Of a DNA stretch of 64,000 nucleotides, positions 1 to 64,000 are shown one piece after another (positions within the stretch are counted from its first letter, which is position 1; each line of letters opens with the position of its first letter). Source of the DNA: Profundicola chukchiensis (GTDB lineage: Bacteria > Bacteroidota > Bacteroidia > Flavobacteriales > Weeksellaceae); the NCBI RefSeq assembly GCF_029664245.1, contig NZ_JANAIE010000001.1:186001-250000 (forward strand), given 5' to 3'. The position numbers and the translations under genes were made by a program. The notes beneath the pieces were generated by a model, which was given only the letters and a program-made list of their open reading frames with translations, was not told where the DNA came from and made no database searches.

Positions 1-26
1 ATATGTCTTTGAGACATTTCTTTTCA

Positions 27-1463
27 TTATCTAACGGTGGTTGTAGCACCTCCAAGACAACTAATAGAAACTCTATCTCCTTTCTTTTTACCTGCTTGGA
101 AAATTAATTCTTGATTTGGTGCTGTTCCTTCATAAGATCTTACGGCGCTCTTTGCCCAAGATGCTGAACGGCTATCTACCGCAGCAGCTTTATTAGCATA
201 GTCAGCAGCTACCCAATAAGTAGATAATTTCTCGAATTGTGAATTACCACATGCGTTAGCACTTGCACCAAACGCACTTGCTATTAATTGGTAAGGTGCT
301 CCCCAACCTGGCTTATAATTAGCGGCTCTTTTCGCCCAACTAACTGCATTACTTAAACTACCAGTTTTTTGATAAGATAAAGCAATGTAGTAAGCAACAT
401 CACCACGTGTAGTTCCAGTTACCTCATACATAGCTTTCTTAAAGTCTTCAATAGCTCCGCTATAATTTCCAGCTTTATATTTTCTAGCACCAGATCCATA
501 TGGAGAACCTACAGTTCCACCCCCACCTCTAGAAGCAACTTGTGTTTGCTCTGCTTGAGGGTTTTGTTTTTTCCAAACAATATTATATTGTTCTTCGATT
601 CTTTCCATTATTGGATTGTCGTAACAATCTTTTGATGCTAAAGCTTGGTAAGAACTAGTCAACCACTCAATGCTATCTTTATTAGCTTCAAATCCGTTGT
701 CAAACATAGGTGCAATATTATCACAAGTAGTATATTGTTCTAATATTGATTCCATACTATCATGTATATTAACAAATGCATCTTTATTCGTTTGTGCATT
801 AGCCATCATTTGTTTTTCAGCTGGAGTTAAATCTTTCTTAGGATTAGTTTTCTGAATACTATCTAACTTTTCAGCAAGTGTACCATACTCAACTGAACGC
901 ATTTCGATATTATCTTCTGCAATTTTCTTTGTTTGGAAGTAAACTTTTAAAACTTCCTCAAAGCCTAATTTCTCTTCATTTAATAACTGTAGGGAAGTTG
1001 AAAAGTAAGCATAAACTGCTGGACTCGAAAACTTCTGAACGTCTTCTGATGAGCTAAACAATTCTTTAAACTTTTTGTAAGCTCCCATTTTATCAACTAA
1101 ACCATAATTTAACTCATAGGTAATTGCTTCTCCTTTCCAGAAAGCTTCTTTACCATCTTTAAAATTCTTAATTCTATTATCGATTAAAGTCACTAACTCA
1201 TTGGCATATTTCTTCTTCTCAACTTCATTCGCTGCATTAGCAACTTTATTCTCTAAAATTGTTTCACCAAATATATAAAAGTTGATTTTCTCACTAGGAC
1301 AAGCTGCTAAAGCTTCTTTTAACTTAGGATAAGCTGCGTCATAGTCTTTTGTCTGTACCAATTTATTTAGCGAAATCTCATAGCTATCGCAATTTTGGGC
1401 ATTTCCAAAGTTGGGTGCGATAAATGCAGATGCGACAAATAGTAGTGGTATTATTTTTTTCAT
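27..1463 (-). CDS. Secreted tetratricopeptide-repeat protein
   Basis: The 478-residue product starts with a Sec signal peptide of about 22 residues (hydrophobic core LLFVASAFIAP, then GNAQ), so it is exported to the periplasm or cell surface. Residues 325-400 contain helical repeats of TPR type (a GNYSGAIEDFKKA helix, then YYIALSYQKTGSLSNAVSWA), and the N-terminal half is helical and charged. TPRs usually hold protein partners together. It lies only 24 bp after the outer-membrane protein gene at 1488-2753 and probably shares its transcript. I recall such a TPR/outer-membrane pair as conserved in Flavobacteriia, but no enzymatic role can be read from the sequence. Confidence 0.8.
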   Translation of the reverse strand: MKKIIPLLFVASAFIAPNFGNAQNCDSYEISLNKLVQTKDYDAAYPKLKEALAACPSEKINFYIFGETILENKVANAANEVEKKKYANELVTLIDNRIKNFKDGKEAFWKGEAITYELNYGLVDKMGAYKKFKELFSSSEDVQKFSSPAVYAYFSTSLQLLNEEKLGFEEVLKVYFQTKKIAEDNIEMRSVEYGTLAEKLDSIQKTNPKKDLTPAEKQMMANAQTNKDAFVNIHDSMESILEQYTTCDNIAPMFDNGFEANKDSIEWLTSSYQALASKDCYDNPIMERIEEQYNIVWKKQNPQAEQTQVASRGGGGTVGSPYGSGARKYKAGNYSGAIEDFKKAMYEVTGTTRGDVAYYIALSYQKTGSLSNAVSWAKRAANYKPGWGAPYQLIASAFGASANACGNSQFEKLSTYWVAADYANKAAAVDSRSASWAKSAVRSYEGTAPNQELIFQAGKKKGDRVSISCLGGATTTVR

Positions 1464-1487
1464 TTTGATAGATTTTCTAGATTCAAT

Positions 1488-2753
1488 TTAATCATATTTT
1501 CTTCGCTGGAACCAAGTGTCGTTTAATGTAAAACTTAGCTTAACGTTCGCGTAAGTTTCTTTCACCAAACTCTTATCAGTAGTACCTCTCTGCCCTAGCT
1601 CAACACCGATGTTTAACTCAGACGCGTCAGTAGCTTTTCCAACGGGTAGTCCAATTCCAAAAGTTATGCCATAATCTTTTATATCTTCTCCTTTAACGCT
1701 TATAGGCGTCTTCTCATAATACATACCTCCGCGGTAAGTTGCGCGAGACATATAACTCCTATAACTATTAAATTGAGGGATATAATATCCACCAACCGCA
1801 GCCTTAAATCTGTCGTTTGATGTATTCTTTTCATGTATTAAATTAAATGCAGAAGTCTTTTCCCAATCTACTTGTGCTCCAATATTCCATTTTAAATCTT
1901 TACCGTAGCTAATACCAAATGATGCGTTTTCTGGTATTCTAACTTTTCTATCTGAATCATTGAAGCTAATCGTATCAACATTAAACTCTACAAAGTTGGT
2001 TGGGATGATTTGATAAGTTTTAACAAGATAATTTTGATCTGCTTTAATATTAGATCCTAAACCATAAGTAGCACCAACCGTCAATAATTTATTGTTATCG
2101 AATTTCTTAGCAAATGAAATACCTCCATTCACAGTGATTCCGCTGATTTTACTGTCAAAATCATATGCTGTAAGCAATTGAGATTCAGAAGCGCTGAAGA
2201 TTTCTGTTTTATCTAAAGATCCAAAAATATAATTTGCTCTAACCCCTAAAGCTAAATTGCTGTTCAAGTTATAAGAAGTCATAAAATGTAAACTATTCAA
2301 TCCTCCACTACCTTCAAACTGGCTTGTGGTTGAAATATCATCATACATTTTAGTTGTACTTGTTTTATAACCTAAGGCTGAGAAAGGCTGAAAACCAAAT
2401 CCACCTCTCCATTTTTTACCTAATGGAAATCCTAATGAAACCTTAGAAAGATAGGTAGTTGATCTCGAAAACTTATCGCTTTCGCTTTTGAACCTTGTCA
2501 TATCTGTAGAACCTTCGAAAACGAAATTGGTAAATCTCAAGTTTTGGTTGGCGGCTGGGTTCATAAAGTTAGTTTCTGTTCCATAAGGACTCAAATAAGC
2601 TGTGCTTAATCCTCCCATTCCAAAGCTGGCTGCGCCGTTGCTAAGTCTATTGTCTCCATACCCAAAGGCTGAATAGGGTGAAATAGATATGTTTTGAGCG
2701 CTAACTTGCGCTACTGTAATTAGCAGTATCATACTGCATAAAATCCTTCTCAT
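1488..2753 (-). CDS. Outer-membrane beta-barrel protein
   Basis: The protein has 421 residues if it starts at the ATG at 2753. That start gives a compact signal peptide (MRRILCSMILLITVAQVSAQ); a longer in-frame extension to 2825 would put a charged, implausible sequence in front of it. The mature part opens with YSAFGYGD and GAASFGMGGLSTA, then alternating aromatic and polar strands, as in FadL/OmpP1-like Bacteroidota barrels. The protein ends in a strand but not in the canonical terminal Phe. A near-consensus -7 element (CATATTTG, 2782-2789 on the minus strand) lies 28 nt upstream. Substrate unknown; probably co-transcribed with the TPR gene downstream. Confidence 0.75.
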   Translation of the reverse strand: MRRILCSMILLITVAQVSAQNISISPYSAFGYGDNRLSNGAASFGMGGLSTAYLSPYGTETNFMNPAANQNLRFTNFVFEGSTDMTRFKSESDKFSRSTTYLSKVSLGFPLGKKWRGGFGFQPFSALGYKTSTTKMYDDISTTSQFEGSGGLNSLHFMTSYNLNSNLALGVRANYIFGSLDKTEIFSASESQLLTAYDFDSKISGITVNGGISFAKKFDNNKLLTVGATYGLGSNIKADQNYLVKTYQIIPTNFVEFNVDTISFNDSDRKVRIPENASFGISYGKDLKWNIGAQVDWEKTSAFNLIHEKNTSNDRFKAAVGGYYIPQFNSYRSYMSRATYRGGMYYEKTPISVKGEDIKDYGITFGIGLPVGKATDASELNIGVELGQRGTTDKSLVKETYANVKLSFTLNDTWFQRRKYD

Positions 2754-2893
2754 TCTTCTTTTGCTACTTATTAAATATTTGCAAATATGATGATTTGAAT
2801 CCAATCTGAAAAAATATATTGTCATTTGTCGGTGAATTTGTTTGATTATTAAGCAATTAATACCTCCTATGTCCGCATAGGATAGTCACGAGC

Positions 2894-5800
2894 CTAAAAA
2901 TTAAGTTTTAATTGAACATTTCCGGAATGAATCGCTTTATACTCTTCGTTCTTTCTTCCAGAATACTGAACGTTTAATTCTAAATAATTATTAATATTTC
3001 TTTGTAAAAGTAAACGCCAAACCAAGTTATTCCCATCTCGCAAACCTTCCATCATTCTATTTCCTACCACAGAATTTGGATTGCCCACGAAATCATTTTT
3101 AACCCAGTCCACACCCGCTAATACAGATGTTTTATTTTGATCGTTCCATGTGAAATCAAAATTAAGTTGATGAGCCTTTAAACTTTCCTCGCCCAAAGCA
3201 TTCGAGTAATCTTGGTATTTATAGGCTAATGCATATTTAAAATTCTCTGAGCGACTATAATATACTTTTGGAATCCATTCGGAAGCTGAAAGCGCATATC
3301 TTCTACTTTCAAAAGCCTCTGAATCACTATCAATCCATTTAAGATTATTAGAAAATTCTAGTGTTAAGAATTCCGTCCAATTATATTGAGCTTTAATTTT
3401 ATTTAATTGAGTAGAAAGTTCTTCTAAACCGGTAAAAACATACCTCGCATTCTCTTGAATACTAAATTCATGCACAAAATTCCATTTGTATTGTTTACCC
3501 GTATTATATTTATTCTGCATATAAAACTGCAAGGTTCTGAAACGTAGACTTTCATCATTCTGCCAGGGATTAAAGGCAGCTGTTTCATCATATTTTAAAT
3601 AATTTCCCTCTGTGGAATACGTTAAATTCGACTGAACTCTTCTCCAAAATGTTTCATTACCAAAATAGCGCGATGGGTTTAATCTCAAAGAAACGCGCAG
3701 CCCATTTTTATTGGTTCTAATCTGATCTACGGTATTGGTATAAACTCTGATAAACTTAGCTTCATCGGCAAAGTCAGCTTGCTCAAACTCATCTAACTGC
3801 TGAATACCATCACCATTATAATCTGTCCATTTATAAATCCCCATACCATCTGCAACTTCTACATAGGTAAATGCTCTCTGTAATTCAGTCCCACCCGAAA
3901 TCTCATAATTCGCATTTAACTCTACTGCCTTATTCCATAGACTTTTTCTCCATTGAATAGTTGCGTTCAAAAACGAAACTTTATTAATTGAATCGGTGTA
4001 ATTCAATCTTCGGTAATGCGTCATAAACCTCAATGCATGATTTTCATTTTTAATAATTTGTGTGTTAAACTCAACACCAACAGCTTCTGAATATCTTTTA
4101 AAACGACCCAAACTCACCGAATCATCTTTTCTTTGATAAGCTCTTAAATAAGCATATTTATTAATGGTATCGCCCAACATAACCGAACCAAAAACTTCAT
4201 TCCACCCAAAACTCAACGAATCAATTTGATGGTTCAGCTCTCTTCTGTTTTGCTCACCAACAATTCCTGTTGTCAATCTTACCTTACCGACTTGCCTTCC
4301 TACCAGCGCACGATATTCATCAAAAGTTGTTTTCTCATTATAGGAACTTGAATTCATGGTTTTATAAGAAGCTAAAAACTCTGTTTCAGGCGTTAAATAT
4401 TGTAAATTCAACCTATGTCGATTACCGTTGTATCGGTTAGCTTCGTCTAGATAATCAAATCCATAATTAACAAAAATTGAATCTGAAACAGCTAACAAAA
4501 TATTTGATTGTAAGAACTGCTGATCTCCTCCTCCAATTTCTTGATTTAAATTAAAATCTCTAACAAACTCAGGCGAGCGTAATCTTTCTAATGGCGAAAA
4601 ATTCTCTTTTATAAATTCATAATTTAAACTTGGTGTAATTTGAAGTTTGCCTTTCTTATAAGATTTTTCTGCTCCTAATTTTAGTGCATAACCCACATTT
4701 TCTTCATCATCTACATCAGAAAACAAGTTTTGATCAACATTAGAAACACCCACATCTAAATTAATTTTTCCATTATTTTTAAGTTTATAAGAAGAAGCTA
4801 AACTTAAAACTTGATTCTTTTGTGGTGCCACTAATAAGCGAATAGGTTCGTATTCCCCTTGTTTAACACCATTTATCGGAGGAACAAATTCAAATACACG
4901 TCCATTCACTGCATTATCAGATAGCTTATAATTTCCTTTGTTTTTCCCTAAACGCGTAAAGTTGACATTATAAACCTCATCATGAGATTCTGCGGTATAT
5001 TCAAAAATCTCTAAATCATTCCAAAAGACTTTTTTGTACAAAACCTTCCCCTCCTCAAATGGAACTTGCTCATAAGAATCAGCATACATCGCACTAGCAT
5101 CATTTCCTGCTTGAGATAAGATTTCTTTATCTTCTAAACTTAAACTTTGATTGACAGCATTATTCTTACTATCACTTTCAGAATAAATATGCGTTGACAA
5201 AGAAAAACGCTGACCCACATGCTTTGCACCACCATACAACAGAAATCGATTGTAATATCGGTTTGTATATTGATATTCTGCAATAAATCTATCAGTCGAA
5301 CGCACCAAGTGTTTATTCGTAAATGTAATTTCCCCGGTATTGTAATTAATTACATAATCATAATTTTCACCTCTCTGAAGCAGAATTCCATCCTTATAAA
5401 CCTTCTCACTTCCAGATAAAATCGTGACATAAGCCTCGTCATAGTTTCCAGAAAGACGATAAGGACCTTGATTTCCCTCTTGTCCGTTGAATTTCATTTG
5501 TTTAAACTCACCTCTAGAAATACTACCTGCCGCCTGAAAATGCGTAGAACTAGAGTCGCTAGAAATCATATGATTTAAATGCAAACCCGAAACTCGCCTA
5601 TTAAATCTCCCAAAATATTCCTGCGTTTGCGATAAGTCTACATGCCCTGCTCTTGCACTTGATTGATCTGTAAATAACTCAACAAATACTTTATCAAATT
5701 GTTCTAAATTCTGAGTATATCCATCGGCCTCAATTGGTACGTTGGTGTCAGAAATAGCAGCCGTAATTCCAATATCGGGAGACAACTGACCGTTCATTCT

Positions 5801-6280
5801 TAAATCTAAAGAAGATTGTGCCGACGAACCTTGATTATTCCCTAAACTTATCCCTCGCACCATACTACCTTGAGTGGAAATCCCATCAAAAATTTCTTTT
5901 TTCTCGGTTTCTTGATTTCCCAATACCATAGCCTGAACTTCACTTGCAGAAGCCACAATCAACTTGGGATCTTTAGGATAAGTAACCTGGCTTCTTAAAG
6001 TCGGATGCACAATATATTCTATCTTTAAACTATCTCTAAATTCAGGTTTAAAATAAATCTTACTCTCAGCATAATTTAGCTTATAAGCAGAACCCGGAAT
6101 AAACTCACCCTTTAAATTTTCAACTTTTAAACCATCCTTAAGTATAAACATTGAATCCAGCACCAAGCTGTCTTGAGCTTTGATTTTAATACTTCTGAAA
6201 TTTGGATTTTCCCATGTCGGTACCTGCGCTTTCACAAACGATATCAACATTAAACCCAAAATAAGTAACTTAATTTTCAA
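2894..6280 (-). CDS. Large SprA-like outer-membrane protein
   Basis: The 1128-residue protein has a signal peptide (MKIKLLILGLMLISFVKAQ) and a long series of amphipathic strands ending in VQLKLNF, a typical barrel terminus with C-terminal Phe. Near residues 137-200 it has GSMVRGISLGNNQG, then LRMNGQLSPDIGITAAISD and LEQFDKVFVEL. These closely resemble the N-terminal block of SprA, the T9SS outer-membrane translocon (G-S-x-x-R-G...G-x-N, DKVFV), but SprA proper exceeds 2000 residues. A related Bacteroidota outer-membrane family is therefore the best call, and transport of proteins or glycans is only a guess. It stands as a single gene between an outer-membrane gene and a MATE exporter. Confidence 0.7.
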   Translation of the reverse strand: MKIKLLILGLMLISFVKAQVPTWENPNFRSIKIKAQDSLVLDSMFILKDGLKVENLKGEFIPGSAYKLNYAESKIYFKPEFRDSLKIEYIVHPTLRSQVTYPKDPKLIVASASEVQAMVLGNQETEKKEIFDGISTQGSMVRGISLGNNQGSSAQSSLDLRMNGQLSPDIGITAAISDTNVPIEADGYTQNLEQFDKVFVELFTDQSSARAGHVDLSQTQEYFGRFNRRVSGLHLNHMISSDSSSTHFQAAGSISRGEFKQMKFNGQEGNQGPYRLSGNYDEAYVTILSGSEKVYKDGILLQRGENYDYVINYNTGEITFTNKHLVRSTDRFIAEYQYTNRYYNRFLLYGGAKHVGQRFSLSTHIYSESDSKNNAVNQSLSLEDKEILSQAGNDASAMYADSYEQVPFEEGKVLYKKVFWNDLEIFEYTAESHDEVYNVNFTRLGKNKGNYKLSDNAVNGRVFEFVPPINGVKQGEYEPIRLLVAPQKNQVLSLASSYKLKNNGKINLDVGVSNVDQNLFSDVDDEENVGYALKLGAEKSYKKGKLQITPSLNYEFIKENFSPLERLRSPEFVRDFNLNQEIGGGDQQFLQSNILLAVSDSIFVNYGFDYLDEANRYNGNRHRLNLQYLTPETEFLASYKTMNSSSYNEKTTFDEYRALVGRQVGKVRLTTGIVGEQNRRELNHQIDSLSFGWNEVFGSVMLGDTINKYAYLRAYQRKDDSVSLGRFKRYSEAVGVEFNTQIIKNENHALRFMTHYRRLNYTDSINKVSFLNATIQWRKSLWNKAVELNANYEISGGTELQRAFTYVEVADGMGIYKWTDYNGDGIQQLDEFEQADFADEAKFIRVYTNTVDQIRTNKNGLRVSLRLNPSRYFGNETFWRRVQSNLTYSTEGNYLKYDETAAFNPWQNDESLRFRTLQFYMQNKYNTGKQYKWNFVHEFSIQENARYVFTGLEELSTQLNKIKAQYNWTEFLTLEFSNNLKWIDSDSEAFESRRYALSASEWIPKVYYSRSENFKYALAYKYQDYSNALGEESLKAHQLNFDFTWNDQNKTSVLAGVDWVKNDFVGNPNSVVGNRMMEGLRDGNNLVWRLLLQRNINNYLELNVQYSGRKNEEYKAIHSGNVQLKLNF

Positions 6281-6320
6281 CTTACTATACTTAACGTCAA
6301 AATAGCAAATGTGGTGTAAA

Positions 6321-7664
6321 TCAATCTTCAGAATTTTGATTTTTTGCTTTAACGCTGTAGTGCTTCTTAAAATGATAAACTAAACCTCCTGATCTAAAAA
6401 GCATCCAAACCATAAAGCTTAACCATATTCCCAACACTCCCCACTCGAAGTAATTGGCTATCAACAAGGTGGGCACGAATCCAAAAATCAAGGCAATTAC
6501 CAACAAGTTTCTTAAAACTTTGGTCTCTCCTAATCCTTTGTATACCCCATCGAATAAAAATGCCATAGAATTTATCGGTTGCATAATCGCTACCAACCAA
6601 AAAGCGCTATAAAAAACCACTAAAACATCTTCAGACTTGGTCAACAATCGGCCAATGGGCTCGCTAAGCGCAAGGTAAATTCCCATGAGAGAAACTCCTA
6701 AAATTAGCATAACACCAATTAGTCTTTTGACCAGATAGTTTAATTCTTTATAATCTCTCGCTCCAAATAATTTCCCAGAAATAGCAGATCCTGCGTGCGC
6801 ATAACCATCTAATAAAAAGGAAGAAAACATCCAAACTTGAATCAAAATCGCATGTGCACCTACAAATTGATTATTTCCGTCGGAACCAAGTAATGTAGCG
6901 TATCTATATCCTAAGAAAAGAGCAATATTTAATGACAATGTCCTGATAAATAAGTCAAAACTCATCATCAAAGTTTTACTAAAATCTTCATGCAACGGGA
7001 ACAGCTTCATCAACCTAAAAGGCGTTTTTAAATATAAAAAACGCATCGCCAACATAAACATGATAAACTGCGCTGTTACGCTCGCCCATGCAATTCCAAC
7101 AACATCGAAATTGAAAACATAAACCAATATTATATCTAGAGCCGCATTGAAAATTCCGCCGAAAATACTGATTCTCATCGCCCAAGATGTATTCTGCAAT
7201 CCACGGAAGACACCAAAAATAGTAAAGGTTAAAAGCGTTAAAGGAAATCCCCAAACCCTGACCTTAAAGTAATCTACTGCAATTTCGAGTAATAGATTTT
7301 TTGCGCCATATAAGCTAAGAATCCACTCTGCTAAAAAGAACGCACTAAAACTCATCACCAAGGAGACAATGAGGTTAAAGTAAAATAACTGCGATACCAA
7401 AGTTTTTAAACGCTCAACTTTACCTTGTCCGTAAGCATGCGATACCAAAGCTGAAATCGCATTGGATGTTTGTAAGAAAATCCAAATCAATGCCGACAAA
7501 AATGAGCCTACCAAACCGATTGCACCTAAGGCTTCATCTGGATTAGCTGTAAATCTTCCTGCTACAGCTGTATCAGTAAGCGAAATCAAAGGTTCTACAA
7601 TCCCCGCAAAAATAGCTGGAATAGCCAGTCGATTTATTTCCTTAAAACTAATTTTTCCCGTCAT
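6321..7664 (-). CDS. MATE-family multidrug/cation antiporter
   Basis: A 447-residue polytopic membrane protein with about 12 hydrophobic segments. It begins with EINRLAIPAIFAGIVEPLISLTDTAVAG, the hallmark first helix of MATE (MatE/DinF-like) Na+- or H+-coupled exporters, and the second half repeats the fold. The start at 7664 is preferred over an in-frame codon at 7706 because homologues begin just before this helix. A strong promoter (TTG-N18-TATTTTTG) ends only 7 nt before this ATG. MATE proteins expel cationic drugs and metabolites; the substrate cannot be assigned here. Confidence 0.9.
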   Translation of the reverse strand: MTGKISFKEINRLAIPAIFAGIVEPLISLTDTAVAGRFTANPDEALGAIGLVGSFLSALIWIFLQTSNAISALVSHAYGQGKVERLKTLVSQLFYFNLIVSLVMSFSAFFLAEWILSLYGAKNLLLEIAVDYFKVRVWGFPLTLLTFTIFGVFRGLQNTSWAMRISIFGGIFNAALDIILVYVFNFDVVGIAWASVTAQFIMFMLAMRFLYLKTPFRLMKLFPLHEDFSKTLMMSFDLFIRTLSLNIALFLGYRYATLLGSDGNNQFVGAHAILIQVWMFSSFLLDGYAHAGSAISGKLFGARDYKELNYLVKRLIGVMLILGVSLMGIYLALSEPIGRLLTKSEDVLVVFYSAFWLVAIMQPINSMAFLFDGVYKGLGETKVLRNLLVIALIFGFVPTLLIANYFEWGVLGIWLSFMVWMLFRSGGLVYHFKKHYSVKAKNQNSED

Positions 7665-7671
7665 CGCTTGG

Positions 7672-7700
7672 CAAAAATAAAGTTTATATCCATCATTCAA
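7672..7700 (-). promoter_or_regulatory. Bacteroidota promoter of the MATE gene
   Basis: On the minus strand, TTG (7700-7698) is followed after 18 nt by TATTTTTG (7679-7672), a perfect TAnnTTTG -7 element. The ATG at 7664 lies 7 nt downstream, so the transcript would have almost no leader. Confidence 0.6.
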
Positions 7701-7813
7701 TATCAAATTAGATTTTTGAAGAAAATAATTTTATGAATAAGGTGTTTATTTGTGGTTTTTATTTTTAACTTAATTACTTTATACATAAATTGCAGTATAT
7801 TCTATACTTTTTA

Positions 7814-8902
7814 ATGAGAAAATTTATACTTTTTGCATTATTACTCAACTTTGTTATTTCATGCTCGAGTGATGATCCAGATCCCGGACAAGAGGTAAAT
7901 CCTAGTACAGGATCACCGGTTATATTGGATTTAAATCAGGTTCCTTACCCTACTCTTTCAACTTATAATTTTTTTAAGCAACCCATGAAAGGGCAAGTTC
8001 CTGTGGTAGGTGTGATTCCGTATGAACCTATCAATACTTTATTTACAGATTACGCCCATAAAAACAGATATATCTGGATGCCACAAGGTGTAAAAGCTGA
8101 ATATGTGAGTGACAATCAACCACTCAATTTCCCTGATGGAACGGCAATAATTAAGAATTTCTATTACGATAATGTTGTCCCCAACAATAGTTCAAAAATC
8201 CTTGAGACTCGTCTGATGATTAAAAAGAACGGAGCATGGATGTTTATCAATTATGTATGGAACGAAGCTCAAACAGAAGCTTATTTAGATTTATCTGGAA
8301 GTGATGTTCCGATTGAATGGATTGAAAATGGAACTACTAAATCCGCCAATTATAGAATTCCAAGTGAATCGGAATGCTTTATTTGCCATAAAATCGAAGA
8401 AGAAAAAGTTTTAATAGGTCCCAAACCAAGAAACTTAAATAAAGTTTTCAATTATACTGACGGACCAATGAACCAGCTCGAAAAACTCATTAGACATGGC
8501 TATTTAAATGGCGACAATTTACCACAGAACATTGCTGCTATTCCAGATTGGACACACACTTCTAATCCTGTGGAAGTACGAATGAGAAGCTATTTAGACG
8601 CTAACTGCGCTCATTGTCATCAGGAAATGGCACATTGTAGCTATACGCCTATTCGTTTAGATTGGGATATGACCGCTAGTCCAGAAAACTTAGGATTGTG
8701 CGTTCCTGTTTCGGAGCCATTACCAGGAATGGACTACACTATCATGCCAGGGAACGCAAATCGTTCGGGAATGTATTACCGATTTACAAGCGACGATGTA
8801 TCGACCAAAATGCCGCTAATCGGAACGAGTATAATCCATGAAGAAGCCGCTGAACTTATGAACGAATGGATAAACAGTCTTCCGGCTCAAAATTGCAATT
8901 AA
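7814..8902 (+). CDS. Diheme c-type cytochrome lipoprotein (SO2930/HNE_0200-like)
   Basis: From the ATG at 7814 the 362-residue protein has a lipoprotein signal ending in VISCSS. An in-frame upstream ATG only adds hydrophobic residues. Two c-type heme sites are visible: CFICH at residues 188-192 and CAHCH at 265-269, the latter followed by a third Cys-containing segment (EMAHCSY). Length, motif spacing and the PYEPINTLFTDYAHKNR block match the family of SO2930/HNE_0200-type diheme cytochromes, whose role is unknown. Its gene ends 12 bp before that of a secreted FG-GAP/ASPIC protein. It presumably transfers electrons at the outer face of a membrane. Confidence 0.75.
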   Translation: MRKFILFALLLNFVISCSSDDPDPGQEVNPSTGSPVILDLNQVPYPTLSTYNFFKQPMKGQVPVVGVIPYEPINTLFTDYAHKNRYIWMPQGVKAEYVSDNQPLNFPDGTAIIKNFYYDNVVPNNSSKILETRLMIKKNGAWMFINYVWNEAQTEAYLDLSGSDVPIEWIENGTTKSANYRIPSESECFICHKIEEEKVLIGPKPRNLNKVFNYTDGPMNQLEKLIRHGYLNGDNLPQNIAAIPDWTHTSNPVEVRMRSYLDANCAHCHQEMAHCSYTPIRLDWDMTASPENLGLCVPVSEPLPGMDYTIMPGNANRSGMYYRFTSDDVSTKMPLIGTSIIHEEAAELMNEWINSLPAQNCN

Positions 8903-8914
8903 ACACAACTCAAA

Positions 8915-10909
8915 ATGAAAAATTTTATTTACTTCTTTTTACTAATTCCCCTTTCGCTAGGTGCACAACAAAATTGCGAGTCTGCTATTGAAGTAGGCAT
9001 GGGAACTCATCATGTTAGCGAAATGACAGGAGAACTACCTGGTTTATCCTGCATCTTTGGTGACAGCAATGCTAATTATGCGGCTTGGTATAAGGTTAAC
9101 TTTCCGGAAACTCAAGCCATACACATAACAACGAGTTTAGATCAAAACGCTGGTGGAGATACAAGAATCCGTGTTTATAGAGGCTCTTGTGATAATTTAA
9201 TTTGTCAAACTGGAGACGATGACTCGGGAAGTGTTTACCTTTCTTATGTTGATTTTGAGGCAGAAGCCAATCAAGATTATTTTATAGTTTTTGATGACAG
9301 ATGGAATTCAAATGCTTTTGATTTTAAAATTGAAAACTCTACCGCTATTATAAATAGCCCAATCACATTTGTGTACGAAGATCGAGGACCTGGAAATCCT
9401 AAAGGTTGTGTAGTAGACATGAATGGAGATTATTTAGATGATATTGTGACGGTTGTTAATTCCAGTACCATTAAAATAGATTATCAAAACCCAGATGGAA
9501 GTTTCACGACGGAGAGTTTTAGTCTAGGTAATTTCTACACAAGCGATTGGAGCATAACCGCAGGAGATTTAAACGGGGATTTGAAAAATGACTTACTAAT
9601 AGGAGGCTCTACAGGAGCTAGTATTTTACTATCTGAACCAGAAGGCAATAGCTTTACAGTACATTCATCTAATTCATATATTTTCTCTCAGCGCACCAAT
9701 ATGGTAGACATTGACAATGATGGTAATTTAGATGCTTTTATCTGTCATGATGTGGCACCGAATGTTTATGTAATGAATGATGGAAACGGTGGACTTACTT
9801 GGCTACAAGGTGGTTTAGGTGATTTCCCAAGTGGTGGAAACTATGGTTCAATCTGGGTTGATTATGACAACGACGGCGACATGGATTTATTTATTGCTAA
9901 ATGTCGTGGTGGCTCTGATGCTAAATACAACGAATTGCACAGAAATAATGGCGATGGAACTTTCACAGATGTTTCTGAAGAAGCTAACATGTGGGATCCG
10001 ATTCAAACTTGGTCTTCCGCTTGGGCTGATTACGATCATGATGGTGATTTTGATGCTTATATTGGCTCAAATTCATTCTCTGATGGTGGACATAAAATGA
10101 TGATCAACAATGGCGATGGAACTTTCACCAATCAGGTTGAAGGAACCAACTTTGAAAACTTCAGTTATGGTGGGTTAGAAAATATAGCTTATGATTTCGA
10201 TAATGATGGGCATACCGACATCATGGGCGACGCCAACAATGGTTTTATATATTTCAATAATGGGGACATGACTTTCTCTAGAATGGATTTAAACTTTCCA
10301 GGAGGCGCCGTTGGTGATTTAGACAACAATGGCTTCTTAGACATCTATAGAAACGGAAAAATATTATACAACCAAGGTAATGACAATAATTGGGTGAAAA
10401 TCGTGACCATTGGTAGCGAAAGCAACACCAATGGAATCGGAGCGAGAATTGAATTAGTGAGCGAACTCGGAACTCAAATTCAAGAAGTAAAATCTGGGCA
10501 AGGTTTCTCTCATGGACACACACTAAACACGCATTTCGGACTTGGACAGGATACAATGATAGAACAAGTTGTAGTGAAATGGCCAAGCGGAATTGTTGAT
10601 ACCTATTATGATGTTCCGCTTAACCAAACTTTCTTTTCCATAGAAGGCGAAACGCTAAGCATTAATAATGTTGAAAACTTAGCAGAATTAGCTCTGTATC
10701 CAGTTCCAGCCAAAGATGTATTAAACATTAAAACGCCTGAAACTTTAAGCAAAACAGCTTATGTCTACAATCAAGCAGGGCAATTAATTCAAATGCCAAT
10801 TCAAGATAATAGCATTTCGACTAAGAGTTTACCGAGTGGTATCTATTTCCTAAAATTAGTGGATAGCAAAGGATCTGTATACGCACAAAAGTTCATTGTT
10901 CAACATTAA
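8915..10909 (+). CDS. Secreted FG-GAP/ASPIC (CRTAC1-like) protein with T9SS tail
   Basis: A 664-residue exported protein in four parts. A signal peptide (ending LSLGAQ) is followed by a pre-peptidase-like beta domain (about 20-145). Next comes a seven-bladed-propeller type FG-GAP/VCBS region (about 150-480) with several Ca-binding loops such as DYDNDGDMD, DYDHDGDFD and DFDNDGHTD. An ASPIC/UnbV domain follows (about 490-580: IGARIELV, VVVKWPSG). The last 75 residues are a type A T9SS sorting tail (LALYPVPAKDVLNI ... GIYFLKLV). It is thus probably attached to or released from the cell surface. Its close downstream position suggests co-expression with the diheme cytochrome. Confidence 0.88.
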   Translation: MKNFIYFFLLIPLSLGAQQNCESAIEVGMGTHHVSEMTGELPGLSCIFGDSNANYAAWYKVNFPETQAIHITTSLDQNAGGDTRIRVYRGSCDNLICQTGDDDSGSVYLSYVDFEAEANQDYFIVFDDRWNSNAFDFKIENSTAIINSPITFVYEDRGPGNPKGCVVDMNGDYLDDIVTVVNSSTIKIDYQNPDGSFTTESFSLGNFYTSDWSITAGDLNGDLKNDLLIGGSTGASILLSEPEGNSFTVHSSNSYIFSQRTNMVDIDNDGNLDAFICHDVAPNVYVMNDGNGGLTWLQGGLGDFPSGGNYGSIWVDYDNDGDMDLFIAKCRGGSDAKYNELHRNNGDGTFTDVSEEANMWDPIQTWSSAWADYDHDGDFDAYIGSNSFSDGGHKMMINNGDGTFTNQVEGTNFENFSYGGLENIAYDFDNDGHTDIMGDANNGFIYFNNGDMTFSRMDLNFPGGAVGDLDNNGFLDIYRNGKILYNQGNDNNWVKIVTIGSESNTNGIGARIELVSELGTQIQEVKSGQGFSHGHTLNTHFGLGQDTMIEQVVVKWPSGIVDTYYDVPLNQTFFSIEGETLSINNVENLAELALYPVPAKDVLNIKTPETLSKTAYVYNQAGQLIQMPIQDNSISTKSLPSGIYFLKLVDSKGSVYAQKFIVQH

Positions 10910-11145
10910 AAACAATTACGAAACTCAAAACCCAGTACAGGATTAATAAAATTGATGATATATAAATTAAAAGATAAAAAGCGCTATTTAACTTGCAATA
11001 TCATGAGATTCAAGCACTAATTAAGCCACTTTTATTAAGTTAAAAATTAGTGAATTCTATAAAAAACCAAAAAATTCACTTTCTACACTTTTATTATTTT
11101 GTATCTTTAACCTTTAAAATTTTAAACAATTAAAACATATAGTTT

Positions 11146-12072
11146 ATGAAAGTTACTGTTGTAGGTGCAGGTGCCGTAGGAGCAAGTTGTGCAGAATATA
11201 TTGCGATGAAAGATTTCGCAGCAGAAGTTTGTCTTTTGGATATTAAAGAAGGCTTTGCTGAAGGAAAAGCAATGGATTTAATGCAAACTGCGTCATTAAA
11301 CGGATTTGATACCAAAATTGTTGGTTCTACTAATGATTATTCAAAAACAGCTAATTCAGATGTAGCGGTAATTACTTCGGGAATTCCAAGAAAACCAGGA
11401 ATGACCAGAGAAGAGCTAATCGGAACCAATGCCAACATTGTTAAATCTGTTGTAGAGCAATTAGTAGCTCATTCGCCAAACGTAATCATCATTGTGGTAA
11501 GTAACCCAATGGATACTATGGCATATCTTGTACACAAAGCAACTGATATCCCTAAGAACAGAATCATTGGAATGGGAGGAGCTTTAGACAGTGCTCGTTT
11601 CAAATACAGATTAGCTGAAGCTTTAGAATGCCCTATCTCTGACGTAGACGGAATGGTAATCGGTGCACACAGCGACACAGGAATGGTTCCTTTAACAAGA
11701 TTAGCATCTAGAAACGGAGTTCCAGTTTCTCAGTTCTTAGACCAAGAGAAATTAGATTACGTAGAGCAAGAAACTCGTGTAGGTGGAGCAACTTTAACTA
11801 AATTATTAGGAACTTCTGCATGGTATGCACCAGGAGCGGCTGTTTCTGCTTTAGTTCAAGCGATTGCCTGCGACCAAAAGAAAATGTTCCCTTGTTCATT
11901 ATTCTTAGAAGGTGAGTACGGATTAAACGACATTTGCTTTGGTGTTCCAGCATTAATCGGTAAAAACGGTGTTGAGAAAATCGTTGAAATCGAATTATCT
12001 GAAGACGAAAAAGCTAAATTTAACGAAGCAGCTGAAAAAGTTCGCGAAGTAAACGGTGCATTGAGTCTATAA
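11146..12072 (+). CDS. mdh: Malate dehydrogenase
   Basis: A 308-residue cytoplasmic NAD-dependent malate dehydrogenase of the LDH-like class, oxidising malate to oxaloacetate in the TCA cycle. The Rossmann motif GAGAVGASCAEY sits at residues 7-18, the cofactor Asp in LLDIKEG around 32-36, substrate arginines in RKPGMTREEL (about 81-90), the conserved VSNPMD around 116-121, and the catalytic His in GAHSDTGMVPL (about 173-183). Length is normal. It stands alone: 237 bp of AT-rich DNA precede it and a terminator follows. Confidence 0.96.
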   Translation: MKVTVVGAGAVGASCAEYIAMKDFAAEVCLLDIKEGFAEGKAMDLMQTASLNGFDTKIVGSTNDYSKTANSDVAVITSGIPRKPGMTREELIGTNANIVKSVVEQLVAHSPNVIIIVVSNPMDTMAYLVHKATDIPKNRIIGMGGALDSARFKYRLAEALECPISDVDGMVIGAHSDTGMVPLTRLASRNGVPVSQFLDQEKLDYVEQETRVGGATLTKLLGTSAWYAPGAAVSALVQAIACDQKKMFPCSLFLEGEYGLNDICFGVPALIGKNGVEKIVEIELSEDEKAKFNEAAEKVREVNGALSL

Positions 12073-12096
12073 GATTCTCAAAAAAATTAAGAATCA

Positions 12097-12133
12097 AATG
12101 GTTGTTGAAGATATTCAGCGACCATTTTTTTTG
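12097..12133 (+). terminator. Rho-independent terminator of mdh
   Basis: AATGGTTGTTGAA pairs with TTCAGCGACCATT (two G-U pairs) around a GATA loop, followed by a run of eight or more T. It lies 25 bp after the mdh stop codon. Confidence 0.8.
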
Positions 12134-12204
12134 CCCTATAAATTATGTTGGCTTTTGAAAAATCCGAACTTTCAACATAAAGCATACTCTTTAAATCAGT
12201 ATTT

Positions 12205-12417
12205 TTTTTTCGGGGCGGCTTTACTGGCTTTTTGTTGCAATCTTTTGCTGCCCACTAGACGCTCTATCTCGCCAAAGGAGCTTCCTATGGTCGCTCTTTG
12301 GCTTCGTAGATTGTTGCTCGTGAGCAGCAAAAGGATTTCCACGTCAATCCAGGCCGCGCTCCGAACCAAGCATTATCCGCTCGACCAGCGATTAAACCAC
12401 ACTCCTATCTCACTATC
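12205..12417. repeat. GC-rich interspersed intergenic element with long hairpin
   Basis: This stretch is clearly more GC-rich than its surroundings and holds nested inverted repeats. CTTTTGCTGCCCAC (12242-12255) pairs with GTGAGCAGCAAAAG (12320-12333). Inside it, GCCAAAGGAGC (12271-12281) pairs with GCTCTTTGGC (12293-12302). Blocks such as GGATTTCCACGTCAATCC and GGCCGCGCTCCGAACCAAG look like the non-coding repeats I recall scattered through flavobacterial genomes. An ORF across it (12098-12460) starts inside the mdh terminator and has no protein-like composition, so I do not call a gene. Confidence 0.6.
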
Positions 12418-12472
12418 CAAATTGGACAACTTTGGACTTTTTATTTTAAAATTTAATTGAGATTTTTGATAA
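12418..12472. repeat. Direct repeat, copy 1 (left)
   Basis: A 55-bp AT-rich sequence beginning CAAATTGGACAACTTTGGAC and ending ATTTTTGATAA. It recurs at 13731-13786 in the same orientation with one substitution and one extra G. The two copies bracket the gene at 12629-13606. Confidence 0.85.
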
Positions 12473-12628
12473 AAGCATAGACAACTAATTTGGTTAAATT
12501 ACCTCATAGTTATTAGATTCTAGAATTAAAAATCACCAATATTAACTATCTTCATTCTTGAAGGCTAGTCAAGACAACTAGATTCAATAATTTAATTCTA
12601 ATTTCAGTATAAGAAAACTCAAATTTTT

Positions 12629-13606
12629 ATGGCAGAAAAGCAACAACTCATCGAGGCAATCAAAAATCTAGATTTCAATCTATTGCATGAGCTTTTAGAT
12701 GATAACAGATCATATATGAATGTCACGAAGAGTCTGTTTTTAGAAGCTTTAGAGAAAAACATTCTAAAACATCCTAAACTTACAGCCTATGAAGAAGTTA
12801 TAGAAGGTAGTTGTGGTAATTGCTTCAAAGGATTTAATGGATATAAATTTAGAGCTAAAAACTGCCCGAGTTTGAGCTTACTCTTTTATGAAGAAAATGG
12901 AGAAGTCATTGATCTATTTCTATGTGATAATTTTATTACTTGCCAAGATCATGATGATGAATACATTATATCCTTTAGTTTCTTCGACGACCAAGAAGTT
13001 GATTTTCAACCAACTTTAGAACATATGATAAATGTTCAAAATGTTAACAAAGCCATGGAGGAGTTTTATTCTCTTGTGGATAAACACAATTTAAGCCTAA
13101 AAGACATTATTCTTTGGATTAGAAGACACATAGATTTGATTAGAAAACTCAAGCTAGATAACTTCTTTACAAGAAATAAATATCTTGCTTTTGCTGAGTT
13201 AAAAAGAACTTATTTCAAAATATCTAGCATCGAAGAAATTTATGAGAATAATGAGTTAGCCAAACAAGCTTTGGCTGATTTCGATAAGATCGACAAAAAT
13301 GATGAGAAGTCGGTTGTCAAGTGGCTTCTACAAAACCAAGATTTCTCAACTTATTTTTTAGAAGAAACTGAAGGTTGGAAAAATACTGGTTTCAGAATTT
13401 TATCTTTGGAGATTGACCTGGTCATAGACTGTAGTGATTGTATGGATAATTTTTTATTGATAGATCTCCATAGAACTTTAGAATCGGGTTTAATGGAGAA
13501 ATACCAACCTTCAGATGAATATTATGAAAAGCATAAAAGAGGAATTGAGTGTACACTCGAGGCCCATTTACGGCTACATAATAAATATTTAGACCTTTTT
13601 GAGTAA
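12629..13606 (+). CDS. Hypothetical protein between 55-bp direct repeats
   Basis: A 325-residue soluble, acidic protein that I do not recognise. It has no signal peptide or membrane segment. Residues 60-75 carry a CGNC pair within a beta-rich part (GYKFRAKNCPSLSLLFYEENGEVIDLFLC), and CSDC occurs near residue 270, so a metal-binding or redox role is conceivable but unproven. The C-terminal half is helical and rich in Lys/Glu. No neighbour offers a function. The flanking repeats suggest this segment was inserted or duplicated as a unit. Confidence 0.65.
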   Translation: MAEKQQLIEAIKNLDFNLLHELLDDNRSYMNVTKSLFLEALEKNILKHPKLTAYEEVIEGSCGNCFKGFNGYKFRAKNCPSLSLLFYEENGEVIDLFLCDNFITCQDHDDEYIISFSFFDDQEVDFQPTLEHMINVQNVNKAMEEFYSLVDKHNLSLKDIILWIRRHIDLIRKLKLDNFFTRNKYLAFAELKRTYFKISSIEEIYENNELAKQALADFDKIDKNDEKSVVKWLLQNQDFSTYFLEETEGWKNTGFRILSLEIDLVIDCSDCMDNFLLIDLHRTLESGLMEKYQPSDEYYEKHKRGIECTLEAHLRLHNKYLDLFE

Positions 13607-13911
13607 GGGAGATTAATAATATTTTCAAATCAAATTGACTTAAACGATCTTAAACGCCAAACTCCAAAACACACATCACACTATCATACAACTACTTAAA
13701 TAGATAACTTCACCATAATTTGGCATAATGCAAATTGGACAACTTTGGACTTTTTATTTTAAAAATTAATTGAGATTTTTGGATAATCATCTTTGTTAAA
13801 GAAAATATAAATATTTAATTACACCAAAAAATTTTGATTTACCCCAATACAAATGGGGGCGGCAACCGAAAAGCCTTATGAGTAGGTCTAACTATAATAA
13901 TTTATTTAAGA
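13607..13911. other. Intergenic stretch with repeat copy 2, otherwise featureless
   Basis: About 305 bp of AT-rich DNA without a supportable gene. Apart from the second direct repeat I see only a short GC-richer patch (CAAATGGGGGCGGCAACC, about 13850-13867) of unknown meaning. No clear terminator follows the hypothetical gene. Confidence 0.5.
13731..13786. repeat. Direct repeat, copy 2 (right)
   Basis: Near-identical to 12418-12472, with one substitution and one inserted G, and the same orientation. It contains an internal tandem of the core TTGGAC (TTGGACAACTTTGGAC). Confidence 0.85.
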
Positions 13912-14577
13912 ATGGAAAACAATGTACATACTACTGATTCAGCTCAAGAAACAAAGCCTAATATAGCGGCTGAAGTTAAAGAATTTTATAAAGAAGACTT
14001 TAAAAATATCTTTTTTACTTTTTTCAAAAATCCTATCAATGGAATTTACTCTATCCTGCAAAGACCATCTGAAAAATCATATAACCATTCCCTTATTTTA
14101 TACGGATCTGTTTTTGTATTATATTTCATTGGTTTACAGTTGTTAGCAGGTGATAAGAAAGAGTTTTTGGAACTCAGCCATTTTCTTAAAATTAGTTTAA
14201 TTCCAGTTATTTTAATGTTTGTAATATCATGTCTAAGCTTTGGTGTTAAATCCATCTCTGGCAACCCAACATTTAAAAATGAATTATTAACAGGTGGGCT
14301 ATCTGGTATACCTTTAGGTATGATCATTCCAATCATGTTGATTTTTAAAATATTTGGTTCCGATGAATTGTTCGAAAAGTTAATGCGATCTCCTGAAAAA
14401 TTAGGAATATTTATTTCATTATTCTTCTTCTATATAATTTTAATGTTGATAAATATTTTCCAACAATCTTTAAGATCAGCTAAAACTAATATGACATTAA
14501 CATGGTATATACCTCCAGTTGCTATTTTATTAGCATTTTATATTACTTATAAACTAAGTGAAAGTCTATTGTTTTAG
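13912..14577 (+). CDS. Integral membrane protein, Yip1-like
   Basis: A 221-residue protein with a charged N-terminal tail (1-60) followed by five hydrophobic helices: about 60-78, 90-112, 128-147, 160-180 and 195-215. The layout (FFKNPINGIYSILQRPSE, then five helices with a Gly/Pro-rich third) resembles the YIP1 family of small membrane proteins, which have no defined bacterial role. It is followed after 57 bp by a lipoprotein gene on the same strand, so the three genes to 15568 may form one transcript. Confidence 0.6.
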   Translation: MENNVHTTDSAQETKPNIAAEVKEFYKEDFKNIFFTFFKNPINGIYSILQRPSEKSYNHSLILYGSVFVLYFIGLQLLAGDKKEFLELSHFLKISLIPVILMFVISCLSFGVKSISGNPTFKNELLTGGLSGIPLGMIIPIMLIFKIFGSDELFEKLMRSPEKLGIFISLFFFYIILMLINIFQQSLRSAKTNMTLTWYIPPVAILLAFYITYKLSESLLF

Positions 14578-14634
14578 TTTAAAGATATCTCATTAATTGA
14601 ATATTTAAAAAATTACTATTTAGAACAAACTATT

Positions 14635-14982
14635 ATGAATAAAATAATTTTCATTTTCGCTATATCTTTTCTATTAATTTCGTGCTCAACTGGACCTGAA
14701 AAAGCCGCAAAAAACTTTAGTGAGAATTTAGCTAAAGGTAAAGTTGACGAAGCTAAAAAGTATGCAACTGAGTCTACTGGTAAACTATTAGATTTTACAA
14801 GTGGATTCGGCGGTTTAAAAGTTGATCCTGACTTTAAATTTAAATTTATAAAAGATTCCATCGTCGATAACCGAGCCTGGGTAACTTTCAAAGATGAATC
14901 TAAAGAATCAGCTAAAGAACAAGATATTGAATTGGTAAAAGTTGATGGAGAATGGCTTATTCATGTCGAGAGCAAAAAATAA
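14635..14982 (+). CDS. DUF4878-like lipoprotein
   Basis: The 115-residue precursor has a lipobox (LLISCS, Cys at 17). A small alpha+beta domain follows: helix EKAAKNFSENLAKGKVDEAKKYAT, then strands ending VDGEWLIHV. This matches the DUF4878/NTF2-like fold, typical of small envelope lipoproteins of unknown role. It overlaps the start of the next gene by 20 bp, implying translational coupling. Confidence 0.75.
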   Translation: MNKIIFIFAISFLLISCSTGPEKAAKNFSENLAKGKVDEAKKYATESTGKLLDFTSGFGGLKVDPDFKFKFIKDSIVDNRAWVTFKDESKESAKEQDIELVKVDGEWLIHVESKK

Positions 14983-15568
14983 AGCATTCTTAATATTATT
15001 TATTTTCCAACTTTTTGGATGCACCCAAGAAGTTGGAAATTCTTTTTCACAAAAAACTTCTTATAAATTCAAATTAAAAAATGGCACTATCGTGTGTAGG
15101 CTTGGTAATGGTTATTTTTCAAATTACTTTAGATTATACGCATCGAAAGAGCAACGTTACTCACACATAGGAATTATTTCTGTAGAGAATGACAGCCTTA
15201 TGGTTTACCCTACAGAGGCTAGTGAATTAACTGGAGTTGGTTATGTTAAAAGAGAATCTCTTGACTCTTTCTTAAAAGGAATAACAGTTTACGGCTTCTA
15301 TGAGTTTAATTACCCTCAAGAAGTTATATCCAACATTGTAGATAATGTAAAAGAGTACCACACCATCAAAGCCCCCTTTGATCTTTCATTTGATAGCTAC
15401 GACGATAGTAAGCTTTATTGCACTGAATTAATAGCAAGAGCTATTAATAACACTGATAATACTACGAAAATAGAACCAACTTTAAAATTAAACGGTAAAA
15501 ATTTATTTTCACTAGAGGACATATATTTAAATAAAAAAGTAGAGGTGATACACCTTTCCCTAAATTAG
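14963..15568 (+). CDS. YiiX-like permuted papain-fold lipoprotein
   Basis: From the ATG at 14963 the product has 201 residues and a lipoprotein signal (lipobox LFGC). TTG and ATG codons at 14942 and 14945 are possible starts but would put charged residues before the signal. The body shows the YiiX/C92 permuted NlpC/P60 pattern: a GTIVCRLG entry strand, a catalytic-type His in YSHIGI (residue 68) and a Cys in LYCTELIARA (residue 153). Such proteins are envelope cysteine hydrolases or amidases; the substrate is unknown. Its overlap with the DUF4878 lipoprotein suggests the two act together. Confidence 0.75.
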   Translation: MSRAKNKAFLILFIFQLFGCTQEVGNSFSQKTSYKFKLKNGTIVCRLGNGYFSNYFRLYASKEQRYSHIGIISVENDSLMVYPTEASELTGVGYVKRESLDSFLKGITVYGFYEFNYPQEVISNIVDNVKEYHTIKAPFDLSFDSYDDSKLYCTELIARAINNTDNTTKIEPTLKLNGKNLFSLEDIYLNKKVEVIHLSLN

Positions 15569-15675
15569 GGATAAAATATATTTCATGTCTTTCTATAAAC
15601 ACTAGTCGCTTTGGTCTTTGGTTAAACTATTGTACTTTTATCTACATTAATTGAACCCATGAAGTATTTCTACAA

Positions 15676-16128
15676 ATGAACCTAACCATCACCATAATGA
15701 CAGCTGTTATGCTGCTGAGTTTGATTTCACCTTTTGGGGTTTATTATGCTGTACAATTAGCTAAGAGAAAAAACTTCAAAGCTCATCGTAAAATTCAAAA
15801 TATTATTTTCATCATTTGCGTGGTTGGTGTTTTGGCTTTAGAGGGCTTGATTCGTGCTGAAGGCGGATCGGGAAGCTTAGCCTCTGCAAGCAAATATTAT
15901 CATACTTCATTTTTCAAGTTTACTTTAATCTCTCATATCATTGTCGCTGTCCTTAGTTATTTATTGTGGACCATACTGATTATCATTTCGAATATTAAGT
16001 TTCAAAAAAGCTTACCTGGAAAACTTTCTAAGTTTCATAAAACTGCAGGTTATATTGTTTTTGGTGGTCTTATCTATACGGCGATCACAGCTCTTATCGT
16101 TTACCTAATGACCTTGAATCTTATTTAA
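15676..16128 (+). CDS. DUF420-family membrane protein
   Basis: A 150-residue protein of four hydrophobic helices with His residues at conserved-looking places: FKAHRKIQ after helix 1, YYHTSFFKF before helix 3 and FHKTAGYIVF before helix 4. This is the pattern of DUF420, a small membrane family often found near terminal oxidase genes. Here no oxidase genes are adjacent. Role unknown. Confidence 0.75.
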   Translation: MNLTITIMTAVMLLSLISPFGVYYAVQLAKRKNFKAHRKIQNIIFIICVVGVLALEGLIRAEGGSGSLASASKYYHTSFFKFTLISHIIVAVLSYLLWTILIIISNIKFQKSLPGKLSKFHKTAGYIVFGGLIYTAITALIVYLMTLNLI

Positions 16129-16319
16129 TAAGTTTCATAGATTATTTATCCAACATAATAGCTCGTTCATAAATTTGCAAAATACCTTTCTAACATTTAC
16201 CCGATTTTAATTAGACTTCATAATACTTGTATGATATAAGATGATGGCACTCAATTTGAATGTTTAACCTCAACACTTTACTGCACATAAGGCAGTATCT
16301 AATTAATTAAAAACCACAT

Positions 16320-16733
16320 ATGAAATATTCATTTTTAAAAGTAAAATCAATCGCTAGCTTGTTCGCAATAACGGGATTATTACTATTTAGTTCATGTTCT
16401 AATGAAGAAACAAAAACTACCAATAACGACGCAGTAGTTCAAGTTGAAGAAACTGAATCGAATGAGGATTTAATCATCGGTTCTTGGGTAGATAAATCTC
16501 CAGCAGCCTTACATTTTAGCATTCATGAAGATGGAACCGCAAGTTCAGACAACATGAAAACCTTATTATACAAAAGTTGGGCGCTTGAAGGAGATCAAAT
16601 TTCTTTTGTTATCGAGAGTATAGGTAATAAAACTTCATCTATTGATACCTTAAATTACACGATTGAGAAACTGACAAACGACGAGTTAGTTCTTAGAGAT
16701 GGCGATACTACGCATGAATACACAAAAGATTAA
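16320..16733 (+). CDS. Lipocalin-like small lipoprotein
   Basis: A 137-residue lipoprotein: signal with lipobox FSSC, an acidic linker (residues 27-50), then a compact beta domain starting IIGSWVDKSPAALHFSIHEDGTAS. The G-x-W opening and short strands resemble lipocalin-like domains common in Bacteroidota. No function can be assigned. A strong terminator follows directly. Confidence 0.65.
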   Translation: MKYSFLKVKSIASLFAITGLLLFSSCSNEETKTTNNDAVVQVEETESNEDLIIGSWVDKSPAALHFSIHEDGTASSDNMKTLLYKSWALEGDQISFVIESIGNKTSSIDTLNYTIEKLTNDELVLRDGDTTHEYTKD

Positions 16734-16754
16734 GTTAAATTAAAATTTAAACAA

Positions 16755-16784
16755 GCCGACACTATCTAGTAGTCGGCTTTTTTT
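16755..16784 (+). terminator. Rho-independent terminator
   Basis: GCCGAC pairs with GTCGGC (16755-16760 with 16772-16777), followed by seven T. It ends the lipoprotein gene at 16320-16733. Confidence 0.85.
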
Positions 16785-17215
16785 ATGTTTTGAATTAAGA
16801 TATTACTTCTTAAATTTCCTTTTTATTTGGGATATTTCGATCGTTTAAACTTTCCCAACGTGATATACCTATTTATATAGATAGAATCCTATTCTATATT
16901 TTCTATTTACAACTAAAAATACTCAAGCTTTTAATTAAATATAAGGTTAGATTTTATGATTAGAAGACCTGATTTAAATCAATAATTCTCTTCCTTTATT
17001 CATTTAAATGTTAAAGTAAATTGTTAAAAACCTCTTAATTCACTCATTTATTTACACTTAGAGCTGATGAATTCTACAGTTCATTTTCTGAGTTAAAACA
17101 TGCTTATTATAAGAAAAAAACTGATATATCTCAGACTATGCAAATAATTGATTTTAATCATTTTATAGGCAAAATTTTAGTCGCAACTTTACTATGAAAT
17201 TAAAAACCAGATATT
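16785..17215. other. AT-rich intergenic region upstream of the YceI cluster
   Basis: About 430 bp with no supportable gene on either strand. It presumably holds the promoter of the YceI-porin genes, but no full -33/-7 pair stands out, so I do not place one. Confidence 0.5.
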
Positions 17216-17803
17216 ATGAATGTATTAAGTAAAGTAACACAGTTTAGTTCAATTTTATTGATCACTATGATTCTTTTTGCAGGTCAAGCATTTGCTCAAG
17301 AATTCAAATTAAACAACGCTGCATCTAAGCTAACAGTTTATGGAACTTCAAATTTACATGACTGGGATGTTAAAGCAGAAAAACAAAGTGGTAGCATCGT
17401 AGTCGATTTGTCTGGAACTGCACAAATCAAACAATTAAAATTGGTTGTTCCAGCAGAAAGCTTAAAAAGTGGTAAAAGCGGAATGGACAAAAACACTTAT
17501 GACGCTTTAAACACTAAAAAGCACAAGAATATCACATTTGATATGAAGAGTGTTAAGTCAATTTCATCTATTGGAAATGGCAATTACAAAGTAAGCGTAG
17601 TTGGAAACCTAAGTATTGCAGGAACCACAAAGAGCACAACACTTAATTTCACTATGAATACTTCATCTTCTAAGATTGTATTGAAAGGAAAAACAAACTT
17701 TAAAATGACAACATTTGGTGTGAAGCCTCCTAAAGCATTGCTTGGTACAATTACAACGGGAGACGCTGTAACCATTGATTTCAACACAACATTTGTTAAA
17801 TAA
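17216..17803 (+). CDS. YceI-family periplasmic protein
   Basis: A 195-residue exported protein. The signal peptide ends AGQAFAQ, and a YceI lipocalin-fold barrel follows: KLTVYGTSNLHDWDVKA, LVVPAESLKSGKSGMDKNTY, KHKNITFDM, then VVGNLSIAGTTKSTTL. YceI proteins bind polyisoprenoid or other amphiphilic molecules in the periplasm. Its gene ends 35 bp before an outer-membrane porin gene, and another YceI-like gene follows, so the three may handle a common ligand. Confidence 0.9.
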   Translation: MNVLSKVTQFSSILLITMILFAGQAFAQEFKLNNAASKLTVYGTSNLHDWDVKAEKQSGSIVVDLSGTAQIKQLKLVVPAESLKSGKSGMDKNTYDALNTKKHKNITFDMKSVKSISSIGNGNYKVSVVGNLSIAGTTKSTTLNFTMNTSSSKIVLKGKTNFKMTTFGVKPPKALLGTITTGDAVTIDFNTTFVK

Positions 17804-17838
17804 GTAGCGATTTTTAAGAATTTAAAACACACACAATA

Positions 17839-19107
17839 ATGAGAATGAATTTGAAAAACTTAGCATTATCATTACTAGTCCTTGGAGGGTCAAGTATGTA
17901 TGCGCAGCTGAACGACAGGAATATCGACAACTTTAGAGAGCCTGACAAAAGAGGAATCAATGTTTTTGAGGCTCCAAAAGATACAGCTACCACATTTGAT
18001 GGATTAAAAGTTAGAATCGGTGGATCTTCTACCTTACAATTCCAAGCTTTAGATCACGAAAACTCTGGAGGCGCTGAATTAATAGAAATCGGATCTAACT
18101 TTAACTTAGCTACAGCTAACTTAGACCTAGACGTTCAATTATATGATGGAGTTAGAATGCACTTACGCACTTATCTATCTTCTCGTCACCACCCAGAGCC
18201 TTATGTGAAAGGTGGATATTTCCAGATTGATAAATTAAGTTTTATTGAAGAAGGTTTCTTAGATGAAATCATGGACTATACTACAATTAAAGTTGGTCAC
18301 ATGGAAAACAACTATGGTGATGCTCACTTTAGAAGAACCGACAACGCGCAAGCTATGCACAACCCATTCGTAGGTAACTTAATTATGGATGCGTTTACAA
18401 CAGAAGTTGGTGCTGAGGTTTACTATAGAAGAAATGGTTTCATCGGTATGTTAGGGTTCACTAATGGTAAATTAAACCAATCGGTGGATAATCCAGATTC
18501 AGGAGGAGCTTCTTTCTTAGCTAAATTAGGTTATGACAAGCAATTCAATGATGATTTTAGATTCAGATTGACTGGTTCTCTTTATAACACCGGAAAAGTT
18601 GCTACTTCATACTTATACTCAGCGGATAGAGCAGGTTCTAGATATTATTTAGTAATGGAGCCAGAAGGATCTAAACCAGCTTCAGCTTTCAGATCTGGTA
18701 GATATGACCCTAAACTAAACAACAAGATTAGTGCGTTTATGATCAACCCATTTGTTAAATACAAAGGTTTAGAGTTCTTTGGAACTTATGAAAGAGCTAA
18801 CGGAAAGGCTAGCTATGAAGAAGAAAAAAGAACTGCGAATCAGTATGCAGCAGAGATGGTCTACAGATTTGGAAACAACGAGAATTTCTTCTTAGGTGGT
18901 AGATATAACAAAGTAGACGCTGAAGACATCGGTGGAGACGATATCGAGATCGATAGAATGCAAATTGGCGCAGGATGGTTTATGACCAACAACATTATGG
19001 TAAAAGCTGAATATGTAAATCAGTCTTATGACGGATACGACGCAAGCAGCATCTTCCACGATGGTAAGTTTGATGGATTCATGGCAGAGGCAGTCATTAG
19101 CTTCTAA
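17839..19107 (+). CDS. Outer-membrane porin-like protein
   Basis: A 422-residue precursor with signal peptide (LVLGGSSMYAQ); an ATG at 17845 is an equally good start. The rest is amphipathic strands (FFGTYERANG, NFFLGGRYNKV, IMVKAEYVNQSYDGYD) ending in EAVISF with terminal Phe, as for a 16-18-strand phosphate-selective-porin-like barrel. It sits between two YceI-type genes, which hints at uptake or export of an amphiphilic compound. Confidence 0.78.
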   Translation: MRMNLKNLALSLLVLGGSSMYAQLNDRNIDNFREPDKRGINVFEAPKDTATTFDGLKVRIGGSSTLQFQALDHENSGGAELIEIGSNFNLATANLDLDVQLYDGVRMHLRTYLSSRHHPEPYVKGGYFQIDKLSFIEEGFLDEIMDYTTIKVGHMENNYGDAHFRRTDNAQAMHNPFVGNLIMDAFTTEVGAEVYYRRNGFIGMLGFTNGKLNQSVDNPDSGGASFLAKLGYDKQFNDDFRFRLTGSLYNTGKVATSYLYSADRAGSRYYLVMEPEGSKPASAFRSGRYDPKLNNKISAFMINPFVKYKGLEFFGTYERANGKASYEEEKRTANQYAAEMVYRFGNNENFFLGGRYNKVDAEDIGGDDIEIDRMQIGAGWFMTNNIMVKAEYVNQSYDGYDASSIFHDGKFDGFMAEAVISF

Positions 19108-19129
19108 TAAAGCTTAAATAAATAGTCCC

Positions 19130-19180
19130 AACAACCCTATTTACTAGCCTCAATAAAGGATAGAAATAGGGTTGTTTTAT
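19130..19180 (+). terminator. Terminator after the porin gene
   Basis: A perfect 13-bp stem: AACAACCCTATTT (19130-19142) with AAATAGGGTTGTT (19164-19176), followed by TTTAT. It may be partly read through into the YceI-like gene 25 bp on. Confidence 0.75.
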
Positions 19181-19204
19181 TAAAAACCTTATATTTAACA
19201 TGTT

Positions 19205-19816
19205 ATGAGAGCAATTACCTATTTAATCATATTTGTACTCAGTTCAACTTTTGCACAAATCGTACAGGGCCAGCATAACAAAACGATTGTTATCAGCCCC
19301 AAAAGTGAATTGAACATTATTGGAAGTTCTAATGTAAATGATTTTCAATGTTTATTTGGGTTTAACAATAAGCGCCAAACGCTGCCTGTAAGCTTTAAGG
19401 AGGCCACTAATGGGATTATTTTTAATAAAGCTACACTTAGCCTTAAAAACACTTCTTTTGATTGTGGTGGTAGAGCGATAAACCGAGATTTTCATTCTTT
19501 ATTGAAAACTGATCAACATCCTCAAATCTATCTTACGCTTAAAAAACTAACCAAAAAGCCACAATCTAAAAATTTAGTTGAAGCCCTGGTTGAAATTCAA
19601 ATAGCTGGCAAGTCTAAAAACTATGTTTTAAACGCCAAAGTGAATCAAAAGGACGAATTACACATCCTAGGAAATTTAAAGCTTAACATCAAGGATTTTG
19701 GCCTAGAAGCACCTAAAAAAATGATGGGATTGATTGTAGTCTCAGAACAAATAGAAATTAACTTTAACCTGATAGTAGAACAGAAAACTAGTCATATTAC
19801 TAAGTTTTTAAAATAG
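19205..19816 (+). CDS. YceI-like protein, divergent
   Basis: A 203-residue exported protein with signal ending IVQGQ. It has the YceI outline in degenerate form: SELNIIGSSNVNDFQC, FDCGGRAINRDFHSLLKTDQHP, VEIQIAGKSKNYVLNA, LKLNIKDFGLEAPKKMMG. Two Cys (NDFQC and SFDCGG) could form a disulfide not present in the first paralogue. Best read as a second lipid-binding YceI barrel. A terminator follows. Confidence 0.78.
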   Translation: MRAITYLIIFVLSSTFAQIVQGQHNKTIVISPKSELNIIGSSNVNDFQCLFGFNNKRQTLPVSFKEATNGIIFNKATLSLKNTSFDCGGRAINRDFHSLLKTDQHPQIYLTLKKLTKKPQSKNLVEALVEIQIAGKSKNYVLNAKVNQKDELHILGNLKLNIKDFGLEAPKKMMGLIVVSEQIEINFNLIVEQKTSHITKFLK

Positions 19817-19839
19817 CATAAGGTTTTTAATTTTAGATA

Positions 19840-19877
19840 AATGCTCTTTCAGTTTATAATTGGAAGAGCATTTTTTA
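19840..19877 (+). terminator. Terminator after the second YceI-like gene
   Basis: ATGCTCTT (19841-19848) pairs with AAGAGCAT (19864-19871), followed by six T. Confidence 0.75.
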
Positions 19878-20015
19878 ATTAAACCTACTACATAATTATC
19901 GCAGGTGTAGCCTATGAATTAAAATACCTTATTTAATAAAGAAGTCTTCAAAGTAAATTATGCCCTTGTAACATTTTAATTAAATATTAAAACAAGCTTT
20001 ACAAATTTTAAAATA

Positions 20016-20047
20016 CAAAAAAAGGGATTCAATATCTTGAATCCCTT
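20016..20047 (-). terminator. Terminator of gyrB
   Basis: An 11-bp perfect stem, AAGGGATTCAA (20022-20032) with TTGAATCCCTT (20037-20047), with an A-run on its left that is the U-tract for minus-strand transcription. Confidence 0.85.
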
Positions 20048-20084
20048 ATAACTAATGAATTATTTATAAAACTTAACCTGATAT

Positions 20085-22037
<1,953 letters not shown>

Positions 22038-22065
22038 TCAAAAACTTCATTATTTTGTAACTTAA

Positions 22066-22073
22066 CAAAGGTA
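22066..22073 (-). promoter_or_regulatory. -7 element of gyrB
   Basis: TACCTTTG on the minus strand, a perfect TAnnTTTG match 32 nt upstream of the gyrB ATG. No clear TTG at the usual -33 distance. Confidence 0.55.
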
Positions 22074-22172
22074 CGAAAATCTTAGCGTTTTACCGCATTT
22101 TGAATAGCCTTAAAGCCGTTAGTTTTCAACAAATTGTTATATTCTAATCATTAAAAATTTAAATTGAACCTT

Positions 22173-22961
22173 ATGAAATATTTTAAAATTTATCTGTTGT
22201 TTTGGCTCGTATTTCCCGTTTTGTCTAATTCACAAGTATTGAATATAGAAAAAGAAAGACTTGACCAGGATACGCTAAGTGATTTTAAAATTAAATTGGT
22301 AACAGATCTTGAATTATACAATCGAAGTGGAGGAGAAAATGACCGCAATAAAGGCATGGATTTCAGCTTTGATGTAAGCGCTATCTACGAACCTGGCAAA
22401 CATGCATATATCTTTATTGCAGAACTGGATTATGAACGCTCTAATGGCATCGGACTGTTAGATTTTGGTTATGCACATGGACGTGTGAATTGGCTGGCTG
22501 AGAATAAATTGAGCTATGAAACTTTTGCGCAAATCTCTTATGATAATTCTCGTGGCTTGGACAGAAGAACCGTATTTGGTGCTAATTTGAGATATCAATT
22601 AGTAAATGATAAGCATTTTAGTGTTTACCTTGGTTCGGGTTTAATGCAAGAATCAGAGAATTGGCAACATCCGTATAATGATGAAATTATAAGTTCAAAT
22701 ATTTTAAAATCTACAAATTATTTGAATGCTCAATATAATATAAATGAAATGTTGAATCTCAATAATGTTGTTTATTACCAAGCCGGATTAGATGATAAAC
22801 TTTGGCGTAATCGAATTCAGAATTGGTTGATTTTAAACACCAAAATAACAAAAACATTATCCCTGAAAAACTCTTTTGTTCTTGCTTATGAAGATAAACC
22901 AATTGTTCCTATCACTAAATTTATTTATACCCTTAAAACAGGATTTGCGATTAATTTATAG
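22173..22961 (+). CDS. DUF481-like outer-membrane protein
   Basis: The ATG at 22173 gives 262 residues with signal peptide MKYFKIYLLFWLVFPVLSNSQ; an in-frame TTG lies 9 nt earlier. The mature part is a chain of beta strands (ELYNRSGGENDRNKGMDF, NKLSYETFAQISYDNSRGL, FGANLRYQLV, HFSVYLGSGLMQE) resembling DUF481/YdiY small barrels. Function unknown. It is divergent from gyrB. Confidence 0.65.
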   Translation: MKYFKIYLLFWLVFPVLSNSQVLNIEKERLDQDTLSDFKIKLVTDLELYNRSGGENDRNKGMDFSFDVSAIYEPGKHAYIFIAELDYERSNGIGLLDFGYAHGRVNWLAENKLSYETFAQISYDNSRGLDRRTVFGANLRYQLVNDKHFSVYLGSGLMQESENWQHPYNDEIISSNILKSTNYLNAQYNINEMLNLNNVVYYQAGLDDKLWRNRIQNWLILNTKITKTLSLKNSFVLAYEDKPIVPITKFIYTLKTGFAINL

Positions 22962-23034
22962 AGGGTTATCAAATTTTGAATGTTGAATTTTGAATGATTT
23001 TTTGGTTTTAAATGAGAACGGCAAGTGCAGAAAT

Positions 23035-23067
23035 GTCATTGCGATGATTGGAGTGTAACGAAATGAC
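23035..23067. repeat. Short palindromic intergenic repeat, copy 1
   Basis: GTCATT (23035-23040) pairs with AATGAC (23062-23067) around GCGATGATTGGAGTGTAACG. It is a degenerate version of the copy at 23191-23225, followed by GAAGCAATCTGA. Confidence 0.7.
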
Positions 23068-23190
23068 GAAGCAATCTGACTGAGTGCGAAGCTATTGCCC
23101 TTCGGGTTACACAGATCGCCACGCAAATTTTCTGAAGTAAAATTGGCTCGCGATGAGGTTGGCTTCGCATTTCACAGATTACTGAAGAAA

Positions 23191-23225
23191 CGTCATTGCG
23201 ATGAATGGAGTGCAACGCAATGACG
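23191..23225. repeat. Short palindromic intergenic repeat, copy 2
   Basis: A perfect 10-bp stem, CGTCATTGCG (23191-23200) with CGCAATGACG (23216-23225). The loop ATGAATGGAGTGCAA is shared with copy 1. Between the copies lies GC-richer, non-coding sequence (GCGAAGCTATTGCCCTTCGG). Confidence 0.75.
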
Positions 23226-23264
23226 TTGGGTGTTTACAGTCTTTTAAAAGTTAAATTATACCAT

Positions 23265-24240
23265 TTATTGGTACTGAAAAATCTTTCTGAACTGATAAAA
23301 GAATCTTTCTATTAAACGCAGGTTTTCGGTTACGATTTCTGCTGTTCCTCGCATTTCTTTGTTGAATTCTATTTCTTCATTATGAGAAGTTTTCAAGTCG
23401 TGTGGAAGGCTAATTTCTACAAAATAATTACCTTCTGCATTGGGTGATAATGAGATGTTTTTAACACTACCTTCTATCACGCCAAATTGCTGATAGGGAT
23501 AACTATCTAATTTAATAATGACTTTTTGTTCTGGTTTTATCTTTCCGGAATTTTGAGCGGGAACCACCAGCCGACCTAATAAATCTTCCTTTTTTGGTAA
23601 AATCGTGAAAATAACTTCGCCAGGTTTAATGAATTGATTTTCTCCCCAGAAATTTTGAAAACTCACGGTTCCGTTAATCGATGAACGCAACAAATAGGTT
23701 TGATCCCATTGTGTCAAAGACTTTTTTAATTGATCATAAGCTTGTAATAAACTCTTGATTTGCTCTGTTTCCGTTTGTTGTTTGCTGATACTTGTGCCCG
23801 ATAAGGTTCTATTTACCGTGCTTCTGCTTTCTTGTAATTGAGAAATAGATAAATCTATATTTTGCAGGTTTTGTTGTGCTTGTAGATAGTCCAATCTTTT
23901 GCTCTCATCTCGGTAGCGGAAATTACGCCTTGGTCATATAAGGACTGATTTCTGTCAAAATCTTTCTTTTAAAGCTTGACTTTGGCTACTTCTATGCTTT
24001 TTTGTTTTTGAATGGAATTAAGTCTTGCATTTATTTCGTTGATAGATTGCTTTCCTGCTAAGGTTTCTGGTGCAAAAGGCTGTAATCTTCTGTTTAAAGT
24101 ATAATCTGTATAAGCTCTTTCAAAATTGATGTAATCACTTTCCACATCACCAAAAGAATGGGTTTCGAACAAACGAAACGGAAAACTGAAATTCAAATTC
24201 ATTTTTGTCGATAGAGATTCCTCTTTTATCCAAATATTTG
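23265..24240 (-). pseudogene. Decayed HlyD-family export adaptor
   Basis: Pieces of one membrane-fusion protein lie in order. The upstream piece (24202 to 23969) has LAGKQSINEINARLNSIQKQ and ends at a TAA. The same frame then continues as KKDFDRNQSLYDQGVISATE to about 23895. There a one-base loss shifts the frame into LDYLQAQQNLQNIDLSISQL. This last part has the coiled coil, an IKPGEVIFTILP lipoyl/barrel block and a C-terminus typical of HlyD adaptors. The N-terminal membrane anchor and first lipoyl half are missing. Intact homologues partner peptidase-containing ABC exporters of small peptides; none is present here. At least two lesions plus truncation make it non-functional. Confidence 0.82.
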
Positions 24241-24307
24241 AATAAATATTTCATTTATATTTCTTAGAATTTATAATATTAACTATATTTCAAATAGACT
24301 TCGGAAT

Positions 24308-25039
24308 TCATTCGGTAGTATCCACACCTGCCTCAAACATTTCTTTTGCCTTTTTGCGACGTTCAATTTCCATTTTTTTATAGGTTTCAATTTCTAAAAT
24401 CTCATGGTCTTTAAATACATTAAAATCAATACATTTCTCTAATATTTCAATATTTTTGATTTTGTATTCCATACTATATCCGTCATTTAAAGTGAATTTA
24501 TAATACAAAATCAATCCTGGCAATCCGCCAACCTTCCATGGTCCGGTACTGTAGTTTAAATCGGTTGTAAATAAAGCTTCAATTTCTCCATATTCAAGAT
24601 TTCTTGTTGCTTTTCGAACTTCGTAGCCAAAATAAGATTTCTTTTCTCTTGCTATATTCCAGTCTTTGTTAGAAACGCTGTCCTCAACGACTTGATTCTT
24701 TTTCACCTCGTACTGAATTGTGTTTTTAGATAAATTTCTTAGATAGGTGGAGTTATCTGGACTGTCAAAAGAGTACCATTGTCCGTCAATGGTAATTATG
24801 CCTTCTTCTTGAACATGTGGAATACGTTTCCATAGTGATTGATTCCCGTGAATAAAAAGTTCAAAATCATACGTTCTATCATTGTACATACTTGCTGCAA
24901 GCTTAAAATTAGCATCTGTTGATAGATTCTCTGGAACAGGATTGAAATTACGCTGTTCATATACAACACGTAGGGTTTCTTGTGATAAAAGAACAAATGG
25001 AGATAAAATAATGGCAAGAATTAAAAAATATTTCTTCAT
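24308..25039 (-). CDS. GLPGLI-family protein
   Basis: A 243-residue exported protein with signal MKKYFLILAIILSPFVLLSQ and the family-defining block STGPWKVGGLPGLILYYK near residues 160-180. The GLPGLI family (TIGR01200) is restricted to Bacteroidota and often lies beside genes for small secreted Cys-containing peptides and their exporters; the biochemical role is not established. Here it follows an unknown secreted protein and the Cys-rich peptide gene at 26194-26373 and precedes the broken HlyD adaptor. That placement supports membership of the peptide locus. Confidence 0.9.
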   Translation of the reverse strand: MKKYFLILAIILSPFVLLSQETLRVVYEQRNFNPVPENLSTDANFKLAASMYNDRTYDFELFIHGNQSLWKRIPHVQEEGIITIDGQWYSFDSPDNSTYLRNLSKNTIQYEVKKNQVVEDSVSNKDWNIAREKKSYFGYEVRKATRNLEYGEIEALFTTDLNYSTGPWKVGGLPGLILYYKFTLNDGYSMEYKIKNIEILEKCIDFNVFKDHEILEIETYKKMEIERRKKAKEMFEAGVDTTE

Positions 25040-25122
25040 TGGAAAACTTTGATTGTTTAACTAAAGTCGATGCTATTTAAAGGTAGTACGGCATAATTTT
25101 ATTTAAGCTTTTAAAGATGTGT

Positions 25123-26094
25123 TCATTTTTTATTTGCACTTTCTAACTCTGAAAAAATCTTACGAAGCTTGGGTAATCCTGGATGCTGTGGGTGTAGTTT
25201 CTGGAAATTTTCCCAAATAAATTTAGTATAATCGTAATCATACTTTTTGTCGTCATGGTACGAAATCATTTGCTCATATGCGATCATTGGTTGCAAATAA
25301 ATTGGCACAAAATTAAATACATTGTCTCTTTCTGGCCATAGCCCAACATCATACCTTCCACCTTCCATTATATTATTAGAAATTAGCAATGCTTTGCGTC
25401 TAATTTGAATCAACCTGATGGATCCTGGAACATTATTGTACTTCTTATCAAATGGATCGTAAGTTTGAAATAAGTACTTTAGAAATTGAGATTGATTTTT
25501 ATTAGCTTTCTTTATTTCTATATTCCACAGCATTGAACTTACCCAACTAATTTCCAGTATTTTGACAAGTTCCCGGTGATAAACCGAATCTATTTTTTTT
25601 GCCTTTAAAAGTTGGTTAAGAGGTTTTCTTATTTGTTTATCCAATTCATATTCAAAAAAATAAATCATTTTATCAGAAGATGTATATTGCAAAAGAGTTT
25701 TACCTAAATCAAAAGGTTTCTGAAAATAATATTCGTTAGATAAATAGCGAATACCATGTTTATTCGAAATTGATCCTTTCACATCCAAATCCTCTTCTCC
25801 TTCAATCTTTAAAGCAATGTTAGGTTCAAGAATAAAGGCTAAAACTTTAGGCCCAAAATTTAATGAGAATATTAAACTTGAATCCAATTTAAATTTCACA
25901 TTAGCCTTTCCATTCTCGAATTTTAAATCTATCTTTTTATAAAATGGAATTGAGTCATTATAGTAAGAGATGTATTCACAACGAAGAGATTTACCATATT
26001 TGTTTTCATCCCTATTGAAAAAATAAACGGCACTCTCGCTTATTTGTGAGAAACCAAAATTGCTCAATAAAAACAATAATAAAATATATTTCAT
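25123..26094 (-). CDS. Secreted protein of unknown family in the peptide locus
   Basis: A 323-residue protein with signal peptide MKYILLLFLLSNFGFSQ. The N-terminal 120 residues are beta-rich (LKFENGKANVKFKLDSSLIFS, ILEPNIALKIEG), like the DUF4369/DUF5106-type domain that precedes thioredoxin domains in Bacteroidota. The rest is helical and contains no CxxC thioredoxin site. I do not recognise the family. It lies 99 bp after the Cys-rich peptide gene and 83 bp before the GLPGLI gene, all on one strand. Confidence 0.7.
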   Translation of the reverse strand: MKYILLLFLLSNFGFSQISESAVYFFNRDENKYGKSLRCEYISYYNDSIPFYKKIDLKFENGKANVKFKLDSSLIFSLNFGPKVLAFILEPNIALKIEGEEDLDVKGSISNKHGIRYLSNEYYFQKPFDLGKTLLQYTSSDKMIYFFEYELDKQIRKPLNQLLKAKKIDSVYHRELVKILEISWVSSMLWNIEIKKANKNQSQFLKYLFQTYDPFDKKYNNVPGSIRLIQIRRKALLISNNIMEGGRYDVGLWPERDNVFNFVPIYLQPMIAYEQMISYHDDKKYDYDYTKFIWENFQKLHPQHPGLPKLRKIFSELESANKK

Positions 26095-26193
26095 TATCTC
26101 TTGTAATTTTTATGTATAACTATAAATCTAAAAAAATAGTATAGCTGAGGACTTTAAATCATAAGCCTCTTTACTAACAATCACTTTAAAAAT

Positions 26194-26373
26194 TTAATTA
26201 CTGCTTTTACAAAACTCCTTCGGTCGTGTATGAGAACAAGCTTCACAACATCCATCATTACAATCTTGTGGAGAATCAGCACTAATAGTTACCCCACATC
26301 CACAATGGCAATTGCTTCCGCTTCCATAGATAGAAGACATTTGATTTCTTGATAAAGTTTTAAATTTTTTCAT
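26194..26373 (-). CDS. Cys-rich secreted peptide precursor with GG-type leader
   Basis: A 59-residue ORF. Residues 1-18 (MKKFKTLSRNQMSSIYGS) resemble the Bacteroidota double-glycine leader of bacteriocin or RiPP-like precursors: a basic start, a LSR-N-x-M/L-x-x-I/V core and a small-residue cleavage site, here GSGS. The core has eight Cys (22, 24, 26, 38, 42, 43, 46, 55), as NCHCGCG and DCNDGCCEAC, with Ser and Thr residues that could be modified. No modification enzyme is seen in the window. The context (XRE regulator, GLPGLI protein, HlyD remnant) fits a peptide exported by an ABC transporter. Metal-binding or disulfide-rich peptide is the alternative. Confidence 0.75.
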   Translation of the reverse strand: MKKFKTLSRNQMSSIYGSGSNCHCGCGVTISADSPQDCNDGCCEACSHTRPKEFCKSSN

Positions 26374-26451
26374 AAATATAAATTTTTATTTGTTAATAAT
26401 ACCGAAATCTGAAAACAAAATTTCTAATAACCAAATAAATGTAAATATATA

Positions 26452-26499
26452 TTACGTCATTTTAGACTTAAAATAAACTTACGTAATGTAAACTTAAAA
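26452..26499. promoter_or_regulatory. Two direct operator-like repeats between peptide and XRE genes
   Basis: TTACGTCATTTTAGACTTAAAA (26452-26473, split here as TTACGTCATTTTAG and ACTTAAAA) is followed by TTACGTAATGTAAACTTAAAA with 27 bp between starts; copy 2 is 26479-26499. The repeats share TTACGT.AT.TA.ACTTAAAA. They lie in the divergent intergenic space, 18 bp before the XRE start and about 78 bp before the peptide start, where a small HTH regulator would be expected to bind. Confidence 0.55.
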
Positions 26500-26516
26500 G
26501 ATTGAAATTTGTTTCT

Positions 26517-26765
26517 ATGGAAATGATTCCAGAAAATACCATTGAACTCCTTAAACAAAAAACTCCTGTACAGGTGGGCAATAGACTAAAGTCCTTGCGT
26601 AAATCTAAAGGAATTAGTCAAACTTTTATTGCGCATAAAACAGGAAAAGACAGACAATATATTTATAAAATAGAAACGGGGAAGGTGAATCCGACTATTT
26701 CCACCATTGCGCTTATTACCCTTGCACTCAATGTTAGCTTAGAAGATATTTTCAAATCTTTGTGA
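26517..26765 (+). CDS. Small XRE-family transcriptional regulator
   Basis: From the ATG at 26517 the protein has 82 residues and is almost entirely one Cro/C1-type helix-turn-helix: VGNRLKSLRKSKGISQTFIA, HKTGKDRQYIYKIETGKVNP, TISTIALITLALNVSLEDIF. An in-frame TTG at 26502 is less likely. Such single-domain regulators often control an adjacent divergent operon; here that is the Cys-rich peptide locus, with repeated sequence blocks in the gap. Confidence 0.85.
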   Translation: MEMIPENTIELLKQKTPVQVGNRLKSLRKSKGISQTFIAHKTGKDRQYIYKIETGKVNPTISTIALITLALNVSLEDIFKSL

Positions 26766-27019
26766 TTTTGTTTTAAACAAAACATAAGATTTAGCTTTCT
26801 AACTTTTCTCTCTTTCAGAATTATTTGAAGGTATTGAATTATAATTTTATATAGAAATTTCATTTTTGTTCAATGAACAGTCTGCGAACATCATCCACCA
26901 GAATACAGGAGATAATGCACAAGCCAAAAATTAAACCATCTATAATGCAGATAAGGAGCATATACATACTGTCCATTCATATATAGGGTTGATACGATAT
27001 TCACTTTTCATTCTTCACT

Positions 27020-28357
27020 TTACAAAACTCCTCTTGCTTTGACTTCTAAATATTTATTAATCACAGAAATACTCAAGTTTTCAGGCAACGTATAAACCGA
27101 TTGAATGCCATATTTCTGTAATTCCTGACGAATTAATTTTTTCTCATACTCAAACTTCTCGGCGATGATTTGATCATAAACATCTTGCATAGATTCACGA
27201 TTTCCACCACGACTGATTTTCATGATTTCGGGATTCTTGAAGAAAACAACTATTAGCAAATGATTACGAGCGATTCCTCTCAGATATTTTAATTGTCTTT
27301 GTAAGGCATCTAAGGTTTCAAAATTACTAAACAAAATCATTAAACTTCTTCGGTTGACTTTGTATTTTAAATCGGTATATAAACGAGAAAAATCAGATTC
27401 ATCAAAGTTTGTATCTATGTTGTATAAGGTTTCAGCGACTTTTTTTAACTGCCCTGGCTTGCCATCAGCAGCTAATACATTTTCTACTTTTCTAGAAAAA
27501 GTCATAACTCCTGCGTGGTCTTTTTTCTTAAGAACAATATGCGACAAAGCCATGCTGGCATTGATAGCATAATCCAGTAAGGAAAGTTCATCGAAAGGCA
27601 TTTTCATGGTTCTTCCTTTGTCTATGAGCATATAAATCCTTTGCGAGCGCTCTTCTTGATATTGATTTACCATCAACTGACCACGTTTACCTGTAGCTTT
27701 CCAGTTAATATTTCTAATATCGTCACCAATCACATAATCCTTGATTTGCTCAAATTCCATGGTGTGCCCAATGCGACGAATTTTCTTGATTCCACCCATC
27801 AAAAACTCATTTTGAAGTGCCATTATTTCATATTTTGGTAAGTGAATAAAAGACGGATAAGATGGAATCATTTTATCTTTATTGAAGATAAATCTACGCC
27901 TAACAAAACCAATAGGAGAAGTCGCAAATACGTTTAAACTTCCAAAAGTGTATTCGCCTCTATTTTTAGGGTTTAATGCATATTCAAAGTATTCATTTTC
28001 GCCTTTGGACAACTTTCTTATAATTTCAAAATCTCTTAATTGAAATTGAAATGGAACCTCATCTATCACCGAAACTTCTATCCCGAAATCATAGTTGTTT
28101 TTAATATCTATTTTAACTTGGTTTTCGTCTCCATTTGATAGTTTTTCAGGCAAAATACGCTGACTAACAATACCTTCTTTGGCTCTAAAAAGCAATAGAA
28201 CATCAACCATAAAAACAAGGGCAACTAAGACCAAAAGGCTATGCGCCACCCAAATAAGAAAAGGGAAGAAAAATGCTAAAATATAAAATAGGCATATTAC
28301 GCCCAAGGCGAAAAACAGGCGATTTCCTAGATATATTTGTTTAAAAATTTTTTTCAT
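27020..28357 (-). CDS. DUF58 (VWA-like) membrane protein
   Basis: A 445-residue protein with two N-terminal membrane helices (about 14-52), a beta domain, and the DUF58 core containing YVIGDDIRNINWKATGKRG near residues 200-220. A von-Willebrand-A-like fold follows (RIYMLIDKGRTMKM, LMILFSNFETLDALQ). DUF58 proteins work with MoxR AAA+ ATPases, probably in maturation of envelope complexes. It lies 27 bp after the moxR-type gene, at the 3' end of the cluster. Confidence 0.88.
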   Translation of the reverse strand: MKKIFKQIYLGNRLFFALGVICLFYILAFFFPFLIWVAHSLLVLVALVFMVDVLLLFRAKEGIVSQRILPEKLSNGDENQVKIDIKNNYDFGIEVSVIDEVPFQFQLRDFEIIRKLSKGENEYFEYALNPKNRGEYTFGSLNVFATSPIGFVRRRFIFNKDKMIPSYPSFIHLPKYEIMALQNEFLMGGIKKIRRIGHTMEFEQIKDYVIGDDIRNINWKATGKRGQLMVNQYQEERSQRIYMLIDKGRTMKMPFDELSLLDYAINASMALSHIVLKKKDHAGVMTFSRKVENVLAADGKPGQLKKVAETLYNIDTNFDESDFSRLYTDLKYKVNRRSLMILFSNFETLDALQRQLKYLRGIARNHLLIVVFFKNPEIMKISRGGNRESMQDVYDQIIAEKFEYEKKLIRQELQKYGIQSVYTLPENLSISVINKYLEVKARGVL

Positions 28358-28384
28358 TCTCCCGATTTTGGATGATGCTAATTT

Positions 28385-29371
28385 CTACCTTGGAATCTCA
28401 ATCGATTCAAGAATTTGTTTTATGATTTCTTCTGCAGTTAATCCTTCCATTTCTCTTTCTGGTGAAACCATAATTCTATGTCTAAGAACAGCTGTTGCAG
28501 CAGTCTTGATATCTTCTGGAGTCACAAAATCCCTCCCCGAAATTGCTGCAAAACCCTTAGAAGCAATCAATAAAGCTAAAGAAGCTCTAGGAGAGGCTCC
28601 TAAGTACAAAAACTGATTTTCTCTTGTATTCACAACTATATGCGCAATGTATTGCAGCAGATTATCCTCTACCACAATGTCCTTAATCAAACCTTGATAA
28701 TGTTTTAAGTCATTAGCGGTCAATACAGGTTTAATGACATCTGTCTTATCATCTGTTCTAGAGATATGTTGTTTTTTAATGATTTCAATTTCTTCCTCAG
28801 GTGTTGGATAATCGACATTAATTTTAAACAGAAATCGGTCTAATTGTGCCTCTGGCAAACGATAGGTTCCCTCCTGCTCTATTGGGTTTTGTGTTGCCAC
28901 GACCAAGAAAGGCTCTTCCATTTCATAAACTTCGTTATCCATAGAAATTTGGCGCTCTTCCATCACTTCAAACAAAGCTGCTTGGGTTTTGGCTGGCGAA
29001 CGGTTGATCTCGTCGATTAAAATAAAATTAGAGAAAATAGGTCCTTTTTTAAACTCAAAATCTGTAGTTTTCATGTTAAAGACAGAAGTTCCTAGAATAT
29101 CGCTCGGCATTAAGTCTGGCGTAAACTGAATCCTGCTAAAATCTACATCGACCGTTTTCGCTAAAATCTTGGCTGTAATTGTTTTGGCAACCCCTGGAAC
29201 ACCTTCTATTAGCACATGTCCATTGGAAAGCAATGCTACCAATAAATGATCTAGCATTTCCTCTTGACCAACGATTACTTTCTTAATTTCAGCTTTTATC
29301 TTCTCTATATTTTCTCTCAATTGACTTAAGTCTAATCGAGATTGAAATTCGGGTTGAAATTGATCTTCCAT
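28385..29371 (-). CDS. MoxR-family AAA+ ATPase
   Basis: A 328-residue cytoplasmic AAA+ ATPase: Walker A GVPGVAKT (about 58-65), Walker B FILIDEINRSPAKTQ (about 115-129), sensor 1 VATQNPIEQEGTYRLPEAQLD, and a C-terminal lid. MoxR proteins act as chaperones for insertion of cofactors or assembly of complexes together with DUF58/VWA partners, as the next gene suggests. Order MoxR-DUF58 with DUF4350, DUF4129 and SpoIIM genes is widespread. Confidence 0.92.
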   Translation of the reverse strand: MEDQFQPEFQSRLDLSQLRENIEKIKAEIKKVIVGQEEMLDHLLVALLSNGHVLIEGVPGVAKTITAKILAKTVDVDFSRIQFTPDLMPSDILGTSVFNMKTTDFEFKKGPIFSNFILIDEINRSPAKTQAALFEVMEERQISMDNEVYEMEEPFLVVATQNPIEQEGTYRLPEAQLDRFLFKINVDYPTPEEEIEIIKKQHISRTDDKTDVIKPVLTANDLKHYQGLIKDIVVEDNLLQYIAHIVVNTRENQFLYLGASPRASLALLIASKGFAAISGRDFVTPEDIKTAATAVLRHRIMVSPEREMEGLTAEEIIKQILESIEIPR

Positions 29372-29400
29372 AAGGTTGATTTATATTTTTAAACTTTTAA

Positions 29401-30564
29401 TTATTGGTAAATTTCATCTATGAGTTGGTTTAACTCGATTAATTCCTCTTGTTGTACAGGTGCTTGTTCGTGTAATGCTTTTTCTAGCAACACCAACATC
29501 CTATCTATTTTTTCTTGTTTGGCTCCAGTTTTTAATTGAAGTCTATGACTAAAAGTACTATCTAGTTTTGTGGTATCAATCAGCAATTCGGTTCTCACCC
29601 TATTTAAGAAATAAACTGCCTTTTTGTGTGCCATATCCTTGTTGCTACCTTCTTGTAAATATAAATTTCCGATGGTTTTAACAAACTCTGCCGAAGTATT
29701 TCTGAGAGGCTCTATAATGGGAACAACACGCTGTCTTCGCTTCGCATGGAAAATTACAAATAAAAACAAACTGAATAAACTTAAATACCAAGCATATCTC
29801 AATGGTTTTTGATTAAGAATAAATCTTAAAACTGATGAACTTTCCACCTCTGGAGCATGCTGAAACCAAAGCGTTTTTCTATCAGGCAAATAAGAAAACA
29901 CATTTTCAGTGTATTTATAATCTTCATCATTCAGCATATAAAAATTACTCAACATCATAGGTTCAGTGTGATAGAATAATTTCCCTTTCCCGAAAGCTAC
30001 TTCAATAAAAACAGCCACATCATCTTCATTTCTTCCTATACTCGTCCCTAGAATTTTGGTTGTACTTGGATCATGTTTTCCAATGCCTATATTCCCTGGA
30101 TATTCTTTTATATAAATGGAATTATTTTCGAATTTCCGATCGGTTAGTTTTAAGTTATTATGATATTGATACAAGGTGTTTTCTAAATCAAAATTCAGCG
30201 TATCCATCACGATTGGATTCATATCATAATCAACAACAAAAACATGATCTCCTTGATGTATTCTATCTAACATCTTTTTCCAGCCTTGCTCGGTTACATA
30301 GCGTGTAACAATCAATATATTCAGTGGTTCAGAGACTTCTTCGTTGGAGAAATATTCATAAGGTGTTTCGCTGATGCGCTCTATTTTATGATTTAATAAC
30401 TCATCTACCTCATCATTAAAAACAGAAATACCAAAAGGCGATTTACTATCAACATCAAAGCTTTTTCGCCAATCAATTATTTCTGTTTTATTCAACTGCA
30501 ATAGAGATAAAACTAGAATTACAACGCCTAAAAGGACCAAATATATTCTAATGGATTTACTCAT
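29401..30564 (-). CDS. DUF4350-containing membrane protein
   Basis: A 387-residue protein with one N-terminal helix (about 7-24), an external beta/alpha domain (GISVFNDEVDELLNH, VTEQGWKKMLDRIHQGDHVFVVDY), a second helix near 258-276, and a C-terminal helical cytoplasmic part. The layout matches DUF4350, found beside MoxR/DUF58 genes. It overlaps the upstream gene by 8 bp. Confidence 0.8.
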   Translation of the reverse strand: MSKSIRIYLVLLGVVILVLSLLQLNKTEIIDWRKSFDVDSKSPFGISVFNDEVDELLNHKIERISETPYEYFSNEEVSEPLNILIVTRYVTEQGWKKMLDRIHQGDHVFVVDYDMNPIVMDTLNFDLENTLYQYHNNLKLTDRKFENNSIYIKEYPGNIGIGKHDPSTTKILGTSIGRNEDDVAVFIEVAFGKGKLFYHTEPMMLSNFYMLNDEDYKYTENVFSYLPDRKTLWFQHAPEVESSSVLRFILNQKPLRYAWYLSLFSLFLFVIFHAKRRQRVVPIIEPLRNTSAEFVKTIGNLYLQEGSNKDMAHKKAVYFLNRVRTELLIDTTKLDSTFSHRLQLKTGAKQEKIDRMLVLLEKALHEQAPVQQEELIELNQLIDEIYQ

Positions 30565-31357
30565 AGTTCTTGATTAAACTGTGAAACTCATTTTTATATC
30601 TAGCGTAGGTTTCCTCGTCTACGGCAAAATCTCCATACCACACATAATCAAAAATATGGGTAAGGCGCTTAAAAGTCTTATCATGGGGTGTACCTTTTAA
30701 TTCTCTAATATAATCTAGGTTGGTTTTATCTGGATCCCAAGTAAGTAACTTCTTGTCATTAAAAATCTTTAATAGCTTAAGATATTGATATCTTGTCGCA
30801 AAACGATAGTTATTCTCTGCTTCATATTTAGAAATAAGTGCATTCAGATCAATTTCGTGGATATTTTCTTTAATGGTTCTCGCCTCTGGATTAATCTCTT
30901 CGTTCTTCTTACTAAAAATCCAATTTCCGTCTTTTTTAAGTAAATAATTTATAGCCCAGTACAGGACTAATCCTACAATTCCAAAAGAAAGGATGCGCAT
31001 CACCCAAACGGTAATATTATTGATGGAAGAAACGTCGGTATCGACCAAGAAATTAGAAAAGAATCTAGCTAGCCAATCTGTTAATTTATCCCACAGCGAA
31101 ACTTTTGGTTTTGTACGTGTATAATCATAATCAGCAGATGTGTACTTTTCTTGAAACTCATCTTCAAAACTACGCGGGCGTATATTTTCGTCTAAATGAT
31201 ATTCTGATTGTTTTAATCTTTCTCTTGTTTTTAAATGCTTATTCCCGTCAACCGTCTCTACCACATAAGGCGAAACTTGATTATCTGGCGTTTCATGTGA
31301 TTGAGCTAGGCTAAAAACACTTATAAAAATGATATGTAAGAATAACTTAAACTTCAC
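30557..31357 (-). CDS. DUF4129-containing membrane protein
   Basis: A 266-residue protein with an N-terminal signal or helix, a charged linker, one strong helix near 120-145 (VWVMRILSFGIVGLVLYWAI), and a C-terminal domain (EAENNYRFATRYQYLKLLKIFN, FDYVWYGDFAVDEETYARY). The conserved YxWYGD region is characteristic of DUF4129, a partner of MoxR clusters. It overlaps both neighbours, so the genes are translationally coupled. Confidence 0.82.
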   Translation of the reverse strand: MKFKLFLHIIFISVFSLAQSHETPDNQVSPYVVETVDGNKHLKTRERLKQSEYHLDENIRPRSFEDEFQEKYTSADYDYTRTKPKVSLWDKLTDWLARFFSNFLVDTDVSSINNITVWVMRILSFGIVGLVLYWAINYLLKKDGNWIFSKKNEEINPEARTIKENIHEIDLNALISKYEAENNYRFATRYQYLKLLKIFNDKKLLTWDPDKTNLDYIRELKGTPHDKTFKRLTHIFDYVWYGDFAVDEETYARYKNEFHSLIKNYE

Positions 31358-32285
31358 TCGTTCCTAAACTATCGATTTCTGAAAATTGTATATTTCTATG
31401 TAAATCCTTTCTAGAGTCATAGTACATAAATCCAGTATTGATGTAGACCAAATTAGTTAGAACTAAAGAAGCTACAATGGAAAACGCATAAATAGATATA
31501 ACAACTATCGCTATTAACATATCGCTTTCATCCGCTAATCCTGCAGGTTGGAAAAAATCAGCACTCCCAAGAACTATCATTGGTAGAAAGCTAAAAATTG
31601 AAGTTATAACCTGAATTAAAATATACATGATGGCCAATGAACCCCAATATTTCCAAAAGCTTTTGCTACCTATAGTACTATTCATAGCATATGAAATGGA
31701 CCTAAAAAATCCCTCGTCTGTATGATAATGGTGAAAAAATGCAAAGTTGATAATGTTCATCACTGCTGGAACTAGCAATATCATTAAAAGAAAGCCTATT
31801 AAAATGAACATTAACGCCATTGAAATACTGAAGACAATCAACATAATGGGCATAATAATGAAAAGCATTCCTAGGAAGAAAATTAAAAACTTAGGAATCA
31901 CACTCTTTAAATCTGCAGTCATCTCATCCAGTGAAACTTCCGTGGCTTCAGTCTCAGAAATTCTTTTCATATAAAGCACTGGAAACGAATAAGAAACCAT
32001 ACTCAGCAAGACAAAAACGATAAATGTTATGATGCTTACTAATATAAAAACGCTTGTATTTTCAGCGAAATAATCTTCAAAGAAAAACTGTTCTCCGCCT
32101 AAGTTACCACCGAACATCTGACTAAAAAACTCACCATAGCCAATAAAAACAACAACCATTAACAAGATGATTATCAAACCATTTAGAATGATGTATTTTT
32201 TAAAATAATCTCTACCATAAAGCTTCACGAAATCAAAAGTGGCCGAGATCAATTCTCCAAAATCTCTATTTTTATAAAACTGCAT
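31347..32285 (-). CDS. Polytopic membrane protein of the MoxR cluster
   Basis: A 312-residue protein with about six membrane helices and a short amphipathic N-terminus (FYKNRDFGELISATFDFVKLYG). The arrangement recalls glycerophosphodiester-phosphodiesterase membrane-domain or DUF975-like proteins. It overlaps the DUF4129 gene by 11 bp and the SpoIIM-like gene by 14 bp, which puts it firmly in this operon. Function unknown. Confidence 0.72.
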   Translation of the reverse strand: MQFYKNRDFGELISATFDFVKLYGRDYFKKYIILNGLIIILLMVVVFIGYGEFFSQMFGGNLGGEQFFFEDYFAENTSVFILVSIITFIVFVLLSMVSYSFPVLYMKRISETEATEVSLDEMTADLKSVIPKFLIFFLGMLFIIMPIMLIVFSISMALMFILIGFLLMILLVPAVMNIINFAFFHHYHTDEGFFRSISYAMNSTIGSKSFWKYWGSLAIMYILIQVITSIFSFLPMIVLGSADFFQPAGLADESDMLIAIVVISIYAFSIVASLVLTNLVYINTGFMYYDSRKDLHRNIQFSEIDSLGTSEV

Positions 32286-33246
32286 GGGCTTTTAATTTTT
32301 TATGAACACGAACCGGATAAATAACATAGTAATAGAATATGAATCCCAAAGTTCCGAAGATGATGATTAAATTTAGGATTAGTGGCATACTGAGCGCATG
32401 ACGAGTAACAAAGCCTTCTAAAATGCCTGCAATTACCGTAAAAGGCAAAACGCTAAGAAATATTTTAAATGACTTTTTAAAACCTATTTTAAACGAATTG
32501 TAGCGTGAATAAGTCTTTGGAAACAAAATAGACGCTCCCAATATAAATCCTGCCATGGCTTCTATGACCATACCGAAGATTTCAAAAGCGCCGTGAATCC
32601 AAATTCCGCGCATACTCGTTCCCAATACTTCTTGCTGCTGAAACATATATTGAAAACTTCCTAACATGATACTGTTGTACATTAAAACCAATAAAGTACC
32701 GATTCCGCCAAAGATTCCATAGAGATAAAGCTTTGCACCTACCATGACATTATTTTTAATAATCCCAATGGCAGATCCCCAAGTGGAACCACCTTCATAA
32801 ACAGCAATTGGATTTCCATCTTCAATGTTCTGTTCAGTCATGAAAACATAATCATCTCCAAGAATTAAGCGCACAAAATCCTCATCATAATGTGTTGAAA
32901 CAACTCCAATTCCTATAAAAAACGCAAAAACAGCAAATGCAAACCAAAGAAACTTCCTATATTCATAGGCGATTAATGGAACTTCTGTTTTAAAAAATTC
33001 AACAATTCGATTAGACTCTGTTCTTTTGGTTTTATAAATTTTTTGATAAATCGAAGTCGCTAAATGATTAAGATAAATCTTTGTTTTACTTTTGGGGTAA
33101 TATGTTTGTGCAAAAGAAAGATCGTTGATAAGGTTAATATAAAGAGAAGATAGTTCATCTGGATCCTTTTTAGTTTTTCCAGTGATAACCTCCTCGATTT
33201 CCAACCATTTTTCTTTATTTTGTTTTATGAAAGCAACCTCACGCAT
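32272..33246 (-). CDS. SpoIIM-like (stage II sporulation M family) membrane protein
   Basis: A 324-residue protein starting MREVAFIKQNKEKWLEIEEV, followed by a helical cytoplasmic domain and five or six membrane helices with HGAFEIFGMVIEAMAGFILG. This matches the SpoIIM/DUF95 family, found here without any sporulation genes. In non-sporulators it accompanies RDD and MoxR-cluster genes; a role in envelope homeostasis is inferred only. Confidence 0.87.
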   Translation of the reverse strand: MREVAFIKQNKEKWLEIEEVITGKTKKDPDELSSLYINLINDLSFAQTYYPKSKTKIYLNHLATSIYQKIYKTKRTESNRIVEFFKTEVPLIAYEYRKFLWFAFAVFAFFIGIGVVSTHYDEDFVRLILGDDYVFMTEQNIEDGNPIAVYEGGSTWGSAIGIIKNNVMVGAKLYLYGIFGGIGTLLVLMYNSIMLGSFQYMFQQQEVLGTSMRGIWIHGAFEIFGMVIEAMAGFILGASILFPKTYSRYNSFKIGFKKSFKIFLSVLPFTVIAGILEGFVTRHALSMPLILNLIIIFGTLGFIFYYYVIYPVRVHKKLKAHAVL

Positions 33247-33269
33247 ACCTCGCTAATTTAATTTAAAAT

Positions 33270-34022
33270 ATGAATGTAATTGCAATAAATACCTCACAAA
33301 ATGTAAATTTAGACTTTAGCGTGGCTAGTTTAGGTGATCGTATTCTTGCTTTTGTCATTGATTGGATTGTAAAAATTAGCTATCTCCTATTTCTGTTCTT
33401 CATTTTTAATTATGTTTTACCGCTCGATAATATCATCAGAGGATGGGACAGCTGGTCTGTAATGGCATTTTTTGGGATTATTCTTTTGCCTGTAGAACTA
33501 TATACCTTAGTTTTTGAGAGCTTAATGGAAGGTCAAACACCAGGCAAGAAGATGGCAAAAATTAAAGTGGTTAAAAAAGATGGATACCAAGCGAAATTCA
33601 GTGACTATCTTATCCGTTGGTTCTTTAGATTAGTCGACGTGTTTCTGAGCTCTGGTTTTGTAGGTTTAATGAGCATGATATTCTCACCTCACAATCAAAG
33701 ATTAGGTGGTATAGCAAGTGGAACAGCAGTTATTTCTCTTAAAAGCAAGGTAGGGATTGATCACACTATTATTGAGGATATAGATCTATCATATCAACCA
33801 AGATTTCAACAAGTATTGGCCTTATCTGATCGCGATATGCAAATCATTAAGACCAATTACCAAAATTCTCTTTTGCGCAAAGATTATCAAGTTATTAGCA
33901 AGCTAGCTCAGAAAATTAGAGAAATCACTAACATTCCAGATCAGCGCCCTGAAATTCAAGACATCGAATTTATTAATATTGTGATTAAAGATTTTAACTA
34001 TTATACTGGAAAAGAGAATTAG
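33270..34022 (+). CDS. RDD-family membrane protein
   Basis: A 250-residue protein starting with LDFSVASLGDRILAFVIDWI (the R-D of the RDD motif), three membrane helices, GQTPGKKMAKIKVVKKDG and a C-terminal soluble extension of about 100 residues. RDD proteins are small membrane proteins, some linked to ion homeostasis. It is divergent from the SpoIIM-like gene by only 23 bp and tail-to-tail overlapping (4 bp) with nosY. Confidence 0.88.
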   Translation: MNVIAINTSQNVNLDFSVASLGDRILAFVIDWIVKISYLLFLFFIFNYVLPLDNIIRGWDSWSVMAFFGIILLPVELYTLVFESLMEGQTPGKKMAKIKVVKKDGYQAKFSDYLIRWFFRLVDVFLSSGFVGLMSMIFSPHNQRLGGIASGTAVISLKSKVGIDHTIIEDIDLSYQPRFQQVLALSDRDMQIIKTNYQNSLLRKDYQVISKLAQKIREITNIPDQRPEIQDIEFINIVIKDFNYYTGKEN

Positions 34023-34801
34023 AAATCTTTTTTATTCGCTTTATATTGAATTAAGAAGATAGGTACAATTACCCAAAGAATTAATATACTCAAGGCAATA
34101 AAAAAACCTTTGCTACTCCCAAAAAACTCTTTAAAAATAGCTCCGGTATATCCCAGTAATGCTGCAATATCTAGTTGTAATAAGATTAATATTCTAGATA
34201 AATCAATCGGGTTAAATAAGCTCATAAACAGAGTTGGCTCTTCGAGTGGGTATTCCTTGAAAACCATTACAGAAAGCAAGAAAATACCATCGTAGATAAC
34301 TGCCATAAATAGCCATAATAAGATAGCATAACCAAATCCTTTGATTTTATTTTCATTGCTCAAACCAATTAAATAGGCCAAGGCAGTGAAAATTAAAGTT
34401 AGAAAACTACCAGATAAAATCAACAGTAGAAACTTTCCTAGACTAGATGAATCGAACAAGCCATAGGCAATAAAAGGGATTCCTAGACCTAGCACCAAAC
34501 TCATCATTAAAGACAAAGAAAGCCCAAGATATTGACCTAAAAATATCTTTGAACGCTTGATAGGTTGCGCCAAGAGAAGTTCTGTAAATTCTCTAGAATC
34601 GTAGTAATACATCACTCCGAAAATAGTGGCAATCAATGGCACCAAAATAATAATGATGTTCATTAAAGTGATAATACCTTTAGATAAATCGTTGTTAAGA
34701 AATAACAAGACAAAACCTAATACCAAATAAAACGCGAAGTAGACATAACTCCAACGGCTTCGCATTAAATCGTAAAAACTATATTTCAGTACTTTTAGCA
34801 T
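34019..34801 (-). CDS. nosY: NosY, ABC-2 type permease for NosZ maturation
   Basis: A 260-residue inner-membrane protein with six helices and the ABC-2 pattern (YDSREFTELLLAQPIKRSKIFLGQYLGLSL). With NosF and NosD it forms the NosDFY complex needed for copper-site assembly of nitrous oxide reductase. It is the last gene of the nos cluster, 32 bp after nosF. Confidence 0.9.
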   Translation of the reverse strand: MLKVLKYSFYDLMRSRWSYVYFAFYLVLGFVLLFLNNDLSKGIITLMNIIIILVPLIATIFGVMYYYDSREFTELLLAQPIKRSKIFLGQYLGLSLSLMMSLVLGLGIPFIAYGLFDSSSLGKFLLLILSGSFLTLIFTALAYLIGLSNENKIKGFGYAILLWLFMAVIYDGIFLLSVMVFKEYPLEEPTLFMSLFNPIDLSRILILLQLDIAALLGYTGAIFKEFFGSSKGFFIALSILILWVIVPIFLIQYKANKKDF

Positions 34802-34833
34802 GTTTTCAAATTTTAGGTGCTTAATAAAACACT

Positions 34834-35547
34834 TTAGGCTACACTCTTGTTAGCAGTTAGGAGTTTTGCCATAGCTCTTTCTAGGCTAGTTTCTTCGGTT
34901 TTCTCGTTCAAACCTTCTAAGGTTCCTTTGTAGTAGATGGTTCCTTCGAGTAAGAAAATAATTTCATCAGCCATTTCCTCTACAAAAGAGATAATATGGG
35001 AAGTTATCAAAATCAACTTTCCTTTTGCTTTGGTTTCACGAATAAGATTTTTTAGGTGTAACATCGCCACTGGATCTAGACCACTCGTAGGTTCATCTAA
35101 AATCACAATCGGTGAGTCGAACATAAAAGTTAAAACTAAATTCACTTTCTGTTTGGTTCCACCCGAAAGGTTGTTTAATTTCTTTTTAAGGAAAGGTTGC
35201 AAGCCAAACAATTCAATGAGAGGAGTTTCATCGGCATCATTTCCACGAATATCCTTAATCATTTTTATTAATTCGTGCACCTTTAGATTCCCTGGGAAGT
35301 TGGCAATTTGTGGTAAATAGTCGATATCATTTCGGTAGGAGGCATTTTTCTCAATATCAATTCCATTGACCGAAATACTTCCTTTATCCTTGATTACCAT
35401 TCCTAAAATGGTTTTGATAATCGTAGTTTTACCCGAACCATTAGGTCCCAAAACTGCATAAATCTTTCCTTGTTCTACGGAAATATTAACGCCTTTCAGC
35501 ACTTCTTGTTTGCCGAATTTTTTATGTAAATCTTTAATTTCTATCAT
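34834..35547 (-). CDS. nosF: NosF, ABC ATPase for NosZ maturation
   Basis: A 237-residue ATPase: Walker A GPNGSGKTTIIK (about 34-45), signature LSGGTKQKVNL, Walker B IVILDEPTSGLDP and switch His in ITSHIISF. It powers NosDFY. Its start overlaps the nosD stop by 4 bp (ATGA), implying coupled translation. Confidence 0.93.
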   Translation of the reverse strand: MIEIKDLHKKFGKQEVLKGVNISVEQGKIYAVLGPNGSGKTTIIKTILGMVIKDKGSISVNGIDIEKNASYRNDIDYLPQIANFPGNLKVHELIKMIKDIRGNDADETPLIELFGLQPFLKKKLNNLSGGTKQKVNLVLTFMFDSPIVILDEPTSGLDPVAMLHLKNLIRETKAKGKLILITSHIISFVEEMADEIIFLLEGTIYYKGTLEGLNEKTEETSLERAMAKLLTANKSVA

Positions 35548-36773
35548 GGGTATGGTTGCATTTTTGGTTTAGCATCTACCAAGTCATCTGGTGTAAATAC
35601 AGGAGAAACCTTTTCAGAGAAATTGATGATGTCTACAAACAAACTTCTTAATAAAATAATGGCCTCAGGAGCTTTTTCCACAATGTAGGCAAAGAGCTTA
35701 ACAGGACGATATGGAATATCACCAAAACCATCTTTATCTAGATCATAGCCTGTGTATTCGCTCCAATAGTTTTCATTAAATAAATTATCATTCAAGTTAC
35801 TATTATAGGACATGTCGAATGAATTATTAGAGAAATTATTTCCTTTAAAGTTGTTGGTATAAGCAGCTCCGTGGAATTTGAGCGCCCAACCATTGCCATT
35901 AAATTTATTTCCGAAATAATTGATTCTTGTAGAACCCTCCACCTGAACTCCGATGGTATTTTCCTCAAAAATATTATCTAAAATTTCGGCGTCATATATT
36001 TCTTTTAAAAGAAGTCCATATGCAGAAGTTCCCCAATTTTTCTTGAAGATATTCTTTTCCATGTGGATCCTTTTAGAGAACATCACTGCCACGCCGGTTC
36101 CGTTTTCTTTAAAAGTATTACCAAAGTATTTGTCATCATTAGAAAACATAAAGTGAAGACCGTAACGCAAATTGTTATGACTCACATTATCACGAATGAT
36201 ACAATTATCTGCGAATTCAAAATAAATTCCATCGCGAGCGCCAGAAATATCGTTTCCAATGATTTCAACATAATGTGAATACCATAAATGAATTCCATTT
36301 CCAGAATTATACTCATCTTTTGCAATTCCTCGAATATTGTTATTAATCACTTTTCCGTTGGAGGATTTAGCTAAATAAATTCCAAAGAACATATCGCGCA
36401 GGGTAAGATTTTCGAGTCTAAAGTGCTGTGAGTTTGAAACTCTAATGGCCGCCCAATCATTGGTGTAGCTTAATCCTACATTCTGAACTGTTAGGTTTTT
36501 TAAAGTAACATGATCTGATTTAATATGAAAAATCTGACCTTTTTTCATTCCATCTACAATCACTCCATCTTCCCCGATAATGGAAAGCGGTCGAGTAATT
36601 TCGATGTCAATTTCGTTATAAGTTCCTTTAGCGACCTTGATTATATCATTATCCTCGGCCATAGCAATGGCAGATTTAATGCTTTTGTACTTTTCGTTTG
36701 CGCCCACCTTAATGGTTTTTGCAAAGCCTAAAGTCAAACCAAATAACAAGAAAATGAGACTTAGATTTTTCAT
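35544..36773 (-). CDS. nosD: NosD, periplasmic copper-site assembly protein
   Basis: A 409-residue exported protein with signal MKNLSLIFLLFGLTLGFAKT and a right-handed parallel beta-helix made of many short repeats (residues 90-330: LENLTLRDMFFGIYLAKSS, IEIIGNDISGARDGIYFEFA). This is the NosD/CASH fold that docks on NosFY and delivers copper/sulfur to apo-NosZ. It follows nosL by 61 bp. Confidence 0.93.
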   Translation of the reverse strand: MKNLSLIFLLFGLTLGFAKTIKVGANEKYKSIKSAIAMAEDNDIIKVAKGTYNEIDIEITRPLSIIGEDGVIVDGMKKGQIFHIKSDHVTLKNLTVQNVGLSYTNDWAAIRVSNSQHFRLENLTLRDMFFGIYLAKSSNGKVINNNIRGIAKDEYNSGNGIHLWYSHYVEIIGNDISGARDGIYFEFADNCIIRDNVSHNNLRYGLHFMFSNDDKYFGNTFKENGTGVAVMFSKRIHMEKNIFKKNWGTSAYGLLLKEIYDAEILDNIFEENTIGVQVEGSTRINYFGNKFNGNGWALKFHGAAYTNNFKGNNFSNNSFDMSYNSNLNDNLFNENYWSEYTGYDLDKDGFGDIPYRPVKLFAYIVEKAPEAIILLRSLFVDIINFSEKVSPVFTPDDLVDAKPKMQPYP

Positions 36774-36834
36774 TCAATTATGCTTATCCAATGTTTTATT
36801 TAACCAAGATTTTTCTTAATTAATTTAAAGCAGC

Positions 36835-37281
36835 TTAATGATGAGACATTTCGTGCTTGGTTTGCACACTTTTTATTCCTTCGAAATCATAAACTTCTCC
36901 ACCATTTTCAGCTTGAGAAGCATCAGCTAATTCTTTGGTTGAATATGCCGTAATATTTGCCCCCATAGGACTAGGCATATTTTCACTCACCAAAAAATAA
37001 GAAGATTTGGCATCTACCAAAACGCCAGGATTATCCATGGTACAAGTCAAAATATGTGAATAAGCCTTGTCTTGGTTTTCGTGCATATAATTAATCATAC
37101 ATTCACTAGAATCGAATTTGTGCACCTTTCCTTTATCCGTAACCAATTCGGTACCGTAGGGTTTATCCATGATATTCATGGAACAAAAATCGCATTTATC
37201 TGAACCAAAATTGATTTCTTTAGGCCCTGAACTACAAGCCATAATGCTTAGCAAGAATAGACCAAATATAAATTTATACAT
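36835..37281 (-). CDS. nosL: NosL copper chaperone lipoprotein
   Basis: A 148-residue lipoprotein with lipobox MACSS and a NosL domain opening with the CDFCSMNIMD motif. NosL binds Cu(I) and hands it to the NosZ assembly machinery. The product ends with a His/Met segment (KHEMSHH) that could add a metal site. It is 18 bp after the 4-TM gene. Confidence 0.93.
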   Translation of the reverse strand: MYKFIFGLFLLSIMACSSGPKEINFGSDKCDFCSMNIMDKPYGTELVTDKGKVHKFDSSECMINYMHENQDKAYSHILTCTMDNPGVLVDAKSSYFLVSENMPSPMGANITAYSTKELADASQAENGGEVYDFEGIKSVQTKHEMSHH

Positions 37282-37299
37282 GAGTGATTTTTTTTTTAA

Positions 37300-37896
37300 T
37301 TAATAATTATTTTGAGCAAGTTCTTTCTTCCCTAAGAAATAAGCAACTAAAGACAAGGCAATTCCAGCACCCATAATGAATGCTCCAATTCCTGGATAAG
37401 AGTGTGCGATAAAGTTTAATATTTGTTTACTACCGTAAAATGGAGGTTGAAAGCCCATTGGGTTTCCATCTTCATCTGTAAATTTCATGATGGCATTAGG
37501 GTCTAAATCGTTTCCATAGTTACGCTCCCAGATATAGAAATCAATCATACCTGCTGTGGCTAAAAGAACCATAAGAATAAACCATCCTAAAAACCATTTA
37601 TAGTTTTTGAAAGCTCCAATCAAAACACCTGCTAATGACATAATTCCGATAACAATCGGGAAAATAACAAACTCAGGAATCGTCTCTGGGATGAATTTCA
37701 TTCCAACATAGTGGTTCATGAGATTGATGTTTTTAATATCATCTGGGTTGTAATCTTGGAATTTATAAATAAAAATATCCATACTTAATGGTCTCGGATA
37801 CTGTGGCGCTTCGAGTGTAATACTCCATAACGGAAACACAAACAAAGCCAACAGTAATAGCGCAGAGACAATCATTAATATTCTTGATAGTTTCAT
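37300..37896 (-). CDS. Conserved 4-TM protein of the nos cluster
   Basis: A 198-residue protein with four predicted helices (about 5-27, 78-97, 102-122, 165-190) and two periplasmic loops rich in Pro/Tyr. The NINLMNHYVGMKF segment in loop 1 looks like a metal or heme ligand patch (His, Met). Membrane proteins of this outline occur in Bacteroidota nos clusters as I recall, with no settled role. It may carry electrons or copper for NosZ. Confidence 0.7.
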   Translation of the reverse strand: MKLSRILMIVSALLLLALFVFPLWSITLEAPQYPRPLSMDIFIYKFQDYNPDDIKNINLMNHYVGMKFIPETIPEFVIFPIVIGIMSLAGVLIGAFKNYKWFLGWFILMVLLATAGMIDFYIWERNYGNDLDPNAIMKFTDEDGNPMGFQPPFYGSKQILNFIAHSYPGIGAFIMGAGIALSLVAYFLGKKELAQNNY

Positions 37897-37954
37897 GGGG
37901 TTTGTTTTTTAATGTTATTGTAATGAGTCTTTATGGTTTACAATACATTTCTTA

Positions 37955-37999
37955 AAAGAAAAAGGGCAGAAAACTTGTATTACGTCTCCTGCCCCAAAA
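37955..37999 (-). terminator. Internal terminator-like hairpin after nosZ
   Basis: GGGCAG (37964-37969) pairs with CTGCCC (37989-37994). On the minus strand it is followed by TTTTTCTTTT. It lies in the 161-bp gap between nosZ and the 4-TM gene and could reduce read-through so that NosZ is made in excess of its assembly factors. Confidence 0.6.
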
Positions 38000-38057
38000 A
38001 TTGAAAAAAGTATATTTTATCTCTTTTTTAGCAAGAATTACTCACTTAAAATTAGAT

Positions 38058-40079
38058 TTATTCTGACTCTGCTTGAGCGTCTTCGGCTTTCTTCTGAGAT
38101 GCTGCTGCCTCACCTAAACTCCAGTGTAGTGGCGTATTAGATCCAGCTGCAGATACCCTTACATATCCTGCCATCTCTTGGTGTAGTGCCGAACAGAAAT
38201 CTGAACAATAGAATGGCCAAACTCCAACTTGTTTTGGTTCCCACAGTAAGGTTTCTGTTTGCCCTGGCATAATCAACAACTCAGCATTATTAGCTCCAAT
38301 CATTGCAAATCCATGTGGCACATCGAAGTCTTGTTCTAGGTTGGTGATGTGGAAATAAACCTTGTCACCTACTTTGATTCCTTCGATATTATCTGGCGAG
38401 AAGTGAGATCGAATCATCGACATATAAACATGTACTTCGTTTCCATTTCTCTCTACTCTACCTTCACCATCAGATTTAATACTATGTGGGTGCTTGTTAT
38501 CCTCTAATTTGAAATACTTAACAGATTTATCCATTAACATTTCTGCTGGCAATGCACCTGCATAGTGAGGTTCACCAATAGTTGGGAAGTCTAATAATAA
38601 CTCCATTTTATCACCTGTAATATCAAATAGCTGAGCCGAATGCGCTAACTCTGGACCTGTTGGTAAATATCTATCTTTAGTAATCTTGTTCATAGCTAGT
38701 AAGTATTTACCATAAGGTTTTCTTGTATTACCACCTGGAATCATTAAGTGACCTGGAGAATAATAAGTTGGTTTTCTATCTAACACTTCCCAAGTTCCTA
38801 ATTTCCATTTTACAACTTCAGATGAGATAAAGAAGGTTGTATAAGCATTTCCTTTACCATCAAATTCTGTATGCAATGGTCCTAATCCTGGTTGTTTAAC
38901 AGTACCTGCCAAAACATCTTCGAATTTCAAGATTGGAATACCATAAGCATCACCATCAAATTTCTTGTTTTCGATAGCATCAATCATCTTAGTGAATGAG
39001 TGAACTGTTAAGTCAGCTGATAATTTACCATTTCCGATAATGTATTCACCTGTTGGGTCAACGTCACAACCATGTGGAGATTTTGGAGTAGGAATAAAGT
39101 AAACCAAACCTGGCACATCTGCTGGGTCGATTACTCTTACTTCTTTTTTCCATTCAGTGGTTGCCATGTGCGTTTCCTCGTCATATTTGTTATGTGCATA
39201 ATGCGCTGGAACCGTTTTGAATTTTCCATCTTTAATCGCTTGTTCTGCTACTTTCCAGTTAACAGCAGCAATAAAGTCCTTGTCGTTTTGAGATGCGTTC
39301 ACCTCTTGTAGTGTGTGTGCTTCCTCTGTATTATAAGTTGTAAAGAAGAACCAACCATGTGATTTATCTCTACCTGGGTGAGCTAGGTCATAATTGAAAC
39401 CTGGCATTAAGATTTGGAATGCAATATCCATTTCACCCGATTCTTGATCTACTGATAAGAAAGACATACTTGCCTTAAAGTTACCTTTAGCCTCGTTGAT
39501 TGGCATATCTTTTTGAGGCGTTGGAACCGCAAACCTTGTATTTGCTACAACATACTCTGTGTTCTCTGTAATGAAAGATGAAGAGTGGTTACCTGCACTA
39601 TGTGGAAGCTCAATTACCTCTACAGTTTCGAAGGTTTTAAGGTCGATTCTCGCAATACGTGGTGTATTGTTACCGTTCATAAATACCCATCTACCATCAA
39701 TCTCTCCATTGGTTTGAGATAAATCTGGGTGGTGTGTATCATCCCATGGAATCATACCATAAGATGTCATTAATAATGGCTTGGTTTCCTCATTATATCC
39801 ATATCCTTTTTCTGGATCTTGAGATAAAACTGGAATTACCTTAAGCAATCTACCAGATGGCAAACCATAAACTGCCAATTGCCCACTGAATCCTCCTGAT
39901 AAGAAGGCATAGAACTCATCGTACTCTCCTGGAGCAACATAAACTCTCTCTGCAGCGTTACTAGCTATAGCTCCAGAGCCTTGACCTGTTTTCGCGTCTC
40001 TACTTTTGTTACAACTGACCGTAATGGAGGTTGCAAACACAAGTAGGAATAACTTAAATAAAATGGAATTATTTCTCAT
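38058..40079 (-). CDS. nosZ: Nitrous oxide reductase, clade II (Sec-exported)
   Basis: A 673-residue periplasmic enzyme reducing N2O to N2. The N-terminus is a Sec lipoprotein signal (VSCNKS), not a twin-arginine signal, as expected for clade II. Seven CuZ histidines can be placed: DDTHH (116, 117), NHSSS (165), SPHGCD (336), PLHTEF (403), SPGHLM (444) and EPHYAG (505). CuA ligands are H589 (DVPHGF) and C625, C629, H633 and M636 in WPFYCSDFCSALHQEM. Everything needed for activity is present. It is preceded by a cytochrome c gene in the same operon. Confidence 0.97.
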   Translation of the reverse strand: MRNNSILFKLFLLVFATSITVSCNKSRDAKTGQGSGAIASNAAERVYVAPGEYDEFYAFLSGGFSGQLAVYGLPSGRLLKVIPVLSQDPEKGYGYNEETKPLLMTSYGMIPWDDTHHPDLSQTNGEIDGRWVFMNGNNTPRIARIDLKTFETVEVIELPHSAGNHSSSFITENTEYVVANTRFAVPTPQKDMPINEAKGNFKASMSFLSVDQESGEMDIAFQILMPGFNYDLAHPGRDKSHGWFFFTTYNTEEAHTLQEVNASQNDKDFIAAVNWKVAEQAIKDGKFKTVPAHYAHNKYDEETHMATTEWKKEVRVIDPADVPGLVYFIPTPKSPHGCDVDPTGEYIIGNGKLSADLTVHSFTKMIDAIENKKFDGDAYGIPILKFEDVLAGTVKQPGLGPLHTEFDGKGNAYTTFFISSEVVKWKLGTWEVLDRKPTYYSPGHLMIPGGNTRKPYGKYLLAMNKITKDRYLPTGPELAHSAQLFDITGDKMELLLDFPTIGEPHYAGALPAEMLMDKSVKYFKLEDNKHPHSIKSDGEGRVERNGNEVHVYMSMIRSHFSPDNIEGIKVGDKVYFHITNLEQDFDVPHGFAMIGANNAELLIMPGQTETLLWEPKQVGVWPFYCSDFCSALHQEMAGYVRVSAAGSNTPLHWSLGEAAASQKKAEDAQAESE

Positions 40080-40148
40080 GTGATTATTGTTTTTCGTCTC
40101 GAAATCTCAACTACCCCATTAGAGGTAATTGTATTATTTATTTAGAAC

Positions 40149-40643
40149 TTACTCAATCGTTCTAATGTACTCTAACACCTGGCGTGCCTCTTCTTCAGTT
40201 AAGTTTTGGTTGGCCATAGGAGCACCATTCGCTTCTGCTAATAATTGTTTAGCAATTGGGTCTTTTTGTGTCATTTCTTCTGGGTTTAAGATCATGTTCA
40301 TAGCCCATTCTGGTGTACGACGATCTAATAAACCTTTTGGTGCAGGACCAATAAATTTCTCTGTTGGTTTGTGACAAGCAGTACATTTTGCTTCATATAT
40401 GGTTTTACCCTTTGCTGCCATATCTTGGTCAATCGTTTCAGGTATTTCAAGTGACTTAATCGGCCCAATTCCTTTGTTAGACATTGGGTCATTTGGATCA
40501 GCTGTTTCTGGTGCATCTAGCTGAGGTGCTGACTGCTCTGTTTCTGTTGCTCTGTCTTTAGCATAATCTGGTGCTTCTTCCTTTCCACCACAGCTAATGA
40601 TAAACATACTCGCGATTGCGCTTAATACAATTACTTTTTTCAT
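40149..40643 (-). CDS. Cytochrome c lipoprotein, probable electron donor to NosZ
   Basis: A 164-residue lipoprotein (lipobox IISCG) with an acidic linker, then a class I cytochrome c domain. The heme site is CTACH near residues 90-94, with a distal Met candidate in NGAPMANQ near residue 144. It is the first gene of the operon, 69 bp before nosZ, and therefore the likely immediate electron donor (nosC-like). A promoter and a CRP-type operator lie upstream. Confidence 0.87.
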   Translation of the reverse strand: MKKVIVLSAIASMFIISCGGKEEAPDYAKDRATETEQSAPQLDAPETADPNDPMSNKGIGPIKSLEIPETIDQDMAAKGKTIYEAKCTACHKPTEKFIGPAPKGLLDRRTPEWAMNMILNPEEMTQKDPIAKQLLAEANGAPMANQNLTEEEARQVLEYIRTIE

Positions 40644-40675
40644 ATCTATTATTTTTATTGTTTTAATTTCTTGTA

Positions 40676-40683
40676 CAAATTTA
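40676..40683 (-). promoter_or_regulatory. -7 element of the nos operon
   Basis: TAAATTTG on the minus strand, a perfect TAnnTTTG match 33 nt upstream of the cytochrome ATG. No TTG lies at the -33 distance, as expected for an activator-dependent promoter. Confidence 0.55.
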
Positions 40684-40704
40684 AGTCAACAACTAAGGCC
40701 TGTT

Positions 40705-40720
40705 TATGACTGCAATCACA
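40705..40720 (-). promoter_or_regulatory. CRP/FNR-type operator
   Basis: On the minus strand TGTGA-TTGCAG-TCATA matches TGTGA-N6-TCACA at 9 of 10 positions. Its centre lies about 42 nt upstream of the start predicted from the -7 element, the class II activator position. The Crp/Fnr gene is the next gene upstream. Confidence 0.65.
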
Positions 40721-40810
40721 AACACACCAAAATATGTATGACATTTAGCATATAAAAGACTAAATACTCCTTTATTTTGTCCTACTAAGTTAGGTATTTA
40801 ACAAAAGTTA

Positions 40811-41386
40811 TCAAAAATAAACTTTACGTTTTCTGATTTCTAAAAGCTCTTCCTGCTCCATTTGCTTGATCGTACGTATTACGGTTTCAACTCTTAGCGC
40901 CGTAAGATTCGCGATTTGCTGACGTGTTAATCGGATTTCCTCTCGTGTTTCTTTGGTCTTAAGTTGATCGAATAGCGTCAATATTCTATGTTGAGGATCA
41001 TGGAGAGAAATCTCAGAGGACATAATGGATTTAAAGTAAATTATCTCACTTAAACCCTTGACAATAGCTTTTAAAAATTGTGGATTATCTTCTAATAATT
41101 GATAAAAGCTTTCTTTGTTCAATTTTAAAATCTCCACATCTGTTTTAGCTACTGCAGTAGATGGATAAGGCTTGTCTATGAATAAAGGTGGCGTTCCTAA
41201 ACTTTCTCCTTCGTTAAAAATCTTATGAGTGAACTCTTTTCCTCCTTCGCTCAAGGTATAAATACGAACCGTACCTTTTAATAAGTATAAAAACGATGTT
41301 GGGTTTTCTCCGGCTTCAAATATGAAATCATCCTTTTCTAATTTTTCTACTACGGCTCCGTATTTTATTAATAAGTCTTTATTCAT
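40811..41386 (-). CDS. Crp/Fnr-family transcriptional regulator
   Basis: From the ATG at 41386 the protein has 191 residues: a cyclic-nucleotide-binding-type beta-roll (KLEKDDFIFEAGENPTSFLY), a long dimer helix and a C-terminal HTH_Crp (LTRQQIANLTALRVETVIRTI). A longer in-frame extension to 41473 runs into the fabI terminator and is rejected. No N-terminal Cys cluster for an FNR iron-sulfur cluster is seen, so it probably senses something else (e.g. NO or redox). Its position beside the nos operon and the operator there suggest it controls N2O reduction. Confidence 0.85.
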   Translation of the reverse strand: MNKDLLIKYGAVVEKLEKDDFIFEAGENPTSFLYLLKGTVRIYTLSEGGKEFTHKIFNEGESLGTPPLFIDKPYPSTAVAKTDVEILKLNKESFYQLLEDNPQFLKAIVKGLSEIIYFKSIMSSEISLHDPQHRILTLFDQLKTKETREEIRLTRQQIANLTALRVETVIRTIKQMEQEELLEIRKRKVYF

Positions 41387-41460
41387 GTGCTTTGGAATAA
41401 ATATAAAACTAAGTTCTATATATTTATTTCCCAAATTGAATCTAAAATTTAGTCTATAAA

Positions 41461-41497
41461 AGAAAAGCCTCAAATTTCAAATTGAAATTTGAGGCTT
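41461..41497 (-). terminator. Terminator of fabI
   Basis: A 16-bp perfect stem, AAGCCTCAAATTTCAA (41465-41480) with TTGAAATTTGAGGCTT (41482-41497), followed on the minus strand by TTTCTTTT. Confidence 0.9.
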
Positions 41498-41524
41498 AAT
41501 TATTTTAATAAAATTTATTTAATA

Positions 41525-42343
41525 TTAAGACTTTTCTAGGCCATTGATAAATTTATTTACCAATCCTTCTGAAACTCCCATATTGCTATAACCACCGTCA
41601 TTGTATAAGTTCTGTAATGTAACACGCTTCGTAAAGTCACTAAACATCATCACACATAAATCTGCACAATCATCTGCAGTGGCATTTCCTAAAGGAGAAA
41701 CTTCATCTGCAATTTGCAAGAATCCGTCGAATCCAGAAACACCTTGACCTGCTGTAGTAGCTGTAGGAGATTGAGAAATTGTGTTCACACGTACTTTCTT
41801 TTCTTTACCCCAGTAATATCCAAAGCTTCTAGCAATCGACTCTAAGTATGCTTTGTTATCTGCCATATCATTGTATCCAGGATAAACTCTTTGGGCTGCG
41901 ATATAAGATAAAGCTAAAATACTTCCCCAATCGTTCATACAATCTTTGTCCCAAGCAGTACGCATTACCTTATGGAAAGAAACCGCAGAAATATCCCATC
42001 CTTTGGTCAACCAATCGTAATTCATTTCGGTGTAATGCTTACCTTTTCTTACGTTGATACTCATTCCGATAGAGTGTAAGATAAAGTCAATTTTACCGAA
42101 TTTTTCAATGGCAACATCGAACAAGTTACTTAAATCTTCCATAGATGTAGCATCTGCTGGCACAACCTCGCTACCAGTATCTTCTGCCAACTTGTTGATT
42201 TCGCCCATACGTAATGCCACTGGGGCATTGGTAAGAACAAATTCAGCACCTTCTTCATGACATCTCATTGCAGTTTTCCATGCAATAGAGTTCTCATCTA
42301 ATGCGCCGAAAATTATTCCTTTCTTTCCTTGTAAAATTCCCAT
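41525..42343 (-). CDS. fabI: Enoyl-[acyl-carrier-protein] reductase (NADH)
   Basis: A 272-residue SDR-fold enzyme that completes each cycle of fatty-acid elongation. The cofactor loop is GALDENSIAWKTA (about 13-25), and the Y-x6-K active site is intact as YNDMADNKA. The preceding SYIAAQRVYPGY and the NTISQSPTATTAGQG loop are FabI-like. It is monocistronic with its own terminator. Confidence 0.95.
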   Translation of the reverse strand: MGILQGKKGIIFGALDENSIAWKTAMRCHEEGAEFVLTNAPVALRMGEINKLAEDTGSEVVPADATSMEDLSNLFDVAIEKFGKIDFILHSIGMSINVRKGKHYTEMNYDWLTKGWDISAVSFHKVMRTAWDKDCMNDWGSILALSYIAAQRVYPGYNDMADNKAYLESIARSFGYYWGKEKKVRVNTISQSPTATTAGQGVSGFDGFLQIADEVSPLGNATADDCADLCVMMFSDFTKRVTLQNLYNDGGYSNMGVSEGLVNKFINGLEKS

Positions 42344-42425
42344 ATGATTTGAATTAATCGTTAAATTTAAATGTTTGTGGCGAAAGTGCCAAAACTCTGT
42401 GCTAAGTCTAGCTCTAAAAAATGTT

Positions 42426-42833
42426 TTATAAATTGAACTTGGCCTCTATGGTTGGTCTATTAAATACATGAGAAACAATCTCTAACTTATCATTTTGGAA
42501 TAAGTATAAATCATCGATAAAGAAAAAGCTAAAATGTTGTGATTCCACATCAAAGATACCAAAAGCTTCCTTGTCTTCACTCCATAAAACGATGCCTTCT
42601 CTCCTCATTTGCATGTCATTTATTTTGTAAGATACAATATCATACTCATAAATCATTCGATTCATTTTATCTAAAATACCAACCGAAAGATCAACATGCG
42701 TATATTTTTGATCAGATTTTAACCAAAACCAAGGGTATTTGCCAGTGAAAAGCATGCCTTCTTTAGTTTCTTCGGCATAGCCCACAATGGTTTTATCATC
42801 TCTTAATCTATATTTCTTTGTTTTAATTCGCAC
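42426..42833 (-). CDS. YopX-like protein
   Basis: A 135-residue protein starting with GTG at 42833; no ATG lies near the family's start. It shows MNRMIYEYDIVSYKINDMQ followed by REGIVLWSEDKEAFGIF, the core of YopX-type proteins (first known from phage SPbeta). It is located outside any prophage. Role unknown. A -7 element ends 4 nt before the GTG. Confidence 0.65.
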   Translation of the reverse strand: MRIKTKKYRLRDDKTIVGYAEETKEGMLFTGKYPWFWLKSDQKYTHVDLSVGILDKMNRMIYEYDIVSYKINDMQMRREGIVLWSEDKEAFGIFDVESQHFSFFFIDDLYLFQNDKLEIVSHVFNRPTIEAKFNL

Positions 42834-42837
42834 GTCG

Positions 42838-42845
42838 CAAAAGTA
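42838..42845 (-). promoter_or_regulatory. -7 element of the YopX-like gene
   Basis: TACTTTTG on the minus strand, a perfect TAnnTTTG match, only 4 nt before the GTG at 42833. The transcript would be leaderless or nearly so. Confidence 0.5.
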
Positions 42846-42867
42846 GAAATTTATTTCGAAAACTAAG

Positions 42868-42900
42868 TTGATAGCCCTAATCTAGCAAATTGTATATTTG
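42868..42900 (+). promoter_or_regulatory. Promoter of the pyruvyl-transferase-like gene
   Basis: TTG (42868-42870), 22 nt, then TATATTTG (42893-42900): a perfect -7 element at slightly long spacing. The TTG start codon follows 19 nt later. Confidence 0.6.
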
Positions 42901-42919
42901 CATTACTTGACTAATTAAT

Positions 42920-43888
42920 TTGAAAAAAGCCGTAATTTTTTACAAGGATACCGACAACATTGGAGACGATGTTCAAACCTATGCCGCTTGGCAATTGTTG
43001 GGTGGTGTTGATTATATGCTAGACCGTGAGTCACTGAATAATCCCGGTATCGACGAAAAAGTAAAGTTACTCTGCAATGGCTGGTTTATGAAAAATCCAG
43101 AAAACTGGCCGCCTCATAAGGATTTAGAGCCTTTGTTTATTTCTATGTATGTGGATCATAAACATGGATGCTATGAGAAAATGCTATCCCAAGAGCTTGT
43201 TCCCTATTATCAAAAACATGCTCCGATTGGGTGTAGAGATAAAAACACTTTAAAGTTATTTAAAAACTTAGGAATAGAAAGCTATTATTCTGGATGTGTA
43301 ACACTTACTCTACCTCAATACAAAGGAGAAAGAACAGACGAAATTCTTTTAGTGGATCCATTTGTTAAGATTTTTGATAAAAAATACACGGAAACTCAAA
43401 TCAATCGATTAATTCCAGAAAAATTTAAAAATAGAATTAGTGTTATAACTCACCATGATTTCGAGATGAAACATTTAACTATAGAAGAAAGAATGGAGAA
43501 TGTAGAGAAATTATTAGAGCGATACGCCAAAGCAAAACTCATTATCACGTCGCGCATTCATTGTGCTCTTCCAGCTACGGCTATGGGAACTCCAGTGTAT
43601 TTTATGGATGTTGGTTATGACAGAAAACAAGCACACGATAGATTAGAAGGTTTGCTGGATTTGTTTGAAGTTGTTGATGACACACATTTCCCAGCGAGCA
43701 GCAATCAACCTTTGACTAAGATTCAACGCAAGTTGGGCTTATATTCTAAGTCAGCAATAAAAGAAAATCCCATTGATTTTGATTTAAAACCAGAAACGAT
43801 GAAGAAGTTTGAAAATAATTTTAAAAACGCCTCTCTTTTGGCTGACGGAATTAGATTTAAAGTGAAGGAGTTCTTTAATGAAAACTAA
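42920..43888 (+). CDS. Polysaccharide pyruvyl-transferase-like protein
   Basis: A 322-residue protein with KKAVIFYKDTDNIGDDVQTY at its start, the nucleotide-type loop of the pyruvyl transferase family (PF04230), and LIITSRIHCALPATAMGTPV in the C-terminal half. These enzymes add ketal pyruvate to envelope sugars. The start is TTG: an in-frame stop lies 9 nt upstream and the next ATG (codon 34) would remove the core loop. Confidence 0.85.
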   Translation: MKKAVIFYKDTDNIGDDVQTYAAWQLLGGVDYMLDRESLNNPGIDEKVKLLCNGWFMKNPENWPPHKDLEPLFISMYVDHKHGCYEKMLSQELVPYYQKHAPIGCRDKNTLKLFKNLGIESYYSGCVTLTLPQYKGERTDEILLVDPFVKIFDKKYTETQINRLIPEKFKNRISVITHHDFEMKHLTIEERMENVEKLLERYAKAKLIITSRIHCALPATAMGTPVYFMDVGYDRKQAHDRLEGLLDLFEVVDDTHFPASSNQPLTKIQRKLGLYSKSAIKENPIDFDLKPETMKKFENNFKNASLLADGIRFKVKEFFNEN

Positions 43889-43933
43889 GAAAGTCCTTTA
43901 AAAAATTCATTTTATACGTGCTTTAATTTGCAG

Positions 43934-43941
43934 TATATTTG
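43934..43941 (+). promoter_or_regulatory. -7 element upstream of yidD
   Basis: TATATTTG, a perfect TAnnTTTG match, only 6 nt before the yidD ATG. No TTG at the -33 distance. Confidence 0.5.
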
Positions 43942-43947
43942 CAATTC

Positions 43948-44196
43948 ATGAAAACATGGAAGGATTATCTTGCCCTACCTTTTATTGGGCTTATCCGCTT
44001 ATATCAGTTATTAATTTCGCCTTGGTTGGGTAGCAATTGTCGTTATCAGCCAACTTGTTCTCAATATGGAATTGAAGCCTTCAAAAAACATGGTGTTTTT
44101 AAAGGAGGATGGTTAACCATTAAGCGAATTTCTAGTTGTCATCCTTGGGGTGGAAGTGGCTATGATCCTGTTCCAGAAAAAGAAGAAAAATTATGA
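43948..44196 (+). CDS. yidD: Membrane protein insertion efficiency factor YidD
   Basis: An 82-residue protein from the ATG at 43948 (an in-frame TTG at 43939 is upstream of it). The family signature is complete: [20 protein letters not shown], then [16 protein letters not shown]. YidD assists YidC-dependent insertion of membrane proteins. Its stop overlaps the lgt start by 4 bp. Confidence 0.93.
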
Positions 44197-45083
44197 TAGA
44201 ATTGATGGGGTATTTCACCTTTGGAGGTTCAGAGGGTATCGATTTAGGCTTTCTAACTTTACATTATTACAGTCTTATGTGGATTGTAGCCTTTGTTTTA
44301 GGTTGGTTTATCATGGCCAAAATCTTTAAAATTGATGGGGCTTCAAAAGAATTATTAGATCCTTTGTTCTTATACACTTTTGTTGGAGCCATAGCTGGTG
44401 CTAGATTAGGTGAGTATGTATTTTATGATCCCATGGCTTTCATAGAACGACCGTTAGAAGTCTTTTTACCCATCGTTTATTCTCCAGGAGACTCTTGGCT
44501 ATTCTTACAAGATTATAAGTTCGTTGGATTCATGGGCTTGGCCAGTCACGGAGCGGCTGTAGGTCTATTAATTGCGATGTATTTATTTACGCGCAAACAT
44601 TTAAAGGGCAAATCTATGCTTTGGATAATAGACCGATTAGCCATTGTTGTACCTATCGGAGGAGCTTTCATTCGCGTTGGTAACTTCATAAATTCAGAAA
44701 TTGTTGGTAAGCCTAGTGATGTAGCATGGGCCGTTTTATTCCAAAATCAAAGCCCTGATTATGGTCCGATTGTTCCACGACATCCCGCACAATTATATGA
44801 GGCGATTGCTTATGTGATTTTATTTGGAATCATGTGGTACATCTATAGATATACTAAGAAAAAATATCAATCAGGATTCTTGTTCGGATTTTTCTTTATG
44901 GCATTATGGTTAATTCGTTTCACCGTGGAATTCTTCAAAGAAGATCAAGGTGTAGAATGGGTAGCCGACACATTAGGCATGAGTCTTAATAATGGTCAGG
45001 TATTGAGTATTCCTTTGATTATATTAGGAATCATTATATTAGCAACTTCTAAAAACAGAATTCAAGATGAAAATAATTCTTAA
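44193..45083 (+). CDS. lgt: Prolipoprotein diacylglyceryl transferase
   Basis: A 296-residue inner-membrane enzyme with seven helices. It attaches diacylglycerol to the lipobox Cys of lipoproteins, of which this window encodes many. Motifs: [26 protein letters not shown], the Lgt signature [16 protein letters not shown] (about 160-175) and RHPAQLYEA. Coupled by overlap to yidD upstream and to the DUF192 gene downstream (17 bp). Confidence 0.95.
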
Positions 45084-45567
45084 TTTATTATTTGTATTGG
45101 TTTTAATGTTCACTTTTTCTTGTAAAAGCGAAACTGAAAGTTCTACGCAAGTTGATAGAAATGAGCCAATCAATATTGAGTTCATTAAACAAGGTGAACT
45201 ATCTTTAATCAACAATGATTCTATTATCAAAAAGCTTGATATTGAGCTAGCTAAAACAGATAATAAGAGAGCCATTGGTTTAATGAATCGTAATTCTTTA
45301 GAAGAAAATCAGGGAATGTTGTTTGTTTTTCAAGAGGATAACATGAGTGGATTTTATATGAAAGACACTAGAATATCATTGGATATCATCTACTTAGGCG
45401 AAGACAGTACTGTGATTTCAATTTCTAAAAATCGTCAACCTTTTGATTTAAATTCTGAAGGAGCGCCTTCACCTTATCGTTATGTATTAGAAGTAAACGG
45501 AGGTATGTCTGACGCTTGGGGCATCAAAGAAGGTGTTACCAAGATCAATTGGACTGAGAATTTGTAA
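45067..45567 (+). CDS. DUF192 lipoprotein
   Basis: A 166-residue lipoprotein (lipobox FSCK) with a DUF192 domain: ELAKTDNKRAIGLMNRNSLE, GMLFVFQEDNMSGFYMKDT, then YVLEVNGGMSDAWGIKEG. The family has no proven activity. It overlaps the 3' end of lgt, the enzyme that would lipidate it. Confidence 0.87.
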   Translation: MKIILNLLFVLVLMFTFSCKSETESSTQVDRNEPINIEFIKQGELSLINNDSIIKKLDIELAKTDNKRAIGLMNRNSLEENQGMLFVFQEDNMSGFYMKDTRISLDIIYLGEDSTVISISKNRQPFDLNSEGAPSPYRYVLEVNGGMSDAWGIKEGVTKINWTENL

Positions 45568-45618
45568 TTTATTCGCTAAAAAGTTTTAGATTTAAATACT
45601 AATTAAAAATTGAAAAAT

Positions 45619-46029
45619 ATGAAAATGTTAAAAGAATTTAAGGAATTCATTATGACCGGAAACGTTATCGACCTGGCCGTAGCTGTTATTTTAGCAGGTG
45701 CTGTTGGTTTGGTTGTTAACGGGTTTGTGTCTGACATCATGATGCCTGTAGTAGGTCATTTCTCTGGTGGAATGGACTTCGCAGACATGAAAACCGTACT
45801 AGACCCTGCCGTAGGTGTTGAGGGTGAAGAAGGATATCAGCCTGAAAATGCTATTTACTATGGTAGATGGATCAACTCAATCATTAACTTGATTACAGTG
45901 GGTGCGGTATTGTTTATGATTGTTAAGGCGTATAACAAGACTAAAAAGCCAAAAGCTGAGCCAGCTCCAGCAGGACCTACTCAAGAAGAGTTATTATCTG
46001 AAATCAGAGATTTATTAGCTAAGAAATAA
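45619..46029 (+). CDS. mscL: Large-conductance mechanosensitive channel
   Basis: A 136-residue protein with an amphipathic N-terminus (KEFKEFIMTGNVIDLAVAVI), two membrane helices (about 15-45 and 85-107) and a charged C-terminal helix (TQEELLSEIRDLLAKK). These are the full set of MscL features; it acts as an emergency release valve under osmotic downshock. ATGs at 45619 and 45625 are both possible starts. Confidence 0.95.
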   Translation: MKMLKEFKEFIMTGNVIDLAVAVILAGAVGLVVNGFVSDIMMPVVGHFSGGMDFADMKTVLDPAVGVEGEEGYQPENAIYYGRWINSIINLITVGAVLFMIVKAYNKTKKPKAEPAPAGPTQEELLSEIRDLLAKK

Positions 46030-46050
46030 ATTCTTAACATTATAAAATAG

Positions 46051-46085
46051 AAGCCGAATTGAGAAATCAGTTCGGCTTTTTTTAT
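46051..46085 (+). terminator. Terminator of mscL
   Basis: AAGCCGAA pairs with TTCGGCTT (46051-46058 with 46071-46078), followed by a T-run. Confidence 0.88.
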
Positions 46086-46164
46086 AGAGTCAATTGTTTC
46101 GAAAGCTAACGTGTCCAATTCATTAGTTAGGTGTTCTACTTATTTAAAAAAATAGACACAAGGT

Positions 46165-46325
46165 TGAATGCAGCCCGGATGGCAGCGGCATTGGGCATAC
46201 TAGAAGCATCTACAAAAAACAAGAGAAAAGAGTGGCGTGCTTGCACAAACTCCTTTTCTCTTGAGTTTTTGTATGCTTATGGGCTGAACAATACAGCGAA
46301 AAGCCGGAATAGCTGCCCTAAAAGA
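46165..46325. repeat. Intergenic element with long nested hairpin
   Basis: CAGCCC (46171-46176) pairs with GGGCTG (46281-46286). GCAT(C)TACAAAAA (46206-46218) pairs with TTTTTGTATGC (46266-46276), and AAGAGAAAAGAGT (46221-46233) pairs with ACTCCTTTTCTCTT (46249-46262). GGCAGC (46181-46186) could alternatively pair with GCTGCC (46312-46317). The sequences CAGCCCGGATGGCAGCGG and AGCCGGAATAGCTGCC look like the borders of a dispersed flavobacterial repeat. The remaining sequence to 46570 holds only the PorP terminator. Confidence 0.6.
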
Positions 46326-46500
46326 AAAGTTAATTAAAATGTACAGAATGACCTTTCAAATCCTGCAAAGTGTTTTAGAGTTGAGCTTTCTTACGCTAAA
46401 AGGCTTAATAACCAGTTCTCATATCTACAGACTGTAGCCCTTATTAAGTTTAAAGTAGGTTCTAGAGATAATAATCTGAAATCAAGTAATTGAGTTGGTT

Positions 46501-46547
46501 CAACAAAAAAAGCGTCAACTATTTTCGATGAAAACAATTGACGCTTT
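46501..46547 (-). terminator. Terminator of the PorP/SprF gene
   Basis: AAAGCGTCAA (46509-46518) pairs with TTGACGCTTT (46538-46547), with an A-run on the left that is the minus-strand U-tract. Confidence 0.85.
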
Positions 46548-46570
46548 ATTATAAAATTTATTGTCGCTTC

Positions 46571-47530
46571 TTAGTAGCCGAAATAGAATGGATTTCCGAA
46601 ATCAAACCCTAAACTGATAAGGTGTCCGTCGCCAGCTTCTTTTGAGATGTCGGTTAATCCCATTTTGTATGCATAGCCTAAACGAAGTTTACCAATTTCT
46701 AGGTTGATAAGTGGCGTAAGACTTAAGGTTTGTGTTCCTGTCTCGTCCATGTCTGTTCTATAGTTTACACCTAATCTCACTGCATTGTGACCCATAGCAA
46801 ATCTAGAGCGCATCGTAATATCTACTTGACGCTCTGAGTTGGAGTTAAGATTCATTAAAACTGATGGCTCTAATTGGATTCCATCTGCAATGTTCCACTT
46901 ATATCCCGCTTGGAAATAATACCAAGTTGGAAGTGGCTCGATAGAGTTCACAATAGGTCGGTTATCACCCAAAGGCATATCTAACACTGAAAATCCTACA
47001 TAAACGCCATTGTATTGAACATTGGCACCTAAGTTAAAGTAAGACAAGAAATAGCTCGTGTCTTGTAAATATGGATCTTCTGGGTGCTGAGCATTCCACT
47101 TTGTTCTGTCAAAAACCTGAGAGATTCCGTTGTAGGAAAGACCGAATGAGAATTGATTTTCATCTTGGTCGTCATAGTAGCTAAAACCATCTCCAATAGG
47201 AATATGATAAGCTGCCGAAACATTTACTCCTCTAAGACTAGTCGCACCGTTTCTATCATTGAAAGCATGAAAACCTGCTGCTAATCGATTAGATACACGT
47301 CCATGTGCACTCAATGTTTGAGTAGATGGCGCATCTTCTAATCCTGCCCACTGAGAATAATGTGTTCCTCGAACTTTTAAGATCTCTGCGTTGGATCCAG
47401 CAAATGATGGATTTATTAAATAATTGTCGGCCACCAAATAATGCTCGTAGAATGGTAAGCCTTCCTGTGCATTTATCTGTTGTACAAACAACAAGCAAAA
47501 GGTGGCGAATAATATATTTTTAACTCTCAT
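46571..47530 (-). CDS. PorP/SprF-family outer-membrane protein
   Basis: A 319-residue precursor with signal ending QQINAQ; the ATG at 47530 is preferred to a TTG at 47536. The block FYEHYLVADNYLINPSFAGSN is the characteristic PorP/SprF opening, followed by a beta barrel of about 14 strands. The family anchors or assists T9SS substrates with type B tails. It is coded directly downstream of such a substrate (47646-52631), a common pairing. Confidence 0.93.
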   Translation of the reverse strand: MRVKNILFATFCLLFVQQINAQEGLPFYEHYLVADNYLINPSFAGSNAEILKVRGTHYSQWAGLEDAPSTQTLSAHGRVSNRLAAGFHAFNDRNGATSLRGVNVSAAYHIPIGDGFSYYDDQDENQFSFGLSYNGISQVFDRTKWNAQHPEDPYLQDTSYFLSYFNLGANVQYNGVYVGFSVLDMPLGDNRPIVNSIEPLPTWYYFQAGYKWNIADGIQLEPSVLMNLNSNSERQVDITMRSRFAMGHNAVRLGVNYRTDMDETGTQTLSLTPLINLEIGKLRLGYAYKMGLTDISKEAGDGHLISLGFDFGNPFYFGY

Positions 47531-47561
47531 TATCAATTTCTCATGTTCTTTTCAGATTCTA

Positions 47562-47569
47562 CAAATATA
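47562..47569 (-). promoter_or_regulatory. -7 element of the PorP/SprF gene
   Basis: TATATTTG on the minus strand, a perfect TAnnTTTG match 31 nt upstream of the ATG at 47530. Confidence 0.55.
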
Positions 47570-47645
47570 GTTTTCTTGCTGAAATTGCCCATATCTTTGT
47601 TATTCAAAAACACTTTCATAACGTAATTATTTATAAAAGATTGCT

Positions 47646-50600
47646 TTATCTATTTTTAACAGTGATATGACCCGTTGTATTTCTACCGTCGGCAAGCTCT
47701 AGCAAATACCAGTAATCTCCAGATGGTAATGTCCTACCATGTGATTTTCCATCCCATCTAAAGCTAGTTTTATCATTCGAAGATTCTTCTTGGAATAAAA
47801 GCTTACCATATCGATTGTAAACTGAGAAAGTAGATTTCTGTACATTCCCTGCTTCGTCTCTAAAGGCATCCATAAATGGAACTACGAAATAATCGTTTAG
47901 ACCGTCATCATTTGGCGTAATTACATTCGCAACATTCAATACTAGGGTTGACATTCCAACACCATCACAACCTGCAACTACAGATCTCACCATTACATCG
48001 TACATACCTGGTGTCAAGTTGTCAAATGTTGGACTTTGCTGCCAATCTATACCGTTGATAGAGTATTCGAATGGTCCGTCACCTGAAGCTACTACTGTAA
48101 TACTATTGTTAGTTGTATTTAAGCTTGTAATAACTGGCACAGCAATCGACTCAAAATCAACTGTTGCTTCGTTTGAACAAGTTGTATTTGGATCTGTTAC
48201 AGTTAAGGTAATAGTTTGATCACCTGCTTCACCATCAAGTTGAACGGTTTCACCATTTCCTAAAACATTTCCTAATCTATCTTTCCATTCATATGTTAAT
48301 TCCGGGTTGAATCCTTGCGCCGAAATTACTAGAGAATCCGTTGCACAGAACGCAGTGGTTGGTGCTAAGATTTCTGCTAATGGAATCGGGCTAATTACAA
48401 CATCGAATTGAGTGATAGATGGACATTTTCCATCTGCAACAACTCTAACATAAACAGTTCCCGCTACTAATTGAGCATTATCTGGATCGATAGGGTTTCT
48501 ATCATTTTGAGCATCTGCCTCACTTGTATGATAAGAAATCCAATGGTTAGTATTCTCATTAGTAACTAAATCAGCCATTGATGTTAAATCAAAAGTACCG
48601 GTTCCAAATCCATCGTCACACGCTTCTAGCGGTTCGATGTTAGCATTCACTTGTGTTTGCTCTCCTGGAGTTAAAGTTACTGATGTATAGTTAACACATG
48701 CGTTAGCTGTTCCTGTTTCTTCTACTCTAACAAATACTTCTAATGGCAATGTTGTAATGTTATTTGCATCTACTTGAGTAAATACGTCATCGTCATTTTC
48801 GGCACCTGCTTGTGAGTTGTGATATGAAATAGATACACCAGCTGTTGAATTCACAACTATGTCATCTAAATCTCTCAAGGTAAATGCATAAGTTCCATCA
48901 AATTCCGGATCACAAACTTGGAACTCTAAGTTTGTATTTACCGCTGGTAAATCTTTAAGCTCTAATTGTAATTCTGTAATTGAAGTACAATTCTGATCAT
49001 TTGAAACTAAAACATAAATTGTAGTAGAACCAGAATCATAGCTTGTTGGGTTGGCAATGTTATTCGCATTGGCATCTATAGCATCTTGCTCAGTTAAATA
49101 ATAAGCAAAGTTGAATCCAGCAGCATTTGCTAGGATATCATCATTAGCTAAAGTTAAATCCCACGTTTCTGTATTATCTTCGTCGATATCACACAATTCA
49201 AGTGTTGCTGGCGTTAAGGTTAATCCTTCATCAACAATCACATCAAATTGAGTTATCGCAAAACAACCTTCGGCATTTTCAACTCTCACATAAACTGTAG
49301 TTGTTCCTGTGTTAAAGCTGTGATCTGCCGGGTTATTAATTAATGGCGTACCATTTCCAGCATTTGCTTCTGTTGTATGATAAGTAACTGTTAAGGTTGT
49401 ATCCCCACCAGTGATTACATCTTCGTGAATTGTAATATCAATAGATTCTGATCCATCATCAAATAAGTCACACACCTGAATATTCTCTGGCATGTTGGCT
49501 ACCGGTTGATCGTTGTGATTAAGTGTTAACTCAGCAACAGCAAAACATCCGTTGGCGTCTTCTAATCTTACATAAATAACTTCTCCATTAACTGTACTTG
49601 TATACTGCGTTGGGTCGGCAACCTGATCGGCTGTATCATTATTTTCAGCTCCTGTTAAGCTTGTAAAATATGATAAGTTAATTCCAGTTTGTCCATTCAA
49701 TAAATCAGCATCGGCATCAGTCAAGTTAAAGACATAGTTTCCATCAACATCAGCACAAATAGCTAAATTCGCTGGCGTAATTTCAGGACCTGCATTTAAA
49801 ACCAATTCGATAGTTGTCATTTCCTCACAACCATCAGCGGTGCTAACTACCACCCAAATTGTAGTTGGGCCAGATTCAAATGCAGTAGCATTGGCAATAG
49901 CATTATTTCCGCCGATAGCATCTTGCTCGGTTGGATAATGTGTAAATGTAAAGCTTGCTGAGTTTGGAATAATATCATCACTTACCTGCGTAAGGTCGAA
50001 AACCTCTAAACCATCATCTCCAACATCACATAAAGTAATTGTTGCAGGCGTAAGCTCTAATCCCTCTAATAATGCAACTGGCATGGTCAACACCTTATAA
50101 CATCCATTTCCATCTAAAATTACAATGTAAATCTCTGTTGTATCTGGTGTTAAGCTATAAGCAGTTGGATCAGCAATAGCATTATCTGTATCATTTTGGC
50201 TAGCGTCATCATAATTTTCGTAATAAACAAAAGTTACATCTGGTGCACCACCTAATATATCCTCTTCGCTACCTGTTAAATCAACCACCTCAACACCTAA
50301 TTCACCTGCATCACAGAACTGAATTGGGTTGTCGAAAACATAGGCCGTTGGTCCATCGTTCACTTCAAGCGTTAGCTCAGCAATTCCATAACAACCTTCT
50401 TCGGTTTCAATTCTCACCCAAAGCGTAGTTGTCGTGTTAATTGTATATTCCGTAAGGTTTGTACCTGTTAAGAATTGATCGTTTCCATCTTGTGCATCTG
50501 TTTGATTTTCGAAGTAGTAGATATCATAAAACTGACCTTCTAAGAAATGATCATTAAATGAATTTAAATTATAAACTACGTCTGTAGCATCTGGAGCAAT

Positions 50601-52631
50601 ACATTGTGTCTCCGTTAAATCTTCAGGCTCTAAATCTGCCAAGAAATTCAAGGTTAAATCAAGTATTGAGTGACAACCATTAGCTTCATCTTTAACTCGA
50701 ACATATACTGTTCTTGAGCCTGAAACAAATGCATCTGGAGTATCAATCAAAGCAGCTTCTACTCCCATATCCGCAGCTCTACGGTTGGTATAATATCCTT
50801 CAATCACCCAATCTGGCTGACCATCTGTCACTAAGTTAGTGTAAGAAGGTAAGTTCCAAGTTGTTTCACCTGAACCATCTACATCACATACTTCAATAAC
50901 AATATCTTCAACTTCTGGAGAATCGTAGTCAAATGTAATATCAATTCTATCCGATACTACTACAGGATCTTGACCACAAATATCATAAGTTACAACAACT
51001 GTATAGAATGTATCTTGAGTTGGATAAATATCTAAGTTTCTAGTTTGTCCTACTAAAACATCATTTTCATCAAACCATTGAATCGTAACTGGCATTTCAT
51101 CACCATCTGGAATAAATCTCCAAGCCTCCTCTTGCGCTGACCAGTTTCCAGTATTTCTACCTGGTGCCACTGCAAATTGACCTTGGTTTGCACCTTGAAG
51201 ACCAATTAGTGAATTTCCATCATTCCAAGAAGGACATGCAGGTTTGTTGTGAATGTAAACGTCTATATAGTTAGAGCCTTCCCACAGTACAATTTGCTGT
51301 GATGTTGTAGCGCCTGCCTGACAAGAGCTACCAAATAATGGAATATTACTGTAGTTTACAACAAACATTCTACAAGGATACTCTCCTTGGAATCCATATG
51401 AGAATTGCGCACTAGGATCTGCACTACTTGACGCAATATTTATATCGTGATAAGCACCATTAATGGTGTTTAACATATGCGTGGTATTGGTCGGTAAAGT
51501 TTCATCGTAACTCCATTGGTCAAATTGATTTGCATAACTTAAATCAAAGTTAATTCTACCATTAGCTCCTACGACTAAAGCATCTCGCTCTTGACCGAAG
51601 AAACAGAATCTATAGCCTGGGATATCACCTTGTGCATCTGGGAAATTCACAACAGGACCATAATAATCATCTTGCGTAATATCCACACCGGCACCATCCG
51701 TCACTGGATAAGGCGGTTGGAAAGGAATGGATTGAACAATATATGATGTAGTTTCTTTCATTGGAGCATAATCTGCACGTAATCTCATTCTACCACCTTC
51801 TTCTAGAGGATAGTTACAGTTAACGATTACATCACTAGATTCTTCAATGAAGTCCACACCTGTTACGGACGGACAAGGAACGTTAGTATCAAAAGTAACT
51901 CTAACTAAAAATGTATAAGATTTCGTACAGTCTGGATTACCCGAGGCATCTGTTACAGTAAAAGTAACGGTATAGGTTCCCGCATCTGTATAGGTATGTG
52001 TAGCATCAGTTCCTGTAGCAGTGGTTCCATCTCCAAAATCCCAAGTATAGGTAGCTCCAGTACCATCTTGCGAGAATTCAGCACTACCTGTAAAAGTCAC
52101 CGTTTCTCCCTCCAATACAGTTACACCACCACTCTCGTCCATTTCTGGAATGGTTGTTACGTTTGGCGTAATAGCTTGACAAGGTACAGCACAACTAATT
52201 TGCGCTGACCATCCTGGACCAGGACCTACCGCATCTGAAATAAATTCGACGGTTAAACAACCACTTGGGTTGATAGATAAGTCCGAAGCATGGATTCCGT
52301 TTTCCTCACCTGGGCGCATACCACCGATGTAAGTCCCAATAAGAGGTGCTGTTGTATCATCTCCATCGTAGATATTCATGAAATCTGCCCCCGAACGTGT
52401 CATGGCCAAAATATCATCGAAAGTAAGAATCGTGGCATTATTTGGCTCAGTAGTTCTATCAGGACAAATGGTAAAAACTAAGTTTTCATCATTCTGGAAC
52501 GGGTTCGCCGGCCCTCCTGAATCATAGAAAGTCCCTGAACATGTTGTAACACTTCCATTTTCCATCCAATATTCTTGGGCGTTTATGAAAGTAAATAATA
52601 TGATGAAGGGTAAAAGTAAAAGTCGTTTCAT
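47646..52631 (-). CDS. Giant surface protein with PKD domain, nine repeats and type B T9SS tail
   Basis: A 1661-residue secreted protein. The signal (LLLLPFIILFTFINAQ) is followed by a CUB-like domain (about 20-150, CSGTFYDSGG, MNIYDGDDTTAPLIGTYIGG) and a PKD domain (about 155-250, YTWDFGDGTTATGT). A propeller-like module of about 300 residues comes next. Then nine repeats of about 95 residues, each opening with an acidic C-D-x-x-x-D-G-x-x-x-x-D-L core, extend to about 1480. The tail (VITPNDDGLNDYFVVPF ... GDYWYLLEL) is the type B (CHU_C) T9SS sorting domain. It is probably an adhesin or matrix protein on the cell surface, anchored with the adjacent PorP-like protein. Confidence 0.93.
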   Translation of the reverse strand: MKRLLLLPFIILFTFINAQEYWMENGSVTTCSGTFYDSGGPANPFQNDENLVFTICPDRTTEPNNATILTFDDILAMTRSGADFMNIYDGDDTTAPLIGTYIGGMRPGEENGIHASDLSINPSGCLTVEFISDAVGPGPGWSAQISCAVPCQAITPNVTTIPEMDESGGVTVLEGETVTFTGSAEFSQDGTGATYTWDFGDGTTATGTDATHTYTDAGTYTVTFTVTDASGNPDCTKSYTFLVRVTFDTNVPCPSVTGVDFIEESSDVIVNCNYPLEEGGRMRLRADYAPMKETTSYIVQSIPFQPPYPVTDGAGVDITQDDYYGPVVNFPDAQGDIPGYRFCFFGQERDALVVGANGRINFDLSYANQFDQWSYDETLPTNTTHMLNTINGAYHDINIASSSADPSAQFSYGFQGEYPCRMFVVNYSNIPLFGSSCQAGATTSQQIVLWEGSNYIDVYIHNKPACPSWNDGNSLIGLQGANQGQFAVAPGRNTGNWSAQEEAWRFIPDGDEMPVTIQWFDENDVLVGQTRNLDIYPTQDTFYTVVVTYDICGQDPVVVSDRIDITFDYDSPEVEDIVIEVCDVDGSGETTWNLPSYTNLVTDGQPDWVIEGYYTNRRAADMGVEAALIDTPDAFVSGSRTVYVRVKDEANGCHSILDLTLNFLADLEPEDLTETQCIAPDATDVVYNLNSFNDHFLEGQFYDIYYFENQTDAQDGNDQFLTGTNLTEYTINTTTTLWVRIETEEGCYGIAELTLEVNDGPTAYVFDNPIQFCDAGELGVEVVDLTGSEEDILGGAPDVTFVYYENYDDASQNDTDNAIADPTAYSLTPDTTEIYIVILDGNGCYKVLTMPVALLEGLELTPATITLCDVGDDGLEVFDLTQVSDDIIPNSASFTFTHYPTEQDAIGGNNAIANATAFESGPTTIWVVVSTADGCEEMTTIELVLNAGPEITPANLAICADVDGNYVFNLTDADADLLNGQTGINLSYFTSLTGAENNDTADQVADPTQYTSTVNGEVIYVRLEDANGCFAVAELTLNHNDQPVANMPENIQVCDLFDDGSESIDITIHEDVITGGDTTLTVTYHTTEANAGNGTPLINNPADHSFNTGTTTVYVRVENAEGCFAITQFDVIVDEGLTLTPATLELCDIDEDNTETWDLTLANDDILANAAGFNFAYYLTEQDAIDANANNIANPTSYDSGSTTIYVLVSNDQNCTSITELQLELKDLPAVNTNLEFQVCDPEFDGTYAFTLRDLDDIVVNSTAGVSISYHNSQAGAENDDDVFTQVDANNITTLPLEVFVRVEETGTANACVNYTSVTLTPGEQTQVNANIEPLEACDDGFGTGTFDLTSMADLVTNENTNHWISYHTSEADAQNDRNPIDPDNAQLVAGTVYVRVVADGKCPSITQFDVVISPIPLAEILAPTTAFCATDSLVISAQGFNPELTYEWKDRLGNVLGNGETVQLDGEAGDQTITLTVTDPNTTCSNEATVDFESIAVPVITSLNTTNNSITVVASGDGPFEYSINGIDWQQSPTFDNLTPGMYDVMVRSVVAGCDGVGMSTLVLNVANVITPNDDGLNDYFVVPFMDAFRDEAGNVQKSTFSVYNRYGKLLFQEESSNDKTSFRWDGKSHGRTLPSGDYWYLLELADGRNTTGHITVKNR

Positions 52632-52639
52632 TATAATAT

Positions 52640-53095
52640 TTATTTTCGCTCTTTTTTAGCTTGTGGTAAAATCGTGATGTAATGATTTCCCAGTTTATAA
52701 GTCTCTTTCTTCTCTGGATAAAAGTTTATCGCATATTTTAAAATATTAAAAGACTGCGGAGAGTATTGCATATCATGTGTAAGATTGGTGTTATACACAT
52801 TATACAATTCTACCGTAGACAAGTCTTTAGCATTTCTTAAAACTTTAGAACCTTGAGCCTTTTCATAAGGGATATGCTCTACTTCAACTCGATTCCTAAC
52901 TAAATCCTTGAGGTTTCTTAGCAAAGACGGTCTTTCTTTCACATAGGTTGCGTTGGGACCATAAACTTGTTCAAATTTAATTTTTTCCTTTGCATTTAAA
53001 GGTGCTTTTACATTGTCAGGAAAATGTACATGCGTCTGCTGCGCACTAAGCATTCCTGTAACAATGAAAAAGGTTGCGAGTAAAAATCTTTTCAT
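52640..53095 (-). CDS. Small secreted protein upstream of the giant adhesin
   Basis: A 151-residue protein with signal MKRFLLATFFIVTGMLSAQ and a short mature part rich in Lys and Asn (QVYGPNATYVKERPSLLRNL). No family recognised. It lies 8 bp before the giant surface gene on the same strand and likely shares its transcript, so it may be an accessory factor. Confidence 0.7.
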   Translation of the reverse strand: MKRFLLATFFIVTGMLSAQQTHVHFPDNVKAPLNAKEKIKFEQVYGPNATYVKERPSLLRNLKDLVRNRVEVEHIPYEKAQGSKVLRNAKDLSTVELYNVYNTNLTHDMQYSPQSFNILKYAINFYPEKKETYKLGNHYITILPQAKKERK

Positions 53096-53117
53096 TATAT
53101 ACTTTTAGTGTAGTTAA

Positions 53118-53125
53118 CAAATATA
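53118..53125 (-). promoter_or_regulatory. -7 element of the adhesin operon
   Basis: TATATTTG on the minus strand, a perfect TAnnTTTG match 22 nt upstream of the ATG at 53095. The same octamer precedes the PorP/SprF gene. Confidence 0.55.
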
Positions 53126-53285
53126 AACATCCTACCTTAATTAAATAAAAAATTTGCGCTTTTATTGTGTGGTTAATGTTAATTAGGCTACTTTTTTAAC
53201 AAAGCCTCTATTTAAATTTCAACTTTAACATTAAACCTTTCCGATTTTGAACTGTCCAATACACGAATCACTAAAAAACAATAAA

Positions 53286-53642
53286 ATGAAAAAGTCCTTA
53301 ATACTATTACTTCTTGTATTTTTTACACTAGGTGGAATAATGAATGCACAGCACCGAGATGGAGAGCACAAAAAAGATAAAGGAGAGATGCTTGAGAGAA
53401 TGAAAGAAAAATTGGGGTTAACAGACCAACAAGTATCAAAAATCAAGGCAATTGACGCCAAATATCAATCTCAAGAAGATGCATTAAAAGCTAAAGCAAA
53501 AACTTTAAGAGAAGAACACAAAGCTCTTAGAAGTAAAAAAAGAGAAGAAATCGATCAAATCTTAACTGCAGAACAAAAAGAGAAAGTTAAAAGCATGAAG
53601 AAGAATAGAAAGAAACGCGACATGCATCAACACAGAAAATAA
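53286..53642 (+). CDS. Spy/CpxP-like periplasmic protein
   Basis: From the ATG at 53286 the precursor has 118 residues: signal ending GGIMNAQ and a highly charged helical hairpin with LGLTDQQVSKIKAIDAKYQ and LTAEQKEKVKSMKK (LTxxQ twice), as in Spy/CpxP chaperones. These bind unfolded or metal-stressed proteins in the periplasm. It is rich in His near both ends (QHRDGEHKK, MHQHRK), possibly metal-binding. Confidence 0.82.
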   Translation: MKKSLILLLLVFFTLGGIMNAQHRDGEHKKDKGEMLERMKEKLGLTDQQVSKIKAIDAKYQSQEDALKAKAKTLREEHKALRSKKREEIDQILTAEQKEKVKSMKKNRKKRDMHQHRK

Positions 53643-53689
53643 AACTCTAAAAGAGTTAAACGATAATTATTTTTGTTTTCAATTTAAAT

Positions 53690-53725
53690 AAAAGAGTCCG
53701 CTGGTTTAGCGGACTCTTTGTTTTT
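53690..53725. terminator. Bidirectional terminator between the Spy-like gene and proS
   Basis: An 11-bp perfect stem, AAAGAGTCCGC (53692-53702) with GCGGACTCTTT (53710-53720). A T-run lies on the right for the plus strand and an A/T-rich tract on the left. The two genes converge here. Confidence 0.88.
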
Positions 53726-53745
53726 TATAATAAAATTGACTTTTC

Positions 53746-55221
53746 TTAATAAGCTTTGGCAAATAAAACTCTTTGCGTACTTGGCTTTCCTGTGTAAACG
53801 CATTTACCTTCTTCTTGTTTAGCATCTAAAGGAATACAACGTATGGTAGCTTTTGTCAACTCTTGTATTTTGGCCTCTGTTTCCATGGTTCCGTCCCAAT
53901 GAGCAGATAAGAAACCTCCTTTCTCCTCTAAAACTTTTTGGAACTCATCCCAATCATTAACTTCAGTGATGTGTGAATCTCTATATAATTTAGCCTTATT
54001 ATAGATATTAGCATCAATTTCTGACAATAAAGCCGGGATTGCCTCCTCTAAATTCTCTAAACTGACAAATTCTTTAGTTAAATTATCTCTTCTCGCTACC
54101 TCAACTTGACCTTTTTCTAGATCTCTAGGCCCTACTCCAATTCTAACTGGAACACCTTTCAATTCATATTCAGCAAACTTCCATCCTGGCTTTTGCTTAT
54201 CATCGTTATCATATTTAACGCTGATACCTTTTTCTTTAAGTGACTTAACAATAGCTTCGGACTTCTCATCTACCAATGCTTTTTGCTCATCATTAAAGTA
54301 AATTGGAACAATTACCACTTGTATTGGCGCCAAAGTAGATGGCAGTACCAATCCTTTATCATCGGAATGCGTCATAATTAAAGCTCCCATCAACCTTGTA
54401 GAAACTCCCCAAGAGGTTGCCCAAACATATTCTTGTGTTCCCTCGCTTGTTGCATATTTCACATCGAATGCTTTAGCGAAATTCTGACCCAAGAAGTGAG
54501 AAGTTCCAGCTTGCAGAGCTTTTCCATCTTGCATTAAAGCCTCGATACAATAAGTATCTTCTGCTCCAGCAAATCTTTCTGACTCAGACTTAACTCCTTT
54601 AACCACTGGCATCTTCATATAGTTTTCCGCGAAATCAGCATAAACGTTTACCATTTGTACAGTTTCGTCAATTGCTTCTTGCTTGGTCGCATGCGCAGTA
54701 TGTCCTTCTTGCCATAAAAACTCTGCAGTTCTTAAAAACAAGCGGGTTCTCATTTCCCAACGAACTACGTTTGCCCACTGGTTTATTAAAATAGGTAAAT
54801 CTCTATATGATTGAATCCAGTTTCTATAAGTGCTCCAAATAATTGCTTCCGAAGTTGGTCTTACCACTAATTCCTCTTCTAATTTCGCATCTGGATCCAC
54901 CATTAACTTTCCAGGTTCATCTGGGTTTGACTTAAGTCTATAATGTGTTACAACTGCACATTCTTTAGCAAAACCTTCAGCATTAGTTTCTTCGGCCTCG
55001 AACATGTGTTTCGGGACAAATAATGGAAAATAAGCATTTTGATGTCCTGTCTCCTTGAACATTTTATCTAATTGGGCTTGCATTTTCTCCCATATAGCAT
55101 AACCATAGGGTTTGATGACCATACAGCCTCTAACACCCGAGTTTTCGGCCAAATCAGCTTTAACAACTAACTCGTTATACCATTTGCTATAATCTTCTTC
55201 TCTTGAAGTTAATTTTGCCAT
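53746..55221 (-). CDS. proS: Prolyl-tRNA synthetase (archaeal-type)
   Basis: A 491-residue class II synthetase that charges tRNA-Pro. Motif 2 is [40 protein letters not shown] comes before it. It lacks the editing insertion of long bacterial ProS, so it is the short archaeal/eukaryotic type usual in Bacteroidota. The C-terminus ([20 protein letters not shown], then AKAY) keeps two Cys of the zinc-binding domain. Its gene has its own promoter. Confidence 0.95.
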
Positions 55222-55308
55222 ATAAATTCTTTAATCTCTTTAGCAGCGCCTATTTTAACATAACATGGCACCACTTTTGTTTTATTATTAACAGTTTGCA
55301 ACGATATG

Positions 55309-55341
55309 CAAATTTAATTAAATTACTAACTTTACATGCAA
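55309..55341 (-). promoter_or_regulatory. Promoter of proS
   Basis: On the minus strand TTG (55341-55339), 22 nt, then TAAATTTG (55316-55309), followed by an 87-nt leader to the ATG at 55221. Confidence 0.55.
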
Positions 55342-55353
55342 TAATTCTACAAG

Positions 55354-56607
55354 ATGAAACCAACAAAGTACAACTACGACCAAATCTTTAAAAAAATCCT
55401 TCCCGTTGGAATGATTTTATTTGGAGTAACATCATGCTCGGTTTCTCAACAAACAGTTGGAGAAAACGACGGAATATATTATGACCCATCTTCTCAACCA
55501 ACTAGGCAAGTTGTGGTAGAAGATAGAGAATATCAACAAAGCGATGAGGTGTATACCTATCAAGAAGAGCAGCCTATTAGAATGGGCGGAAGATACTTCG
55601 ATGATAGTGGAAATGCACCAGAAACGTCTCAAACTACACAGCAAGAATCTAGATCATATAATGACGATAGCGTTGTTGTTACTAACGACAGCAATGGAAA
55701 TTATAATGATTGGGGTGATTATCAAGGTGTAGAAATCCATGTGAACAACTATTACGGCCCTCTTACATATAACTGGAACCGCAGATTCTACGGAGGTTGG
55801 TACGGACCTTACAGAAGTTTCGGATGGAACTATGGCTGGAGTTCTTGGGGATATAGTCCTTTCTATTCAGGCTATTATGGATTCGGATACCCTTACTTTG
55901 GTTACGGATACGGATATAGCGGATTCTACGGACCCTTCCACCCATATTATGGACCTTACTACTACGGTAGCTATGGTTATTATGGCCACCCTTATTATTC
56001 AGGATATTACGGAAGTCCATATTATAACAACTACTATGGTAACAGAGTAATGAGAGAAATATATAGAGGAAAAGGTATTCAGAATGGAATTACTAGAGAC
56101 AATGTCGCTGGAAAGAGAAATGTGACTAGAACTAACTCTGGAATTACTAGAGACAATGCAACATTAACACCTAATTCACCAACTAGAACTAGAGCTACAA
56201 GTACTGTAGATGATAATCAAATTAGAACAACGCCAACTAGAAATTCTAGAAACCAGAATGTTTCAAGTGATATCAACACGAATCCAGTAAGAATTAGACC
56301 TAGAACTACTGAGGAGGTAAATACAAATAGCGGTGTAAGAACTAATAATAGAGTTAATCCTAACATTAGATCTACCACACCAATTCGTCAGAATGATGTG
56401 AGAAATACGCCAAGACCTACGAGGGGTACTAAATACAATAATAACGTACCGACTAGGACGCCAAAGGCTACGCCTAGCACACCTCCTACTAGAAATAGAA
56501 ATTACAACAGTACTCCGTCAAGACCAACCTCGCCTTCTATCCGAAGCACACCACCAGTTAGATCTTCTTCACCCGTAAGAAGCTCAGGCGGAATTAGAAG
56601 AAGATAA
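55354..56607 (+). CDS. Gly/Tyr/Trp-rich low-complexity lipoprotein
   Basis: A 417-residue protein with a lipoprotein-type N-terminus (GVTSCS) after a charged leader. Three low-complexity parts follow: an acidic/Gln region (about 30-115), an aromatic region (about 130-235) built of Y-G-Y, GYYG and WSSWG units with little charge, and a Thr/Arg/Asn/Pro-rich basic region to the end. The aromatic part resembles glycine-tyrosine proteins that self-associate. Antisense His-rich ORFs over it are shadows of this composition. Its gene lies 37 bp before an OmpP1/FadL-like gene, suggesting an outer-surface role. Confidence 0.75.
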   Translation: MKPTKYNYDQIFKKILPVGMILFGVTSCSVSQQTVGENDGIYYDPSSQPTRQVVVEDREYQQSDEVYTYQEEQPIRMGGRYFDDSGNAPETSQTTQQESRSYNDDSVVVTNDSNGNYNDWGDYQGVEIHVNNYYGPLTYNWNRRFYGGWYGPYRSFGWNYGWSSWGYSPFYSGYYGFGYPYFGYGYGYSGFYGPFHPYYGPYYYGSYGYYGHPYYSGYYGSPYYNNYYGNRVMREIYRGKGIQNGITRDNVAGKRNVTRTNSGITRDNATLTPNSPTRTRATSTVDDNQIRTTPTRNSRNQNVSSDINTNPVRIRPRTTEEVNTNSGVRTNNRVNPNIRSTTPIRQNDVRNTPRPTRGTKYNNNVPTRTPKATPSTPPTRNRNYNSTPSRPTSPSIRSTPPVRSSSPVRSSGGIRRR

Positions 56608-56644
56608 ATAAATTAGGAAGGAAACTATCATTTAGTTAATTATC

Positions 56645-58075
56645 ATGAAAAAAAATATAATTTTAAGCTTTATTGTTGGATTATCAACTTTCTCCTTTGC
56701 ACAGGAGAATTTGGTAAACCAATATCCAGAAGAGTTACATCAATACAATAGTGGTTCAGCTTTAGGTGGAACTGCTAGATTTCAAGGAATGAGTGGCGCT
56801 ATGGGTGCTTTAGGTGGAGATTTATCTGCTACCAGTATCAACCCTGCAGGTGCGGCAGTTTTCTTACAATCAGAAGGTACGCTAACCGCTGGAGTCAATA
56901 TGGCTAAAACAAAATTGAATTCGAACCAAGGCTCTGATTTTAGTGATTCTAAAATAAATTTTGATCAAGCAGGTGCTGTATTAGTTTTTGATGATTTACA
57001 GAGTCACAATTGGAAAAACATTGCTGTAGGTTTAAACTTTCAAAGGCAAAATACAGTAAATGAAGCTATAAATTTAAAGCCAAATACAGTTGCTTCTAAC
57101 GGAAATAAAATGACGGATTACTATTCTGAAAGAATTGGTAGTTCTTCCGTTACAAATTTAAATGTGGCTGCTAATTATAATAATAACATCTATTTAGGTG
57201 GTGGTTTGAATTTCCATACCTACGATGCTGACCAGATTGAAGCCATGCGTGTTGATGATGTTCAGTTTGATAATAATTATAGATTTATTAAAGATGGAAC
57301 ACCTAACTCACGTTTAGGAACGGGAATTTCTGCAAGTCTTGGTGTGATTGCTAAAATAAATCAACAGATTAGATTAGGTGCGTCTTATCAGTCTCCTACA
57401 TGGTATACGGATACAGAAGAATTAACGACACAATATGCCATGTTTAGTGCAATAGACGGCGAAGAGGAATATTATTATATAGATAGAGAAACACTAGCTT
57501 ATTTAAATGATTTAACCACAGCTCAAAAGTTCACAGGATCAGCTGCTGTTGTTATTGGATCTAATGGTTTAATTAGTGCTGATTATATCTATACAGATTA
57601 TAGTTCGGCTAAGTTTAAACCAACTGATGCTTTCTTAGCAGAAAATGCTTTTATCTCAAATAATATGAAAGGAACCAGCACTATTAAAGTGGGTGCCGAG
57701 ATGAGATTACAGGATTTTAGATTAAGAGGTGGTTATAGATACGAGCAAACACCATTTGAGGAAGTAGATTTATTAGGAGACGGTAATACTTACCAGCCTT
57801 TTGGAGACCTTTCTGGCTTTTCATTAGGATTGGGTTATGAATTCCAAAGCTTCTATATAGATGCTGCCTATAGCTTCTACGAAAGAGATCGAAACTATTT
57901 AATTTCAGGAAATTTCTATGACTACGGTGGTGAAATCAGTGCAACAGGATTAACCCAGACAGAAGCTTTAAATGCTTTGTCTTTGAATGCTAGCGAAAGT
58001 GGATTTGCACAAAGTGTAAAAGATATAACAGAGCAACAAGGGAATATTGCTTTAACGGTAGGATTTAGATTCTAA
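56645..58075 (+). CDS. OmpP1/FadL-type outer-membrane protein
   Basis: A 476-residue protein with signal ending TFSFAQ and the typical N-terminal plug region GGTARFQGMSGAMGALGGDL, SATSINPAGAAVF (about 40-75), as in FadL/TodX hydrophobic-compound transporters. Many strands follow and the end is ALTVGFRF with terminal Phe. Likely transports hydrophobic molecules; annotators often call it a hemin receptor. Terminated by a perfect palindrome. Confidence 0.85.
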   Translation: MKKNIILSFIVGLSTFSFAQENLVNQYPEELHQYNSGSALGGTARFQGMSGAMGALGGDLSATSINPAGAAVFLQSEGTLTAGVNMAKTKLNSNQGSDFSDSKINFDQAGAVLVFDDLQSHNWKNIAVGLNFQRQNTVNEAINLKPNTVASNGNKMTDYYSERIGSSSVTNLNVAANYNNNIYLGGGLNFHTYDADQIEAMRVDDVQFDNNYRFIKDGTPNSRLGTGISASLGVIAKINQQIRLGASYQSPTWYTDTEELTTQYAMFSAIDGEEEYYYIDRETLAYLNDLTTAQKFTGSAAVVIGSNGLISADYIYTDYSSAKFKPTDAFLAENAFISNNMKGTSTIKVGAEMRLQDFRLRGGYRYEQTPFEEVDLLGDGNTYQPFGDLSGFSLGLGYEFQSFYIDAAYSFYERDRNYLISGNFYDYGGEISATGLTQTEALNALSLNASESGFAQSVKDITEQQGNIALTVGFRF

Positions 58076-58102
58076 TCTTGTAGATAAAATGTAAAGTTAT
58101 AC

Positions 58103-58135
58103 AAAAGCCGTCTCCTAGGAGACGGCTTTTTAATG
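58103..58135 (+). terminator. Terminator of the OmpP1-like gene
   Basis: A perfect 28-bp palindrome, AAAAGCCGTCTCC TAGGAGACGGCTTTT, with a T-run. It may serve the minus-strand nuclease gene (58153-60828) as well. Confidence 0.9.
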
Positions 58136-58152
58136 CGTTATAGTTTTTAACT

Positions 58153-60828
58153 TTATTCCTCTAATTCTTGAAAAGGAACTTCTGGATTAAGAATTTCATC
58201 AATTAAATAACCTACTTCAGTTAAAATAGGCTCTAAATCACTTAAGCTTAATAAATCATTCTTTTCCCATTCTAGGTAGTGAATATCTTTTGAGAAATAA
58301 CGAAGTGGGTATATCCCTGTTTTTGCTTGTTTATAGTTCATCATATAAGCATACATAGCCAATTGAATCGCTTTAGCGCCAGTATAATCCTTTAGCAGAT
58401 TCTCTACATTTTTCTCAGTTTTTCTTAAGTCAGCTTGGTTAACCGAACCTGATTTATAATCTAGAATTCTAGTGACTCCGTTCACCTGATCGATTCTATC
58501 AATAAATCCAAAAAATGAAACTTCATTTCCATTAGGCGTAATAAAATCTTTACTATGTGATTTCTCGAGCTCTTTTATTACCAATTCATTATCTCGAATT
58601 AGTAATTTATCTTTCTTAATTACATTCGAAATCATTTCTTGAGCAACTTTAAGAATAATGATATTCTTTCCTCTAGCCTCGTGGCCCTTCAACAGTTCTT
58701 CCTCTACCACTTGATGGAAAACTCTATCCTGTTTCTTCTCAATTTCCTTGAAATGATGCTCATCTAAAATTTGACCGATATAATCCGAATACAATTCTTC
58801 TAAAACCTTATGAACAATATTACCTAAGGTTCGATCATCTGCCACTTCTTCAACCTCATCCTCTTCTCTTACTCGTAAGATTTGTCGTGAATAAAAATCA
58901 ATAGGATTAAATAAATACGTACCTAAAGAAGAAGGAGAAATCTTTTTCTTCCACTTGTCTAATTGCTTGAGAACGCTTTCACTTTTTTCAATAGTTAGCA
59001 GACTCGTTGGAGATTTACTGTAGCTAGGTGTTGCAATTTCTTCAATGATAGCATGAGGAGATTCTAACTTTAATTGAAGTAAAAACCTACTTGCTTCTCC
59101 TGTCCCCATGCCTTCGCTATCCGAATTATATAAGAAGACAGCAGATTTACATCGTTGAATTAAACGATAGAAGTGATAAGCATAAATCGCATCATTATCT
59201 AGGAAAGTATTCAGTTTGGCTTCTACCCTAAAGTCAAAGGGTATAAATGAATTTTCTTGACGCCCTAAAGGAAGGGTTCCCTCATTCACCGAAGCAAGAA
59301 TTATATGTTCGAAATCAAGCAAACGTGTTTCTAACATTCCTAATAGCTGTAAACCCACCAAGGGTTCTCCCACAAACGACACGGATTCTGAGAGCAGTAA
59401 CTGCTGATAAAGTTGATGCAAGACTTTAAAGTTATCGATAAAATCATGTTCTTGCACTAAATCGTTTAGCTGCATAAAAATACTTCTGAACCTAAACAGA
59501 TATTCTTGATCCATCGTAGGCAAGTCACCGCTTTCGTAGACTAAATTAATCCAGGATATCACATTACTCAATAAATCCTGAACAGAATTCGGAGCATCAA
59601 AAATCTTATAAAATGAATTTTCTATACTTAAATCATTTAGCTTTGAGATAGAAACAAAGATTAAATTATGCTTGTGTAAATGCTCTAACAAGGATTCTGC
59701 TTGAGGCAAAAAGAAACCTCTAAAATTCGAATGTTGTAATAAATTGAGTACATTTTTATAATAATAAACTCCAGTTTTATCAAACTTTTCTCTTGTGAGA
59801 TGCAATTGAAATAGTTCCTTAAAAAAGCTAGAAATTGGAACCATTTGTAATGGCAATCCCATCGTAATATTCAATTTTTGAATATTCTCCGGTAATGCAT
59901 TCAATACAGCTGGCAAAAGTTGTTCATCCGCTAGTACGATGGCTGTTTTCTCTCTTTCCTCTTCCGTTAATTCTTGTAAATGATTTCCAATATATTTTGC
60001 TTGAGTTTCCTGCTTGGGAACATTTACAATTTTAAGCTTCTTATCTTTTTCAAAGTTCTTGTGTATGAATTTAAATTCATCTGGAAATAGAGCTCGATAC
60101 TTTCTCAAGAAATCACCTGCTTCTTGATCTTTATTGTTCATATAATAAACATCGGCATCCCAATAAGAGATTGCCCTTTCGGCTTCTACAAGATACTGAA
60201 GCATATTCAATTCAGCATGAGTGAGAGCATTAAAACCTATATAAACATATTTCTCCGAGCTATCTTTAGCAACAAAATTTTGAATTTCTTCACTCGCTTT
60301 CTTTGCCAATAAACCTCGATAAGCTTTTCCTTCCTCTAATAAAATTTTTCTTAAACCAAAAAAAGTTGCTCGAGCATCGGTCCAAAATCCAAGATGATTT
60401 TTCATTAAATCACTCAAACCTACCTCCATACTCCTTCCCCAAACCTTAATTCTCTCTTCGGAAATTAAATTATCTAAAAGTCCTCGATCATCACACAACG
60501 AAGCATCGATATCATCAAAATCTTTTAATAATATGGGTGCAAACTTTAAGAACTCATCAAAAGTTTTAGGCTCTTCTACGTGGCTCTGATAAGCATTATA
60601 GGCAGCAAACCAAAGCGGTACTCCAGAAACCATCTTCAAGCCAGTCACCTCTTCTAAAAACTCCTCTATGGTAATCATTTGAGGAAGCATCCCTTGAAAA
60701 CCTAATTCGACAAAAGTCTTACGCAAAAACGCTTTCGGGCGAACACCAGGAATAATTAAAGTGGTGTGTTTAAAGTCTAATTCTTGTGCTAATAAATCTT
60801 CTACAACTTCAGTTAAAAAGCTTTTCAT
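58153..60828 (-). CDS. AddB-like protein with PD-(D/E)XK nuclease domain
   Basis: An 891-residue cytoplasmic protein. The N-terminal two thirds is an inactive-helicase-like part (TTLIIPGVRPKAFLRKTF; the usual Walker A GxxGxGKT is absent). The C-terminal nuclease has TLGNIVHKVLEELYSD (about 675-690) and the active-site block GFIDRIDQVNGVTRILDYKSG near residue 790-810 (split D and DYK). This is the arrangement of AddB partners of AddA in double-strand-break repair; addA is not in this window. No iron-sulfur Cys set is evident. Its start overlaps the mvaD stop by 4 bp. Confidence 0.82.
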   Translation of the reverse strand: MKSFLTEVVEDLLAQELDFKHTTLIIPGVRPKAFLRKTFVELGFQGMLPQMITIEEFLEEVTGLKMVSGVPLWFAAYNAYQSHVEEPKTFDEFLKFAPILLKDFDDIDASLCDDRGLLDNLISEERIKVWGRSMEVGLSDLMKNHLGFWTDARATFFGLRKILLEEGKAYRGLLAKKASEEIQNFVAKDSSEKYVYIGFNALTHAELNMLQYLVEAERAISYWDADVYYMNNKDQEAGDFLRKYRALFPDEFKFIHKNFEKDKKLKIVNVPKQETQAKYIGNHLQELTEEEREKTAIVLADEQLLPAVLNALPENIQKLNITMGLPLQMVPISSFFKELFQLHLTREKFDKTGVYYYKNVLNLLQHSNFRGFFLPQAESLLEHLHKHNLIFVSISKLNDLSIENSFYKIFDAPNSVQDLLSNVISWINLVYESGDLPTMDQEYLFRFRSIFMQLNDLVQEHDFIDNFKVLHQLYQQLLLSESVSFVGEPLVGLQLLGMLETRLLDFEHIILASVNEGTLPLGRQENSFIPFDFRVEAKLNTFLDNDAIYAYHFYRLIQRCKSAVFLYNSDSEGMGTGEASRFLLQLKLESPHAIIEEIATPSYSKSPTSLLTIEKSESVLKQLDKWKKKISPSSLGTYLFNPIDFYSRQILRVREEDEVEEVADDRTLGNIVHKVLEELYSDYIGQILDEHHFKEIEKKQDRVFHQVVEEELLKGHEARGKNIIILKVAQEMISNVIKKDKLLIRDNELVIKELEKSHSKDFITPNGNEVSFFGFIDRIDQVNGVTRILDYKSGSVNQADLRKTEKNVENLLKDYTGAKAIQLAMYAYMMNYKQAKTGIYPLRYFSKDIHYLEWEKNDLLSLSDLEPILTEVGYLIDEILNPEVPFQELEE

Positions 60829-61892
60829 AGGACTTCAAAATTTGCTCGATCATAAATAATACCTTCGTTTTGGCACAAAGGCAATAAATTAGATTGAATG
60901 AAAGCTTCTATTTTCTCTTTTCCCTCATCTGGATATAATAAGTGAATGTTAGCACCAGCATCTAATGTAAAAAACAAAGGCAGTCCTGTTTCTTTTCTAA
61001 ATTCCCATAATTTATCTAATGCGGATACTGTATTTGGTTTCATTAAAATAAATGCTGGATCAGACAACATCATCATAGCGTGTAAGGACAAAGCTTCATG
61101 TTCCACTAACTTTCCAAATGCTTCTAAATCTCCACTTTTTAGAATTTCTAAAAGCTTTTTGATATTTTGCTTAGCTTCATTAAATCTTAATTGTGCATAA
61201 GGATGGTTATTCATTAATTGATGACCCACCGTGCTAGAAACCGATTTAGTGCCTTCGTGAATCAATAAAATAGTATCATTAAATGCTTTAAAAACTGGGT
61301 GAATATCCTTTTCTAATGGAATTGCAAATAAGTCAGAACTTCCCTCAATATACTCAGATTCCCCCCAAGTTACTAAACCTGGATAAACAGATCTACAGGC
61401 ACTTCCAGAACCTAATCTTGACAAAAAAGAACTTCTTTGTAATTGGTTTTTAGCTTTATAACCTAACTCTACTTCCATCTGAATCAAACACTTAGATAGT
61501 GCGCTCATCCCACTGGCCGATGATGCAATTCCACTACTATGCGGAAAAGAATTGTGGGTATGTAGAGTAAAGTCATAATCCTCTAAGTAAGGAGCATACT
61601 CCGCAATTCGTTGAAAAAACTTCTTGATTTTTGGAACAAAATCCGTCTTTTCTACCTCATCTAAAAACACTCTAATTTCTGATTCATTCGCTTTTTTAGG
61701 CTCAAAGCTTAAAGTTGTTTCTGTATAGCTATTTGTCAACGTATAACTAATTGAAGGATTGGTTGGGATTTGTGGGTCTGTTTTTCCCCAATATTTCACC
61801 AAAGCAATATTAGATAGGCTTTTGGCACTTACCTTTCCTGATTTATTTAAGTCAAATTCAGATTTTTGAACAATGAAATCCTTTGCTAGCAT
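60825..61892 (-). CDS. mvaD: Diphosphomevalonate decarboxylase
   Basis: A 355-residue GHMP-family enzyme converting mevalonate diphosphate to isopentenyl diphosphate. Motifs: SLSNIALVKYWGKTDPQIPT (about 25-44), the ATP loop FPHSSGIASSASGMSALS, and SGSACRSVYPGLVTW. It shows that this organism uses the mevalonate route, common in Flavobacteriia. Coupled by overlap to the AddB-like gene. Confidence 0.93.
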   Translation of the reverse strand: MLAKDFIVQKSEFDLNKSGKVSAKSLSNIALVKYWGKTDPQIPTNPSISYTLTNSYTETTLSFEPKKANESEIRVFLDEVEKTDFVPKIKKFFQRIAEYAPYLEDYDFTLHTHNSFPHSSGIASSASGMSALSKCLIQMEVELGYKAKNQLQRSSFLSRLGSGSACRSVYPGLVTWGESEYIEGSSDLFAIPLEKDIHPVFKAFNDTILLIHEGTKSVSSTVGHQLMNNHPYAQLRFNEAKQNIKKLLEILKSGDLEAFGKLVEHEALSLHAMMMLSDPAFILMKPNTVSALDKLWEFRKETGLPLFFTLDAGANIHLLYPDEGKEKIEAFIQSNLLPLCQNEGIIYDRANFEVL

Positions 61893-61993
61893 AGTATGAA
61901 GTTAGAATGCTAAAGTAAGGAATATTCTTAAAAGTATGACTCGTAAGACAAGTGTTGAATTTGCAATAAAACCACAATTTTCTTTAAAATTAA

Positions 61994-62020
61994 AAAGACC
62001 CACGAAATTCGTGAGTCTTA
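61994..62020 (-). terminator. Terminator of the small T9SS-tail gene
   Basis: AAGACCCACGAA (61995-62006) pairs with TTCGTGAGTCTT (62008-62019), followed on the minus strand by TTTTTAATTTT. Confidence 0.8.
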
Positions 62021-62039
62021 TATATCAAATTTGTGTTAT

Positions 62040-62399
62040 TTACTGTTTTATTAGTGCCTTCACTTCTGAAGTTCCATCTGAAAAGATGATTTTCACTAAG
62101 TACTTACCTTTTTTGTAGTTCTGTACGTTCAGTTGAATCGTTTTGTCATCACCACTGTAAGCTCTTTCGAATAGTTTATTTCCTAAAAGGCTATAAACAC
62201 TCACCTCTACAATTCTTGATTTATCAGAAATAACTTTAATCTCTGAAGTTGTGGTAGCGGGATTAGGATAAAGTACAACTTTCTCCTTCGTGTCTACGAC
62301 AGCAACTTTAGTAAAATCGATATCCTCCATCGGTAAATTAGCATTCGCCATTCCGATTGAGAAAATCATAAAGAATAATATGTAGAAATATTTTTTCAT
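62040..62399 (-). CDS. Minimal secreted protein consisting of a T9SS type A tail
   Basis: A 119-residue protein: signal ending MANANL, about 20 acidic linker residues, then a complete type A sorting domain from 43 to the end (VVLYPNPATTTSEIKVISDK, GKYLVKIIFSDGTSEVKALI). No cargo domain exists. It has a clean terminator and a normal start, so it does not look like the end of a broken larger gene. It may be a decoy, a degraded remnant or a small surface protein. Confidence 0.85.
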   Translation of the reverse strand: MKKYFYILFFMIFSIGMANANLPMEDIDFTKVAVVDTKEKVVLYPNPATTTSEIKVISDKSRIVEVSVYSLLGNKLFERAYSGDDKTIQLNVQNYKKGKYLVKIIFSDGTSEVKALIKQ

Positions 62400-62555
62400 C
62401 AGTTACGTACAAAAGTATAACATTAATTTCAAATATCAAACCATTTTATTGTATTCATGCTTCAAAACTATAATTTTTCTTCAAAAACTTATTAAAAGCT
62501 AATTGAAGCATAAGCTTTTTTGATATAAATCATTTATATACGCTTGCTTAAGCCG

Positions 62556-62563
62556 TATCTTTG
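62556..62563 (+). promoter_or_regulatory. -7 element of hemB
   Basis: TATCTTTG, a perfect TAnnTTTG match 18 nt before the hemB ATG. Confidence 0.5.
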
Positions 62564-62566
62564 TAG

Positions 62567-63562
<996 letters not shown>

Positions 63563-63585
63563 AATAATTTAAGCAAACAAAATCA

Positions 63586-63625
63586 AAGCGTAAAATTAGC
63601 TAGAGTCTGATTTTACGCTTTTTTT
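63586..63625. terminator. Terminator between hemB and the glycosyltransferase
   Basis: AAAGCGTAAAAT (63586-63597) pairs with ATTTTACGCTTT (63610-63621), followed by a T-run. It ends hemB and probably serves the convergent minus-strand gene as well. Confidence 0.85.
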
Positions 63626-64000
63626 AATTCAATAATTCCTGAATCACTTTCAGCAATCGTTCCTTACGATCCTCAAACCAAAACATGGACTTAATTCTAT
63701 TTTGAGAACATATAGCCAATTCTTCACCCGATTTAAGAGCTTTATTTACTAATCCCACTGCTTTATCCACGTCTTTTTCATGTAAAACAAAGCCACAATC
63801 ACCGATAGCATTAGGAATTCCATTTGCTGAAGTACCTACAGGAACGCAGCCCGACATCATGGCCTCGCATAAAACATTAGGCAAACCTTCTGAAACCGAG
63901 AACTGAGCATATACTTCGCTTTCAGCATATAAGTTTATCAAATCTTCTTGTGGTAAAATTGGATAAATCGTCAAGTTTGGTAAGTCCCTTAAATCCTCTG
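63624..64000 (-). CDS. Glycosyltransferase family 4, C-terminal part (cut by window edge)
   Basis: The frame stays open to the right edge, so only about 125 C-terminal residues are seen. VYAQFSVSEGLPNVLCEAMM followed by SGCVPVGTSANGIPNAIGDC is the donor-binding E-x7-E region of GT4 (group 1) enzymes, acting in envelope polysaccharide synthesis. The start lies outside the window. Confidence 0.88.
   Translation of the reverse strand, partial: EDLRDLPNLTIYPILPQEDLINLYAESEVYAQFSVSEGLPNVLCEAMMSGCVPVGTSANGIPNAIGDCGFVLHEKDVDKAVGLVNKALKSGEELAICSQNRIKSMFWFEDRKERLLKVIQELLN

Follow-up and report, generated by a model that had tools for sequence, protein, structure and literature searches.

A cysteine-rich, double-glycine-type peptide encoded beside a GLPGLI gene in Profundicola chukchiensis, probably stranded by loss of its exporter

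Introduction

Is the Cys-rich peptide encoded by a 59-codon open reading frame (ORF) of Profundicola chukchiensis an exported, bacteriocin-like product, and does the genome still possess the means to export it? The ORF lies in a stretch of 64,000 nucleotides (hereafter the window; G000:C21:186001-250000) from a genome assembly (2.62 Mb, 108 contigs) with a completeness of 99.96%. An initial annotation, made from the letters of the window, had described it as a Cys-rich precursor that is cut by an ABC exporter. The bacteroidetocins, class IIf bacteriocins (Coyne et al. 2019, PMC6671954), offer a known system for comparison. There they are defined by a leader that comprises 15-16 aa and has GG at its end, and by a core of ~42-48 aa in which two or more Cys occur. 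Their regions contain an ABC transporter/peptidase close by and, in most cases, a thiol oxidoreductase, and the ABC transporter with its double-glycine peptidase is believed to cleave the peptide and carry it out of the cell. Their target is reported to be BamA (PMC8546649).

Results

The ORF encodes a leader and a core with eight Cys

The ORF proved to be real. It begins with ATG on the minus strand, which the initial annotation had left unnamed, and is open over all 59 codons (Table 1). The accompanying remark that common gene callers would miss so short an ORF is doubtful: their usual minimum is 90 nt and the ORF measures 180 nt. Residues 1-15 align to the NCBIfam leader model NF047798 (leader_Chryseo, "bacteriocin-like protein") with an E-value of 8.7e-4 and 19.4 bits (20.4 bits in the genome search). 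These scores are below the cut-off of the model (23.5 bits), and the leader ends in GS. At E <= 1 no Pfam family matched the peptide, and at the same threshold a second match to the peptide was not detected in the genome. The alignment score of the leader with each of four relatives was reached in 0 of 5000 shuffles. The predicted core carries eight Cys (core positions 4, 6, 8, 20, 24, 25, 28 and 37). The two clusters to which all eight had been assigned hold seven of them, three in NCHCGCG and four in DCNDGCCEAC, whereas the last is located near the C-terminus (FCKSSN).

Table 1. Features of the peptide locus, in window coordinates
Feature	Position	Strand	Basis or remark
Cys-rich peptide precursor, 59 aa, intact ORF	26194..26373	-	homologue in a sister species (E 2.7e-5; 45% identity across residues 1-49)
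Leader MKKFKTLSRNQMSSIYGS, 18 residues, double-glycine type, Gly-Ser at predicted cut	26320..26373	-	NF047798 and shuffles
Predicted mature core GSNCHCGCGVTISADSPQDCNDGCCEACSHTRPKEFCKSSN, 41 residues, 8 Cys	26197..26319	-	cut site predicted from relatives with GG
323-aa protein, signal-peptide-like start (by eye)	25123..26094	-	39% over 279 residues to 488-aa protein of the sister
GLPGLI family protein (TIGR01200), signal-peptide-like start (by eye)	24308..25039	-	94.9 bits, cut-off 50
HlyD-family exporter adaptor remnant	23265..24202	-	residues 120-428 of sister HlyD left; one in-frame stop, one frame break
HTH_3 regulator gene, divergent from peptide	26502..26765	+	HTH_3, E 2.1e-15
Island, gyrB to DUF58 gene, 4985 bp	22035..27019		comparison with two sister species
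DUF481 protein within island	22164-22961		

Among 320 genomes of the family, the closest relative of the peptide was found in a sister species of the same genus (G307). It carries GG where the window peptide has GS, and its core likewise contains eight Cys. The gene order is peptide, 488-aa protein and GLPGLI protein, the latter being 45% identical to its counterpart in the window. At E <= 0.1 the peptide matched 39 of the 320 genomes, its own included, most of them weakly. A third species of the genus (G306) gave no match in either the peptide search or a search with the five-row profile described below. When GTDB genome contigs were searched with two short patterns, a single locus was returned, that of the sister species (JAUNUH010000005.1). 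Viral contigs gave no match, and neither the 323-aa protein nor the peptide matched any plasmid.

Leader-type peptides are common in the family, and the closest ones precede a GLPGLI gene

A profile was built from five peptides (those of the window, G307, G086, G118 and G031) and searched against the 320 genomes at E <= 0.01. It matched 174 genomes, the five seeds by construction and many others mainly via the leader. Against NF047798, two of the relatives pass the cut-off (G118, 29.9 bits; G031, 25.9 bits), and two fall below it (G086, 21.7 bits; G307, 13.1 bits). Since the sister homologue has GG at the site and is followed by homologues of the next two genes, leader-type matches occur in 174 of 320 genomes and NCBI models a similar leader as "bacteriocin-like", the proposed reading of the ORF as an exported precursor of the double-glycine type is supported, here with Gly-Ser at the putative site.

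The 13 best profile matches comprised the window, the sister species, ten genomes of the largest genus in the set (G031, G086, G038, G118, G053, G036, G113, G119, G102 and G057), presumably Chryseobacterium judging by the name of the leader model, and one further genome (G280). In all of them but the last a three-gene cassette was present, consisting of the peptide gene, a gene for a middle protein of ~290-320 aa (488 aa in the sister; in G057, 210 aa if counted from the first ATG) and a GLPGLI gene; the window has its GLPGLI gene two genes downstream of the peptide, as in the cassette of the largest genus. In G280 the GLPGLI gene directly follows the peptide gene and precedes a gene for a protein with VKOR and thioredoxin domains. 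Hence, a GLPGLI gene lies just downstream in 13 of 13 cases, identified by TIGR01200 in the window, the sister species and ten others, and by Pfam Porph_ging in G086. A crude motif check within ~3.7 kb of ten other leader-peptide loci (L035, L037, L039-L045, L129) found GLPGLI in none; these loci were picked from match lists, not randomly, and the check missed the true GLPGLI protein of G119. Three loci with no leader peptide at the match (L033, L038, L128) were left out. GLPGLI genes abound (21 matches in the P. chukchiensis genome), so what matters here is the neighbourhood and not the GLPGLI family itself. For the cassette peptides of five genes from the largest genus, dN was below dS in 10 of 10 pairs.

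GLPGLI proteins paired with a bacteriocin were not found in the literature searched, and the combination with a Cys-rich double-glycine peptide looks undescribed in those papers. The idea of a small, mostly undescribed family does not fit the leader, which is of a common kind already modelled by NCBI. We know of no function for the GLPGLI family, of which the third gene of the window locus is a clear member.

Further arrangements were observed at other leader-peptide loci. In G156 (L129, 3773-9649) several tandem leader peptides flank the ORF of a type-I ABC exporter (511 aa from the first ATG) and precede an hlyD gene. In G148 (L045, 10268-11776) a VKOR and thioredoxin protein, a possible partner for oxidative folding, is encoded near a leader peptide. 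A different bacteriocin-like locus in G306 (L085, 7451-7884) consists of a C39 exporter preceded by two glycine-rich peptides, whose leaders are of the GG/GA type.

Kinship of the cores across genera is suggested

Pairwise scores of the window core were reached by few of 5000 shuffles (G086, 0.06%; G031, 0.1%; G118, 1.6%; G307, 1.8%), and by somewhat more with the Cys residues held fixed (0.12%, 0.7%, 4.6% and 4.7%, respectively); as these relatives had been preselected as matches, the figures flatter. A core-only profile of the ten peptides from the largest genus, built from neither the window nor the sister core, gave the window core -1.1 bits, a score exceeded by 20 of 61 other cores and reached by 13 of 1000 shuffles. 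The sister core scored -11.9 bits (reached by 874 of 1000 shuffles) and that of G280 14.4 bits (0 of 1000). This profile thus failed to lift the window core above background and rejected the sister core. The expectation of homologues with a conserved leader and Cys spacing was borne out for the leader; the spacing agrees only loosely with that of the sister, and the core-only profile is not significant across genera. Leader kinship and the GLPGLI neighbour hold across genera, while homology of the window core to cores of other genera is no more than suggested. Comparison of the middle proteins of the two genera by hhalign (E 0.034, probability 1.5%) does not establish kinship.

The adjacent exporter gene is broken and no C39 domain was detected

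The initial annotation had the leader cut by the C39-type peptidase domain of an ABC exporter. For this genome that expectation found no support: a search for the C39 domain (PF03412) gave no match at E <= 0.001 in an assembly whose 108 contigs leave gaps, and the adjacent hlyD gene is broken. PF03412 matches 225 of the 320 family genomes. It is present in 171 of 174 genomes with leader-type matches versus 54 of 146 without (Fisher p 2e-37, relatedness not corrected), and within the largest genus in 160 of 161 versus 9 of 12 (p 0.001, again not corrected for relatedness), the leader and C39 listings having been crossed by eye. The three genomes with leader-type matches and no C39 match are P. 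chukchiensis, G083 and G276.

The intact HlyD of the sister species comprises 428 aa (C13:129-1415). In the window its residues 1-119 are gone, and the remainder is split between two frames, with residues 120-218 (69% identity, internal stop) in one and 216-428 (83%) in the other. This supports the conclusion that the locus once held part of a type-I exporter. The sister hlyD gene begins at a contig start, so the ABC gene may lie in the neighbouring gap; no overlap linking this contig to that of the sister cassette was found. Both C39 matches of the sister are truncated starts, located after copies of the SPASM gene of a grasp-with-spasm system, hence a complete exporter was not seen in this species either. 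The contig concerned (G307:C6:1-8601; loci L031 and L082) contains three SPASM-gene matches, two near full length and one a C-terminal piece, and two of the three precede the truncated transporter starts.

The cassette lies in an island

The gap between the DUF58 gene and gyrB measures 175 bp in the sister species, 280 bp in G306 and 4985 bp in the window; the sister cassette lies ~51 kb away from its DUF58 gene. Identity between sister and window is 39-45% for the cassette genes, 69-83% for HlyD, 74% for DUF58 and 88% for gyrB, and the lower values of the cassette suggest exchange or fast change of these genes. The genes downstream of the peptide, previously regarded as unexplained, could be accounted for in part, as a secreted TlpA-like fragment, a GLPGLI protein and an HlyD remnant. 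The first of these, the 323-aa protein, aligns to residues 49-327 of its sister homologue. At its C-terminus the latter carries a thioredoxin-like domain that contains WCGIC. The window protein, which finishes directly ahead of it, lacks this domain. Within the family, only these two of 320 genomes match the 323-aa protein at E <= 0.001. An order-wide search with the middle-protein alignment matched at least 94 of 395 genomes, P. chukchiensis included, at E <= 1e-5, and among the matches listed those from beyond the genus begin no earlier than column 292, covering mainly the thioredoxin part. An AlphaFold model of the middle protein, based on a two-row alignment, reached a mean pLDDT of 54.8; structure comparison of this model returned no chain at Z >= 8, the best (6.8) and others being mostly helical arrangements.

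In a comparison with a library of defence systems, the HTH gene alone had matches, to HTH-type models. The HTH_3 protein is a possible regulator of the peptide gene. In the 227 nt upstream of the peptide, a promoter expression of the TAnnTTTG type had no match, and the looser pattern TA(2-3)TTT had five. In the spacer that separates the peptide gene from the divergent HTH gene, TTACGTAA and ATTACGTCA (26451-26486) were noticed by eye as possible operator sites.

Discussion

We interpret the locus as a stranded, decaying locus for a bacteroidetocin-like, that is bacteriocin-like, peptide, and give this reading a probability of roughly 0.6. It resembles what remains of a system preserved more fully in the sister species. 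The precursor would be a secreted, probably disulfide-bonded peptide of the double-glycine kind, on a plan like that of the bacteroidetocins. Were the locus working, the leader would direct it to an ABC transporter bearing a C39 peptidase domain; this transporter would cut after GG or GS and export the core together with HlyD. A thioredoxin-like partner may then aid disulfide formation, a role supported by the thioredoxin-like domain of the sister middle protein and by the VKOR and thioredoxin protein encoded after the GLPGLI gene of G280. The GLPGLI protein, the middle protein or both could serve the producer in folding, immunity or a surface role, and the oxidised peptide, once released, may act on related bacteria by killing or signalling, by analogy with the bacteroidetocins. 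All steps after translation we infer, and the export step appears lost in P. chukchiensis. Because the exporter seems lost there, a stranded peptide in a decaying locus is the most likely state. Points that weigh against this reading are the weak core-only profile scores, the uncertain kinship of the middle proteins, the truncated C39 matches of the sister species and the missing contig link between its cassette and hlyD.

Compared with the bacteroidetocins (PMC6671954), the window peptide resembles them in a short leader with a GG-type site, a predicted core of ~42 residues with Cys and a producer from the Bacteroidota; a thiol-oxidoreductase function is also encoded near the peptides of relatives (the sister species and G280). 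It differs in a leader of 18 aa ending in GS, where the sister has GG, instead of one of 15-16 aa ending in GG. Cut after GS, as predicted, the core would be 41 aa long, one residue under the described range. It has eight Cys where bacteroidetocins A and B have four, a comparison by description and not by sequence. For the window we found no ABC transporter/peptidase and no thiol oxidoreductase, and GLPGLI and another protein take the place of the transmembrane protein described.

Alternatively, the peptide may still be made and exported by another route, through an ABC exporter encoded elsewhere with an unrecognised protease or through one that falls in an assembly gap, in which case the locus would be working. 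The division of the genome into 108 contigs speaks for such a gap and so against stranding, and G083 and G276 likewise have leader-type matches and no C39 match; the open ORFs of the peptide, middle protein and GLPGLI protein fit continued use as well as recent decay. We nevertheless hold a working locus to be rather unlikely, considering the C39 search in a genome of such completeness, the broken hlyD gene next to the cassette and the missing thioredoxin domain. About as tentative is the view that the peptide is no toxin at all, and instead a signalling or structural secreted peptide with the GLPGLI and middle proteins as partners, a view that overlaps the other readings. It would suit the single leader peptides of the largest genus, which lie beside housekeeping-like genes and have no obvious immunity gene. 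It sits less well with the divergence of the cassette, which exceeds that of HlyD, DUF58 and gyrB, as fast divergence is frequent in weapon and immunity genes. That the ORF arose by chance is barely credible: 59 codons alone are unremarkable and the leader scores below the cut-off of its model, but gene order and leader homology, including the leader shuffles, largely rule this candidate out.

The initial annotation also considered a RiPP-like precursor. The peptide could, now or formerly, have residues modified by grasp-with-spasm ATP-grasp/SPASM enzymes like those encoded near its relatives. Two such enzymes are encoded downstream of the sister cassette: a SPASM_w_grasp maturase that scores 262 bits with TIGR04193 (cut-off 175), and a GRASP_w_spasm relative whose 162 bits with TIGR04192 fall below the cut-off of 230. 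The G280 locus (L127, 7727-12553) has, ~3.7 kb downstream of its peptide, a gene for a GRASP_w_spasm protein above the cut-off (272.7 bits). Conserved Cys are, moreover, typical of other precursors of this branch, according to a published survey (PMC8939145). However, the systems of the sister and G280 each have their own GG-leader ORF just upstream, that of the sister close to TIGR04149 (24.2 bits, cut-off 25) and that of G280 with no NCBIfam match. No modifying enzyme was seen beside the window peptide, TIGR04193 has no match in P. chukchiensis or G306, and none of these enzymes was recognised by eye in the cassettes of the largest genus. The RiPP proposal thus found no backing at this locus, and we regard it as improbable.

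The peptide is one more of a known kind and probably idle in P. chukchiensis, where the cassette seems to have outlasted its exporter, a natural example of such a loss. The repeated pairing of a Cys-rich double-glycine peptide with GLPGLI (13 of 13 best matches) gives a large family of the Bacteroidota a testable role. A more speculative extension, which we consider unlikely, is that the Weeksellaceae possess a separate class of disulfide-rich secreted peptides on a portable cassette, with GLPGLI as the partner dedicated to them in immunity, folding or a surface role; the window strain would then have kept the cassette after exporter loss, perhaps for immunity alone.

Other features of the window

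A 43-nt repeat with hairpin-like ends occurs twice (23026-23068 and 23183-23225), its copies 88% alike and at a distance of 157 bp, in the stretch that separates the HlyD remnant from the ORF at 22164-22961; a pattern search gave no further copy in the window. Outside the island, the window encodes nitrous-oxide reductase functions at 35544-40079, namely a Sec-type NosZ (929.7 bits), NosD and NosL.
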